A DNA stretch of 54,622 nt, from NCBI GenBank assembly GCA_014381825.1, contig JACNKX010000060.1:1-54622 (forward strand), given 5' to 3'. Each line of letters opens with the position of its first letter. Position 1 is the first letter of the stretch. Position numbers and translations under genes: made by a program. Shown piece by piece: positions 1 to 54,622 of this stretch. This DNA comes from Planctomycetota bacterium (lineage in GTDB: Bacteria > Planctomycetota > Planctomycetia > Pirellulales > Pirellulaceae). Under the pieces are notes generated by a model. It was given only the letters and a program-made list of their open reading frames with translations, ran no database searches and was not told where the DNA came from.

Positions 1-428
1 CCTGGCACGTTTCGCGCACGACGACTGCGCGAGATCGGAGTTTCACGTTCGGTCCAAGCGTGGTTACGGCGCGATCAAGCCAACCGACTCCGGTCTTTTC
101 GACCGACGCCGCCAGACTTTCGAACTAGTTGACACGGGGAACACCGACCGACGCGCGCAGCGGAGTGTTTCGTCGAGCGCCTCTTCCGGGGGAGAGTGGC
201 GATCTCCGCGGCCATCTCAACGATCTGCGTTCGTGACCGAGGTCGTTTTTCATGTGTCACTTGGCCCCGCGCAGTTCCTGCCCACGGACGGTTAGTCCTC
301 GGTCATTTAGCACGTCAGAGTTGCGCGCTCAGGACGCGATCACCGCAGTTAGCTCGGCAGTTTGCGTTAGTGGGCGGCCGCCTCTTCAGCCACAGGAGTG
401 GGCCGTCGGCCAGGCGGGGATGGACCTA
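1..428. other. No gene recognised (window edge)
   Basis: Only short overlapping frames are present, none with a recognisable motif. The minus frame at 75-260 is arginine-rich and its first 20 residues faintly resemble the linker of rve-type transposases, but the resemblance does not continue. The region lies just downstream of a decayed hydrolase fragment and is probably degenerate sequence. Confidence 0.4.
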
Positions 429-1292
429 TCAATCGTCACGTACGAACTCCATCGGTCCAACGGTGAGCTTTCGCACTTTGCCGTCTGCGTCTTCGATGGA
501 CCCAACTCTGAGCGGTTGGCCGAGCCCGTGTCGAAACGTGTATTCGCTGTCCACATCCTCTGCCAGATATCCCGGCGTTATCTTTACGGCATCCCAGAAG
601 AGCATCATCCGGGCCTGTTGCTGAATGGAAACGATCACAAGAACGCGTCCTTTCGTATCGTGGTATCGCCCGCTGAAACGGTGGAGATCTTCGAGCGACA
701 GCTCTGCAGCTCTGGCAGCGGGCTCTTGGAGGACTGGAGCCTCCACTGGCTTCAGCAGCACTTGCTCGCACATTTGAACGAATCCGCTGAAGGCCGATCT
801 CGCGCGATCGGTATCACTGTTCCAAAGAACGACGAGGCATCCATTGATATGTGGATAGCGGCGAACGTCCGCCAGGAATCCCCGCACGCTGCCATTGTGG
901 TGATGGATCGTCTTTCCATCGACAGCCTTTTCGATCTGCCAGCCAGTGGAGTGTCCGCCGATCGGATTGGACGTCATTTCGGCGACGCTCTTCGCGGACA
1001 AGAGAGTTCCATCCGCCAGCGCTCGATCCCATCGCCACAGATCCCAGGCCGTGGAGACAATTCCGCCCATGCCGCGGTACTGATAGCCATACTCGCCGTA
1101 AGGATGTTCGAGCGCTGACCGAGGCGCGCCGCGTGAACTATCGCCGGTTGCGACCGCATGGCCGTCCGGAGCCGGGTCTCCGGTAAAACGCGAGGCCTTC
1201 ATGCCAGCGGGTTTGAAGAAAAGGAGTGGCAACCTCCCGTTGTTTACGTCACTCGGTTCGCAATGTTCGCGCCGTATTCGGTTTTCAGCCAA
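429..1292 (-). pseudogene. Beta-lactamase-family serine hydrolase, C-terminal fragment
   Basis: The frame matches the C-terminal half of class C beta-lactamase/DD-peptidase-like hydrolases. It shows the PAGM segment that normally precedes the substrate cleft, a GMGGIVST stretch, and HHNGSVRGF, which stands at the third active-site motif (H/K-x-G). The N-terminal half with the SxxK nucleophile and the YxN tyrosine is absent. Homology starts around residue 24 (about position 1223), and the preceding residues look like random translation. The family usually has 350-450 residues, often with a C-terminal domain like the last 100 residues here. With no nucleophile the product cannot be active, so I read this as a decayed 3' remnant rather than a functional gene. 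No intact 5' part was found in 1293-1502. Confidence 0.65.
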
Positions 1293-1502
1293 TGGCTTGC
1301 TCGCCGTTGCGCGATGCGGACGACAACACCGTCGAGCTGTTTCAGCCTTGGTACTGGTGGAAGTTAGGGCGATCCGTGTCGAGGCCCCAAGTGTGAATGG
1401 GACTCCTGGAACAGTCCCCGTTCACCTCTCGCGCTGACTGTGCCTAAGGTCAACAAAGGCCAAGACCTCGATAATGGCCTTTCTTTCCGCGACCGGCATC
1501 TC

Positions 1503-2693
1503 TCAGTCGCGACGTTCCAGAAGCAAGACCGAGGTGTCGTCTTTCCGACCGCTGCCCTGCGTATACTCGTTGGAGGCATCGAACAATCGCGCGACGGTCT
1601 CTTCGAGAGACAGTTCAGCGGTCTCGGCCAGCGTTCGCACGATTCCGTCCACGCCGAATTGATTCTCGTCGTTGCCTTCGGGAAACGCTTCTTCCAGACC
1701 GTCCGTGTAGAGCAGCAACCGGCAATTATCGGGGAGCTCGCACGTGTACGATTCGTATTCCGCGTCTTCGTCCACGGCCAGAGGCAGGCCTCCGGCGTCC
1801 TGACCGGCGATCGGTTCGATCGTGCCGGTTAAGAGATTCTGTAGCAGCGGCGGCTGATGTCCGGCGGCGGACCACTGCAATGTCTGAGTCTCGGCATTCA
1901 GGATGCCGTACAGCAGCGTGATGAAGCCGCCTTTTTCGGTGACGATCGACTGCTCGCACAGGCCTTTGTTGATCTCCTCAACAAAGTGTGCCGGATCCTT
2001 GTGCTCTTGTCTGCGCATCATGCGAACTAGCGTGTGCATTGTCATGATCGACAGGCAGGATTTCATGCCGTGCCCCGCGGCGTCGCCGACCAGCAGCACG
2101 ATGCTGTCATCCGCTAGTGTAAAGACGTCGTAGTAATCGCCACCGGCCAGCACCACCGGCTGGCCGCCCAGGACGCGGATTTGCGAAGGCTCGTAGCGGC
2201 CACAAATGCGGTAACCGCTCGGTGCGACAAGTTTCTTCGGGATCACAGTCGCCTGGAGTTTACGGACCGATTCGACTTCCTCGCGGAGTTTTTTGGACAG
2301 CTCCTTTTCGCGCGCCGCGCGCACTGCATCCAGCGTGCTGTTCAAGATTGCTCGCAGCATGAACATGTAGTCGCCACCCAGATCGCGGGTGACGTAGGCG
2401 CTCATGCCGTTGGCCATGAATCGCACGACACGGAAGACGTCCGTCGGCGGACAGGCACCGACGATCGGCGAATTGGGATAGCGGTCGCGCACGAGTTCAA
2501 ACAGTTCGAACCCGGATTCCACATCGGGCAGCCCGATTGTCATCAGCACGATATCGGCCTGCTGGCCCGACTCGATTGCCTCGCGGAAATCGGCTGGCGT
2601 CGTTGTCATTGTCACTTCGTTCTCGTCGACGCCGAGGTACATCGAAATCAGTTCGCCTTCAGTCTCGTCGTCCCAGACCGCCAGAATCTTCAT
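1503..2693 (-). CDS. Receiver-domain PP2C (SpoIIE/RsbU-type) serine phosphatase
   Basis: The 396-aa protein has a response-regulator receiver fold (residues about 1-120), a charged helical linker (about 120-150) and a PP2C/SpoIIE phosphatase domain (about 155-393). The phosphatase metal ligands are visible: GGDYYD (Asp186), GDAAGHG (Asp204), YTDGLEEA and the late KDDTS motif. Family members dephosphorylate anti-anti-sigma factors in partner-switching stress or sigma control. The receiver is odd: at the usual phospho-acceptor position (D-I-V-L-M-x) the residue is Thr52 rather than Asp, and the conserved K-P pair near residue 103 reads R-D. The domain therefore probably does not receive phosphate in the usual way. 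No anti-sigma antagonist or histidine kinase is adjacent. The downstream neighbour is a dead hydrolase, so the gene is probably monocistronic. Confidence 0.88.
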   Translation of the reverse strand: MKILAVWDDETEGELISMYLGVDENEVTMTTTPADFREAIESGQQADIVLMTIGLPDVESGFELFELVRDRYPNSPIVGACPPTDVFRVVRFMANGMSAYVTRDLGGDYMFMLRAILNSTLDAVRAAREKELSKKLREEVESVRKLQATVIPKKLVAPSGYRICGRYEPSQIRVLGGQPVVLAGGDYYDVFTLADDSIVLLVGDAAGHGMKSCLSIMTMHTLVRMMRRQEHKDPAHFVEEINKGLCEQSIVTEKGGFITLLYGILNAETQTLQWSAAGHQPPLLQNLLTGTIEPIAGQDAGGLPLAVDEDAEYESYTCELPDNCRLLLYTDGLEEAFPEGNDENQFGVDGIVRTLAETAELSLEETVARLFDASNEYTQGSGRKDDTSVLLLERRD

Positions 2694-2796
2694 CAGTCAC
2701 CTCTCAACTCTGCCTGTAGCCGATTTCGTTCCTGAGTACATGACTGGAACGGCCCAATCCGGTCGATGCTCCGCAACATTAACGTACAGAAGGCAA

Positions 2797-2874
2797 ATCG
2801 AGTAGGGTAAGCGACGCGCGCCAGCCGTGTGCATCCTGCTCATCGGACCGTACGTACGGAGCCGTGTACGGCTC
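2797..2874 (-). ncRNA. Possible group II intron 3' end remnant (domains V-VI)
   Basis: Read on the minus strand, 2874-2845 begins GAGCCGUAC and ends GUACGGUCC. These pair as the lower helix of domain V with one A-C mismatch. A 2-nt AC bulge on the 3' side and a short capped upper helix (ACG/CGU) lie inside, which is the domain V layout with a shortened distal helix (30 nt instead of the usual 34). The following 2844-2797 can form a domain VI-like stem whose 3' end, CCUACUCGAU, leaves an A seven nucleotides from the end. That is the expected branch-point position and a terminus typical of bacterial group II introns. No intron-encoded reverse transcriptase is present, so this would be a dead fragment. 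A chance palindrome cannot be excluded. Confidence 0.4.
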
Positions 2875-2946
2875 CTGATTCAAGTAATCTTAAGCGTAGC
2901 TTGGGCGCAATTGACAGCCACCATATTGGCGAAGATCACTTAGGTA

Positions 2947-4068
2947 TTAGGCAATCTCACGACTGTCCAGCTCGTGGATCGTCGCAGCGCGCATGGCGTC
3001 CCAGTCGATCCGGTGGCCAAGTCCTGGACCTTGTGGCGCATTGACAAAGCCGTCTGATCCGGTGCGAATGGTCTCGTGCATGCCGAATTCATACGGTCCG
3101 TAGGGAACGGGCTGTTCGTAGTAGGAACTCAAACCGCTCCCCAGCATCAAATGCAAATTAGCCGATGAGACAAGCGTGTTGCCCCAGGACATGATCTCAC
3201 ATTTCATGCCAGCCGCCTTGACCAGCGCCATGTACTTTTGAGCCGGAGTGAAACCGCCACAGACCGTGACATCCGTGCGTGCCCTCGACCAACAGTCCGT
3301 CCGCAGCGCATGTCCCCAGGCAGACAAATCTTGAATCCAGTTGCCGGATGGAATGATCGGGACGTTGACTCGCCGGGTCAATTTGCGATAGCCCTCGCGG
3401 TCGTAATCCATCAGGGGCGCCTCGAACCATTCAAACCCCAAGTCCTCTAGCTCCTGAGCCATTTCGAGAGCGTCCTGCCACTCGTAGTTATTTTCGACAT
3501 CAAGCATGAAAGCCACATCGCGATTCGGGAAGGCCTGTCGAACGGCTCGCACCAGTTCACGATCTTTCTCGGGCAGACACCAGCAGTGAAACTTGATCGC
3601 GTGAAATCCCTGTTCGATCATTTCCTCGACGAACTTCAGATACGTAGCGACATCGTCGAACAGCGGCGTACTGGCATATGATCGAATACGATCACACGCG
3701 CCTCCCAGCAGCTGATACACCGGGAGATTGGCGTACTTGCCGAACAGATCCCACAAGGCAATGTCGATCGCCGCGAGCGCTCCCGGCGAAAGCGGAAAGA
3801 CTCGTGACCACAGAGCATTCCAAATCGGTTCACGATGCAAAGGATCTTTCCCGATCAACACCGGGATCATGTGCCGTAAAGTCTCTGTCGTATACCGATC
3901 AAAGCCATAAGACGTGTAATTGGACACGCCGCCGACTCCTTCAACACCTTCATCCGTATAAATCCGGACCAGCGTGTTGGTCATGTATTGTTCGGGCAGG
4001 TCGTGCGACCAAGTGAATCGTTGCACCTCGGGGGCGACGGCCAGCACTTCAACGCGATCAATCTTCAT
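2947..4068 (-). CDS. Mandelate racemase/muconate lactonizing-type enolase superfamily enzyme
   Basis: The 373-aa product has the full enolase-superfamily architecture: an N-terminal capping domain (about 1-130) and a TIM barrel. Active-site elements, numbered from the GTG at 4074, are the Lys in AIKFH (about 161), and the metal-ligand segments MLDVENN (Asp about 191), WFEAPL (Glu about 217) and IIPSGN (about 240). The third ligand position is Asn rather than the usual Glu/Asp, and K-x-K is replaced by K-x-H, so substrate and chemistry (racemisation or dehydration of a sugar acid) cannot be assigned. I chose the ATG at 4068 over the GTG at 4074 because GAGG lies five bases upstream. The gene is divergent from the PSD1/aldolase/DUF1501 set, which may share its promoter region. 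Confidence 0.85.
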   Translation of the reverse strand: MKIDRVEVLAVAPEVQRFTWSHDLPEQYMTNTLVRIYTDEGVEGVGGVSNYTSYGFDRYTTETLRHMIPVLIGKDPLHREPIWNALWSRVFPLSPGALAAIDIALWDLFGKYANLPVYQLLGGACDRIRSYASTPLFDDVATYLKFVEEMIEQGFHAIKFHCWCLPEKDRELVRAVRQAFPNRDVAFMLDVENNYEWQDALEMAQELEDLGFEWFEAPLMDYDREGYRKLTRRVNVPIIPSGNWIQDLSAWGHALRTDCWSRARTDVTVCGGFTPAQKYMALVKAAGMKCEIMSWGNTLVSSANLHLMLGSGLSSYYEQPVPYGPYEFGMHETIRTGSDGFVNAPQGPGLGHRIDWDAMRAATIHELDSREIA

Positions 4069-4077
4069 GGACACCTC

Positions 4078-4109
4078 TTTTCAGCGGGCCTTGTTTTCAG
4101 CGGGCCTTG
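4078..4109. repeat. 16-bp perfect tandem duplication
   Basis: The unit TTTTCAGCGGGCCTTG occurs twice head to tail (4078-4093 and 4094-4109) in the short divergent intergenic region, just upstream of the enolase-superfamily gene start. It looks like replication slippage and could change promoter spacing. Confidence 0.9.
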
Positions 4110-4204
4110 GTTCAATCGCAGCGAAGGACCGGGGACACCCACGTTCGGTGTTGGTAAACTGGAAGCAACCGCATCTCCAGGAAGCCCCGGATAATGACGA
4201 ACCG

Positions 4205-7123
4205 ATGAGGTACAGAATAGCAATTCGACAAGCCGTTTGCTGCCTCGTGCTTCTATTTGTGCCTGTGCTTTGCGTTCGGGCGCAAGAGAACGGGGAATGG
4301 CCGTTTTATCCGCCGCGCGACGCTGAACCACCAGCGGTCAAGTCAAAGTGGATCCGCAACGGAATTGACTCGTTTGTTCTCAAACGGCTGAATCGAACTG
4401 GCCTGGAACCGGCACCGGAGGCCACTCCGCGACAGCTCGTCCGGCGATTATATTTCGATCTGCTTGGTTTGCCGCCAAGTCCTGCGGATGTTGAGGAGTT
4501 TCTCCAAGACGAATCGGACGCGGCGTACGAAGCGCTCGTCGATCGCTTGTTGAAAGATTCTCGATATGGCGAACGATGGGCGCGGTTGTGGCTTGATCTA
4601 GCACGCTATGCCGACACGGCTGGCTACGAAGGGGATCCGGATCTACCGCACGCTTGGCGCTATCGCGATTATGTGATCGATGCCTTCAACAACGACAAAC
4701 CATACGATGTGTTCATCAAAGAACAGATCGCGGGCGACGAGTTCGACGAAGTCATGGGAGCAGGCGATCTGCCCGGAACTTCTCCCGAACGGGTTGTGGC
4801 GATGACGTTCTTGCGACTGGCGCCGTTCACCGAACCGCGTGGCGACGAGACGCGTCACCAACTGCTCAGCGAAATGACGTCAACGGTCGGATCGGTGTTT
4901 CTCGGTTTGACGGTCGGCTGTGCCAAGTGTCACGACCACAAACACGATAACATTCCGACTGAAGACTTTTACCGACTAAAGGCATTTTTCTCGACGGTGT
5001 CAATTCCACGTCCCGAACCGGGCGACGGCTTTCAAATTGGTGGCTCGCTGGCAGCACCGTTCTATCGCAAGGATGAACAAGCGTGGGCGAATGAGCAACG
5101 AAAGAAGTTCGAGCGCGAAATCGGCGATTCGAAACGACAACTCGAACAACTCACAAAGACGCTGAACACGAAACTGGGCGGTGGCGCGGGCTTTGGGCTC
5201 CAAGCGATGGGTGGGCCGCTCGGAAATCATTACATCTTTGGACGGACATCGGTTCATGAAGGCGATCTGCATACGTCAATCGTCAACTGTGACGGGAAAC
5301 ACTGGACGTTTTATGTCGACAATCGCATCGAGTCGAAGACAGGCAGCAACGCCGGTTCGAATCAAGGGCAGTGGTTTGGCGATCTTCCGAATCCGCAGCA
5401 CGTATCATTGGGACAGTACTCGGAAGGCACGGGACAAATCAAAGTCGCCGACGCACATCACGTTGGGGAATTCGCGCAGGTGCTAGTTTATGATCATCCC
5501 CTGAGCGAAGTCGAGCGCGTTGCGTTGGATAAATGGCAAGCGGCGAAGTGCGTGAGCGAGCCGCCGCGACAGGGACTGCGTTTTTGGCTCGACGCATCCG
5601 ATCTCGATGCGGAGCGGGCGAGTTCAAATCCCAAAGATGGAAGTCATGTCGCGCGCTGGACCGATCGGATCAGCGGCATCACACTGGCCCAGGATGATCC
5701 GAAGCTGCAACCCACGCTGGCCGTGGTGAGTTCGAATGGAGACGGTGCGGACGCAACGGGAATCGCCGGTGTGCGATTTGAGGGCAACTTTCTATCGGGC
5801 CCGATCAACGACGTCGCCTTCACGCAGGATCAGGCCGGTTCGCTGGTGGTCGTGTACACCGCTCGACATTCCCACGAGGGATACGGCTTTGAAGTCGGAG
5901 GCGACGGAGCATTTCTCAGTTCGTTCATCAATCCCGGCGCGTCGGCGCGAGAAAGCCTGGATTCAATTCTCAATGACGACGAGAATTCGCTAGTTTCGAC
6001 GGAGGACCGCCAGCGGTATCACTGGTTGTCCGGGCGCGAAGGGTTTCTGCGCCAGCGGCTCAAGCGGTTACAACCAGTCGCGATGTCGCTACGGCATTCG
6101 TATGGTCCGCCCTACGAACCTGGTGTGCCAACTTCGCGCGTGATGATTCGCGGTGAGTATGACAACCCAGGGGACGTCGTCACCGCTGGGTTTCTGAGTT
6201 GCATCACCGGCAACCGCGAACCTGCGACGATTCGGCTGGACCCGTTCAAACGCTGGCCGACACGAAGTCGACGCATGGCATTAGCGCAGTGGATCGCCAG
6301 CCCCGACAATCCGCTCACGGCACGTGTCATGGTGAACCGGCTGTGGCACTGGCACTTTGGTCGTGGCATCGTCGCCACACCCAGCGACTTCGGACAACTC
6401 AGCGGAGGGCCGTCGCACCCCGAATTACTCGACTGGCTGGCCCTACAGTTCGTCAAAGAGAAGTGGAGCGTCAAGGCCGTTCACCGGTTGATCGTCACCT
6501 CCGCAACGTATCGTCAAACGTCTTTGCGAACGGACAACCAAGCCGAAGAATCCGATCCAGACAACTTATTACTGTGGCGATTTCGGCGGCGGCGTCTGGA
6601 GGCAGAAGCGGTTCGCGACAGTGTGCTTAAGGCCAGCGGTCGACTCAACTCCGAACAGCTTGGTCTGCCGATCTTTCCGCCGTTGCCAGACGGCATCGAA
6701 GAACGGGTCAAGTTCTCTTCTAGCAAGTGGGACACGCAACGTGGTCCGGAAGGGCGCAAACGCAGTATCTACATCTACCAGCAACGTACTTTGACAATGC
6801 CGTTCATGCAGTCATTCGACGCGCTGGTCTGCGATGAGTCACGACCGCGTCGGCGACATTCGATCACCCCCCTGCAGGCGCTAGCAATGTACAACGGCAG
6901 CTTCGTTAGTGAGGAAGCGTCACACTTTGCGGCGCGAGTCGTCCAAGAAATGGGCGACGACATCACGAAACAAATCACGTACGCGTTTCAGATCGCGCTC
7001 AGTCGCCCTCCGTCAACACGTGAACTGGCCGAACTGAGAACGCTCGCAAATTCTGGCAAATCCAGACTCACTGCAGTTTGTCGAGTCCTATTGAATAGCA
7101 ATGAGTTTATTTATGTCGACTGA
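4205..7123 (+). CDS. DUF1549/DUF1553 (PSCyt2-PSD1) protein with LamG-like insert
   Basis: The 972-aa secreted protein has a signal peptide (hydrophobic core CCLVLLFVPVLCV, cleavage near Ala-Gln about residue 26), a DUF1549 domain (about 40-260) with a CAKCHDHKH motif near residue 238, a long central insert (about 295-680) that looks like one or two concanavalin-like/LamG folds, and a C-terminal DUF1553 domain (SPDNPLTARVMVNRLWHWH near 695-715). Such proteins are typical of planctomycetes. The CxxCH is heme-like, but the function is unproven. An N-terminal PSCyt1 cytochrome domain is missing, unlike the paralogue at 24510-27098. I chose the start at 4205 because the signal peptide begins there, although the frame stays open upstream. 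The stop overlaps the next gene by 23 nt, implying co-translation with the aldolase. Confidence 0.88.
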   Translation: MRYRIAIRQAVCCLVLLFVPVLCVRAQENGEWPFYPPRDAEPPAVKSKWIRNGIDSFVLKRLNRTGLEPAPEATPRQLVRRLYFDLLGLPPSPADVEEFLQDESDAAYEALVDRLLKDSRYGERWARLWLDLARYADTAGYEGDPDLPHAWRYRDYVIDAFNNDKPYDVFIKEQIAGDEFDEVMGAGDLPGTSPERVVAMTFLRLAPFTEPRGDETRHQLLSEMTSTVGSVFLGLTVGCAKCHDHKHDNIPTEDFYRLKAFFSTVSIPRPEPGDGFQIGGSLAAPFYRKDEQAWANEQRKKFEREIGDSKRQLEQLTKTLNTKLGGGAGFGLQAMGGPLGNHYIFGRTSVHEGDLHTSIVNCDGKHWTFYVDNRIESKTGSNAGSNQGQWFGDLPNPQHVSLGQYSEGTGQIKVADAHHVGEFAQVLVYDHPLSEVERVALDKWQAAKCVSEPPRQGLRFWLDASDLDAERASSNPKDGSHVARWTDRISGITLAQDDPKLQPTLAVVSSNGDGADATGIAGVRFEGNFLSGPINDVAFTQDQAGSLVVVYTARHSHEGYGFEVGGDGAFLSSFINPGASARESLDSILNDDENSLVSTEDRQRYHWLSGREGFLRQRLKRLQPVAMSLRHSYGPPYEPGVPTSRVMIRGEYDNPGDVVTAGFLSCITGNREPATIRLDPFKRWPTRSRRMALAQWIASPDNPLTARVMVNRLWHWHFGRGIVATPSDFGQLSGGPSHPELLDWLALQFVKEKWSVKAVHRLIVTSATYRQTSLRTDNQAEESDPDNLLLWRFRRRRLEAEAVRDSVLKASGRLNSEQLGLPIFPPLPDGIEERVKFSSSKWDTQRGPEGRKRSIYIYQQRTLTMPFMQSFDALVCDESRPRRRHSITPLQALAMYNGSFVSEEASHFAARVVQEMGDDITKQITYAFQIALSRPPSTRELAELRTLANSGKSRLTAVCRVLLNSNEFIYVD

Positions 7124-7874
7124 GTACCTACAGGCTGGCCAGTCCTCAACGTCCGATCAGACCCAAGCCCGAATCGATCTGGCCGCCATCTTGCGGTGGG
7201 CGGATCGCCAGGGACTGAGTGAAGGAATCTGCAATCACTTCAGTCTGCAGCTTCCAGGAAAGACCGACCAGTTCCTGCTCAATCCACAGGGCTTGCACTG
7301 GTCCGAGATGCGAGCGAGTGATCTGCTGGTCGTCGATTCGAACGGCGAATTGATAGAAGGCAAATATACCGCCGAGCCTTCCGCGTTCTTTATTCACTCA
7401 AGCGTTCATCGGAGCCGTCGATCGGCAAAGTGCGTTTTGCACGCGCATCCACCTTACTGTACGGCACTGTCCTGCATTGAAGGCGGTCAGCTGGAATGGT
7501 GCAGTCAAAATTCGCTCCGATTTTACGGGCGCATCGCTTATGACGACACGTACAACGGAGCAGCGTTTGACGATGAAGAGGGCGATCGCATCAGCTCGAA
7601 GCTCGCCGACGCAGACATTCTCTTCATGGCGAACCATGGTGTGCTCGTTACGGGCGAAAACGTTGCGTTGGCTTTTGACGACCTTTACTATTTGGAGCGA
7701 GCCGCGATGACGCAACTCATCGCTGTGAACGCTGGCCGTTCATTGCGGCTAGTCTCCGATGACGTCTGTCGAGCGACACACAAACAGATCGCAAACGATC
7801 GCGATCAGGCTTACCATTTCCTTGAGGCGATTAAGCGGATTCTGACACGAGAATGTTCGGAGTTCGCTGAATGA
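7101..7874 (+). CDS. Class II aldolase/adducin-family protein
   Basis: The 257-aa protein resembles class II (zinc-dependent) aldolases and sugar-phosphate epimerases. Metal ligands are the two histidines of HAHP (His114 and His116) and the late histidine of ANHGVLV (about 179). The AEPS segment around Glu92 sits where the catalytic acid is found in fuculose-phosphate aldolase. The early NHFSLQ and LLNP segments, which normally bind phosphate, are present. The start at 7101 lies within the end of the upstream PSD1 gene; an alternative ATG is at 7113. With an enolase-superfamily enzyme divergent and a DUF1501 protein downstream, the context suggests sugar or sugar-acid breakdown. Substrate is unknown. 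Confidence 0.87.
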   Translation: MSLFMSTEYLQAGQSSTSDQTQARIDLAAILRWADRQGLSEGICNHFSLQLPGKTDQFLLNPQGLHWSEMRASDLLVVDSNGELIEGKYTAEPSAFFIHSSVHRSRRSAKCVLHAHPPYCTALSCIEGGQLEWCSQNSLRFYGRIAYDDTYNGAAFDDEEGDRISSKLADADILFMANHGVLVTGENVALAFDDLYYLERAAMTQLIAVNAGRSLRLVSDDVCRATHKQIANDRDQAYHFLEAIKRILTRECSEFAE

Positions 7875-7951
7875 AGTGGCTAGGGCTTCCAGCCGCAGCC
7901 ACGTAGATAAATCGCGAGCCAGACTCAAACGCAAAGTTCGCCGGAGTACTA

Positions 7952-9388
7952 GTGACAAAACCTTTCATTCGAAGAGAATTCCTGAAGACTGCCTTCAACG
8001 GAATCGGAGCGTTGGCGTGTGGTGATCTCCTAACCCGCGAATCATTCGGTGCGTCGTCGACTATCGATCCGCTCGCGGTCCGCGAGCCGCATCTTCCACG
8101 GCGAGCGAAGCACTGTATCTTCCTCTTCATGCAGGGTGGAGTTAGCCAGCTCGACTCGTTCGAGTACAAACCGGAATTGAAAAAGGTCCACGGAAAGCCA
8201 CTGCCTCGCATTCCGGACATCTCGGGTGAATTACAGGGTCGGTTGTCGTTTCCGCACGTTGCGATTGGCAGCCCATTTGAATTCCAGCAGCATGGAGAAT
8301 CCGGGCACTGGTTTTCGGGGCTGTATCCGCATCTCGCGCAGCACGCGGACAAACTTGCGATGATTCGCGGCATTAAAACGGACAATCAGAATCACGGACC
8401 ATCCACGCTGCACGTCACGACGGGCAGCCAGTTTCCCGGCAGCCCTTCGGTTGGTTCATGGGTCAGCTACGGACTCGGCTCGCCGAACCGCAACATGCCC
8501 GGCTACGTCGTGATTCAGGATCCGCGAGGAGCCCCGGTGAACGGAGCCGCCGTGTGGGCGAACGGATACCTGCCGGCTACTTATCAAGGAACGTTGCTGC
8601 GATCAAAGGGCACGCCGATCCTGAATCTGGATCGGCCGGATGGGATCTCTGTCGAGCAACAGCGTCGCGAATTCAATGTCTTGGCCGCACTCAACCACCA
8701 GCACCTTGAGTCGCGGCCCGACGACACAGAACTCGCCGCACGCATCAATGCCTACGAGTTGGCTTTTCGGATGCAGACCGAAGCGCCGGAACTGGTTGAC
8801 TTATCTGCAGAGACTGGCGCAACGCAGCAACTCTACGGGCTGGACGATCCAGCGACAGCGGGTTTCGGTCGCCAGTGTCTCCTCGCTCGAAGATTGGTCG
8901 AAAGCGGAGTTCGCTACACGTTGCTTGTGCATGGTGTTCAGATTGGCCCGCACAGCTGGGACGATCATGGCGATGTGCAGGGTGGAATGACGCGCCACTC
9001 GCGCGAAGTCGATCAGCCTGTTGCCGCCCTGCTAACGGATCTGCAGCAGCGAGGCCTGCTGGACGAGACGCTCGTTGTCTGGGCGTCCGAAATGGGACGC
9101 ACTCCATTCCGCAACGGAGCGATCGGCGAGAAGCCCGGCCGTGAACATAATTCGTGGAATCTGGTGATGTGGATGGCAGGTGGTGATGTGCAAGGTGGTT
9201 CGTCCGCCGGCGAAACCGACGAATTCGGTTTGCGATCGGTTGGCGATGGGATTCACATTCGTGATGTACACGCCACGATTCTGAATCTGATGGGTCTTGA
9301 CGATGAACAGCTTCGCTACTTGTACGCCGGCCGGCTGCGACAGCTGACTGATATCGGCGGTCAGGTAATTCACAAGATCATCGCGTGA
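7952..9388 (+). CDS. DUF1501 protein (alkaline phosphatase/sulfatase-like fold), paralogue 1
   Basis: The 478-aa protein starts with a twin-arginine-like segment (IRREFLKTAF) followed by a hydrophobic stretch, so export by Tat is likely. DUF1501 proteins belong to the alkaline phosphatase-like superfamily. Seen here are FMQGGVSQLDSFEYKP near the N-terminus, RQCLLARRLVESGVRY in the middle, SEMGRTP, and the late REHNSWN and HIRDVHATIL segments. The start codon is GTG. The gene follows the aldolase by 77 bp and forms a set with the PSD1 gene at 4205. PSD1/DUF1501 pairs recur in planctomycetes and appear three times in this window. The enzymatic role is not established. Confidence 0.88.
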   Translation: MTKPFIRREFLKTAFNGIGALACGDLLTRESFGASSTIDPLAVREPHLPRRAKHCIFLFMQGGVSQLDSFEYKPELKKVHGKPLPRIPDISGELQGRLSFPHVAIGSPFEFQQHGESGHWFSGLYPHLAQHADKLAMIRGIKTDNQNHGPSTLHVTTGSQFPGSPSVGSWVSYGLGSPNRNMPGYVVIQDPRGAPVNGAAVWANGYLPATYQGTLLRSKGTPILNLDRPDGISVEQQRREFNVLAALNHQHLESRPDDTELAARINAYELAFRMQTEAPELVDLSAETGATQQLYGLDDPATAGFGRQCLLARRLVESGVRYTLLVHGVQIGPHSWDDHGDVQGGMTRHSREVDQPVAALLTDLQQRGLLDETLVVWASEMGRTPFRNGAIGEKPGREHNSWNLVMWMAGGDVQGGSSAGETDEFGLRSVGDGIHIRDVHATILNLMGLDDEQLRYLYAGRLRQLTDIGGQVIHKIIA

Positions 9389-9558
9389 GACAATTCGCAC
9401 TGTGGCGCTTTCCAACTAGGAAGTCGATCTTCGGGGAGCCTGGTTTTCCAACGCTGTTTCTCGATCCGTATTCAGCACGTCCGGAAAAACCTAGGAGTAA
9501 ATGAGATTCCACCTGCGACTTAGAAGAAAGACTCGCACGGGGCGTCGCTTCCGCCTAC

Positions 9559-9597
9559 ACTTTCGGGATGAGCAAAGCACTTTCGGGATGAGCAAAG
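9559..9597. repeat. 20-bp tandem duplication upstream of adk
   Basis: The unit ACTTTCGGGATGAGCAAAGC (9559-9578) is followed at once by a second copy that lacks only the last base (9579-9597). It lies in the 260-bp gap between the DUF1501 gene and adk, 50 bp before the adk start. No gene is seen in that gap. Confidence 0.9.
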
Positions 9598-9648
9598 TGA
9601 TGGGACGTTGCTTCTGTTGAATCGCGAGACAAGAAGGGTGAGGGAGTC

Positions 9649-10281
9649 ATGCACAAGTACGTGATCATGGGTGTGCAGGGGTGTGGCAAAGGAACGCAGG
9701 CCCGGATGCTCCAGGAAACTCTGGATTTGGTGCATATCAGCGTGGGCGACATATTTCGTTGGCACGTTCAAAATCACACCAAACTGGGTGCCCAGGTCAA
9801 GCGGATTGTTGCTTCCGGTAACCTGGTCGACGATGTCGTTGTGGAAGGCATCGTCAGTCGACGTCTTGAGGAGCATGATTGGAACTACGGTTTCATTCTG
9901 GATGGCTTCCCGCGCAGCGATTCGCAGGCTCAATTCTTCCTTGAGAGTTACGACATCGACGCGGTGATTCACATTCATATGCCCGACGAAGTGGTTCACA
10001 ATCGTGTCTTGTCGCGCCGGCTTTGTAGCGAATGTGGCTTGGACTATAACCTGATCTCGCATCGCCCAAAGTTGGAGAACGTGTGCGATGTCTGCGGAGG
10101 ACCGCTCATCACGCGCGCGGACGACGCAATCGAAGCCTTGGCCGACCGACTGCGAGACTACCACGCCAAGACCGAGCCGGTTTTGGACCTCTTCCGACAA
10201 AAGGAATTGGTGCTAGACATCGACGGAACGCGGCAGCCGGAAGAGATTCAAACGGAGATTCGTTCGCGACTGAGAATTTGA
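9649..10281 (+). CDS. adk: Adenylate kinase
   Basis: The 210-aa protein catalyses ATP + AMP = 2 ADP in the cytoplasm. The P-loop GVQGCGKGT is at residues 8-16, the NMP-binding GDIFR segment follows, and ILDGFPRS is the conserved adenylate-kinase signature. The lid carries CSEC and CDVC pairs, the four-cysteine zinc-binding type, and RADD and LADRL follow as expected. Length is normal for a long-lid form. GGAG is not obvious upstream, but the ATG at 9649 begins exactly where the beta-1 strand should. It stands alone, with about 250 bp on each side. The second residue of the P-loop is Val-Gln instead of the common Pro-Pro/Ala-Pro. A second adk elsewhere is possible. Confidence 0.93.
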   Translation: MHKYVIMGVQGCGKGTQARMLQETLDLVHISVGDIFRWHVQNHTKLGAQVKRIVASGNLVDDVVVEGIVSRRLEEHDWNYGFILDGFPRSDSQAQFFLESYDIDAVIHIHMPDEVVHNRVLSRRLCSECGLDYNLISHRPKLENVCDVCGGPLITRADDAIEALADRLRDYHAKTEPVLDLFRQKELVLDIDGTRQPEEIQTEIRSRLRI

Positions 10282-10534
10282 AGGAAGCTCCTCTCCCTAG
10301 CACGATCCGCAGCCCCACCTAAACGGACCTGTTCGCCAGTTTTCTGCGCTGGCTGGCTGCGTGTTTCTGCCAAACGAGTCCGTCAAGATGTGAGTCTGCG
10401 ACGGATACTGCGACTTTGCGGCGCAGCTTGATTTCCGATTCCGTGTCACGTAAGCTGACGGGTTCCGGATATACCTACAAGTCTCTGTCGAGTACTTACA
10501 CACCATCGCTGTGAGAATCCAATCCAGGAGTTGA

Positions 10535-11392
10535 ATGCCAATGTTCGTTAAGGTCGAAAAAGATTATGAAGAGATGTCTCAACGCGGTGCCGAGATCGTG
10601 GCGGAAGTCGTACGACAGAAACCCAACGCTGTTTTGGGGTTGGCAACCGGCTCGACGCCCGAAGGCCTCTACAAGTGCTTGATCGACCTTGCTCGCAAGC
10701 AAAACCTCGACTTTAGTCAAGTGACAACGTTCAACTTGGATGAATACGAAGGCCTCCCTGCCGGACATCCGCAAAGCTATCATGCTTTCATGTGGGAGCA
10801 CCTCTTTGAAGGCTTGGGCTTGCGAGAGGAACAGACTAATTTGTTGAGCGGCATCGCTGGCGATTTGGCGAGTGAATGTGTCGAGTATGAGGAGAAGATT
10901 CGACGGGCCGGTGGCATCGATATCCAGGTACTGGGAATCGGCGGTGACGGACATATTGCGTTTTGCGAGCCCGGATCTTCCTTGGCGGGACGTACCAGCG
11001 TCGTGGCGCTACACCCGCAGACCATCTCCGACAACGCCAGGTTCTTTGAAACTGAGAGAGAGGTGCCGCGTCGAGCACTCTCGATGGGAATTGGCACGAT
11101 TTCAGAAGCCCGTACCTGCTTGATTTTGGCGAAAGGCGAGGGAAAGGCCGATCCTTGGTCGGGTATGATCGAAGGACCCGTCACCTCGCAGTGCCCAGCG
11201 TCTGCCTTGCAACTGCATCCGTGGACGATTGCAATTTCGGATACCGACGCTGCCTCGAAGTTGAAAAACCTTGAATACTATCAACACGTCGCTCGCGAAC
11301 GTGCCGACCAACCGGTTCTCCCGCCTTGGATCGTGCGGCCCGAACTAGATCCGCGACGGCAAGCAGAGCGGGCGATTGACACAAACGCGTAG
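10535..11392 (+). CDS. nagB: Glucosamine-6-phosphate deaminase
   Basis: The 285-aa protein converts glucosamine-6-phosphate to fructose-6-phosphate and ammonia. Family motifs are all present: GLATGSTPEGLY near residue 33-44 (phosphate binding), FNLDEYEG (catalytic Asp), GIGGDGHIAF, EPGSSL and SMGIGTI. The usual Asn in GHIAFNEP is Cys here, a change close to the active site. Length is slightly above the usual 260-270. AGGAG lies about 8 bases before the ATG. The gene is followed by a 20-bp perfect hairpin and a GlmU-like gene, placing amino-sugar breakdown next to amino-sugar nucleotide synthesis. No NagA or PTS components are nearby. Confidence 0.9.
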   Translation: MPMFVKVEKDYEEMSQRGAEIVAEVVRQKPNAVLGLATGSTPEGLYKCLIDLARKQNLDFSQVTTFNLDEYEGLPAGHPQSYHAFMWEHLFEGLGLREEQTNLLSGIAGDLASECVEYEEKIRRAGGIDIQVLGIGGDGHIAFCEPGSSLAGRTSVVALHPQTISDNARFFETEREVPRRALSMGIGTISEARTCLILAKGEGKADPWSGMIEGPVTSQCPASALQLHPWTIAISDTDAASKLKNLEYYQHVARERADQPVLPPWIVRPELDPRRQAERAIDTNA

Positions 11393-11407
11393 CAATTAGA
11401 TGAAGCA

Positions 11408-11458
11408 GGATGGATTTCCAATCCGTCGGGCACGCGTGGACGGATTGGAAATCCATCC
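11408..11458. repeat. Perfect 20-bp inverted repeat between nagB and the GlmU-like gene
   Basis: Arms 11408-11427 (GGATGGATTTCCAATCCGTC) and 11439-11458 are exact reverse complements around an 11-nt loop. It starts 16 bp after the nagB stop. There is no U-tract, so it is either a transcript-end/processing hairpin or a dispersed palindromic repeat. I recall the same GGATTTCCAATCC core in spurious small ORFs of planctomycete genomes. Confidence 0.9.
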
Positions 11459-11514
11459 GACAAAGAAAAAGCGGCATGGCGGCCGGTAGGACTCACACAT
11501 CCTGGAGTTGCCAT

Positions 11515-12804
11515 ATGCGGCTAGTCCTGTTCGACCGCCAAACCGAATCGCGGATCAATTTCTATCCCGTGGCCCTCTGCCGGCCAATCTGGGAGCTTCG
11601 ATGTGGGATGACATCCCTCGGTGAAAAGCTGATCGCCAAGATCGGTGCTACGGATGTCGTGGGTTTCCTTCCCGAGTACATCGCGGACGTCTATCGCGAG
11701 AGATCCGATTGGACGATCAATGACGCTGCGAGTCTCGGCGCAGAAGACTTGCTCCTCGTGAATGCCCGTGTGAAAGCGGAGAGCTTTGAAGTCGCCCCGA
11801 CGGGTCCGAGCCAAGTCGCATTCGATGATAACGGCGAGTGCCTTTTTGCACGCATCGCCAAAGAAGATCTTGGCAAGCTGGTCACGGATTCAATTGATGG
11901 CTTGATCGAATCGGCGCGCGAAGCCTTTCCACGATACGAAGGTGAAATCGCCACATGGAATTACACTTGGGATCTGATCCTCAGCAACCCGGAGCAGCTG
12001 ACGAAGGACTTCGCGGCGGCAGGTCGCAGCGGAAACGTTGGACATGTCGAAGAGCCGTTGGCGATTCGCGGCAGCCGCGACGACGTCTACATCGGGAAAG
12101 ATGCACGCGTCCATCCGATGGTGGTCATTGATGCCGAACATGGCCCGGTCTATATCGACGACGGTGCCGAGATTCATCCGTTCACGCGGATCGAAGGACC
12201 TTGCTATATCGGCAAGAAGTCGATCTTGCTGGGTGCGAAGTGCCGCGAAGGTAACTCGATTGGCCCGATGTGCCGCGTTGGTGGCGAAGTTGAAGAGTCG
12301 ATCATTCAAGGTTACTCGAACAAGTATCACGATGGATTCCTCGGCCACGCTTACGTTGGCGAATGGGTCAATCTTGGTGCGCTCACCACCAACAGCGATC
12401 TGAAGAATGATTACTCGGACGTCTCGGTGATGCTCGACGGCAAGCACGCCATCGACACGGGCTCGCGAAAAGTCGGCTCGTTGATTGGCGATCACACCAA
12501 GACATCGATCGGGACGTTATTCAACACTGGTTCGTATGTCGGTGCGATGACCTTGATTGCTGGCACGGGCAAACCGTTGCCGAAGTTTATTCCTTCGTTC
12601 GCGTGGTTCTTGGAAGGCGTCGTGACGAAAGGCTTCGGCAAACGTAAGCTGTTCGAAACGGCCAAGATCGCGATGGGCCGGCGAGACCACGAGTGGACGC
12701 CTGCTCAAGAAGCGATGTGGGAAGAAATATTTAAAATCACTGCGGAGCCGCGGATGGACGCCATTAAGAAGGGTCGCCGCGCGATGCGTGCTCAACGTTC
12801 CTAG
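11515..12804 (+). CDS. GlmU-like sugar nucleotidyltransferase/acyltransferase (left-handed beta-helix)
   Basis: The 429-aa protein resembles the alternative bacterial GlmU family (TIGR03991). It has an N-terminal nucleotidyltransferase-like domain (about 1-190) and a C-terminal hexapeptide-repeat beta-helix (about 190-400). Clear beta-helix features are HPFTRIEGPCYIG, GNSIGPMCRVGG and NLGALTTNSD, the last matching the acetyl-CoA/UDP-sugar binding turn of GlmU. The expected role is UDP-GlcNAc formation from glucosamine-1-phosphate or a related sugar. The frame is open to 11410, but the ATG at 11515 follows CTGGAG by about 9 bases and begins at the first strand. The stop is 12 bp before the ACP gene, so the two are probably co-transcribed. 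Exact substrates are not determined. Confidence 0.8.
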   Translation: MRLVLFDRQTESRINFYPVALCRPIWELRCGMTSLGEKLIAKIGATDVVGFLPEYIADVYRERSDWTINDAASLGAEDLLLVNARVKAESFEVAPTGPSQVAFDDNGECLFARIAKEDLGKLVTDSIDGLIESAREAFPRYEGEIATWNYTWDLILSNPEQLTKDFAAAGRSGNVGHVEEPLAIRGSRDDVYIGKDARVHPMVVIDAEHGPVYIDDGAEIHPFTRIEGPCYIGKKSILLGAKCREGNSIGPMCRVGGEVEESIIQGYSNKYHDGFLGHAYVGEWVNLGALTTNSDLKNDYSDVSVMLDGKHAIDTGSRKVGSLIGDHTKTSIGTLFNTGSYVGAMTLIAGTGKPLPKFIPSFAWFLEGVVTKGFGKRKLFETAKIAMGRRDHEWTPAQEAMWEEIFKITAEPRMDAIKKGRRAMRAQRS

Positions 12805-12816
12805 GAGAATGGAAGA

Positions 12817-13071
12817 ATGGCTACTGTACAAGATCGTGTCATTGAAGTGACGGCTCGCGTTTTACAACTCGACGCAGCCGATATCACACCCGATAATAAC
12901 TTCACGTCCGACCTGGGTGCCGAAAGCGTCCAATCCATCGAGTTGGTCGCCATGTTCGAGGAAGAGTTTGGGATCGAGATGGACGAAGACGGAGCGTTAG
13001 CCGTCACCACTGTCGGTTCGGCCGCCGAATTCATCGCGGGCGTCTGCAAAGAGCAAGGCGTCGAAGTGTAA
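12817..13071 (+). CDS. Acyl carrier protein
   Basis: The 84-aa acidic four-helix protein has the carrier signature LGAESVQSIELV. The Ser aligns with the phosphopantetheine site of the usual DSLD motif, which here reads ESVQ. It is therefore probably a specialised carrier and not the housekeeping fatty-acid ACP. AGGAG lies 10 bases upstream of the ATG. It sits between the GlmU-like gene (11 bp) and a DRE-TIM condensing enzyme (91 bp), with no ketosynthase or acyltransferase nearby. That context suggests it presents an acyl group to the condensing enzyme or to the beta-helix acyltransferase; this is inference. Confidence 0.88.
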   Translation: MATVQDRVIEVTARVLQLDAADITPDNNFTSDLGAESVQSIELVAMFEEEFGIEMDEDGALAVTTVGSAAEFIAGVCKEQGVEV

Positions 13072-13162
13072 CAAGCTACTGGGTGGTTGGGGGCTCGAAG
13101 ACTCGACCCCATCCACCCCGAAAAATACGCGAGTTTTAATCAAGCCGCCAAGGAGAGAAACC

Positions 13163-14575
13163 ATGTCCGTCGTTGATGCACGCAAGACCCATGAACTGGT
13201 CGACACCACTGAACCGAATTTGCTGGAAGATGTCTTCGACTACGGTCTTCCTCCCAAGATCCGTTTCGACGGACCGCTGATCGAATACATCGACGGCCAA
13301 CCTGTTGAATTTGATCCGAACTCGGCGAAGAAACGTGACATCTTCATCACCGACACGACGTTCCGCGACGGGCAGCAGGCCCGCCCGCCCTACACGATCG
13401 ACCAGATGGTCCATCTCTACGATCTGCTGGCGCAACTTGGTGGCCCACAGGGAGTGATCCGCCAAACTGAGTTCTTCCTCTACACCAAGAATGATCGCGA
13501 GACGCTGGATCGTTGTCGTGAGCTTGGCCACGAGTTCCCTGAATGCACTGGCTGGATTCGCGCGGTCAAAGGAGACTTCCGTTTGGTCAAGGAAGCTGGT
13601 TTGAAAGAGACGGGGATGCTGACCAGTTCGTCGGACTACCACATCTTCAATAAACTGAAGTTCAAAAGCCGCAAGGAGTGCATGGACTCGTATTGCGAAG
13701 TGGTCGATGCGGCGTTTGAAGCTGGCGTGCGGCCTCGTTGTCACCTGGAAGATGTGACGCGTGCCGATTGGGACGGCTTTGTGATGCCGTTTGTAGATCG
13801 GCTGATGCGGATGAGCGAACAGGTTCCCGAAGATATGGGTGTCAAGATTCGGATCTGCGACACGATGGGCTTCGGACTGCATTATCCAGGTGCCGAGTTG
13901 CCGCGCAGCGTTCCGAAGATGATTTATAAGCTGAATCAAGAATGCGGCGTGCCGAGCGATCGGCTCGAGTGGCACGGTCACAACGACTTCCACCGCACGC
14001 ATGCCAATGGAGCGACCGCGTGGTTGTACGGCTGTGACGCGTTGAACGGCACGTTGTTCGGATTCGGCGAGCGTTGCGGCAACCCGCCGGTGGAAGGCGC
14101 ATTGATCGAATACATCTCGTTGAAAGAGGACCTGTGCGGCATTCGTACGGAGCTGATTACCGAGATCGCGAACTACATGCGTTCGATCGATTTTCCGATC
14201 GCCGACAACTACCCACTGGTGGGCAAGCACTTCAATACGACGCGAGCTGGCATCCACGCCGGTGGCTTGCGGCAAGACGAACGGATTTACAACATCTTCG
14301 ATACGACGACGTTGTTGAATCGCCCACCGCGGGTGGCGTTGACGGATAAGAGCGGTGCTGACGGTGTTGCGCACTGGGTGAACGAATTCTTCGGACTGAA
14401 GGATGCGGATCGCATCAGCAAAATCAAGTGCCACAAGGTCGCCCGGTGGGTCATGGACCAATATGAAGTCGAGGGTCGTATGACGGCGATCAGCGACGAA
14501 GAATTGGAAGCCAAAGTCCAAGAGCTGATGCCCGAGTACTGGGAGACGCACAAAGGCAAACTCGCGGGTGTGTGA
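13163..14575 (+). CDS. DRE-TIM metallolyase, isopropylmalate/homocitrate synthase-like
   Basis: The 470-aa protein has an HMGL-like TIM barrel. The DTTFRDGQQ motif (about residue 63-71) carries the metal-binding Asp and the catalytic Arg, EWHGHND (about 267) supplies the metal histidines, and FGFGERCGNPPVE is the usual glycine-rich loop. Beyond the barrel the conserved HFNTTRAGIHAGG segment (about 355) belongs to the linker region of LeuA-like enzymes. There is no full C-terminal LeuA allosteric domain, and the N-terminal extension of about 55 residues is unusual. AGGAG precedes the ATG. Such enzymes condense acetyl-CoA with an alpha-keto acid. Having its own ACP directly upstream is not normal for leucine synthesis, so the substrate may be ACP-bound. 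It could still be a divergent LeuA. Confidence 0.8.
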   Translation: MSVVDARKTHELVDTTEPNLLEDVFDYGLPPKIRFDGPLIEYIDGQPVEFDPNSAKKRDIFITDTTFRDGQQARPPYTIDQMVHLYDLLAQLGGPQGVIRQTEFFLYTKNDRETLDRCRELGHEFPECTGWIRAVKGDFRLVKEAGLKETGMLTSSSDYHIFNKLKFKSRKECMDSYCEVVDAAFEAGVRPRCHLEDVTRADWDGFVMPFVDRLMRMSEQVPEDMGVKIRICDTMGFGLHYPGAELPRSVPKMIYKLNQECGVPSDRLEWHGHNDFHRTHANGATAWLYGCDALNGTLFGFGERCGNPPVEGALIEYISLKEDLCGIRTELITEIANYMRSIDFPIADNYPLVGKHFNTTRAGIHAGGLRQDERIYNIFDTTTLLNRPPRVALTDKSGADGVAHWVNEFFGLKDADRISKIKCHKVARWVMDQYEVEGRMTAISDEELEAKVQELMPEYWETHKGKLAGV

Positions 14576-14781
14576 GCTGAAAGCAGTACTCTCCGAGTGA
14601 TCAGCGGTACGTGCGAGTCAGATGCGCCTTATACGCTTCCGGCAAGTGTTCCGAAAGCGTCGTTTTGTGGCGAGTGTCACACCCCGCCCCGCTGTTCGTT
14701 GGTCCGGATAGGCGTCTTTAGCAAGGCACGAGTTTGTCTGAATCCTGCTGCGGACGGTCACTGGAAAACTGCCTCGCCGAT

Positions 14782-16044
14782 TTAGCGATCCGTCGGTGCT
14801 CCAATGCTGTAAAGATGTTCCGACGAGCGGATGTAGAAGCGTCCTTGTGAGACTGCCATAGACGCCAGGCACGTTTCATCGATGTTGTTGCGAGCGATTT
14901 CGTCGTACCTAGGTCCGGGGCGCAGGACTAACGTGACACCTTCCTCGGACAGAATGTAGATTTTCCCATCTGCCAATACTGGCGACGCGGAATGCACGCC
15001 GCTTAGGCGCTGCAACCAAACGATCTTGCCAGTCGAAGCCTCCACGCAATGCAAAACGTTGTCTCTAGTAATCGTGTAGAGATGGGGCTGCACATAGAGT
15101 GGCGACGCGAGTACAGGTACTCCTTTCTTCTGTTCCCAGGCGATGTGCGTATCTGTAATGTCTCCCACCCCTCCCAGACGAATGGCTCGGATCGTCGGTT
15201 CTTCGAATCCAGATGATGTGAAGATCAATCCATCGCCGAGGACGGGTGAAGGAGTCACGCCCTCACCCTGGCTGTAGATCGACCAGATTCGTTCGCCCGT
15301 GCGCGAATCGAAACCCTGCACACGGTCGCCGCCAGCGCTAACAATCTGCTCGCCCTTGTTGATAAGAATCGGGGTCACATGCCCAACGCGCGATTCGCCT
15401 CGTTTCCCCTTCCACCTTACCGTGCCGGTGGCGGCGTCCAATGACAGAACAAGCGCGTTCTTCCATGGCACTTTCCAACCGAGACGATTGTCTTCCCGGC
15501 TGCTTCCGTCGAACGGCATAACGAGTTGGCCATGAGCAAGTAAAGGGGAAGCGCCCAGCCCATGAAGGCTGAAGAATTTAACCTCTGAATTCTTCCAAAC
15601 CAACTTGCCGGAGAAGTCGACGGCAACCGCCGTGCCGTCGTAAAAGACCGCATAAACTCGCTCGCCATCGGTGACCGGCGTCGGAGTCGAATACGAGTTC
15701 TGTCTCCGTTTTGGGCCAGTGACTTGGCGGTGAACTTCGGTACTCCATGCGATGCTTCCGTCGTCTCGGTTGACGCAAATTACGCTGCACGAGGCACCCT
15801 CCTCCGTGGCTGTCGTGAGAAACACATGCTGGTTATGAACAATCGGGGACGACCAGCTATTGCCAGGAATACTCGTCTTCCAGGCGATATTGTCGGTTGC
15901 GGACCATTTGACTGGCAGATCGACCTCGCTAGAGATACCCTGACCGTTCGGCCCTCGAAACCTCGTCCAGTTCTCGGCACTGGCCAAACCACACGCGGTC
16001 ACCGAGAACGCCAAGCAAAATACAAATTGAATGTTTGCACGCAT
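14782..16044 (-). CDS. PQQ-like beta-propeller repeat protein (BamB-type)
   Basis: The 420-aa exported protein has a signal peptide (FVFCLAFSVTACGLASA) and repeated blades with the Trp-docking pattern of quinoprotein propellers, for example SSPIVHNQHVF, STPTPVTDGERVYA and ASPVLADGKIYIL. No PQQ-binding or dehydrogenase signature is visible, so it is probably a structural or binding propeller rather than an enzyme. Strong GGAGGATC stands upstream of the ATG. It is transcribed away from the sulfatase-ThuA pair across a 150-bp region. Such propeller proteins are very common in planctomycetes and their roles are mostly unknown. Confidence 0.87.
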   Translation of the reverse strand: MRANIQFVFCLAFSVTACGLASAENWTRFRGPNGQGISSEVDLPVKWSATDNIAWKTSIPGNSWSSPIVHNQHVFLTTATEEGASCSVICVNRDDGSIAWSTEVHRQVTGPKRRQNSYSTPTPVTDGERVYAVFYDGTAVAVDFSGKLVWKNSEVKFFSLHGLGASPLLAHGQLVMPFDGSSREDNRLGWKVPWKNALVLSLDAATGTVRWKGKRGESRVGHVTPILINKGEQIVSAGGDRVQGFDSRTGERIWSIYSQGEGVTPSPVLGDGLIFTSSGFEEPTIRAIRLGGVGDITDTHIAWEQKKGVPVLASPLYVQPHLYTITRDNVLHCVEASTGKIVWLQRLSGVHSASPVLADGKIYILSEEGVTLVLRPGPRYDEIARNNIDETCLASMAVSQGRFYIRSSEHLYSIGAPTDR

Positions 16045-16196
16045 CGAAGGATCCTCCAGCTATGAACGGTTACTATGCGGCGTTTATCATACATGAGATG
16101 CGAGACGATGTTCAGATACTCATTCGCACTCGGTGTAACTGCCCCTACCGCTGTCGAATAGATCCGAAATAGCCCAATACGCCGAAAGATTGACCC

Positions 16197-17813
16197 TTGA
16201 GACAATACATCACAACCATCCTTTGCCTGGCGATTTGGGAATTCAGTGCGCTGGCCTTGCAAGAACCAAACATCGTGCGATCCGCGGAACGGTCCCGCCC
16301 GAATGTCGTGTTCTTCCTAGTCGACGATTTGGGCTGGCGTGACGTCGGGTGTTACGGCAGCCGTTTTTACGAAACCCCCAACGTCGATCGACTCGCAGAA
16401 GATGGCGTTCGGTTCACTCAGGCTTATGCGGCCTGCCATGTCTGTTCTCCGACTCGGGCGAGCATCCTAACAGGGAAGTATCCCGCGCGCCTGCACCTGA
16501 CGGACTGGATTACCGGGCGACGCGATTTTTCATTTCAGCAGCTGAGTAATGTGAAGGCGCTTCAGCATCTGCCTTATAAAGAACACACGCTGGCCGAAAC
16601 GCTGCAGGCAGCAGGATACCAGACGGCGGCTATCGGAAAATGGCACTTGGGTAGCGAGCCGTCTGGTCCCCAGCGACACGGCTTCGAGCACCACCTTCCG
16701 CGGGATTGGCCCCGCGGCGCACCGAATCGGACCTATTATTCGCCGTTCAATCTGAAAGGCCTCGAAGGTCCACAGGGCGAGTATCTTACAGACCGCCTGA
16801 CCGACGAGGCCGAGAGGTTTATCGAGGCCAGCAAAGACGGGCCGTTCTTCCTCTATCTCGCACATTTCGCAGTCCACGACCCGATCCAGGGACGCGCTGA
16901 CCTCGTTAAGAAATACGAGAAGAAACTAGAGAAGACGCAGCGACCCAAAGATGCCGCCTTTGTTCTAGAGGGCAACCCGGATACGAAGCACCCGCTGTCA
17001 AAGAAAGAACTGAACACGCGCGCGACGGACGCTGACTACTCAGGCTATCGTGTCCTTCCCGCACGCACCGTCAAGATTAAACAACACCAGGATAACGTCC
17101 AATTCGCCGCCATGGTCGAAGCGATGGATGAAAGTCTGGGACGTGTGCTTGCCAAGCTCAAGGCGCTGGAGCTGGACGACAAGACGATCGTGATGTTCTT
17201 TTCCGACAATGGCGGCATGTCGGCAGCCAACTTTGGGAATCCGAAGCGAGTTGTTTCAGCAGACCAGTTGGACCGTGCCTATTCGACATCCAACCTCCCG
17301 CTACGTGGTGCCAAGGGCTGGCTTTACGAAGGCGGCATTCGCGAGCCGATGATCGTCAAGTGGCCTCGGCAGGGCCAGCGCGGAGCAGTATGCGACGTAC
17401 CGGTCATCAGCACGGACTTCTATCCCACGATCTTGGATCTGGCAGGCCTACCACTTCAGCCCAAACAACACGCCGATGGAATCAGCTTGGCACCCTTGCT
17501 GAAGGGCGAGAAGGAACTCGCAAGACAGGCGATCTATTGGCACTTTCCGCACTATAGCAATCACGGAATGCAGAGCCCTGGTGGTGCCGTCCGCGCTGGC
17601 GACTACAAGTTGCTCGAGTATTTCGAGAACAACGTGGTGCAGTTATTCAACTTGAAAGATGACATCGGCGAGCAGAACGATCTCTCCAACAAGGAGCCGA
17701 ACAAAGTCGCCGAATTGAGAACGATGCTCCACGCGTGGCGAAGAACTGTCTCCGCTCAGATGATGCCACCCAACCCGGCCTACGCCCCCGCGAAACAAGG
17801 AATGACAAAATGA
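16197..17813 (+). CDS. Sulfatase (formylglycine-dependent, type I)
   Basis: The 538-aa exported sulfatase hydrolyses sulfate esters, in this phylum usually from algal or host polysaccharides. A signal peptide covers about residues 1-22. The metal site VVFFLVDDLG, the formylglycine motif CSPTR (Cys83) and the second signature GKWHLG are all intact, so it should be matured by a formylglycine-generating enzyme. FFSDNGG and the late HFPHY segment complete the active site. The start codon is TTG at 16197, chosen because the signal peptide begins there. It overlaps the ThuA gene by four bases (ATGA), indicating translational coupling. Substrate cannot be told from sequence. Confidence 0.92.
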   Translation: MRQYITTILCLAIWEFSALALQEPNIVRSAERSRPNVVFFLVDDLGWRDVGCYGSRFYETPNVDRLAEDGVRFTQAYAACHVCSPTRASILTGKYPARLHLTDWITGRRDFSFQQLSNVKALQHLPYKEHTLAETLQAAGYQTAAIGKWHLGSEPSGPQRHGFEHHLPRDWPRGAPNRTYYSPFNLKGLEGPQGEYLTDRLTDEAERFIEASKDGPFFLYLAHFAVHDPIQGRADLVKKYEKKLEKTQRPKDAAFVLEGNPDTKHPLSKKELNTRATDADYSGYRVLPARTVKIKQHQDNVQFAAMVEAMDESLGRVLAKLKALELDDKTIVMFFSDNGGMSAANFGNPKRVVSADQLDRAYSTSNLPLRGAKGWLYEGGIREPMIVKWPRQGQRGAVCDVPVISTDFYPTILDLAGLPLQPKQHADGISLAPLLKGEKELARQAIYWHFPHYSNHGMQSPGGAVRAGDYKLLEYFENNVVQLFNLKDDIGEQNDLSNKEPNKVAELRTMLHAWRRTVSAQMMPPNPAYAPAKQGMTK

Positions 17814-18682
17814 AAACACTACTCTGCGTGACAACTCTGTTGAGTGTGTGTCTCGTCAGCCCGACTCATGCCGACGACAAAGCGAAGATCGTTTTTATCT
17901 CCGGCACGCCCAGTCATGGACGCCTGAGTCACGAGCATCGCGCCGGGAACATGATACTGGCTAAGGCTCTCAACGATTCAGGACTCGATGTGAATGCCGT
18001 TCTCGTGCCGCACTACGGCTACCCTGAGGACACTACGATCCTTGAGGGCGCGGCGACGATCGTGATCTTCTGCACAGGACATCGCGGTCACGTGCTGAAC
18101 AAGCACTTGGATGAGTTCGACGGGCTGATGAAGGAAGGAACGGGCGTCGTGATGATTCACTGGGCAACCGAAGCCGAAAAGGGAAAGCCGGGCGAGAAGT
18201 TTATCGAGTGGATGGGTGGATTCTGCGATTTGGATTGGTCCGTGAATCCACATTGGACGCCGAACTTCAAGGACTTCCCGATGCATCCGATTTGCAACGG
18301 AGTGAAACCGTTCAGCGTCAACGACGAATGGTACTACCACATGCGTTTCGTCGATGATCTCAAGGGAGTAACACCGATCCTTTCCGATCTTCCTGGACCG
18401 GCGACCTTGCGTCGAGCGGATGGCGCTCGCAGCGGAAACCCGACCGTCCGCAAAGCCGTAGCGGCTGGCGAGAAGCAGCACGTCGCGTGGGCTTATGAGC
18501 GACCAGGTGGCGGACGTGGATTCGGTTTCACCGGCGCGCACAATCATGACAGCTGGCGCCACGACGATTTTCGCAAGGTGATGCTCAACGCCATTCTTTG
18601 GACCGCCAAGGTGGAGATTCCCGAGAACGGTTGCCCTTCTGCTGTTATCACAAACGCTGAGATAAACGCTAATCTGGACTAG
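17810..18682 (+). CDS. ThuA-domain protein
   Basis: The 290-aa exported protein has a signal peptide (about 1-22) and a ThuA (class I glutamine amidotransferase-like) fold. Recognisable are FISGTPSHG near the mature N-terminus, the VIFCTGHRGH strand-turn, VVMIHWATEA and the C-terminal FGFTGAHNHDSW and MLNAILW segments. ThuA proteins are linked to sugar (trehalose or polysaccharide) use but have no proven reaction. The ATG at 17810 overlaps the sulfatase stop; the frame is open further upstream inside the sulfatase gene, but only this start gives a signal peptide. The coupling suggests the two proteins act on the same sulfated glycan. Confidence 0.87.
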   Translation: MKTLLCVTTLLSVCLVSPTHADDKAKIVFISGTPSHGRLSHEHRAGNMILAKALNDSGLDVNAVLVPHYGYPEDTTILEGAATIVIFCTGHRGHVLNKHLDEFDGLMKEGTGVVMIHWATEAEKGKPGEKFIEWMGGFCDLDWSVNPHWTPNFKDFPMHPICNGVKPFSVNDEWYYHMRFVDDLKGVTPILSDLPGPATLRRADGARSGNPTVRKAVAAGEKQHVAWAYERPGGGRGFGFTGAHNHDSWRHDDFRKVMLNAILWTAKVEIPENGCPSAVITNAEINANLD

Positions 18683-18695
18683 AGCAGTTCCAGTT

Positions 18696-18715
18696 CGGAA
18701 CTCTCACGAGTTCCG
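18696..18715. repeat. GGAACTC-type dispersed hairpin
   Basis: CGGAACTC/GAGTTCCG form an 8-bp stem with a TCAC loop, in the 180-bp gap between the convergent ThuA and DUF1501 genes. Related copies are at 34438-34455 and 46043-46062. No U-tract follows. It may end transcripts from both sides or be a mobile palindrome. Confidence 0.75.
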
Positions 18716-18863
18716 CTACAGCCAGCTTGGAACGGCTCTAGCTTCGCACCGCCCTTCGCTGCCGATCGCGTAGAGTCGCAAAACGCTGCCGACCTGCACG
18801 TGTCAATGGTCGCGATCATGACTCTCATTCTTCTCGATTTGAGCCGAACGGAGTGAGTTTACA

Positions 18864-20273
18864 TCAAGCGATCGCCTCGAATACCGGTGCGCCACCATGT
18901 GCTATGTGGACCGGTCGGCCACTCAGGTCATTGACGGTCATGTGTGGATCGACGCCCAGTAGTTGATAGATAGTGGCCACCATGTCGCCCGCCGACACAA
19001 GACGATCGGTGGGATATGCGGCGTGTTTATCGGTCTTGCCCACAACCGTGCCACGGTGCGTGCCGCCCCCGAACAGCAGCGAGAAACCGCACTGTGGCCA
19101 GTGGTCGCGACCGGCCTTCTTGTTGATCGTGGGAGTGCGTCCCATTTCTCCCATGACGACAAACAAGGTTGAATCAAGCAAGCCGCGCTGCTCGAGATCA
19201 CGAACGAAGGCGGCGATCAGCTGATCCAATTGTGGGCACTGGGCTCTCAGCATCCCAAAGTTGTTCTCGTGAAGATCCCAGTGGTTCTTGCCCTTCGATT
19301 CCCAATGAACCGTGATGAATGTCGACCCTGCTTCCACGAGACGACGAGCTATCAACAGACTCGATCCCCAAAGATTTCGACCGTATTCGTCACGCGTCGC
19401 GTCTGACTCGCGCGCGATGTCAAATGCGGCTCGAGTCTTGGAGGAACTGAGCAGGTTGAAAGCTTGCTGCTTGAACTCGTTCAGCCGCGAGATCGCGCCG
19501 CTGGCTTCCAGTTGCGATAAGTTTTGGTCGAGTTGGCCGAGCAGCGAGCCACGCGACGCGAACCGGTCTGCCGTGATATCCGGGAGTGCGTCAAGCGAGG
19601 GAAGCGTCGGATGTCCAATCGGCTCGACGGCGTCGTAGTCGCCTTTTGGTTCGCGCGCAACTTTGGGATCGCAAACCGTGAACAGAGGATCATACTGGCT
19701 TCCAAGATAGCCGCCGTAAGGGCCCGCTCGACGGAGCGACTGGGTGTAACCAGGAAAGGCTGGCATCATCACATATCGCGGCACATCTCTCGAGCCAATG
19801 TCAAGGTGTTGGCAGATCGATCCCATCCCGGGATGGTCGGTAACTTTGGCGAAGTAGTTCTCGCTGTCATTGCCGCCATCAAACCCGGTCAAGACGTTGT
19901 ATGGGTTGTGGCTGTTGTACTTGTGTGAGTAACTACGAATCAACGTCGCCCTGTCCATCAGCTGGGCGGTTTTCGGCAGCAACTCCGATATCTGTAATCC
20001 TGGAACAGAAGTTGAGATCGGTTTGAACTCGCCGCGCACGTTATCTGGTGCCTCGGGTTTCAAATCAAACATGTCCAAGTGCGGCGGCCCACCGAACAGG
20101 TTTAAAAGTACGACCGATCGCGCTGGTCCATCGTGTTGCTCGTTCGATTGTTTCGCTCGCAGCAGATTTGGTAGCGACAGACCGCCAAACAAAGAGATGC
20201 CGCCAGCGGTGAGCAACTCGCGCCGAGTGAGTCCGTCACACGCCGCAGCACGCCGACCTAGAATGCGTAACAT
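18864..20273 (-). CDS. DUF1501 protein, paralogue 2
   Basis: The 469-aa protein carries a twin-arginine-like leader (LTRRELLTAGG) preceded by MLRILGRRAAACDG and followed by a hydrophobic run ending in LLRA. Core DUF1501 features are LLNLFGGPPHLDMFDLKP, GSICQHLDIG, EYGRNLWGSSLLIARRLVEAG, GEMGRTP and GRDHWPQCG. The frame is open 26 codons upstream, but the start at 20273 matches the shared MLxILGxxA leader of paralogue 5. The late GRDHW motif is present here and in paralogues 4-6 but not in paralogues 1 and 3, which read REHNS and GRDHN. This suggests two subgroups. The gene stands alone, convergent with ThuA and divergent from the S9 peptidase. Confidence 0.87.
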   Translation of the reverse strand: MLRILGRRAAACDGLTRRELLTAGGISLFGGLSLPNLLRAKQSNEQHDGPARSVVLLNLFGGPPHLDMFDLKPEAPDNVRGEFKPISTSVPGLQISELLPKTAQLMDRATLIRSYSHKYNSHNPYNVLTGFDGGNDSENYFAKVTDHPGMGSICQHLDIGSRDVPRYVMMPAFPGYTQSLRRAGPYGGYLGSQYDPLFTVCDPKVAREPKGDYDAVEPIGHPTLPSLDALPDITADRFASRGSLLGQLDQNLSQLEASGAISRLNEFKQQAFNLLSSSKTRAAFDIARESDATRDEYGRNLWGSSLLIARRLVEAGSTFITVHWESKGKNHWDLHENNFGMLRAQCPQLDQLIAAFVRDLEQRGLLDSTLFVVMGEMGRTPTINKKAGRDHWPQCGFSLLFGGGTHRGTVVGKTDKHAAYPTDRLVSAGDMVATIYQLLGVDPHMTVNDLSGRPVHIAHGGAPVFEAIA

Positions 20274-20465
20274 AGGTGCTTCAGTCCCACTTCTGAAAAA
20301 CTTGCTGATCGATCCACAGTCAAACCTATCAGGATTCACTTCTCGGCTCAACGCAATTCAAGATTTGGTAGCTGGCCGATTTGAGTAGTTGGCGACGAAT
20401 CGATAGGCTTTGTCTACCTACACGGCCAACGTCAGAAGTTTGTCACTAGCTTGAGGAAAGACACC

Positions 20466-22514
20466 ATGAAATTGCGAGTCGCTCAAATATTGCTTCTGGC
20501 CACGGTTGCATTGTGCTCTGAGAGCCCTGCGGCGGAAGAGTTTGATGATCAATCATTTCGGCTGAGTGATATCTTCGAACTGGAATACGCCGCTGATCCA
20601 CAGATCGCGTCTGACGGGCGGCGGATCGTCTATGTCCGAAACTTCATGGACATTATGACCGACAAACGCCGTTCGAACTTGTGGATCATCAATACCGATG
20701 GGTCCGGGCACCGACCGCTCACTACTGGTAATCGAAACAACTCGTCCCCACGCTGGTCACCGACGGGTGATCGATTGATCTATCTTTCCAACTCGGACGA
20801 TTCGACACAGATCTATTGCCGTTGGATCGAGACGGGGGATACTGCGAAGCTGACGAACTTGAAAGCGTCGCCTCAGGAATTGGTGTGGTCACCCGACGGA
20901 CGGTCCATCGCATTCTCGATGCTGTTAGAAGACGATCCGGAACCATTCGTGAAACTACCCAGGAAGCCGGAAGGGGCGGAATGGGCCGAGCCACCAAAGC
21001 TGATTGAAAAGACGCGATACCGTTACGATGGCGCGGGATACCTCAAAGATGGCTTTCATCAGTTGTTCGTGCTGTCCGCCGATGGCGGATCGCCGCGTCA
21101 GTTGACTCACGGCGACTTCGAACACAGCGGCACGCCCGCTTGGTCTCACGATAGCAAATCGTTGCTCTTTGCGGCCAATCGCCAAACGGACTGGGAGCTA
21201 AACCCATTGCGCGAAGACATCTACGAAGTCAATTTGAAGAGTCGCTCGCTGCAGCCGTTAACGAATCGCGAGGGTCCCGATTTCAATCCGGTTGTCTCGC
21301 CGGACGGCACAAAGATCGCCTACGTGGGTTTCGATGATCACTACAAAGGCTATCAGGTCGAACGACTGTATGTGATGGACCGGGATGGCAGTAACAAGAC
21401 GCCGTTGACCGACGCATTCGATCGCGACATCCAATCACCCGTATGGCGGAAAGATGGCCAAGGTCTGTTTGTGAAGTACGATGACTCGGGCGACACAAAA
21501 GTCGGGTTCGTGGATTTGAGCGGCAATGTTCGCGAGCTGGCTCATCACTTGGGCGGCACGACTATCGGGCGTCCCTACTCAAGCGGTTCGTTTTCAGTAG
21601 CGTCAGATGGTCGTATCGCGTTTACGATCACGCGACCACATCATCCGGCTGACGTTGCGGTCGCCGGACGTGATGGCCGAATCCATCGATTGCTTGACTT
21701 GAATCAAGACTTGTTGGGGCATAAGCAGCTCGGCAAAGTGGAGGAATTCCACTACAAATCTGGATTTGATGATCGCGAGATTCAAGGTTGGATCGTCACG
21801 CCGCCGGATTTTGATGCGGCCAAGAAGTATCCTCTGATTCTGGAGATTCACGGTGGCCCGTTCGCTAACTACGGCGATCGGTTCACGGCCGAGATCCAGC
21901 TGTATGCCGCAGCGGGATATGTCGTCGTATACATCAATCCGCGGGGCAGCACCGGTTATGGTTATGAATTTGGAAACCTGATCCATCACGAGTATCCCGG
22001 GCACGACTTTGACGACTTAATGTCGGGCGTCGATGCTGTGATTGCGAAGGGTTATGTCGACGAGGACAACTTGTTTGTCACTGGCGGCAGCGGTGGCGGC
22101 ATATTAACGAGTTGGGTCGTCACCAAGACAGATCGCTTTCGAGCCGCGGTCGCCGCGAAACCGGTCATTAACTGGTACAGCTTCGCCCTGACATCGGATG
22201 CCTATCCGTATTTCGCCAAGTACTGGTTCCCTGGCTTCCCCTGGGAACAACCGCAAGAGTACCTTCGCCGATCGCCGTTATCGCTGGTCGGCAACGTAAA
22301 GACTCCGACGATGTTGCTGACTGGCGAGGAGGACTATCGCACACCGATCTCCGAATCGGAGCAGTTTTACCAGGCGCTGAAACTTCGCCAAATCGATACC
22401 GCTTTGGTACGAGTCCCAGGTGCCTCGCACGGCATCGCCGCCCGTCCCAGCCATCTCATCGCCAAGGTCGCTTACATCTTGCAATGGTTCGAACGCTACA
22501 GGCACATCGAATAG
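20466..22514 (+). CDS. S9-family serine peptidase (acylaminoacyl/prolyl oligopeptidase type)
   Basis: The 682-aa exported peptidase has a signal peptide (about 1-22), an N-terminal WD40/PD40-like propeller (about 25-400; PRWSPTGDRLIYLSN, ELVWSPDGRSIAFS, NPVVSPDGTKIAYV) and a C-terminal alpha/beta hydrolase domain. The triad is visible: nucleophile Ser in GGSGGG (about 541), Asp in EEDYRTP (about 622-623) and His in GASHGI (about 654). The oxyanion segment HGGPFANYG is present. It probably trims oligopeptides in the periplasm or at the cell surface. I chose the ATG at 20466, six bases after GAGGAAAG, over the upstream TTG at 20451. Confidence 0.92.
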   Translation: MKLRVAQILLLATVALCSESPAAEEFDDQSFRLSDIFELEYAADPQIASDGRRIVYVRNFMDIMTDKRRSNLWIINTDGSGHRPLTTGNRNNSSPRWSPTGDRLIYLSNSDDSTQIYCRWIETGDTAKLTNLKASPQELVWSPDGRSIAFSMLLEDDPEPFVKLPRKPEGAEWAEPPKLIEKTRYRYDGAGYLKDGFHQLFVLSADGGSPRQLTHGDFEHSGTPAWSHDSKSLLFAANRQTDWELNPLREDIYEVNLKSRSLQPLTNREGPDFNPVVSPDGTKIAYVGFDDHYKGYQVERLYVMDRDGSNKTPLTDAFDRDIQSPVWRKDGQGLFVKYDDSGDTKVGFVDLSGNVRELAHHLGGTTIGRPYSSGSFSVASDGRIAFTITRPHHPADVAVAGRDGRIHRLLDLNQDLLGHKQLGKVEEFHYKSGFDDREIQGWIVTPPDFDAAKKYPLILEIHGGPFANYGDRFTAEIQLYAAAGYVVVYINPRGSTGYGYEFGNLIHHEYPGHDFDDLMSGVDAVIAKGYVDEDNLFVTGGSGGGILTSWVVTKTDRFRAAVAAKPVINWYSFALTSDAYPYFAKYWFPGFPWEQPQEYLRRSPLSLVGNVKTPTMLLTGEEDYRTPISESEQFYQALKLRQIDTALVRVPGASHGIAARPSHLIAKVAYILQWFERYRHIE

Positions 22515-22592
22515 CGATTTTTGGGGCAGAGAAACTTGCCAAGAGCCAATACTTTCGGAGTCTCGCTGTTTCCGCCGAAACTACTTCCTGCG

Positions 22593-22980
22593 GGGTCAAA
22601 TAAGTCCGTTGACCTTCAATTGTCAATGGCTACCGTACTTCTGCGGTCGAGCATCGCACGGACTTCGGCCGACTTCGATCGGGCATCTCACCCTTGCATG
22701 GATGATACAGAACGCACTCCTGGCGTCATCCGGGCAGAATAGCTGCGCCGCGACCATCGAACTTGGTTGAATCGACGAAGCGGTCAAGCCAAGGTTCATG
22801 AGGCTTCCACACACGGTACCACCAGGGCGCGATCATGACTTTCGTACTTCGACCGTGGCAACTGTACTTGGTCGTCCTCGCTGGCTGGATTCACCGCCAG
22901 CAGCAAGAAACGATTGAGCACCTACGCACTGAGAACCAAGTACTTAAAGAGAGGCGCGGCAGCAAACGCACCCTGATCTC
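22593..22980 (+). mobile_element. End-truncated IS copy (integrase-type), left end only
   Basis: The terminal repeat GGGTCAAATAAGTCCG starts at 22593. The next 240 bp match, in inverted orientation, the segment 34880-35078 at roughly 80 percent identity by eye. An integrase N-terminus starts at 22835 and breaks off near 22975. The right end is not found before the DUF1501 gene that ends at 23018, so about two thirds of the element was lost. Confidence 0.7.
22835..22975 (+). pseudogene. Transposase/integrase N-terminal fragment
   Basis: About 45 residues (FVLRPWQLYLVVLAGW, then a heptad-like stretch ending LKERRGSKR) match the start of a single-ORF rve-type integrase found in planctomycetes, as I remember it. 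After this the frame continues as unrelated sequence. The helix-turn-helix and DDE catalytic domains are missing, so the product is non-functional. Confidence 0.6.
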
Positions 22981-23017
22981 AACGCGTGGCTCGTCCGATC
23001 ACGCTGGCAACCCAAGA

Positions 23018-24394
23018 TCAAGCGATGATGTCGTGGATGACGTTTCCTTGGATGTTGGTGAGACGGAAGTCGCGACCGCCGTAACGGTAGACGAGCCTTG
23101 TGTGATCCAAGCCAAGTAGGTGGAGCATCGTGGCGTGGAGATCGTGCAGGTGGACGGTCCCTTCGACGGCTTTGTAGCCGAGTTCGTCCGTGGTGCCGTG
23201 CGTCAAACTGGCGTGAACTCCGCCGCCCGCCAACCAAGCCGTATAACCCTCGGCGTTGTGGTCGCGCCCGATCGTTTCCTTGCCGTCCAGAACCTGCGTA
23301 TCGGGCGTGCGACCAAATTCGCCGGTCCAGAGTACAAGTGTGTCCTCCAGCAAGCCGCGTCGAGCTAAATCCGTCAACAGCGCGGCGATCGGCTTGTCGA
23401 TCGTTTCGGCTTTCGTTTTGAACTTATCGAGACCGCTGTGATGATCCCAGCCGCTGTTGCTAACTTCGACAAAGCGAACGCCCGATTCGACTAACCGGCG
23501 TGCCAACAAGCATTGTCTGCCAAAGTCGTCCGTCGCACCGGCATCAACGCCGTACATATCCAACGTCTCTTTCGTCTCGCGGCCCAGGTCCAATACGTTT
23601 GGAACGGCTTGTTGCATCCGCTCGCTCAGCTCAAGCGAGTCGATCACTCCCCGCACATCTTCGGTTTGGCCGAGAAGTCGTTGGTTCATCGTTTGAGCCA
23701 AATCCAACGTCCCGCGCGCGGTGTCGGGCGTCAGACCGTGGTTAGGAGTCAAGTTGCGGATCGAGGCGCTCTTAACGGCTTGGCCGTCCCAGCCGAGCCG
23801 CGTTGCCTGGAACGTGCTGGGCAGGAACGCGCTCCCGTAGTTGGCAGGTCCGCCAAACGTTCGCGTTGGCTTAACCGTGAAGAAGCCCGGCAAGTCCTGG
23901 TTCTCAGTTCCCAAGCCGTAAAGCACCCACGACCCGAACGAGGGACGAACGAATTGGAACTCGCCGGTATGCAACATCGGAATCGCAATCGGGTGCGCGC
24001 GGCTAGTGGTCTGCATGGCGTTGAGCATGCAGAGACGATCCGTTTGCTTGGCCAGATGCGGAAACGCTTCGGACACCCACATCCCACTCTCGCCATGTTG
24101 AGCGAACTTCCAGAGCGGCCCCAGCAGCTTGCCTTTGCCGATTCCTTTCTTTCCGGAGCGGGCAGCTAGATCCGGTTTGTAATCGAATGATTCGAATTGC
24201 GACGGACCTCCATTGATAAACAAGAATATGACGCGTTTCGCTTTCGGTGTGAAATGTGGCTGCTTCGGGGCAAGCAACCCGGCGTCACTGCGATTCGGGA
24301 AGAAGCCGCTCACCATCAGTGAGCCAAGACCACACGAACCAGCTTTGAGCCATTCGCGACGCGAGACGATCGGTTGTGAAGAGTTTTTCGTCAT
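23018..24394 (-). CDS. DUF1501 protein, paralogue 3
   Basis: The 458-aa protein begins with a Tat-type leader (VSRREWLKAGSCGLGSLM). DUF1501 features are FLFINGGPSQFESFDYKP, FGRQCLLARRLVESG, TGEFGRTP and GRDHNAEGY, plus HLHDLHATMLHLLGL near the end. It resembles paralogue 1 more than the others, in the leader, the GRQCLLARRLVESG run and the HDLHAT ending. It follows the PSD1 gene at 24510 on the same strand with a 115-bp gap containing a 21-bp perfect hairpin, so readthrough may be limited. Its 3' end borders the truncated IS remnant. Confidence 0.88.
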   Translation of the reverse strand: MTKNSSQPIVSRREWLKAGSCGLGSLMVSGFFPNRSDAGLLAPKQPHFTPKAKRVIFLFINGGPSQFESFDYKPDLAARSGKKGIGKGKLLGPLWKFAQHGESGMWVSEAFPHLAKQTDRLCMLNAMQTTSRAHPIAIPMLHTGEFQFVRPSFGSWVLYGLGTENQDLPGFFTVKPTRTFGGPANYGSAFLPSTFQATRLGWDGQAVKSASIRNLTPNHGLTPDTARGTLDLAQTMNQRLLGQTEDVRGVIDSLELSERMQQAVPNVLDLGRETKETLDMYGVDAGATDDFGRQCLLARRLVESGVRFVEVSNSGWDHHSGLDKFKTKAETIDKPIAALLTDLARRGLLEDTLVLWTGEFGRTPDTQVLDGKETIGRDHNAEGYTAWLAGGGVHASLTHGTTDELGYKAVEGTVHLHDLHATMLHLLGLDHTRLVYRYGGRDFRLTNIQGNVIHDIIA

Positions 24395-24440
24395 GGCAGG
24401 AATGCTCCTGATGTTTTGCCGTTGGCACGCGGCGGGGATA

Positions 24441-24492
24441 GTCGTTGTTCGCTCCGCGAACCAAACGTCCTGTTCGCGGAGCGAACAACGAC
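24441..24492. repeat. GTTCGCTCCGCGAAC-type palindrome, copy 1 (perfect)
   Basis: Two exact 21-bp arms (24441-24461 and 24472-24492), ending GCTCCGCGAAC and starting GTTCGCGGAGC, flank the 10-nt loop CAAACGTCCT. It separates PSD1 and DUF1501 genes. Copies with the same spacing are at 28538-28589 and 30106-30157. Confidence 0.9.
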
Positions 24493-24509
24493 CATACAGC
24501 TACGCCGCG

Positions 24510-27098
24510 CTATAGGACATCGACCAAATATCGAAACTCCGCGGTTGTGAACAAAGTGTGGAACCAAGCGGCCCAGGCGTCGATGTTGCGATCGGAGCCT
24601 TCCGTCTTGGTTTGTTGTATTTGCTGAACAAGCTGTAATGCACCGGCGCGTTCAGCCTCGGTGATGCCTCGCGCCAGCGACCATCGCACCGCCAAGTCAG
24701 CTCGCCCGGCGTCGTCAGTCACTTCCTTCGACGCCAAGAGCCGCTTAGCTGCGTGCTTCGTCTGCTCGGCAACGAACGTCGAGTTGCGGAGATAGAGCGC
24801 TTGCGACGGAACGTTCGTCACGCTGCGTTGTCCGCTAACCAAGCTGGGTGAAGGAAAATCAAACAGATCGAACAACTCTGGCACGTAGTCACGAACCACC
24901 GGCAAGTACACACTCCGATGATTACTTGGCGGTTGGATCTTCTCGGTGGGGATGCCGCGAACGAGTTGGTCGCCGAGCGGCGTGACCGTCGAACCGACAG
25001 GCCGTTCCAAGTCGAGCTGACCGCTCACCGCGAGGATCGCGTCACGAATCGTTTCGGCTTCGAGCCGACGTGGAGTGGCTCGCCAGAACAAACGATTATC
25101 GGGATCAATCTCGATGTTGTTGGCGTCGCTCTCGCTGCCGAGTTGGTATGCCCGGCTGAGCATGATCTCGCGAATCATCCGTTTGACTGACCATCCTTCT
25201 TGGATGAACTGCAAGGCGAGCGTATCGAGCAACTGCGGATGGGTTGGCTGCTTGCCGATCATTCCGAAATTATCGACGCTCGCGACCAACCCTCGGCCAA
25301 AGAGGTGATGCCAGATGCGATTCACCATCACGCGCGCCGTGAGCGGATTGTCTGGGCTCGTGATCCACTCGGCCAACTCCAGGCGACCGCTACCGCTCGC
25401 GTCGATCTTGGGTGGATTCGCGACATGCACGGCACTCAAGAAGCCACGTGGCGCGACTTCACCCAGGTCGCGGAAGTTGCCGCGGACAGCGACCTTCGTG
25501 TCGACTGGTTTGGCCCGGTCGCGGACAGTCATCGCGTACTGCGGACGCGGTGGACGGTTCTTCTTGAGTTCAGCTACGTTCGCATCAAGAGAAGCAGCGT
25601 CGCTCTTTAAAGCTACGACTTGGTTGGCCGCTGCCTGCAAACTCGCAACCGCCTGATCTAATGTTTGCTGCGCCGCGGGATCGACAGTGGCTCCTTCTTC
25701 CACGGCCGCAGTTTTTGCTTGAACAATCTTTTCCGCTTCGGTCTTCTTGGCCGTCGCGAGCTTTTCAGCTTCAGTCGCCTTGTTCAATTCCTCGCGTTTG
25801 GCGGCGAGTTGCTTGTCGGCTTCTTGGATCTTCTTTTCGTGGTCTTCCGCGGTGGCGTGCATGGCCGCGGCATTCGGGCCAATCGAAAGTAGGTCGGTCG
25901 GTGTGTTGCTGTACTTTTGCTTGATCGTGCCGTACAGCGGCTCGGTACTCAGAAAGATGCCCGCCAACGCGTAGTAATCTTTGGTAGGAATCGGGTCGAA
26001 TTTGTGATCGTGGCAGCGGGCACAGGCAACTGTCATTGCCAACGTGGCGCGAAAGATAGTGTTGATCTGGTCATCGACAATATCCATCTGGAACTCCGTC
26101 CCACTGGAGTTATGCCGTTTAGGGCCGAACGCCAGCATGCTCGGAGCGATACGCCTCGCTTCAATCGCCTGCGGTGTTTCATCCTTACCAACCGGCATCA
26201 GATCGCCGGCGATCTGCTCACGAAGGAACACGTCGTAAGGCTTGTCTTGATTTAAAGCATCGATCACATAGTTGCGATAAGGCCAGGCGTGAGGGTAGGT
26301 GAAGTTGAACTCCATGCCACTCGATTCGGCATAGCGAACCACGTCGAGCCAATGCCGTCCCCACCGTTCGCCGAACCGGGGTGCATCAAGCAACGGGTCG
26401 ATCAAGTTGGCCAGCGCTTCGGACGACTCGTCGGCCACGAACTGCTCGACTTGCTGTGGCGACGGCGGAAGCCCGATGAGATCGAAGTAGACTCGGCGAA
26501 CCAGCGTTCGGCGGTTCGCATCGGCAACCGGCTTCAAGCCTTTGGCTTCCATGCGAGCGAGGACCAAGTTGTCGATCACACCACGCGGCCAATCGGCTTG
26601 CTGGACGGTCGGCGACTCGAAGGGCTGAGGCTGTTGGAAGGACCAGTGGCGTTTCCCTTCTTCAACACGCTGGTCTTTCGCCGTCGGTCCAGTCTCTTCT
26701 CGCGAATCCGGCGCACCGAGACGAATCCACTCCTCAAACGCCGAAATCACTTCATCGCCAAGCTTGTGTTCGGGCGGCATCGCCGAAGCGTCTTCTTCAT
26801 GGCGAAGCATTCGAATCAGCGGGCTACTCTCGACTTCGTGCGAAACCAGAATCGAGCCCGAGTCGCCGCCTCGCCTCATGCCCGCGGACGAATCCAACTC
26901 TAACCCACCTCCAATTTCCTCGCTGTCCTTGGAGTGGCATTCATAACAATGCTTGACCAACACGGGCTTGATCTGCGTGTCGAACAGAGTAATTCCCTTG
27001 GCGTCCGGCGTGTCAGCTTGGGGCTCTTCGCCCAACGTGAACGGTGTGGATAGGGAAATCGCAAACAGCGCGACCAGAGCAAATAACGAGCGGCCCAT
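24510..27098 (-). CDS. PSCyt1-DUF1549-DUF1553 (PSD1) cytochrome-like protein
   Basis: The 862-aa exported protein has a signal peptide (about 1-23), an N-terminal planctomycete cytochrome C domain with CYECH near residue 50 and the MPP distal-ligand segment (SAMPPEHKLG), a DUF1549 domain with CARCHDHKF near 363, a Lys/Glu/Ala-rich coiled coil (about 415-515) and a DUF1553 domain (SPDNPLTARVMVNRIWHH near 580). This is the full-length architecture; the paralogues at 4205 and 46100 lack PSCyt1. GGAGGAGGATC gives a strong ribosome site. It lies 45 bp after DUF1501 paralogue 4 and before paralogue 3. A periplasmic heme-linked degradative role is often supposed for this family but is unproven. Confidence 0.9.
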   Translation of the reverse strand: MGRSLFALVALFAISLSTPFTLGEEPQADTPDAKGITLFDTQIKPVLVKHCYECHSKDSEEIGGGLELDSSAGMRRGGDSGSILVSHEVESSPLIRMLRHEEDASAMPPEHKLGDEVISAFEEWIRLGAPDSREETGPTAKDQRVEEGKRHWSFQQPQPFESPTVQQADWPRGVIDNLVLARMEAKGLKPVADANRRTLVRRVYFDLIGLPPSPQQVEQFVADESSEALANLIDPLLDAPRFGERWGRHWLDVVRYAESSGMEFNFTYPHAWPYRNYVIDALNQDKPYDVFLREQIAGDLMPVGKDETPQAIEARRIAPSMLAFGPKRHNSSGTEFQMDIVDDQINTIFRATLAMTVACARCHDHKFDPIPTKDYYALAGIFLSTEPLYGTIKQKYSNTPTDLLSIGPNAAAMHATAEDHEKKIQEADKQLAAKREELNKATEAEKLATAKKTEAEKIVQAKTAAVEEGATVDPAAQQTLDQAVASLQAAANQVVALKSDAASLDANVAELKKNRPPRPQYAMTVRDRAKPVDTKVAVRGNFRDLGEVAPRGFLSAVHVANPPKIDASGSGRLELAEWITSPDNPLTARVMVNRIWHHLFGRGLVASVDNFGMIGKQPTHPQLLDTLALQFIQEGWSVKRMIREIMLSRAYQLGSESDANNIEIDPDNRLFWRATPRRLEAETIRDAILAVSGQLDLERPVGSTVTPLGDQLVRGIPTEKIQPPSNHRSVYLPVVRDYVPELFDLFDFPSPSLVSGQRSVTNVPSQALYLRNSTFVAEQTKHAAKRLLASKEVTDDAGRADLAVRWSLARGITEAERAGALQLVQQIQQTKTEGSDRNIDAWAAWFHTLFTTAEFRYLVDVL

Positions 27099-27143
27099 GA
27101 TCCTCCTCCATTCAAAGTCTCGTACGTCGCTTCACAATACGCA

Positions 27144-28442
27144 TTACGCCAACAGCTCTTTCCGCACTCTTCCATCCTTCACGATCTCAATCGGTCGCTC
27201 GCCAGGAGCAATGAGTTCCTTGTCGCCGACAATGCCAAGGCAATGGTAGATCGTCGTTGCCCAGTCTTCGACGTTCAGCATGTTCTCGTTGGGTTCGGCA
27301 CCAATGGCGTCGGACGAACCGTAAACCGTGCCTTGCTTGATGCCGCCTCCGGCCAGCACGACGCTGAACACTTTCGGCCAGTGATCGCGACCGGCGTTGC
27401 CATTGATCTTCGGACTGCGCCCGAACTCGCTGCAGATCGAAATCAATGTCGAATCGAGCAGGCCGCGGCGGTCGAGGTCGCGGATCAACGCGGCAAAGCC
27501 TTGATCGAACGCTGGCACTTGGCTCTTGATGCTGCCTTCGATGTTGCCGTGCATGTCCCATCCGCCATAAGTCAGGGTGACAAACCTCGACCCCGCTTCC
27601 ACCAACCGCCGGGCCAGCAACAGCCTGGCCCCGGCCGTGTTCCGGCCATATTCGTCGCGCAACTTCGGATCTTCCTTGTTCAAGTCGAATGCCCCTTGTG
27701 CCTCCGGCGAACTGATCATGCTGTATGCCCGCTCATAGAAGGAGTCCAAGGCGACGAGCGAGTCGTCCTTTTCCTTAGAGCGAAAGCGATCGTTGACGAT
27801 GTCCAGCACTCGACGCCGCGTGGCAAAGCGATCACCGTCAATGCCCGGCGGAAGATTCAAGTCGCGTACCTTGAAACCGCCACTGGCCGGATCGGAACCG
27901 AGACTGAACGGAGCGTACGACGCACTCAAGTAGCCAGTCCCCGCGAACTGGTTCGGTTGGCCGGGAATGCAGATGTACTGCGGCACGTTGTTGCGCGGGC
28001 CGAACTCATGAGTCACGATGCTTCCCATGCTCGGGAACTGCAGAATCGGGCTGGGACGATAGCCGGTAAACATGTTATGCGTGCCGCGCTCATGAGCCGC
28101 TTCGCCGTGACTCATCGAACGGCAGATCGTGATCTTGTCCATGATCTGCGAGGTTTGCTTCCATGCTTCGTTCACACGCACGCCACTCACGTTCGTCTCG
28201 ATACTATTCATCGGTCCGCGATACTCGATCGGCGCGACGGGCTTCGGGTCGAAGGTTTCTTGATGGCACATGCCACCCGGCATGAAGATAAAAATCACGC
28301 TTTTGGCTGTGCCTTCCTTGCTCTCGTAGAACTTGGGAGCGGCCTGGGCCTCGCGGAGTTTCAAGAAGTCGCCCAGCGTCAATCCAAGTCCACCCAGCAT
28401 TCCAACGTACAAAGCATCACGGCGAGTCAGGTGGTGAGTCAT
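27144..28442 (-). CDS. DUF1501 protein, paralogue 4
   Basis: The 432-aa protein has a weak Tat-like leader (LTRRDALYVGMLGGLG). Core features are IFIFMPGGMCHQETFDPKP, the AAHERGTHNMFTG segment, EYGRNTAGARLLLARRLVEAG, CSEFGRSP and GRDHWPKVF. The serine in EFGRSP replaces the usual threonine. GGAG stands eight bases before the ATG. The gene heads a same-strand run with the PSD1 gene 45 bp downstream, so the two are probably one operon. Confidence 0.88.
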   Translation of the reverse strand: MTHHLTRRDALYVGMLGGLGLTLGDFLKLREAQAAPKFYESKEGTAKSVIFIFMPGGMCHQETFDPKPVAPIEYRGPMNSIETNVSGVRVNEAWKQTSQIMDKITICRSMSHGEAAHERGTHNMFTGYRPSPILQFPSMGSIVTHEFGPRNNVPQYICIPGQPNQFAGTGYLSASYAPFSLGSDPASGGFKVRDLNLPPGIDGDRFATRRRVLDIVNDRFRSKEKDDSLVALDSFYERAYSMISSPEAQGAFDLNKEDPKLRDEYGRNTAGARLLLARRLVEAGSRFVTLTYGGWDMHGNIEGSIKSQVPAFDQGFAALIRDLDRRGLLDSTLISICSEFGRSPKINGNAGRDHWPKVFSVVLAGGGIKQGTVYGSSDAIGAEPNENMLNVEDWATTIYHCLGIVGDKELIAPGERPIEIVKDGRVRKELLA

Positions 28443-28537
28443 GTCACTTCTCCTTGGTGAGAGTGCCCCGCTGGCGTTTAGCGAGACGATCGAAGGTGTG
28501 TTTTGCGAAGGAGGGAATTGTCGTTAAAGGGTTAAAT

Positions 28538-28589
28538 GTTGTGGATCGCTCCGTGATCCAAACGTCCTGTTCGCGGAGCGAACAACGAC
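28538..28589. repeat. GTTCGCTCCGCGAAC-type palindrome, copy 2 (one arm decayed)
   Basis: The right arm (28569-28589) and loop CAAACGTCCT are identical to copy 1, while the left arm (28538-28558) has about four substitutions. The last base of the right arm is the final base of the TAG stop codon of the downstream minus-strand gene, so the insertion touches that gene's end. Confidence 0.85.
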
Positions 28590-29935
28590 TAAACTAGTTC
28601 TGCGATGGGGTTCTTCTCGACCAACCTTTGTGGTCGACCGGCCTGATCGGCGATTGGTTTCGAGTTGGGATCGATCCCAAGGTTGCGGTACAGCGTGGCG
28701 ATGATCTCTTGAAAGTGGACCGGGCGGTGTTCGGCAAACTCGCCTAGTCGGTTCGTCGCACCGATCACTTGCCCGGTCTTCATCCCGCCACCGGCGAGAA
28801 TCGCACTGCTCACTCTCGGCCAGTGATCGCGGCCCGCATTTTTGTTGATCTGCGGCGTGCGACCGAACTCACCCCAAGCAACGACCGTCACGTCGTCGAG
28901 CATGCCGCGAGATTCGAGATCTTCGATGAGAGCACTCAGGCACTGATCGAGCTTTCCGCCGTGATCGCGCACAAGGTCGAAGTTCTGGCCGTGGCTGTCC
29001 CATCGTCCGTAACTCAGCGACACGCAGCGGACACCGGCTTCGATGAGTCGCCTTGCCAGTAACAGTTGTTCGTTGACCGTCGGTGCTCCGTCGTATTGGT
29101 ACTTGTACGGTTTGCCATCGCCGTAGCGTTCGCGGACCTGCGGGTCTTCCTTCGACAGATCAAGCGCATTTAGCAGTTTGCTACTCGTTAACACGTTGAA
29201 CGCTTGCTCGGTGAAAGTGTCGACGCCACCCATCAATCCACTCGTGTCAACTTCGCTGCGGAACCGGTCGAAGCTGGATCGGAGTTCTTGGCGATCGTCG
29301 AGCCTATCAACCGCGATGCCGTTCAGCTTCATGTTTGCCAAACCCGGTCCATCCGGCTTGAAGCAACCGAACGCCGGGCCGAGAAAGCCCGGCGAGCCGG
29401 GATCGGACCACGGCGCGTGACTTGTCTTGTCGGCCAGGCCAACGAATCCGGGAACGGAAGGATCGACCAGCCCCTGGACTTTCACAGCGACCGCGCCGAC
29501 GCTCGGTCGGCCACCGAGAAACTGCAGTTCGCGCGCGGGCCATCCCGTCATGCACTGCCACGCGTCGTGACCACCGACCGAGCCGACGACCGAACGAACA
29601 ATCGCGAAGCGGTCCACCGCCGCCGCGATCCGCGGGAAGACTTCGCCGATTTGAATGCCTGGGACCTTGGTGTTGATCGGCTTGAACTCGCCTCGAATCT
29701 CGATCGGTGCTTCAGGCTTCAAGTCCCACATATCTTGATGAGACGGACCGCCACCGAGAAAAATATTGATGACCGCCTTGTGCGAGTTTGACGTCTGTGC
29801 CTGACTCTCAGCTCGCAACACATCCGCCAAGCTCAACGACGTCGCTCCCATACCGAGAGCACCGATGCGCAGGAAACCGCGGCGGGAGACCCGGTCACAA
29901 AAGCCTTTGGCGGGTTTTCCGAGGATGCTCAACAT
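28589..29935 (-). CDS. DUF1501 protein, paralogue 5
   Basis: The 448-aa protein has the clearest Tat signal of the set (VSRRGFLRIGALGMG). It contains INIFLGGGPSHQDMWDLKP, GDGKPYKYQYDG, NEQLLLARRLIEAGVRCVSL, WGEFGRTP and GRDHWPRVS. I chose the start at 29935 because GGAG lies 10 bases upstream, MLSILG matches paralogue 2, and a promoter-like site ending near 30038 would lie inside any longer reading frame. The gene is monocistronic and its promoter resembles that of the radical SAM-selD operon, which suggests shared regulation. Confidence 0.88.
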   Translation of the reverse strand: MLSILGKPAKGFCDRVSRRGFLRIGALGMGATSLSLADVLRAESQAQTSNSHKAVINIFLGGGPSHQDMWDLKPEAPIEIRGEFKPINTKVPGIQIGEVFPRIAAAVDRFAIVRSVVGSVGGHDAWQCMTGWPARELQFLGGRPSVGAVAVKVQGLVDPSVPGFVGLADKTSHAPWSDPGSPGFLGPAFGCFKPDGPGLANMKLNGIAVDRLDDRQELRSSFDRFRSEVDTSGLMGGVDTFTEQAFNVLTSSKLLNALDLSKEDPQVRERYGDGKPYKYQYDGAPTVNEQLLLARRLIEAGVRCVSLSYGRWDSHGQNFDLVRDHGGKLDQCLSALIEDLESRGMLDDVTVVAWGEFGRTPQINKNAGRDHWPRVSSAILAGGGMKTGQVIGATNRLGEFAEHRPVHFQEIIATLYRNLGIDPNSKPIADQAGRPQRLVEKNPIAELV

Positions 29936-30022
29936 GACTGCATCTCCGATCGTTTGGCGAGAAGGAACTAAGGCGGGATGGTGTGGCGCGGAGGTCGTTC
30001 CATTAATTGGCAGTGGATATAG

Positions 30023-30073
30023 CGATATAATGACCTTGACATCCACATTATCGGTGCGACAATAGATTGTCAA
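30023..30073 (-). promoter_or_regulatory. Promoter-like site upstream of DUF1501 paralogue 5
   Basis: On the minus strand TTGACA (30073-30068) is followed after 17 bp by TAATGT (30050-30045), then GGATGTCAAGGTC and GATATAAT-like sequence. The arrangement and the GATGTCAAGGTC tract match the site at 34366-34419. Predicted start of transcription is near 30038, about 100 nt before the gene. The conserved tract downstream of the -10 could be an operator for a common regulator. Confidence 0.55.
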
Positions 30074-30105
30074 CCACAGAATCTAGTTGGAGAAGCGAAA
30101 AAAGG

Positions 30106-30157
30106 GTCGCTGTTCGTTCCGCGAGCGGTGCGTTTCGTTTACGGAGCGAACGACGAC
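30106..30157. repeat. GTTCGCTCCGCGAAC-type palindrome, copy 3 (diverged)
   Basis: Arms 30106-30126 and 30137-30157 keep the 21-10-21 layout of copies 1 and 2 with several mismatches. It lies in the 439-bp gene-free stretch 29936-30374, which otherwise holds the promoter-like site at 30023-30073 and nothing else that I recognise. Confidence 0.7.
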
Positions 30158-30374
30158 TAACGCCCGAAACGGAATACCCGCAGTAACGATTCGCGATTCT
30201 TTCCGCTACGCGATTGCTTCGTGAGTTGCGCGGACTCAGCGTCTAGGAGAGACGCCGTGATATGACTGCATCATTCTCACGCTGAGAACGCTCGACAAAC
30301 AAACCGACCAGCACTTTCAAGCGGAAGAAGAACTAATCTCCCGCGTGGTGCAAGTTTGCAACCGATGCGACCAA

Positions 30375-30818
30375 TTAGTCTTCAGCACCGATATCTTCGT
30401 TATAGACTTGCAGCAGCAGCGCGTTCTCCGCTTCTTCGTGAGCCAAAAAGCGGTGCATGAACTCATCGAACAGTTGGGTTAGCTGAGCCCACCAAGGCCC
30501 GATTTCGGAAGAGCTGTCCGCGTGTTGCTGCAATTCGTCGAGCTGGGCGGCCAACTCTAGATGCTGTTGCAAGAGTAACTTCGCACGGTCCGAAAATCGC
30601 GGAGCCAGCTCGATCGCTTCCTCGAAATAGCCACCCTGCTCTTCGTGGTCGAAATGTTGCTTTACGTGCGAGGACAGTTCGACCGTTAGCGCTGCGATAA
30701 CTTGTGGCGTTGCTTGTCGGGCCAGCAACGTCTCGCGAACGGAGTCAAAAATATGTCGCAGTTGAGCATGCTCGTGGACGATCGATTCTTTGTCGGATTG
30801 GACGCGGTCGGACTTCAT
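30375..30818 (-). CDS. Hemerythrin HHE-domain protein
   Basis: The 147-aa cytoplasmic protein is a four-helix hemerythrin-like di-iron protein. Candidate ligands are His in HEHAQL (helix 1), HFDHEE (helix 2), QQHLEL (helix 3) and HRFLAHEEAEN (helix 4), an arrangement close to the HHE consensus. Such proteins bind oxygen or nitric oxide, sense iron or oxygen, or repair Fe-S centres. It is the last gene of a four-gene operon, with AAAGGAG nine bases before the ATG and 26 bp after the flavoprotein stop. With a radical SAM enzyme and SelD in the same operon, protection or sensing under low oxygen or nitrosative stress is a reasonable guess. Confidence 0.85.
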   Translation of the reverse strand: MKSDRVQSDKESIVHEHAQLRHIFDSVRETLLARQATPQVIAALTVELSSHVKQHFDHEEQGGYFEEAIELAPRFSDRAKLLLQQHLELAAQLDELQQHADSSSEIGPWWAQLTQLFDEFMHRFLAHEEAENALLLQVYNEDIGAED

Positions 30819-30844
30819 GTTTGGCTCCTTTATGAGGAGGTGGG

Positions 30845-32122
30845 TTACACGGCTCGTCGCGTCAGCGATTCAGTTTCCGCATGCAGCGGTTGAGGCGCCG
30901 GTGTCATTTCCGCGAGAGAGTTTAAGAACGCCGTCATGTCCTTGCCAACGACGTCGCCGACCAAGCAGTCGATCAACGCCGCACGCTGCTCAGGGAATCT
31001 TTGTGCGAACTTGTGGAAGCTGAACGAGGGATCGTAGAAAGCCCGGATGAGTCGATGGATCACCTCAATACCTTCCCACAACAGCGGCACGAACTTTCCC
31101 AACCGTTCCGCGGAAACGTCGTCGGCTTCCAATGCATCGTGAATACACTGAGCCGCTAGTTCGCCGGATGCTAACGCGAGGAAGAGGCCCGACGAATAGA
31201 TCGGATCGAGGAACCCAGCCGCATCTCCGACCATGACCCAGCCATTGCCGACGACCTGACGATTCAAATAGGCGAGACGACGAAGGCCACGTAACGGGCC
31301 TAGCGGGCCGGCATCGGCTAACCATGACGAAAGCGCCTCACACTGCTCCACTTCGCGCGGAAACACGTCTTCGTACCGGTTGCTGTCCCTAAACAGATAT
31401 TCCGGCGAAGCGACAACGCCAACACTTACCATGTCGTTGGCGAGCGGGATGTACCAGAACCAGCCACGATGCGGAATCATGAACACGGTCGTCTCACCCG
31501 CGTCGATCCCCGTACCACGATGACCGCCCTCGTAGTACGTCCAGATCGAGGCTTTGTCGAGCCCCGGCACGTCGGTCTTCAGATTCAGTTGCTGGCCGAT
31601 GATGGTCGCTCGTCCCGAGGCATCGATGACGACGCGAGCCGCAATGTCTTCCGATTGTTGACCGTCTGATTGGGCTCGCACGCCTACGGCGCCTTCGTCG
31701 TCGAAGATCACGTTGTTCACTTTAGTCGCGGAGCGGATCTCGACGCCAGCATCTCTCGCGTTGTCTTGGCATAACTGGTCAAACTCGCCCCGCTCGACTT
31801 GCCATGTCGTTGCACGTTCGCCTTCGATCGTCTCTGAAAAATAGAACGGTGTCGCATCCTTTCCCGAGGGAGGTATGAAACGCACGCTGTGCTTGACGGG
31901 AAAGTGTGAGGCACGCAGCTTGGGCAGTAGACCCAGGTGATCAAACGTATCGTGCGTGTGCGGGATCAGAGACTCGCCGATGTGATAACGAGGAAAGGTC
32001 GAGCTTTCCAAGACAAGGCAACGGTGGCCTTGCCTTTGTAGCAAAGTCGCCGCGGTCGTTCCGGCAGGGCCGCCACCAATGACAACGACGTCGTAAGATG
32101 ATTTCGATGGTGAGGCGATCAT
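30845..32122 (-). CDS. Geranylgeranyl-reductase/halogenase-like FAD-dependent oxidoreductase
   Basis: The 425-aa protein opens with an FAD-binding Rossmann motif (VVVIGGGPAGTTAA, residues about 10-23), followed by EsSTFPRYHIGESL, the segment typical of the geranylgeranyl reductase/tryptophan halogenase superfamily. A second FAD motif, WVMVGDAAGFLDP, is near residue 293. The halogenase Lys/WxWxIP set is not complete; WFWYIPL near 222 is similar. It could be a reductase of polyprenyl groups or a redox flavoenzyme for a small molecule. AAAGGAG lies eight bases before the ATG. It is the third gene of the radical SAM-selD operon, 32 bp after selD. No selenocysteine or paired cysteine motif is evident in it. 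Confidence 0.82.
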   Translation of the reverse strand: MIASPSKSSYDVVVIGGGPAGTTAATLLQRQGHRCLVLESSTFPRYHIGESLIPHTHDTFDHLGLLPKLRASHFPVKHSVRFIPPSGKDATPFYFSETIEGERATTWQVERGEFDQLCQDNARDAGVEIRSATKVNNVIFDDEGAVGVRAQSDGQQSEDIAARVVIDASGRATIIGQQLNLKTDVPGLDKASIWTYYEGGHRGTGIDAGETTVFMIPHRGWFWYIPLANDMVSVGVVASPEYLFRDSNRYEDVFPREVEQCEALSSWLADAGPLGPLRGLRRLAYLNRQVVGNGWVMVGDAAGFLDPIYSSGLFLALASGELAAQCIHDALEADDVSAERLGKFVPLLWEGIEVIHRLIRAFYDPSFSFHKFAQRFPEQRAALIDCLVGDVVGKDMTAFLNSLAEMTPAPQPLHAETESLTRRAV

Positions 32123-32154
32123 GGTCGTACTCCTTTTCCAGTGTTTGGATTACT

Positions 32155-33216
32155 TCACGTTCCGCCACGTAGAATCAGCCATTCTGTTTGCCTTGGCAGC
32201 ACGGAACCCACGATGCGCGCGGAGTGCGATCCCGCCGCTTGGACATCGTGGACAACGGAGTCGGCCTTTTCAGCCGGAACGCTGATCAGCAAGCCGCCCG
32301 ATGTTTGCGCGTCGAAAGCAAGTTCCATGCAAACGGCGTCCGGTTTGCCCTCGACCCTCATCAGTGTCTCAGCAAACTGACGGTTCGATGCGCTGGCTCG
32401 AGTCTTGAATCCTTGTTCGACCAACGTTTCAGCACCGGGTAGGATCGGGATATTGTCCAATTCCAACACGACGGTCACGCCACTTGCCTGAGCCATTTCG
32501 GCAGCGTGAATGGCTAATCCGAATCCGGTGATGTCAGTGGCCGCGCGAGCTTCTGCATGACGAGCCGCATCGCGACCGATGACATTCAATTGGATCATGC
32601 TTTCGATTGCGGCGGCCAGAGTCGCATCGGGACAGCGGCCCGCTTTGTAAGCTGTCGTCACGAATCCCGTGCCCAGTGGTTTGGTCAGGACCAAGAGGTC
32701 ACTGGGCCGGGCGTTGCGATTGGTCATCAACTGCTCTGGCGTCACGACGCCGGTGACCGACAAGCCGTACTTGATTTCTGTATCGCGAACGGTGTGGCCG
32801 CCGACGATCACCGCTCCAGCTTGTAGCACTCTCTCCGCGCCACCGCGGAGGATTTCGCCAAGTACGTCGAGTCCGAGTTGATCGTCCGGAAAGCCGACGA
32901 TGTTCAACGCGGTGATGGGATTGCCACCCATCGCATAGATGTCGCTGAGCGAGTTCGTCGCCGCGATCTGTCCGAATACAAAGGGATCGTCAACGAGCGG
33001 TGGAAAGAAGTCTACCGATTGCGCAATCAACAGATCGTCTCGCAGCCGATACACCCCCGCATCGCTGGCACCATCCGCACCGATTAGCAGATTCGGATCA
33101 TCGAATTCCGGCAAGCCGCGCACGACCTGCGCGATCCCAGCGACGGGCAACTTGCCCGCTCACCCAGCACAGCTCGCGTAGTCGACCAGCCGTTTCTTGC
33201 GTCCAAAGAGACTCAT
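32155..33216 (-). CDS. selD: Selenide, water dikinase; selenoprotein with in-frame TGA (Sec19)
   Basis: SelD makes selenophosphate from selenide and ATP for selenocysteine and selenouridine synthesis. From the ATG at 33216 the translation runs MSLFGRKKRLVDY, then ASCAG, TGA, AGK, then continues into the full SelD sequence: DPNLLIG, DAGVYRL, SVDFFPPLVDDPF, IAATNSLSDIYAMGG, GGHTV, KPLGTGF and TDITGFGLAIH. The TGA at 33162-33160 is codon 19 and falls exactly at the catalytic Cys/Sec site, with Lys three residues later as in E. coli Cys17-x-x-Lys20. Total length with Sec is 353 aa, normal for the family. An ordinary ORF caller would start after the TGA at a TTG (33150) and lose the active site. 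The start overlaps the radical SAM stop (ATGA). selA, selB, selC and mnmH are not in this window and must exist elsewhere if Sec is inserted. Confidence 0.9.
33144..33162 (-). promoter_or_regulatory. selD: Candidate SECIS hairpin directly after the Sec UGA
   Basis: One base after the UGA (33162-33160) the mRNA can form CGGGC-AAGUU-GCCCG (33158-33144), a perfect 5-bp stem with a loop containing GU, the feature bacterial SelB recognises in fdhF-type elements. It is closer to the UGA and shorter than the E. coli element, so additional pairing around the UGA may extend it. Assignment rests on position and shape only. Confidence 0.5.
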
Positions 33217-34349
33217 GTTACGCTCAATTCAACTGTTGGAATTTGGCCGGGCTGATACACGCAATCCGGCTCGCCTGCTAATGGATCGCCGGTCACCGCG
33301 TAGGCGCGGCTACGGCTGCCGCCGCAAACATAACGATACTCACAGATGCCACAATCATCGGTGAACTGGTCGGGGTCGCGAAGGGCCAAGAAAGTTGGAT
33401 GGTTCTGATAGATGTCGACTACCGAGTCGTTCGGAAAGCGTCCGCACACCAACGGTAAGAAGCCAGCTGGTAGTATCTCGCCGGTATGGCTGACGAACAT
33501 GATGCCGTTGCCGTCGCGAACGCCCAACGGTGCTCGATGACTGGGCCCGCGCTCGCCGTGGGGCGGAGCGGAATCCTTCCTCACAGTCGGCCCGGCCCGT
33601 GGATTACCGTGGCGCTGCAAGACAAAACGCCGGTAGTGCGGAGCTTCGGTCGTCTTAATGCCGTAGGGCTGTCGACCGGCTTGAATCCATAATCGTTCGA
33701 ATGCTTCTTCGTACTGCTCCGGCGAGATCCGCTCTTCGTCAATCCCACGTCCAACTGGAATCAAGAAGAAGACCGACCACATGGCGATGCCTTGCGTGGA
33801 AAGCAGTGTCGCCATGTCTTCGATCTGGTGGAAGTTGCGCTGCGTGATCGTGGTGTTGATCTGTACGCCAAGACCCAGCTTTCGTGCGTCGATCAACATC
33901 CGTATCGTGCGGTCGAAGCTACCTTCCCAACCACGAAAGGCATCGTGTGTCTTCGTGTCCGGGCCATCCAGACTGATCCCCAACATGCGGACTCCCGCAT
34001 CCTTGGCCTTCTGCAAAGCTTCCTTCGTTGCCAGCGGAGTCGCCGATGGGGTCAATGCGACCTGCAAGCCAGCCGCGACCGCGTGACGAATTAATTCGAA
34101 GATGTCACTCCGCTTCAACGGGTCGCCCCCGGTTAGCACCAAGTTCGGTTTGCGAGGGAATGTTGCGACTTGGTCGATCAATGCCTTCGATTGCTGGGTG
34201 GTCAATTGGTCCGGATGAGCTGTCTCTCGCGCCGAGGCTCGGCAGTGCTTGCACACCAAATCGCACGCGGTCGTCAGTTCGTAGTAGAACATCAGCGGAT
34301 TGATTGCAAAGTCGGCAGGCGTGCATGGCGAATGAAGCATGATTCTCAT
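33213..34349 (-). CDS. Radical SAM/SPASM protein (TIGR04053-like)
   Basis: The 378-aa protein contains the CDLVCKHC cluster motif (CxxxCxxC) for the SAM-cleaving 4Fe-4S centre, LTGGDPLKR, and a C-terminal SPASM-type cysteine set (CGICEYRYVCGGSRSRAYA, then a final Cys in EPDCVY) for an auxiliary cluster. The GNGIMFVSHTGEILPAGFLPL stretch is typical of the TIGR04053 family, which is related to heme d1/heme b maturases (NirJ/AhbC/AhbD). Its product is unknown. The ATG at 34349 is preferred over a TTG at 34367. The stop overlaps the selD start by four bases, giving translational coupling. First gene of the operon, with a promoter-like site just upstream. Confidence 0.88.
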   Translation of the reverse strand: MRIMLHSPCTPADFAINPLMFYYELTTACDLVCKHCRASARETAHPDQLTTQQSKALIDQVATFPRKPNLVLTGGDPLKRSDIFELIRHAVAAGLQVALTPSATPLATKEALQKAKDAGVRMLGISLDGPDTKTHDAFRGWEGSFDRTIRMLIDARKLGLGVQINTTITQRNFHQIEDMATLLSTQGIAMWSVFFLIPVGRGIDEERISPEQYEEAFERLWIQAGRQPYGIKTTEAPHYRRFVLQRHGNPRAGPTVRKDSAPPHGERGPSHRAPLGVRDGNGIMFVSHTGEILPAGFLPLVCGRFPNDSVVDIYQNHPTFLALRDPDQFTDDCGICEYRYVCGGSRSRAYAVTGDPLAGEPDCVYQPGQIPTVELSVT

Positions 34350-34365
34350 GGGCAAAAGTACAATC

Positions 34366-34419
34366 AATGATATCTGGACCTTGACATCTACAATTAAGGT
34401 ACATAACCTAGTTTGTCAA
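34366..34419 (-). promoter_or_regulatory. Promoter-like site of the radical SAM-selD operon
   Basis: Minus strand: TTGACA (34419-34414), a 17-bp spacer, TAATTG (34396-34391), then TAGATGTCAAGGTC and GATATC. The downstream tract and flanks are shared with 30023-30073, so the two form a pair in direct orientation. Predicted start of transcription is around 34384, leaving a 5' leader of about 35 nt. Confidence 0.6.
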
Positions 34420-34437
34420 GAGCGGATGGCGAGTACC

Positions 34438-34455
34438 CGAACTCGTGAGAGTTCG
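34438..34455. repeat. GAACTC-type dispersed hairpin
   Basis: CGAACTC-GTGA-GAGTTCG forms a 7-bp stem. It is the same family as 18696-18715 and 46043-46062, and lies between the operon promoter and the left end of the IS derivative. Confidence 0.7.
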
Positions 34456-34521
34456 CCGTGCTATTTGCCACGGCATTCTGGAGGTTTCTGCGCGAGTTCT
34501 CGGCGCTGGACTGATCCCTTA

Positions 34522-35078
34522 GGGTCAAAAGAGTCCGACCGGGAATTTTGTTCATTGAAAATGTAGTTTTAGCGCGAGTTCACACCCGGAAACTCGGACG
34601 AGATCAGGGGTAATGTGGTTTCGAAGCAACCGAATCAGTCAGTCGTTGGCGATTGAGACGTCGTCGGCACAGACCGCCGAGCCGCTCGCGGCATTCCACC
34701 TTCCCGGCGATCTGTTCGATTTCCTCTCCGGAATCGATGATTTTGCTTTCCAGACCCTGGTGATTTCGTTCACGATGATAGTGCGCTAGATACTCGCGAA
34801 CAACGTTTCGCCATGAGTTCTCGCCGAAGAAGATCCTATTCTCCAAGCATTCGGATTTGATGCTTCTCATGAAACGTTCCGGATGACCGCTTCGTCGATT
34901 CAACCAAGTTCGACCGTCACTGCGCAGCTATCCTGCCCGGATCGTGGCGCTTGTGCGTTCTGTATCATCCATACAAGGGTGAGATGCCCGATCGAAGTCG
35001 GTCGAAATCCACGCGATGCTCGACGGCGGAAGTCCAGCAACCATCGACATTTGAAGGTCGGCGGACTTTTTTGACCCT
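34522..35078 (-). mobile_element. Internally deleted IS derivative with both terminal repeats
   Basis: The ends read GGGTCAAAAGAGTCCG (34522 onward) and, on the other strand from 35078, GGGTCAAAAAAGTCCG, which differ at one of 16 positions. Inside, 35078-34880 is the left-end leader found also at 22593-22834, joined directly to the 3' end of the integrase gene. The middle of the transposase is deleted, leaving a 557-bp non-autonomous element. Immediate flanks show no clear target duplication longer than 2-3 bp. Confidence 0.75.
34604..34880 (-). pseudogene. Transposase/integrase C-terminal fragment
   Basis: The reading frame ERFMRSIKSECLENRIFF, YLAHYHRERNHQGLE and VECRERLGG matches the last part of an rve-type integrase, including the catalytic Glu region of the DDE domain (RSIKSECL). 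The preceding domains are absent because of the internal deletion in the element. Not expected to be active. Confidence 0.8.
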
Positions 35079-35171
35079 ACGAGCTGTTGGACACATGATC
35101 GGCCTGCCGCGCTCGGGAACGTCGCAGTTTCCGTATCATCGGATACCTAAGGAGCGCGACTTGAAGCGACG

Positions 35172-36338
35172 TCACCGCTGGTAGATTGGCAGCAGTTGAT
35201 ACGCGGGCGTAAGCGCAAGGATGGCAAGGGAAGTTGTGTAAGTGGCACCGTAGTTTCTTTCGTGGCCAGTGCCGAGCGGCCAAGAGCCGTCGTCGGATTG
35301 CTCTTCGATCATGTTGCGGGCGATCTGGGGATAGATCTGCTTCCAGGTGTCGCCACCGACTTGCGCGATGGCTTGGCTGCTGTAGTACGAGGCGAGATAG
35401 AAGAATCCGTTCTGCCAGGGGCGTGGATAGTCGCGTGACTCGAACCATGCAGTACCGGCTCGGATCATGTCGGTGTCGTGCCGACCGCCGAGAATTAGTG
35501 TCAACATTGCTGATGCTGTGTTGGCCAACGTGACGTTCGGTCTCTCGCCTCCGGGTGAGTTGGTCGGGACGTAACTAAAGACACCTTTTTCGCGTCGGTC
35601 GGGGTCGGTTACAAAGCAGCGTTCGACGAAATCCAGCCCTTCATCGAAGTAGTCCTTCGACACTTGGAACTCGGCGTTGCGGGCCGATCGCAAGAACATC
35701 AGTGACCAGCCGGTGACCGACATATCTGAGCTTGCTGTGGGGCTATCGGGATAGCCGTATCGAAAGCCGCCATGAAGCGAAGGATGAACTTTTGTACGAG
35801 TTTGGACTTCGCGCGCATAGAGCAGTGCGGTGGCAAGTGCCTCTTCGATCTTCCGGGACCGAGCACCCGTCGTCATGCCATAGACTTCACCGAGCATCAA
35901 CCCAGCAATGGCATGATTGTAGTGGACCGTTTGCCCCGTATTTGGATTACCGCCACCCGGCGTCAACGGAAGCAAACAGAAGTAGCCGCGCCGCTTCTGC
36001 GTCGCCAAGACGAAATCGATCGCCTTAGAGATCTGTTTGCCATACCGCCCATGGTCCGGGACGTGGCCCCGCGACAGGAACGCCATAACCGCGAACGACG
36101 TTATCGCGGGTTGAGCGACCGGTTCGCTTGGGAAGCGGCCATCCGGGCCCTGTTGGGAAGCCAGCCATCGCAGCCCGGCATCGACGGATGCTTCCACGCG
36201 CGACCACTCATTCGCCGGCAGCGCAGAGCTGAGATCAGACATCGGCGCGATGGTAGGTTGCGCTGTATCCTGCGCATCGCCGACGCTCGCACTCGCCAAC
36301 ATCGTCAGGCACAGCAATGGCATTGCGCTAATTCGCAT
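35172..36338 (-). CDS. Prenyltransferase/squalene-oxidase repeat (terpene-cyclase fold) protein
   Basis: The 388-aa exported protein has a signal peptide (MPLLCLTMLASASVG) and several alpha/alpha-barrel repeats of the prenyltransferase/squalene-cyclase type, such as GLRWLASQQGPDGRFP, TSFAVMAFLSRGH, MSVTGWSLMFLRSA and GSWPLGTGHERNYGATYTTSLAILAL. There is no DXDD or DCTAE catalytic motif, so it is probably not a cyclase. This fold recurs in planctomycetes at the end of BatA/VWA clusters. I chose the ATG at 36338 for the signal peptide; it overlaps the stop of the giant upstream gene by 11 bp, showing coupling. Last gene of the sigma-headed cluster. Confidence 0.85.
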   Translation of the reverse strand: MRISAMPLLCLTMLASASVGDAQDTAQPTIAPMSDLSSALPANEWSRVEASVDAGLRWLASQQGPDGRFPSEPVAQPAITSFAVMAFLSRGHVPDHGRYGKQISKAIDFVLATQKRRGYFCLLPLTPGGGNPNTGQTVHYNHAIAGLMLGEVYGMTTGARSRKIEEALATALLYAREVQTRTKVHPSLHGGFRYGYPDSPTASSDMSVTGWSLMFLRSARNAEFQVSKDYFDEGLDFVERCFVTDPDRREKGVFSYVPTNSPGGERPNVTLANTASAMLTLILGGRHDTDMIRAGTAWFESRDYPRPWQNGFFYLASYYSSQAIAQVGGDTWKQIYPQIARNMIEEQSDDGSWPLGTGHERNYGATYTTSLAILALTPAYQLLPIYQR

Positions 36339-39300
36339 TAATACTTTCCTCGTCCACGAATCGTCGCAGCAGATCCTGGTACTGTTCAATCTGCTTTCGA
36401 TAATCCTCCGGCGGCGTTCGACCGCGGACCTGCCAGAGTCCCGCGTCGAGCGTCGAGAGTACGCGATTCCAGGTGCTGTCGGGAATTGGTTCGCCGGCGG
36501 CGAGCGCCTCCATCATCGCTCTCATTTCATCGGCGTTGGCCAACTCTTCCCACTTCTCTCTATTAAGGCCTCCGCTACGAGCCTCTTCCAACATCTGGGC
36601 CAACATTTCAGCCTTCTTTTGCATTTCCTCGCGCTGCTCATCGCCCGTGGCGGGATCCTTCATCTTCTCTTCGATCGCCCGCAACATCGTCTCCATGTCT
36701 TCTTCCATGTCCTCCGCGTTGGCGAACCGCTTCAGCTCCTCTTCGGTCAGCGGCTGATCACCGGGAGCCCTTTGATCGTCGTCGTTCTTCGTTCGCCGTT
36801 GTGCCATCATCTGTGCGCGCTGCATTGCGTTGGTAACAGCTTGTTGAGGCGAGCCGCCTCCGCCACCACTCCCCTGTGCTTGCCACAACATCCAATCGCG
36901 GATCACCCGCAGATTCTGAGGCCGATTCGGAATCCCCAGCAACTGATTGAGATTCGGCTCGCGCTCCAACTGCTCCAGGAACTCATCCAAGCTAGGATCT
37001 TCGAGGTCGGCGACGTTGGGGTCTCTAACTTCGCGTTCATCCAAAATGTCCGCGGTCGTACGCCGCATCTTGTCAAACAGCTCCTCGGCGCGTTCAAACG
37101 CTTCGTTGGACATCGTCTGTTGAGCTTCTGCCTCATTGAATCTGGCATGATTCAGCTCGAACGCCGCGGCGGCTTGATTGAAGGTGATCGTCTCCATTAT
37201 CATCATCAGTTCGCGAACGATATTCGTCACTTCCGCGGGCGGATCGTCCGGTTGAAACAACCCTGTAAGATCGCCTTCGATTTCGGCCATGTCGATCCGC
37301 AGCCGATCTGTATCGACCGCAAGCTGCAGCTGGTCGACGGCCGCCAGACCGTGGAATCGCTCGTGTCGCACGTGTTCAGCCACCTCGGCCCAAGCGATGG
37401 CAAGTTCCGCAACGCCGCGACTTTCTGCGAGCCGGTTGGTCGTGAAGTCGATGACTTCTTCATCATCCTCATGCTCAAAGGCGAGCCGCTCCAGCACGGC
37501 GTCCATTTCCGTCAGCTCATGTTTGAGCTCGTCGGCCACCTTTGCGAGATCGATCTTCGCCTGATCGTCCTCCAAGGCATTACTCATCAGCTTCTTGGCT
37601 TTCAAGGAACTCTGCCGTGCCTTTAATGCCACTTCCTTGGCATGTTTGACAACCGTCGCACCGATCCCGGCGGTCGGCTCGAGATTCAACGGTAGTTGCG
37701 ACAAGGTTCGCGCCTCTAGTTGGGAAGCTGCTTTGACGAGGTCTTTCACCGCCAACAGACGCATCTCGGCGACTTGAATCCAAACGTCCGGTCGCTGAGC
37801 TTCATCCACACGCAACCACCCGCTCACTTCGTACGATATCTCCTCCTGAAGCTCGCGCAGGTCCGTCAACCGATTGCGAAGATTGCCGTCACGCCGCTTG
37901 ATGATATCCATGTACTTACCCATCAGTCGCGGGTCTTCGGCGAGAATCCGAGCGAACTCGGCCATGATCTCGCGTTCCATCTCAAGCACTTGCGTCAGGC
38001 GATCAAGATACGCCTCCTCTACTTCAACGACGGCCATCTTACGAGTTAGCGGGTTCTGATTCTTCTGCGCCTCACGTAGGACGCCTCGCATGTTCTCGAC
38101 GTACACCTCGTACATTTTGGCCGCCTCTTCCAGCGCCTCGGCAAGTTCGCGTTCACGAGCAACTTCCTCAAATTGTTTCATCAGGGCAGCGAGCGCCTCG
38201 CGCGCGGCCGACGTGTGATGCAGAGCTTCGAGGACGTTGCGAGCCGGCGTTGAACCTGGATCTTGAATCAAGACGAACATTCGGTCGCGAGCTGGCGTCA
38301 CATGCGTGCGGTCGATGTCCAGCATCTGCAAGCCGACGAACTCGTACTTGGTCTCGTTCGAACTCTTTCGCAAATCCGCGACGACCAATCCAGCGGTCTC
38401 AAGACTGGCATCCACCTGCTCTGGCTTCTCCGCCAGGGCTCCGAGATCAGTTTGACCGTTCAACTCGGTCAGTGTCGTTTCGGCCGCTTCGAGTTCCTTG
38501 TCAATCTTCTCCAATAGCTTTCGCGTATTCATCGTATCCGTCTGGCGACTCTTGCCTGCTTCCGCAACAACGGCAAGGCGTTCCGTAATCTTCAGCCGCC
38601 GTCGATTGCTCTCGGTATTCTGGCCACGCTGAGATTCGAACTGCATGTCCCGGTCCAGGTCCAGCGGCGGCGTGGGAGTCGGCGATCCACCTTGTGACGT
38701 CTCAGTCAATTGGACGGAGCCAGATGATTTGCGATCGCTATCGGGCTGTTCTGCGTCGGGATTTGCAGGATCGTTGGACTTTTGCGGAGCTTCACCTGGC
38801 TGTGAGTTCTGCGATGATGTGTTGTCACTGTTTGCAAGTTCCGGATCCTCATCGTTTGGAGTTTGGAGATTCGGCGATCCGCCACTCGGCGAAGTCTTTT
38901 CATTCGCCTCGCCTTCCGGCGTCTTTGCAGAACGTGCTGCAACAACCGGCGACTCCGAGCTGTCGTCACCTTCCGGATCGTCGGGGTTCGCTTCGGTTGA
39001 ATGCTTGCTCTTGGAAGCTGCAACCTGGTCGCCCGTTGGATCAGCGTTCTCGTTCGACATGGGACCATCGCCCTTGTTAGCCGCAACCGCCGCTGGATCT
39101 TTTGGAACTGTCGGGTCACTTGTCTCGCTCTCGTTCTTTTCTCCCTCGGCACGGGATTTGGTGATCGCCGTTTCGCCGGGCTTCTCTTCATCCTCGCCGA
39201 CTTTGAGACCTTCCTTGCCACTCTCGGCCACCGATTCTGTGGGACCTGCCTTCTCTTTCGGGTCCGTGCCAGTGGAAGCCGTTTCGTCACTCGCCGGCTC

Positions 39301-42177
39301 TTCTGAACCCGGCTTTCTCGAACCAGCGGTCGCGTCCGACTTAGCCATCTGTGCCTTGTCTGGCGACGCTTCAGCACTGCTCTCAGTTTCCGAACTACCG
39401 TCAGTCTGAGCCGTCGCGGTTGCATCGGGCGAGTCGCCTTCTTCCTTAGCCTCTTTCGATTCCGAAGATTTCGCGATTGCTGATGGGTCCTTCTCCTTGT
39501 CACCTTCAGCAGACTCGCCGGCCTTGTCCTTCCGAGCCGCAACATCTGCCGGATCGAGATCGAGCATCCGGTTGTCGGTCACGCGGATCGAGTAGCTTAT
39601 GTTGGTTCCCTCGTCCAATTCGAATTTGCTCAAATCGAGCTGAACTTCGCCGAGGATGTGTTTTTCGAGTTGCTGCTCGTCGATCGGAATCTCTTGCACA
39701 CTCAGCACACGCTGTTCGCCATTCTCGTCTTCCTCATACACCACCAGTTCCACTTTCGCGATTCCGTGGTCGTCATGAGCTTCGAACTTGATGTCGAGCA
39801 CTTCGTCTGCGCTGACCGACATCTCATCCGTGGGACTGATGACGCGAGCGACCGGAGCCTTGTCGGGGATGACCCGAATCCGGCAGATACGCTGATCTTC
39901 GTTCGTCAGCCCATACGGGCTGTGAAGCGTTGGACTGAGCGCGAGGTCTTTTTCGAGTACCGTTTCGTAACGGTACCAACCGTCGGCCTCAGCCGTCAGG
40001 ACAAGCATCTGCGCGACCGGCTCGCCAGATTCGTCGTCACTCGACAACAGCAATTCGAATCGTTCCAACTCGGCTTCGGATCTCATCTCCAGCGTCAGCC
40101 GACTGCCTTCGATCGCCTTGACGCGGCCAGGGAGCAGCGACTTTTCGTAAGGTGCCCGATCGACATAGTCAGGAGCGGTCACCGCGAGGTGAACTTCGGA
40201 AATCTCCGGCGGATCGATCGCGGTGATCGAATGCCACCGCGTGCGACCGTCGCCCGCGCTCACGCGATACCGAAACGATTCGTCGACGGCAACGAAATGA
40301 GAGAACTTCTCCGGTGCATCCCGATCAGCGTCAAGGACAATCGTGCTGGTCTCGTCAGCGCCGGTAACGAGCGTCAACGTTGCCGCGTCGCGAGTCATAC
40401 CTGTCAATTTCGTGACGATGTCAATCGACTGGCCGCGAGGGATCGCGGCGTCGCCTGTTACGCTATCGAGTTGCGTTGCTGTGATCGCGACCGTCGGCGC
40501 CCAGAAGCCCTGCGATTCCGCGCGTCGACCCGTCGCGATCACCCGCGGTCGGAACAGCAATTCGTCGCACTCGATCTTGGGAGCACGGCGGAAGAGTCGT
40601 GTTAGATAACCATACTCCCAGCGAGGCAGTTCGTCAGCCAGCAGCACTTTGATCTCGCCGCGCGTGACGTTGACCTCGAACTGGTCGAAGTTATTTTCAT
40701 CGCTCAGTTCGCTATCGAGCGGAGCGACCGACACCTGATATTGATGAACGCCAACTTCTGCCATGCGTTGTTCGAAACGTACCGTCCGCGTGGCCACGGC
40801 AGAATCGAACGCCACATCCTCGCTATCAATCACCTCGCCGTCTTGCAGTAGCTCGACGGTACAAATTTCGCCTTCACAATCGTAGGCCTGCAGGCTGGCT
40901 TCGATCACCATATCGTCATTTCGCATCGCGATGTTCGGAGCGAGCACGGACTGCAAGATGATGTCGCGGACGTGCCGTGTGTTCCCGATCGGAACGATGT
41001 ATATCGGAGTCCCGTCTAACTCCGCCGCCAGCTCGCGCGGGTGAGGGCTGTTGGTGCTATTGTGAATCACGTCGGTGGGAATGATCACGGCGGCGATCGG
41101 TTGTTGCTGACGAGCGCGACTGATCTGTTCCAAGACAGCGGAAAGATCCGTCACGAGCCCCGTCTTGTCATCGGCTTGGGGCTCTTGTTTACGCTGCCGC
41201 TTGATCTCGATCTCGGGAGATTCCTGATTGGACAGCGACGTTAGTGTCTCGTCGAATACGCTGTACCGAACATCCGCTTGATCGCTAACTGGACCCAAGA
41301 CGCTGTCCTTCAGCGACTCGACGAACAAACCAACTCGCGACAAGCGTGATGCCTGCGCAATGGACGCGAATGCTTCCGCGTTCTCGTTCTTCAACAACTG
41401 TTGCTCGCCTTCGGACACGGTTCGAGCCAACTCGGCGAGCCGCCGCTGAATGCCAGCAACGCGATGCTCCAAATCAGGCAGACTCTCTCGCCACCCTTTC
41501 TGCGACGGCGCGCGACCGCGTTCCAACGCTCTGGCAAGTTCCGTGAACGCTTGGAAATCCGGCCCATCGAGCATCTTTTGAATGCGTTTCGCCAGCGAGG
41601 ACTCCGCGCCGTCGGCATTCCCGGCAGCCTCCCAGCGGTTGCGGCGGTCAAGCACCGTGCTGACGTTCGCGCGAATGTGCTCGATCGCATCTCGCGCGGC
41701 AGTTGTCGCATCGCGGACACGACTTTCAGCGCGATGTTCGCGCTGAGCTTGTGCAGCGCTATGCAGATGTCGCTCGGCGATGCCTGCTGCTGCGAGGGCT
41801 CGGTCGGCTGCTTCGGTTGAGGTATCGGGAGCGCTTGCACCGGCGAGCGCCCATCGCAGGTCGTCCGAGGTTCCTTGCGGATCGACCGTCGCCATGCTCC
41901 GGCTGACGTCAGTCACAACGGCAACGGCTCGTCGAGTCGTCGACCGCTGCACGCTGACGGTTGTCGGTGCCAGCAGCATCCAGATGACAACGCCGACTGC
42001 CACCGCGCGCAGCACCCAAAAGAACATCGCGTTACGTTTTCCGATCACCGACCGTTCACGACTCAACGCCCAAGCAAACAGCGCCAGCAACACCACGCCG
42101 ATCACAACCGCAATCGGCAGGCCGAAGGGGCCGTCCAAGGCGAAATGCTCCAGGTTGTCGGTGATTGTGGGTAGCAT
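36328..42177 (-). CDS. Giant VWA-like membrane protein with acidic linker and coiled-coil C-terminus
   Basis: About 1949 aa. Two N-terminal membrane helices (about 19-38 and 50-70) are followed by a VWA-like segment with a DVSRS metal-site motif (about 87-91), then a long beta-rich region with Ig-like repeats. A low-complexity Ser/Glu/Asp/Lys/Pro linker follows (about 870-1175), then a long Glu/Arg/Leu-rich coiled-coil region (about 1225-1750), a GSGGGGGS hinge near 1772 and an acidic helical tail. The start at 42177 is seven bases after the upstream stop; the frame is open to 42243 but that would overlap the BatA-like coding end. Proteins of this layout follow BatA-like genes in planctomycetes. 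Envelope scaffolding or mechanosensing is a guess. The gene appears intact. Confidence 0.8.
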   Translation of the reverse strand: MLPTITDNLEHFALDGPFGLPIAVVIGVVLLALFAWALSRERSVIGKRNAMFFWVLRAVAVGVVIWMLLAPTTVSVQRSTTRRAVAVVTDVSRSMATVDPQGTSDDLRWALAGASAPDTSTEAADRALAAAGIAERHLHSAAQAQREHRAESRVRDATTAARDAIEHIRANVSTVLDRRNRWEAAGNADGAESSLAKRIQKMLDGPDFQAFTELARALERGRAPSQKGWRESLPDLEHRVAGIQRRLAELARTVSEGEQQLLKNENAEAFASIAQASRLSRVGLFVESLKDSVLGPVSDQADVRYSVFDETLTSLSNQESPEIEIKRQRKQEPQADDKTGLVTDLSAVLEQISRARQQQPIAAVIIPTDVIHNSTNSPHPRELAAELDGTPIYIVPIGNTRHVRDIILQSVLAPNIAMRNDDMVIEASLQAYDCEGEICTVELLQDGEVIDSEDVAFDSAVATRTVRFEQRMAEVGVHQYQVSVAPLDSELSDENNFDQFEVNVTRGEIKVLLADELPRWEYGYLTRLFRRAPKIECDELLFRPRVIATGRRAESQGFWAPTVAITATQLDSVTGDAAIPRGQSIDIVTKLTGMTRDAATLTLVTGADETSTIVLDADRDAPEKFSHFVAVDESFRYRVSAGDGRTRWHSITAIDPPEISEVHLAVTAPDYVDRAPYEKSLLPGRVKAIEGSRLTLEMRSEAELERFELLLSSDDESGEPVAQMLVLTAEADGWYRYETVLEKDLALSPTLHSPYGLTNEDQRICRIRVIPDKAPVARVISPTDEMSVSADEVLDIKFEAHDDHGIAKVELVVYEEDENGEQRVLSVQEIPIDEQQLEKHILGEVQLDLSKFELDEGTNISYSIRVTDNRMLDLDPADVAARKDKAGESAEGDKEKDPSAIAKSSESKEAKEEGDSPDATATAQTDGSSETESSAEASPDKAQMAKSDATAGSRKPGSEEPASDETASTGTDPKEKAGPTESVAESGKEGLKVGEDEEKPGETAITKSRAEGEKNESETSDPTVPKDPAAVAANKGDGPMSNENADPTGDQVAASKSKHSTEANPDDPEGDDSSESPVVAARSAKTPEGEANEKTSPSGGSPNLQTPNDEDPELANSDNTSSQNSQPGEAPQKSNDPANPDAEQPDSDRKSSGSVQLTETSQGGSPTPTPPLDLDRDMQFESQRGQNTESNRRRLKITERLAVVAEAGKSRQTDTMNTRKLLEKIDKELEAAETTLTELNGQTDLGALAEKPEQVDASLETAGLVVADLRKSSNETKYEFVGLQMLDIDRTHVTPARDRMFVLIQDPGSTPARNVLEALHHTSAAREALAALMKQFEEVARERELAEALEEAAKMYEVYVENMRGVLREAQKNQNPLTRKMAVVEVEEAYLDRLTQVLEMEREIMAEFARILAEDPRLMGKYMDIIKRRDGNLRNRLTDLRELQEEISYEVSGWLRVDEAQRPDVWIQVAEMRLLAVKDLVKAASQLEARTLSQLPLNLEPTAGIGATVVKHAKEVALKARQSSLKAKKLMSNALEDDQAKIDLAKVADELKHELTEMDAVLERLAFEHEDDEEVIDFTTNRLAESRGVAELAIAWAEVAEHVRHERFHGLAAVDQLQLAVDTDRLRIDMAEIEGDLTGLFQPDDPPAEVTNIVRELMMIMETITFNQAAAAFELNHARFNEAEAQQTMSNEAFERAEELFDKMRRTTADILDEREVRDPNVADLEDPSLDEFLEQLEREPNLNQLLGIPNRPQNLRVIRDWMLWQAQGSGGGGGSPQQAVTNAMQRAQMMAQRRTKNDDDQRAPGDQPLTEEELKRFANAEDMEEDMETMLRAIEEKMKDPATGDEQREEMQKKAEMLAQMLEEARSGGLNREKWEELANADEMRAMMEALAAGEPIPDSTWNRVLSTLDAGLWQVRGRTPPEDYRKQIEQYQDLLRRFVDEESINAN

Positions 42178-42184
42178 GGCTTTG

Positions 42185-43398
42185 TCAGACGTTGACGGCT
42201 TCTTTCTCTTGCTCTTCTGTTCCGGCCCCGCGACGTCCATCACTCTTTGACGCGGCGGTTGGCGGTCTACCGAAAACCGCCACGCTGCTTGCTTGTTGCA
42301 TCCAATCTTCGGTGGTCTCGGCGATTGAGTCTGAACCGAATCGTTGCTTCGAGATCAGGCCGGAGAGCAACAGTTCGCCCGCGATCAGCGCGATTAAGCC
42401 CATCAACAGTAGCGGCCAAACGGGGTCACGCTGATTCGTGCCGGTGATCTGCCGGCTCACCATGTTCTGGCTCAGCCCTGCAGTCTCGGTGAGCAGCTTG
42501 CGATCGACTGCCGCGAGCGCCGCGAGATTCGATTCGCGCGGATCGCGAGAGACGTAGAACGGGATCTGATCGCCGGAGAGACCCAGTTCGAGAGAGTACT
42601 CGCCGGGCAAGATCGTGCGACTCGATCGGAAGACGACGCCGTCGCCTGCTGGCTCCGAAGCCAGATCGATTTCGTCGCCGTGGGGAGTTGTCAGCGTTGC
42701 TTCGGTGAACTGCAAATCGGCGAGATGTACCGAGATCGGATCGCCGGGAGCTAGGTTGTGGCGCGTCGCACGCGGCTGTGTCAGATACGCAAGCCAGTTG
42801 TGTACCATCACGACGAACGACTGCTTGAGCGCAAAGTCGCTCCACTGATACCGCAAAGGAATACTCTGCACGATGACTCGGCCGCTGCCGACGTACTTCT
42901 CCACAGCCAGTGGCTCGCCGTTCGTAAGATCGAGTAGCACGGAGACATCATCGTACGAGATACCCGCGTTGAAACGGAATCGACCGGTGACTTTGACGTC
43001 GCCGGTATCGAGCCGTTCGACATCGGCAAGCTCAGCGACCGCGGGGTGGTCTTTGCCGAAGGGGTTGATCTTTGTCTTGGGCCGGTCGTCGTCAGTCGGG
43101 TCGTCTTCGACAACCGAGCCGATGCTTAGCGGCGACAGCCCATCACCATCATTGAAAAAGTAGTGATTGAAAGAGTCGATGTCCGTTCGCGGACCCAGGG
43201 CGAGCCATAACCCGCCGCCATCAGAAACAAACTCGCGAAGCCGGCCAATCGCCTCTTCGCTCAGCTCGGTCAGCGCCAACGCTTGACCTACTCCGACGAC
43301 AGTCCGGCTCGATCGAAGGTTGTTTACGGCGAGATTGCCCGTGCCGCCAACCGAGTCCAATTCGACCACTTCAAGTTCCGTTGGAAGCGAAGCACCGA
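42185..43398 (-). pseudogene. BatA-like membrane protein, 3' part only (5' half deleted)
   Basis: The recognisable region covers the second half of planctomycete BatA/VWA proteins: a Rossmann-like segment with LREFVSDGGGLWLALGP, a beta domain (LPGEYSLELGLSGDQIPFYVS) and a final membrane helix (WPLLLMGLIALIAGELLLSGL) with a short cytosolic tail. The N-terminal BatA helices and most of the VWA domain are missing. The frame runs upstream to 43507, but residues before about 43398 are out-of-frame translation of the EF-hand gene and carry no homology or start site. It is therefore a 5'-truncated gene joined to another gene's 3' part. It could still be translated from an internal start, but would lack its membrane anchor at the N-terminus. 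Confidence 0.7.
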
Positions 43399-44667
43399 TT
43401 AGCCGTCGTTGACGACGCCGACCGAAATCTGGTCCGAGCCGCTCATCGCGGCCGCTTGAACCGCCGAGAATTCGAGCAGCGTGCCGCCAACCGGAATCGT
43501 GATCCACGGGCCAACCGACTCGTGTGGCTTGCTCTCGCCAGCTAAATCAGACGAAATCTGCGTGATCCGTGTCGATGACTTTGCCGGGTCCTTCGTATTG
43601 AACGAAACGTTCACGGTCAGATCAGGAGCGAGTTCGTCCAGCTTGGAGATCTCGATCGCACTCAACTCGCCATCCGAGTCACCATCGAATCGCTTCAAGC
43701 CATCGGGCGAGCCATATCGTTTGGCCAACTACCGGAAGGCACTGGTGACGGCATTCGCGTCGAGAATTGGAACGATCGCGTGAACTGGAGCGGCATAGTT
43801 CTTGTGTCGTGGATCATCAGCGACCTCGGCGATCTCGGTGTATTCAACGACATCGTTTTGATTAACATCGCAAGACCGCAGCGTCTCGGGTGCGAGATTG
43901 AGTTCGCCCTCGGAGACTGTCCCGTCCATGTCTTTATCCAAGACACGGAACGCGGGAGCCTGTGCCGCGCGGAATCGCTGAAAGTTGTCGTCTAACAAAA
44001 GCAGCGTCGGGCCATCAACCCACTTCGTCAGCAACCAGCGAACTTCGTCGCGCGTAGGTGGTCGACCGGTCACTGTAGCGTAACGACGGAGGCGGGCTTC
44101 GAGGGCAGCGCTCGGCACCGAGATCAATTCGACTTCGGGCTCGGCTCCCTCCTCACTCGCTTCTTCGGGCGTTTCTTCTTCGCTCGCTTCTTCGACCGGC
44201 TCCTCTTCGGATTCCAGCGTCTCGTCGGGTTCTTCGTTTAACGGCAAGCCGGACGCGTCTGTGACACTCCCGTTCGCCACCGCCTGCGGCTCGCCGTTAA
44301 ACGAGGCGATGATGCGATCGATCCGCCGCTCGCGAATCATCTCGAATGGCTTGCCATCGATCGTGACAGCCGCATCGAGTAACAGCATTCGATCTGGCAA
44401 CGCCACGAAAAAACGCATCACAGACTTTGCCGGATCGGGTGCCTTTGTGACGTCGGAGCGGAACGCCGTCACGCTCTGATATTGAGGCAACAGCCCGCGC
44501 GTGATCGTCGGCGATTCGGCACGTTCCGCCGTCGCCCGCATGTTCGGTTGTTGCCGCTCGGGCGCAGGCCCAATGAAGCGGACCGGGACCGAAAGCTCAA
44601 CCTCGGCTGCGAGAACGCAGATGGACAGAGCAAGTAGCAAGCATAGTGACAAGATTAGCGGTCTCAT
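43399..44667 (-). pseudogene. EF-hand secreted protein with in-frame amber codon and truncated 3' end
   Basis: A signal peptide (LSLCLLLALSICVLA) is followed by a mixed domain, an acidic Glu-rich linker (about 150-175), and EF-hand loops: DKDMDGTVSEGE, DVNQNDVVEYTE and, further on, DGDSDGELSAIE. Between the second and third loops the codon at 43731-43729 is TAG, with perfectly continuous frame and family-like sequence on both sides (AFR-stop-LAKRYG). The frame then ends at TAA 43401-43399, exactly where the BatA-like sequence begins, so the true C-terminus is missing. Its ATG overlaps the DUF1501 stop by four bases. Calcium-binding envelope proteins like this are typical members of the cluster. 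Confidence 0.75.
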
Positions 44668-46007
44668 GCGAGAATATCTCTGATGGGAGTTCCTTCGGTA
44701 ATCGGGAGCGGTCGTCCGATGTTCGATTGTTGCATGGTGTCCGACTCGACGCCAAGCGCTTCGCAGAGCGTTGCGAGTACATCGCCCACTCCAACTTTGC
44801 CATCGACAACTTCATTCCCGTCTTCGCTCGTTTTGCCATAAGCTTGGCCACCAGCGATGCCGCCACCGCCCAACACACAGGACCAAGCTGCCGGGAAGTG
44901 ATCTCGGCCAGCGTTTCCGTTGATCGATGGCGTCCGGCCAAACTCGCCCATCCAAAGGATCGTCGTCGATTCGAGCAAGCCACGTTCATCGAGATCCTTC
45001 ATTAAGGTGGCCCAGCCTGCGTCGAGATCTCGCGACAAGTTCGCGACCTGGCTGAAGTTGTCGGCGTGCGTGTCCCAACCAGCGCCTCCGCCGAGCGAGA
45101 CTTCAATGAAGGGAACGTCGCGTTCAACCAGACGCCGCGCGAGCAGACATCCCTGACCGAACTCGGTACGTCCGTACGCCTCCCGGAGTTCTTCAGATTC
45201 CTCGGCGAGGTTGAAGGCGTTAGCATCCTCACTGTCCATCAGATTTACAGCACCCTCGTAGACCGTGTTGTGCGTCTTGGGCGCACCATCCGACCGCGTC
45301 GCGAGGAAATTGCTCTGCAGCTTCTTCCAGATCTCCAGCCGCTTGCTGAACCTCGCCTCGGTGATCCCCGTAGCGCGTTGCATCGAGTCAACCTGTAGCT
45401 CCGGAAAAGGCGGTGGTTGGCCGTTGTTGCCGCGTTGCTGTGGTCGAGCGCCAGGCATGTCGGAAGCTCCCACGATCAGCGGGCCGAATCGCGGACCGAG
45501 GAAACCAGAACCGAACGCGTCCTGATTGACGACGCGGAACGGGCCGACGCTCACATATCCGGGCAAGCCAACAGTGCCGTCATTTCCCAACTGCTTCGAC
45601 AACGACGCACCGATGGCAGGATAGCGAACCGGCCCCTGTGGCGGGTGACCTGTTCGCATCAGGAACGTGCCGCGACCGTGATCACCTTCCCTCGTACTCA
45701 GGCCTCGAATCACCGCCAGCTTGTCGCCCATCTTGGCCAGTTTCGGCAGGTGCTCGCTGATACGAAGGCCCGGTGCACTCGTTTCGATTTCCTTAAACTC
45801 ACCACCGTTTTCGTGACCAGGCTTCAAATCAAAGGTATCGGTCTGACTAGGTCCTCCACTCATCCAAAGCAAGATGCAATGGCGCCTCCGTTTCGGATCT
45901 TCGAGCAGCGGCGCAGCGAAGGCCGGAAACCAACCACTTGCACTGACGCCTGCAGTCGCAGCCATCATCGACCCTAACATTTGCCGCCGTGAGAATCTGA
46001 CTGTCAT
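44664..46007 (-). CDS. DUF1501 protein, paralogue 6
   Basis: The 447-aa protein begins with a Tat-like leader (FSRRQMLGSMMAATAG). It shows ILLWMSGGPSQTDTFDLKP, the RGLSTREGDHGRGTFLMRTG segment, FGQGCLLARRLVERDVPF, MGEFGRTP and GRDHFPAAW. The histidine-phenylalanine in GRDHF replaces the usual GRDHW. It lies 92 bp after the anti-sigma/PSD1 fusion and overlaps the EF-hand gene by four bases, so it is embedded in the sigma-factor cluster. It differs from the isolated paralogues in that respect. Confidence 0.88.
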   Translation of the reverse strand: MTVRFSRRQMLGSMMAATAGVSASGWFPAFAAPLLEDPKRRRHCILLWMSGGPSQTDTFDLKPGHENGGEFKEIETSAPGLRISEHLPKLAKMGDKLAVIRGLSTREGDHGRGTFLMRTGHPPQGPVRYPAIGASLSKQLGNDGTVGLPGYVSVGPFRVVNQDAFGSGFLGPRFGPLIVGASDMPGARPQQRGNNGQPPPFPELQVDSMQRATGITEARFSKRLEIWKKLQSNFLATRSDGAPKTHNTVYEGAVNLMDSEDANAFNLAEESEELREAYGRTEFGQGCLLARRLVERDVPFIEVSLGGGAGWDTHADNFSQVANLSRDLDAGWATLMKDLDERGLLESTTILWMGEFGRTPSINGNAGRDHFPAAWSCVLGGGGIAGGQAYGKTSEDGNEVVDGKVGVGDVLATLCEALGVESDTMQQSNIGRPLPITEGTPIRDILA

Positions 46008-46038
46008 TGTTTCGTCCCTTTATTCTTATGGCTTGGTG

Positions 46039-46088
46039 GTAGCCGGACTCGTGAGAGTTCGGATCAGAAGTCTGACGAGTCCGGCTAC
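46039..46088. repeat. Nested hairpin with GACTCGTGAGAGTTC core
   Basis: An outer perfect 14-bp pair, GTAGCCGGACTCGT (46039-46052) and ACGAGTCCGGCTAC (46075-46088), encloses 22 nt. An alternative inner hairpin at 46043-46062 matches the 18696 and 34438 repeats. It lies between two co-directional genes and could attenuate or process the transcript. Confidence 0.8.
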
Positions 46089-46099
46089 TCGTTGTCTTG

Positions 46100-48598
46100 T
46101 TAGTGGTTCATTGTGAATTCGGCACTGTTCAATAGCGCCCAGAGAACGTCGGCCAGTCCTTCGTAGAGTTCGGCACCGGACGCGTCTTCGGCGATGTACT
46201 CGCTAAGCAGTTCTTGCTCGGACACTGCGGGCTTCCGAGATAAGGTCGCCATATACAGAATTTCCACGCGATCTTTGTTGTCAATTAGTGGGACTTCCAA
46301 GGTTTTTAGGAGTCCGCTGCCAGCCAAGCCAGTCGCGTTGGAGATTAACCCGCCGTTCATCAAAGTCAGTGCTTGCGGAATACCGGCTTGATACTCGGTC
46401 GAGCGGCCAGGAGGCGCTCGAAACTGTTGCAGGAATTCATCACGTGTCGTGTTCCCGACGCGAGCCAGATTGAAGCCCGTCCCAGCTTCCGCGGAAACGA
46501 GCATCGAGGCGACGGTGATACAGTCGTACATCTGCTCCGCTGTTAGCAGTTTGACGTTCATCTGAGCGAAGAACTCGTGTCGCTGCGGATCGGGCGTCTC
46601 GGCACCGCTCGACAGGCGATAGGCGCGCGAAAGCACTAACGTCCTGAACAACTCACGCAAATCGTAATCGCTCGCGATGAAATGCCCGGCGACTTCGTCG
46701 AGCAACTCCTGCGAAACTGGTTCGTGTTGGATACCGAAGCCATCAACCGGATCGACGATGCCCTTGCCGAAGAGCTGACCCCAGATACGGTTGGCTGTGG
46801 CACGAGCGAAGTAAGGGTTTTCGGGTGCCGTGATCCAATCAGCAAGTTGTGTTCGCCGCGCGACGGAAGCCGCGTCGTTGTCGATTGGCGAGCCGTCGAG
46901 GAACCGAGGCAACACGATGTCCTCGGTTTCAGGGATGGTGACTTCACCGCGCTCGTTGTCGCGGACTCGCATCACCGTCGATACATCACGCAGGACGCCT
47001 TGTGGTCGCGAAATCTGAGCGAAGAACGCCGCGTATCCCCAAAAATCGTCCTGCAGCCAGGGCTCGAATTTATCGTCGTGACATTGTGCACAATCCAACC
47101 GCATGCCGAGGAAGACGCGGGCCGATCGCGTGGCGAGCTGATCCGGGTCCATCTTCACGGCTGCGTAGAACAGCAGAGGGCCAGATTGCACTAGTCGCCC
47201 TTCCGCCAGCAGCAACCGCCGCACGATCTCGTCGTATGGCACTTTGTCCATGAACTGGTCGCCGATCCACTTCTCAAACGACTGAGGTCCGCCGAAGCGA
47301 GCGAGGTCGATGCCTTCGGGGATCAGGTAAGTTCGCCAAACAGTTGCCAAATGAGTCGAGTGATCGCGGCTGGCGAGCAGTTGATCGACGAGCTTGGTGT
47401 ACCGATCCGGCGACTCATCGTCGAGGTATGCCCTAACTTCGCTGACGCTCGGGGTTCGACCCACTAGATCGAGATAGACGCGCCGAAGTAACTCGTAGTC
47501 GCTCGCCGCGGCAGCCGGTTCGATGCTTTGCTGCCTCCAGAGCGCTTCAATGATTTCGTTGATCCGCGCGACCGCCTCGTCGTTCGTCCACTTCGTCGCC
47601 TTGACAGCTGGCCACTGTAGCGTGGCGGCACCAACGAGTACCGTCTCCTTAGGTTTCTCTTCGGCCAGCGGCTTGTCTTCAGCAACGGCAATGGCCTCCT
47701 GCGGGACTTCGGGTTTGGGTTGCGTGTCATACGACGCGACTGCGGTCGCCGGTGGAGCAGCATCGACAACTAGCAAGTCTGCGGGAAAATCCTCCACCTG
47801 GAACGCTGACTTCGAGTAGGACAGCGCCACCGCGTTGGACGCCGAATCCGCGCCCGCCATTTGGACGTTCTTGGGCAAATGCGTGTTGGCGTCAATCACG
47901 ATACTTAGATTGGCCGACTCCGTGGCCGATCCGAGCTTAACTTCCAATAACACAGCATCGCTGTCGCTACGCGACCACTTCTCCCCGAGCAATGTCATCT
48001 CCGTCTGCCGAAACGCAGTGCCATCCGCGTTCAGGTTATCGAGGAAAAACGCGATCAGCACAGCGTCCTGTTGCGATATACCTTTTGCGCTAACGAAGGT
48101 GTACCGTTCAGCTTGCGATGCACCGGCTTCGCGTTCGAGCATGATGCCGCGGTCAAAATCGAACAAACGTGATTCGCTCTTCGAGCGTTCTCCGACAACT
48201 GCCTTGGAAAGCGACATCCAACGCACTGAACCGTCGTCGGCATCAGTGAGCTGAACGACTTCAGCACCTCGGAGTGCGTCGAGCATCTTGGCCCAACCAT
48301 AAGCGCGCCCGTTACTTTGGAACATGACGACTGCTACTACGATCAGCGCGAGACTCGCAGCAATCGGCCACGCCTTCAGTACCCGCGATCCTCGCGCGGC
48401 AACGCGGCCCACTCGTGACCGTTCCCGCTTCGCCAACTGAGGCGAAACGCCCCACTCCTGCCCCACGGCTCGATCAAGCCGCTTCAGCAGCGTCCGTGGC
48501 ACGACCGGGACCTCGTAGGCATCGGTGAGCATCAGCTCGAATTCCGAATCCTTGGCGTCTTGAACTGCGTCTTCCTGGTTGTTCGTGTCTTGTTTCAT
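46100..48598 (-). CDS. Anti-sigma-like transmembrane protein fused to DUF1549/DUF1553
   Basis: The 832-aa protein has no signal peptide. Residues 1-80 are charged and probably cytoplasmic. One membrane helix (about 83-98, SLALIVVAVVMF) follows, then an exported region of about 250 residues, and then DUF1549 (about 360-560, DCAQCHDDKF near 502) and DUF1553 (about 585-830, APENPYFARATANRIWGQL). It lies directly downstream of an ECF sigma gene, where anti-sigma factors are normally found. The layout, with a cytoplasmic head, one helix and a periplasmic sensor, fits an anti-sigma factor with a PSD1 domain as sensor. A classical zinc anti-sigma HxxxCxxC motif is not visible, so sigma binding is inferred from position only. 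Confidence 0.82.
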   Translation of the reverse strand: MKQDTNNQEDAVQDAKDSEFELMLTDAYEVPVVPRTLLKRLDRAVGQEWGVSPQLAKRERSRVGRVAARGSRVLKAWPIAASLALIVVAVVMFQSNGRAYGWAKMLDALRGAEVVQLTDADDGSVRWMSLSKAVVGERSKSESRLFDFDRGIMLEREAGASQAERYTFVSAKGISQQDAVLIAFFLDNLNADGTAFRQTEMTLLGEKWSRSDSDAVLLEVKLGSATESANLSIVIDANTHLPKNVQMAGADSASNAVALSYSKSAFQVEDFPADLLVVDAAPPATAVASYDTQPKPEVPQEAIAVAEDKPLAEEKPKETVLVGAATLQWPAVKATKWTNDEAVARINEIIEALWRQQSIEPAAAASDYELLRRVYLDLVGRTPSVSEVRAYLDDESPDRYTKLVDQLLASRDHSTHLATVWRTYLIPEGIDLARFGGPQSFEKWIGDQFMDKVPYDEIVRRLLLAEGRLVQSGPLLFYAAVKMDPDQLATRSARVFLGMRLDCAQCHDDKFEPWLQDDFWGYAAFFAQISRPQGVLRDVSTVMRVRDNERGEVTIPETEDIVLPRFLDGSPIDNDAASVARRTQLADWITAPENPYFARATANRIWGQLFGKGIVDPVDGFGIQHEPVSQELLDEVAGHFIASDYDLRELFRTLVLSRAYRLSSGAETPDPQRHEFFAQMNVKLLTAEQMYDCITVASMLVSAEAGTGFNLARVGNTTRDEFLQQFRAPPGRSTEYQAGIPQALTLMNGGLISNATGLAGSGLLKTLEVPLIDNKDRVEILYMATLSRKPAVSEQELLSEYIAEDASGAELYEGLADVLWALLNSAEFTMNH

Positions 48599-48725
48599 CG
48601 ACTTTACCGTATCTTGCCTTGCTTCAATCGGTTGTCATCATCTAATACTCTTGCCATCAGATCTTCTTGCCCTATGTATTCTGCCTCGCTCCCGTAAGAG
48701 AATAGGCAAGAAGTATGTGGGACGA

Positions 48726-49388
48726 TCACGTCGTTGGTTCGCGAATCTCCGTTGCCTCCTGAGACTGGTTCGATGGTGGTGCCGACGTTGTGTTCCCCGC
48801 TCGGACGTGATCCACCACACCGGTCTTCAGCAATTTCATTCGCAACTCGCCACGAGCACGAAATAGGATCGATTCAACAGCCTTTTCGGTCGTGTCCCAG
48901 CGTTCGGCGATCTCGCGAACACTAAGCTTGTCGAGATACTTCCACTCCAACGCAGTGCGGTATTGCTCGGAAAGTTCATCCATTGCCGTTCGGATTTCGG
49001 CACGCTTCTCCTGAGTCTCGGACTGCTTCGCCGGGTCTTCTTGCTCCTCAGACTCAACCGTTTGTTTCGCTTCGTCGATCAAATGCCGCACCCGAGCGAC
49101 CGCCCGGTAGTGATCCTGCACCTTGTGGTTAGCCACCGATCGCAGCCAGCCGCCTGGATTCTCGATCTCGGCAGTCGCTTCGTCAGATACGGCTCGAATC
49201 AGCGCCAGCATGGTCTCACTCACAATATCCTCCGCGAGATGAGAATCGCCATCCACTCGCGTGTACACAAATCGCCAAACCGACGGCAGATAGCGTTCAC
49301 TCAAACACTGATACGCCGCCGGATCTCGTTCTCCAAGTTGTCTCACGAGATCGGAATCGTTCAAAATGGCCTCGGTATCTCGCAGCAT
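48726..49388 (-). CDS. ECF-family RNA polymerase sigma factor
   Basis: The 220-aa protein contains sigma region 2 (about 25-95; VWRFVYTRVDGDSHLAEDIVSE, then LRSVANHKVQDHYR) and region 4 (about 135-190; DELSEQYRTALEWKYLDKLS, REIAERWDTTEKAVESILFRAR). The acidic linker and a 25-residue disordered tail are unremarkable. It would direct polymerase to the promoters of its own cluster and others. It heads the minus-strand set that runs to 35172, 127 bp before the anti-sigma-like/PSD1 fusion, and is divergent from the giant gene at 49803. No ECF promoter could be identified by eye. Confidence 0.92.
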   Translation of the reverse strand: MLRDTEAILNDSDLVRQLGERDPAAYQCLSERYLPSVWRFVYTRVDGDSHLAEDIVSETMLALIRAVSDEATAEIENPGGWLRSVANHKVQDHYRAVARVRHLIDEAKQTVESEEQEDPAKQSETQEKRAEIRTAMDELSEQYRTALEWKYLDKLSVREIAERWDTTEKAVESILFRARGELRMKLLKTGVVDHVRAGNTTSAPPSNQSQEATEIREPTT

Positions 49389-49706
49389 AAAACGGTGGAG
49401 CTTTCATTCTAGCTTCGCCGTCCGTTCTAATGGTCGCTGGATGCAACCGCTTCACGCACGGAAAAACTTCGGATTCGACGATGGTACGATGGAGAAGCCA
49501 ACAAACTGTTTGAGCACCAAGGGTTAAGCTGCGAGGAACGGCCCGCACATTGTACTCGACTCTCCGCGCAAGCGGCTCTGGAAGCGTAATGTAGAAGCTG
49601 CCGGGAATCTGTGCGTGAATTGAGAGCGAACAGCGACTTCCATGAGGAGTTGGTGCGCGCCTGAGATCCACATGCGCGAAGCCGGAGAAGAAGCTGGGAG
49701 ATGATT

Positions 49707-49778
49707 GGCAAGAATATGGGATGGCGAGAGTATAGAGCTGACAGCGTCGGAGATTCTTGCCCTCCCTTTTGGTTGCCC
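49707..49778. repeat. GGCAAGAATAT-type palindromic repeat, intergenic copy
   Basis: GGCAAGAATATGGG (49707-49720) followed by a diverged second unit, and inverted GATTCTTGCCCTCCC (49752-49766), form an imperfect palindrome in the 414-bp gap between the sigma factor and the giant gene. Nothing else was recognised in the gap. The units match those of the intragenic copy at 51874-51970. Confidence 0.7.
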
Positions 49779-49802
49779 CATTCCTTACCGCGTAAGGTTT
49801 GC

Positions 49803-52800
49803 ATGCCAACGGTCGCGATTGAACTCGCAGTGCTGATCCTGCTTTCGTCGAGCTGCTTCGCAAAGGATGCCTCTGAAACGAGTTGGCGAGGCAAGTACGA
49901 GCAGTCGCGTCAGTTGGCCAGGGTCGCTCACAAGCATCTTCGCGCAAGTGAACTCAGCGATGCGCTTGCGATACTCGGCGAAGCCGCTGACTTCGATGTA
50001 CCGCTGCGCAAAGGATTAAACAACGGATTCTCTAGCGTGGCAGGAGGTCTGAATCGTCATTTGGCGATGCTGGACAGCGATGAGCGATATGATTTGCTAC
50101 ACGATTGGTCGATGCCAACGGGGTCCCGGAGAACGCTGCGAGTGTTGGCGGCGTTCACTCCGACCGTTGCGCCGCCGCAAGTATTTGCGCGAGCGTTCGG
50201 CGAGCGTCCGCGTGACTCGTCATTTACAATCGCTCACGTCGGTGAAGTCAGTGGGCTATTCAGCACGGCTTGGGAGTTGGTCGCGGCTGCTGAGGAAGCG
50301 GGACGGCTGCGACGTCTAAAAGGCGAGCTGGAAGAGTTACGCGATGAAGGCGTTCCCAACACGGACCATGTTCTCATGTTGGCGCAGATCGTTGAAGCAA
50401 AGCGAGCGGGTGAAGGGCTGACGGAGCGATTGGCCCGTCATCTTACCCGTCTTCGCGACAATCAGCCTAGGCCCGACTCGCCGCCACAGTCCTTCGACGC
50501 TGCGTGGCGATACGGGCACGGCAAATTCGATGACGAAACCCAGCGGACACTCGATTTCACACCGTTCTCGCACTGGACGGGAGCCGCCTGGCAGATTAGC
50601 GCGGAACGTCCGAACAGCGGCTTCGGTTTCCTTCGGATTGATCAGACCGGCGGGCATCCGTCGCCTGAGCGTGCTTGTATTCGGCGTTGGACGGCTCCTC
50701 AAGATGGAACGCTCACGATCACCGGCATGATGTACCACCCCGCAGCAGAAGGCGACGGAGTACGCGGACGAGTCGTTTCAAGCCGAACTGGTACGCTCAG
50801 CGAATTACATGCTCACGACGGGCCGACCGAGTTGAGGATTGATCCCGTCGAGGTGAAGGCCGGCGAGACGATTGACTTCCTCGCCGACATCGTCGACGAC
50901 AACAATTTCGACACTTTTGTTTGGATGTTCCAGCTTCATCTGAAGACGGGCGACATGCAGCGGATCTACGACTCGGTCGCCGACTTTTGCGGCCCGCACA
51001 GCAAGAGCGTTGTCTCCGATGCAGTACTCGCGGCGGCTTGCCTCGAGCACGACTGGCTGCAGCCGATCGGTGAGGGCATTCTCCAGAAATGGGTCGAAAA
51101 CACTTATTGCACCGACAAGTGGATTAATCGTCCGCACGAGTATAACAGTCGGCTAATCCGTCCCGCGCTGCGACGAGCCTGGGCGACGGCCGTGCGGAAG
51201 GGAGTAGGCGAAACAAGCTCGGCATTGCTCGAAGATACAGGCTTGACGTACTGGGTGCGAAGCGGCCACACATTTGGTAGCAGCGGGGCTGCTACTCGCA
51301 ACACTTGGCTGGGACACGCGGATCACATCCTGCATTTAGCGGGATCACAACAAGATCAACTCTTCTTCCGATACCCATTAGCTGGCGACTTCGCATTCTC
51401 ATTCGAAACGCAAACCAGCGGTCGCCCCGGAACGGACGGCGGAGTTGCATTCGGGGGCACAAGCTACGAAGTCAATGTCGCGGACGAACTGTTCAAGGCC
51501 GTCACGGGTCGCGGATTGATCGAAGAACCCTTCGCGCAACTGACGTCGCACGCCGGCAGTTTCCACGGACAACACGCAGGGCCACCCGAGTTCCATCAGT
51601 TCGAATTAGCTTCGGTTGCGGGCCAAGTGACGTTCTCGTCGAAAGGGCAGCCGATATGGAGCGGCGTTGGCGGCGGCACGACGTCACCTTGGATCGCGTT
51701 GCAAGCCCAAGGCGACCGTAATCCGATCTTCCGCAACCTCCGAATCACTGGCGACCCGGTCATCCCCCGCGAGGTCCGCCTGTCGGACGGTGATTCGTTA
51801 GCAGGATGGGTGCAAAGTACTGACGCGGATGGACTATGGCGAGCGAGTCCCGATGAGGTCGCGCTGAAGGAGAGGCAAGAAAATGAACGGGCAAGAATAT
51901 CGAATCCGAACTTCCGCATTCCCTACTTCCTCGCTACCGATGACATTCTTGCCCCCCATATTCTTGCCCCGACTCTTCGTACTTCGAATGCCGATGCTGA
52001 TCCAGCATGGTTTTCCAGGAATGGAGTCATTCATGGTTCGCGTATCGACAGCGAAGATGATCATGTAGGTCAACGGCAACTCGTCTACACCCGACCGTTG
52101 CAAGACACCGAATCGATCAGCTATGAGTTCCGTTACGAGTCCGGCAAGTTCGAAGTGCATCCGGCGATCGGTCGGTTGGTGTTCTTGATCGAGCCCGGCG
52201 GAGTTCGCTTGCATTGGATCACCGATGGCGACCAGGAATGGACGGGACTTGGCCAAGACAACGCAGTCGTCGAGCGTTTTGATCGCCGCGGGGCAAAGCC
52301 GCTGCCGCTCGTTGAAGGCGATTGGAACCGCGTGACCGTTGAACTTGCTGGCGACAACGTAACTGTAATGCTCAAGGACCAGGTTATCTATGAGCGAAAG
52401 CTGCAGCCGCAAGACGATCGGTCATTCGCTTTCTATCACGACGCGAACCGTTCAGCGGTGGAAGTCCGCAACGTCACAATGCGAGGCGCGTGGCCGGAGC
52501 GTCTTACCGACGAGCAGTTGAACAACCTCGCAGCGATTTCCGATTCCGATCGAAGCCAACCAGATCGCTTTGCTCTAAACGCGTTGTTCGGTGACAAATA
52601 CATCGCTGGCGACATCATGGCAACTCGTCGGCGCGCGGCGAAGATGCCGCCGAAGGAACGGTACGATTTCCTTGCCGACTGGGTCTTACCAAGCCGCAAT
52701 CACGCGACGCTTCGGCTCTACGGGGCGTTTGGCCCCACGAACCCAGCACGGCCCGTTGCCGATTACATCATCAGTGAGCAACGGCGTTTGGACGAAGCGA

Positions 52801-54622
52801 AGGAAAAAGGAGCGGGACGCATCCAAACGGGCGGCGTCGCTGTCGCTCCGGCCCTTGATTTGATCACCGTCGCCAAGCAGCTCGATCGGTTGGATGCGCT
52901 GCGCGATCGTGTTGAGATCGTCGCTGGCGGGCCTAAAGATAAGACGCACCGACGTTCGCAGCTCGCGCTGCTGATCTTGATCGACATGGCTCGCCAGGAC
53001 TTCGCAGCGGCGGATCAGCATTTGGAAGAGTTCAGAGAACTGGCCGTCGAGCCGCCATTTCTCACTGAGGACCGTTGGCCGGAAATACTCGTTTTCTACG
53101 AGGCGCTGCGGCACCGCGAGATATATCAGTTAGTGGGTGAAAGCGTCATCAGCGTTACCGAGCGCCAGATTCGTCACGGCGAAGGCACGGGATCGGACTT
53201 GCACGATCGCCACCTGCTGGCATTGACCGGAGCCAAACGGCACCTGGATGACCACTCGTCCATCGAAACGTACTTGGATGACTCACGACTGAAGCAGTGG
53301 ACTCCCGTTAACAAAGTGACTGCGAATACGCGAGGTCGGGGCATGCCGATCGCCCGCTGGAGTCCCGCCGACAGAAGCGTTGCCAAAGTTGCGGGACACG
53401 CAAATGACTTTCTCTATTTCCAGAGCCCACTGCAAGGGAATTACCAACTTGATTGCGAAGTAACCGCTTCCGCTGGTTGGCGAGACACGGCGATCAGCAT
53501 CGGTGGCCAATGGGTGGTGGCAACTTGGGACATGAAGTTCTTCAACCGCGGCGATTTTCGGAAACAGCTTGGCACGCACCCGATCGATCCACCGATGTGG
53601 AAACGAGGCGACGTGCCTTTCCTGCACTACCGCGTGGACGTGAAGGACCAAGTCGTGGCGACGTACATCAACGGACGGAAGATTTGCGAGGAACAGCTCG
53701 GCGTCGATCACGATCCTTGGATCGCGATTCGTAGCGACCACGATCGCCATGGCAGCGTTCGTGATCTGCGACTCACTGGCACTCCGATCATTCCGGCGGA
53801 AGTGAAGCTGTTGCATAACGCGGAACTAACTGGGTGGGTTCCCTATTACGACGAGACGATCGCGAGCGAGGATTCTGACTGGCGGTACGACCACGAGGAA
53901 TTGATTGGACGACGACACGTATCAATAGAGGGAAGTCACCGGGAGAGCCTTGTGTACTATCATCGTCCGATGTTGGAAGACGGATGGATCGCCTACGAGT
54001 TCTTCTACGAGCCCGATCAGTCGGTCGTACATCCTGTGTTGGATCGACTCGCCTTTCTGCTCGATCCAAGCGGAGTGAAGATCCACTGGTGTACCGATGG
54101 CATCGACGATCGGACGGGCCTGTCGCCATCGAACATCGGAGACGAGCAAGTCAACCGCCGCGCCAATCGACTGCCGTTGAGAGCCGGAACGTGGAACAGC
54201 ATCAAGCTGACTCTGACTGGCGACACGATTGATCTGATGTTGAACGACCAACCGGTTTATCAACGCGATCTTGAACCATCGAACATGCGTCAGTTCGGCT
54301 TGTTGCATTACTCGGACCAAACAGAAGCTCGCGTCCGCAACGTTGTTTGGCATGGCGATTGGCCGAAGGAACTGCCTTCGCTCGCGGACCAAGAACTTGC
54401 GGACGTTTCGCTGATCCCGGAACTCGACGCCAAGCTGCCAACGATGGAAGTGTTCGAGCACGATTTCGCCAAAAACCAACTGCAATCAAACGTCTTTCAA
54501 CTCCCGGCGAACAATCCCGCCACAACGATCGCCCATCCAGATGACGGACTTCACTTGACCGTGCCAGGAACAGAGCCCAATCGCTGGCACAACCACCGGA
54601 TCGAGCACCGCTTTGCCTTGAT
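49803..54622 (+). CDS. Giant DUF1583-type secreted protein, 3' end beyond the window
   Basis: The frame is open from ATG 49803 to the window end, at least 1606 codons. A signal peptide is present (AVLILLSSSCFA). The protein repeats a module. Each has a LamG/concanavalin-like part, a segment like YEFFYEP / RLAFLLDPSGVKIHW / TDG..D.TGL, and NSIKLTLTGD, ending in RVRNVVWHGDWP. One module ends near 52500 and another near 54360. This matches DUF1583 (and the neighbouring DUF1581-type) proteins of planctomycetes, as I remember them. No catalytic motif is evident, and the fold suggests glycan or surface binding. It is divergent from the ECF sigma gene and may be its target. The first module has an extra stretch of about 40 residues encoded by a dispersed palindrome. 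Confidence 0.8.
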   Translation, partial: MPTVAIELAVLILLSSSCFAKDASETSWRGKYEQSRQLARVAHKHLRASELSDALAILGEAADFDVPLRKGLNNGFSSVAGGLNRHLAMLDSDERYDLLHDWSMPTGSRRTLRVLAAFTPTVAPPQVFARAFGERPRDSSFTIAHVGEVSGLFSTAWELVAAAEEAGRLRRLKGELEELRDEGVPNTDHVLMLAQIVEAKRAGEGLTERLARHLTRLRDNQPRPDSPPQSFDAAWRYGHGKFDDETQRTLDFTPFSHWTGAAWQISAERPNSGFGFLRIDQTGGHPSPERACIRRWTAPQDGTLTITGMMYHPAAEGDGVRGRVVSSRTGTLSELHAHDGPTELRIDPVEVKAGETIDFLADIVDDNNFDTFVWMFQLHLKTGDMQRIYDSVADFCGPHSKSVVSDAVLAAACLEHDWLQPIGEGILQKWVENTYCTDKWINRPHEYNSRLIRPALRRAWATAVRKGVGETSSALLEDTGLTYWVRSGHTFGSSGAATRNTWLGHADHILHLAGSQQDQLFFRYPLAGDFAFSFETQTSGRPGTDGGVAFGGTSYEVNVADELFKAVTGRGLIEEPFAQLTSHAGSFHGQHAGPPEFHQFELASVAGQVTFSSKGQPIWSGVGGGTTSPWIALQAQGDRNPIFRNLRITGDPVIPREVRLSDGDSLAGWVQSTDADGLWRASPDEVALKERQENERARISNPNFRIPYFLATDDILAPHILAPTLRTSNADADPAWFSRNGVIHGSRIDSEDDHVGQRQLVYTRPLQDTESISYEFRYESGKFEVHPAIGRLVFLIEPGGVRLHWITDGDQEWTGLGQDNAVVERFDRRGAKPLPLVEGDWNRVTVELAGDNVTVMLKDQVIYERKLQPQDDRSFAFYHDANRSAVEVRNVTMRGAWPERLTDEQLNNLAAISDSDRSQPDRFALNALFGDKYIAGDIMATRRRAAKMPPKERYDFLADWVLPSRNHATLRLYGAFGPTNPARPVADYIISEQRRLDEAKEKGAGRIQTGGVAVAPALDLITVAKQLDRLDALRDRVEIVAGGPKDKTHRRSQLALLILIDMARQDFAAADQHLEEFRELAVEPPFLTEDRWPEILVFYEALRHREIYQLVGESVISVTERQIRHGEGTGSDLHDRHLLALTGAKRHLDDHSSIETYLDDSRLKQWTPVNKVTANTRGRGMPIARWSPADRSVAKVAGHANDFLYFQSPLQGNYQLDCEVTASAGWRDTAISIGGQWVVATWDMKFFNRGDFRKQLGTHPIDPPMWKRGDVPFLHYRVDVKDQVVATYINGRKICEEQLGVDHDPWIAIRSDHDRHGSVRDLRLTGTPIIPAEVKLLHNAELTGWVPYYDETIASEDSDWRYDHEELIGRRHVSIEGSHRESLVYYHRPMLEDGWIAYEFFYEPDQSVVHPVLDRLAFLLDPSGVKIHWCTDGIDDRTGLSPSNIGDEQVNRRANRLPLRAGTWNSIKLTLTGDTIDLMLNDQPVYQRDLEPSNMRQFGLLHYSDQTEARVRNVVWHGDWPKELPSLADQELADVSLIPELDAKLPTMEVFEHDFAKNQLQSNVFQLPANNPATTIAHPDDGLHLTVPGTEPNRWHNHRIEHRFAL
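51874..51970. repeat. GGCAAGAATAT-type palindrome inserted in a coding sequence
   Basis: Units GGCAAGAAAATG (51874) and GGGCAAGAATAT (51889-51900) face inverted CATTCTTGCC (51944-51953) and ATATTCTTGCCCC (51958-51970). The reading frame of the giant gene passes through without a stop. The corresponding place in the gene's second module (around 53880) has no such stretch. Confidence 0.75.

Follow-up and report, generated by a model that had tools for sequence, protein, structure and literature searches.

We report a selD gene in a planctomycete genome that almost certainly encodes a working selenophosphate synthetase which is itself a selenoprotein, with an in-frame UGA at codon 19 being read as selenocysteine (Sec). 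The gene lies on the reverse strand of the window analysed here, a stretch of 54,622 nucleotides that forms part of contig C135 in an assembly of 9.69 Mb and 238 contigs.

A selD frame with an in-frame UGA at the active site

Translation from the ATG at 33216 yields 353 residues up to the terminal TGA at 32157-32155. Codon 19 is the only internal TGA, as a first-pass annotation made from the sequence alone had proposed. The residue context of codon 19 (...DYASCAG-U-AGKLP...) likewise contains the C-A-G-U-A-G-K flanks described there. The features of the gene are as follows:

32155 to 33216, minus strand: selD, selenide, water dikinase (selenophosphate synthetase), 353 residues with predicted Sec at residue 19; based on translation, TIGR00476, AIRS/AIRS_C and the match to 3u0o
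33160 to 33162, minus strand: in-frame UGA, predicted Sec19; aligned to Cys17 of SelD 3u0o, with TGA at this position in 12 of 12 close homologues
33151 to 33153, minus strand: codon 22, Lys, at +3 from the predicted Sec; aligned to Lys20 of SelD 3u0o

The translated protein scored 351.6 bits against the TIGR00476 equivalog model (cut-off 125), which places it in the SelD family, and a family scan detected both the AIRS and the AIRS_C domain. Residues 9 to 341 could be aligned to the solved SelD structure 3u0o (E 8.1e-63), which we take to be the E. coli enzyme, with the TGA codon opposite Cys17 of the motif AGCGCK and the Lys at +3 opposite Lys20, a residue to which we assume a functional role in SelD. 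This alignment to a Cys-type SelD puts codon 19 on the Cys column, and thus agrees with the earlier suggestion that the Sec sits where SelD proteins carry their catalytic Cys or Sec, followed by Lys at +3. In the relevant section of PMC3956282, Cys17 of SelD is described as the selenide-binding site.

The table-11 list of open reading frames contains only 32155-33150 from a TTG, a 331-aa product without the active-site residue, so that the expected truncation of selD by automated callers at a downstream TTG holds for a plain table-11 call. UGA also serves as an ordinary stop codon here, ending both selD and the gene upstream of it.

Conservation of the UGA in relatives

We searched a set of 60 genomes, own genome included, for SelD homologues, treating matches at 9.7e-9 and weaker as related kinases. 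TGA occupied codon 19 in all 12 homologues with ≥55% identity; an additional TAA counted in one of them (G035) is at codon 352 and is the gene's own end. More distant SelD genes in G011, G024, G026 and G036 also displayed an internal TGA at the equivalent position. The nearest relatives with a named phylum are planctomycetes, i.e., Planctomycetaceae bacterium NP86 (L052, 92%) and Planctomycetota KLAP164 (L054, 84%). In one genome (G057), four SelD genes with an internal TGA were observed (on C21, C1, C97 and C80), one of the window type and the remaining three sharing 43-44% identity with the query, and the TGA position was verified for the C21 and C1 copies.

Codon 19 is TGA alike in the window gene and in its homologues from G018, L053 and G001, and the differences on both sides of it are mostly synonymous: synonymous/nonsynonymous counts for these three relatives were 4/1, 10/0 and 8/0 across the 18 ungapped codons before the UGA, and 84/25, 152/54 and 116/55 across the 329 ungapped codons after it. 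Since the TGA is shared by relatives and change is mostly synonymous on either side of it, a sequencing error is untenable and gene decay is strongly argued against. In close relatives the UGA is thus retained within a frame that shows no other interruption; a decaying selD there is what the first-pass annotation would have counted as evidence against its reading.

For a broader comparison, 31 of 73 loci from a wider homologue list were combined with 28 SelD loci from the own-genome and 60-genome searches, leaving aside L003, L049-L051 and matches lacking a locus. Removal of L052 and L054, which lie on the contigs of L023 and L024, and of the misregistered L070 left the 56 rows that were also used for the recoding test below. 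At the codon-19 position, 27 of these rows had TGA and 29 had Cys, i.e., an in-frame UGA that is conserved among some homologues and replaced by Cys in others. The motif AGUAGK was common to 13 close planctomycete rows; Lys stood at +3 across the aligned rows, for which the script gave preference to registers with Lys in that place.

A probable SECIS element downstream of the UGA

The bacterial SECIS (bSECIS) model given in the section concerned of PMC13188914 specifies an apical loop of 3-9 nt with G in the first two loop positions, an upper stem of 4-16 bp, a distance of 16-37 nt from the UGA, and a minimum free energy ≤ -7.5. Two hairpins downstream of codon 19 were evaluated against it:

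33116 to 33134, minus strand: probable bSECIS with the sequence UCGCGCA-GGUCG-UGCGCGG and an apical loop that starts 32 nt past the UGA; based on folding and the recoding test
33143 to 33159, minus strand: hairpin with a CGGGC-AAGUU-GCCCG core, proposed in the first-pass annotation; stable here and too near the UGA

The hairpin at 33116-33134 has the loop GGUCG and a stem of 6-7 bp, and folds at -10.6 to -10.7 kcal/mol (-10.6 for the 19-mer), within all limits of the model. We compared the fold of each region with 500 synonymous recodings per row. For the 33116-33134 region, which was picked after inspection of the sequences, 13/27 Sec rows and none of 29 Cys rows folded better than their recodings at p ≤ 0.05 (mean z of -1.81 and -0.05, respectively), the 13 comprising only 8/13 planctomycete Sec rows and 5/14 other Sec rows. 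A 5-7-bp stem whose loop includes GU and starts at 31-32 nt was present in 12 of the 13 planctomycete Sec rows, L030 being the one that failed. A looser rule (stem ≥5 bp, GU in the loop) was passed by 12/13 planctomycete Sec, 10/14 other Sec, and 11/29 Cys rows, the latter at scattered positions, and is therefore non-discriminating; the case for a SECIS is built on the comparison with recodings and on hairpin position. Taken together, this suggests that 33116-33134 is probably the recoding signal of selD.

The hairpin put forward earlier, described as beginning one base after the UGA, is indeed present, either in a 5-bp form (33158-33144) or folded with 7 bp (33159-33143), and both its stem and its energy (-10.7 kcal/mol) would pass. 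As a functional SECIS, however, it fails on spacing and in the recoding test: its loop lies 6-7 nt from the UGA, short of the 16-37 nt of the PMC13188914 section, and its region reached p ≤ 0.05 in only 1/27 Sec rows and 0/29 Cys rows (p 0.07 in the window gene itself). It may still play an accessory role.

Sec machinery in the same genome and across 60 genomes

The genome carries the components expected of a Sec-decoding organism. SelA is encoded on C59 (565 bits, above cut-off) with selB adjoining it (352.3 bits, above cut-off), and a tRNA-Sec on C119 scored 67 bits vs a gathering score of 47 and was called by ARAGORN as tRNA-SeC with anticodon tca, so that selA, selB, tRNA-Sec (selC) and selD occur together. 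The search for these genes suggested in the first-pass annotation, which held that their absence would speak against its reading, hence recovered all three above cut-offs. No match to SelU/YbbB (TIGR03167) was obtained in this genome at E ≤ 0.001, i.e., the selenouridine trait was not found.

Across the 60 genomes, tRNA-Sec over the gathering score was detected in 16/16 genomes with a TGA-containing SelD vs 22/44 others. At >60 bits the counts were 16/16 vs 17/44 (Fisher p 1.2e-5, only a guide since the genomes share ancestry and are not independent), with a cut that was set after seeing the list and that excludes five genomes with only 49.9-52.3-bit matches, above the gathering score of 47. 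SelA was above cut-off in 15/16 TGA-SelD genomes vs 24/44 others, and SelB in 13/16 vs 20/44. G026 (78% complete) and G036 (72% complete) had no selB match at 1e-50. In G004 (99% complete), which has a TGA-SelD (C23:34967-36010) and a tRNA-Sec of 65.8 bits, neither selA nor selB was found over its cut-off; a gap in the assembly or something unusual may lie behind this.

When tRNA-Sec was counted at >60 bits, selA, selB and tRNA-Sec were all present in 30 of the 60 genomes, and 29 of these 30 had some SelD; another 20 had none of the three genes, three of them (G049, G051, G052) with a tRNA-Sec match of 49.9-52.3 bits, and SelD was found in 0/20. One genome (G050) was observed to have selA, selB, tRNA-Sec, and a TGA-containing fmdB, yet its SelD matches were no stronger than 2.3e-5, which may reflect an assembly gap.

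Alternative readings of codon 19

Under table 11 the TGA is an internal stop, and it could accordingly be taken as a real one in a selD that is decaying into a pseudogene. However, no other interruption occurs in the frame, the codon is retained in all 12 close homologues, change is mostly synonymous on both sides of it, and the Sec machinery is present, so that we consider decay extremely improbable. A sequencing or assembly error would require a single base, as TGA is one substitution away from the Cys codons TGC and TGT, but the same TGA recurs in genomes from other genera that were deposited separately, which leaves this explanation with a vanishingly small probability. Translation might instead start at the internal TTG (33150), whose frame is the one in the table-11 list, and produce the 331-aa protein lacking the active-site residue. 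Yet codons 1-18 differ mostly synonymously between relatives and supply the N-terminal part of SelD as far as the active site, and we regard such a start, like decay, as having next to no likelihood.

The UGA might also be decoded as something other than Sec, via near-cognate suppression or a reassigned code. Nothing in the own genome favours this; elsewhere, G004 combines a TGA-SelD with undetected selA and selB, possibly through a gap in its assembly. Against it, UGA terminates selD itself and the upstream gene, SelA, SelB and tRNA-Sec are encoded in the own genome, and a SECIS-like hairpin follows the UGA; such decoding thus appears very improbable.

Proposed route of Sec insertion

If codon 19 is decoded as Sec, translation would begin at ATG 33216 and the ribosome would reach the UGA at codon 19. 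The stem-loop at 33116-33134, with its loop from 32 nt downstream, would then recruit SelB with Sec-tRNA(Sec), leading to Sec insertion rather than termination. In the predicted enzyme, Sec19 and Lys22 would act in the conversion of selenide and ATP to selenophosphate. SelA would in turn use the selenophosphate made by SelD to form further Sec-tRNA(Sec), which would go into SelD and, at the least, FmdB. The frame, the place and conservation of the UGA, the hairpin, and the genes for SelA, SelB and tRNA-Sec are seen directly in the sequences, while Sec insertion itself, a function of the hairpin and activity of the enzyme are deduced from them.

A second selenoprotein gene

In search of further selenoproteins, for which an fdhF-type formate dehydrogenase had been suggested as an example, we did identify a second candidate, which was not of that type: fmdB, formylmethanofuran dehydrogenase subunit B (C102:23094-24347; L149, L150), with 500.4 bits on TIGR03129 (cut-off 327.8) and an in-frame TGA in the context SHTSL-U-HGPTEIA. 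A hairpin with a GU loop (GCCGCCC-AGUU-GGGUGGC) lies downstream of this TGA, and the neighbouring genes look like fmdD, fmdA and fmdC, as judged from their translations. Among the matches listed, a TGA within an fmdB match over the cut-off was present in at least 13 of the 60 genomes, all 13 with tRNA-Sec >60 bits. A Sec-containing formate dehydrogenase as companion was discarded: two stronger Fdh-alpha-like frames lack a TGA, and the weak TGA-bearing match on C102 is FmdB.

Gene neighbourhood of selD

Two genes flank selD in the window:

33213 to 34367, minus strand: radical SAM/SPASM protein of the TIGR04053 family, upstream of selD; 438.7 bits vs cut-off 395
30845 to 32122, minus strand: FAD-dependent oxidoreductase/halogenase-like protein, downstream of selD; PF04820, 114.9 bits

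The stop codon of the TIGR04053 gene overlaps the selD start (ATGA). We considered a conserved neighbourhood as a pointer to function and set it aside, as this pairing was found only in the window, G018 and L053. In nine other genomes with upstream DNA present (G001, G006, G035, G057, G044, G009, G038, G029 and G004) the radical SAM gene was not next to selD; G047 was left out of the count, as its contig extends only 237 bases beyond selD on the upstream side. The downstream oxidoreductase gave no tblastn match at 1e-8 near selD in the 32 relative loci searched. Since the radical SAM pairing is local to the nearest relatives, no mechanism was built on it.

A Cys-type SelD fusion in the same genome

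The genome also encodes an oxidoreductase-SelD fusion with Cys at the active site (C45:41297-43513; L143:5298-7514; 739 aa as read). It scored 382.1 bits on TIGR03169 (cut-off 310) and 281.2 on TIGR00476 (cut-off 125), and 448.1 on TIGR04369, below that model's cut-off of 700. Thirty genomes combined selA and selB with a tRNA-Sec >60 bits, and in 13 of them a fusion-type frame was the sole SelD recovered; fusions in relatives were assigned by open-frame length (≥666 aa), and the family scan covered the own fusion only. SelD fusions are predicted to be generally active in the pertinent section of PMC4561486, and the frequency of genomes with a fusion as their only SelD agrees with this prediction. 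The nearest fusion model is named 'fusion_not_SelD' by NCBIfam, yet frames of this type are the sole SelD found in those 13 machinery-bearing genomes.

A SelD that contains Sec depends on its own product, and we infer that the Cys-type fusion could start up the synthesis of the Sec-SelD in this genome. A further division of selenophosphate supply can be imagined, in which the fusion would serve general Sec synthesis and the Sec-SelD, with its start codon overlapping the TIGR04053 stop, would serve a second selenium-dependent process; we consider this very unlikely.

Comparison with known systems

The present analysis corrects the table-11 call, in which selD lacks its active site. It also contributes a clade of Sec-SelD genes from planctomycetes for which there is a clear candidate SECIS, and provides a genome with two SelD types, one of which could prime the other. 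Sec-containing SelD proteins are among the commonest bacterial selenoproteins. According to the part of PMC4561486 dealing with them, Sec occurs in 19% of the SelD genes of the reference set, always in the same position. For planctomycetes, PMC4807772 describes full Sec-insertion gene sets in several members, including the Porphyra isolates P1 and P2, in a passage that does not state whether their SelD has Sec or Cys. In the available sections of the literature on planctomycetes and SelD, supplements aside, Sec use in the phylum is likewise found without a statement on the Sec or Cys nature of its SelD.

As far as that passage of PMC4807772 goes, P1 and P2 differ from the present genome in having a 2-selenouridine synthase, of which none was found here, while P2 resembles it in a Sec-FmdB within an fmdD-fmdB-fmdA-fmdC operon, apparently the same gene order as here. 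The protein encoded on C45, which unlike the window SelD is not a selenoprotein, is alike to the known fusion of an NADH dehydrogenase-like domain and SelD (TIGR03169 plus SelD; TIGR04369). Overall, the window gene is a genuine Sec-SelD, of a kind that is already well known: it belongs to the same family (SPS; TIGR00476) with its predicted Sec at the standard position, and nothing fundamental sets it apart, while its clade is marked by AGUAGK in 13 close planctomycete rows and, in 12 of these 13, by an apical loop that starts at 31-32 nt.
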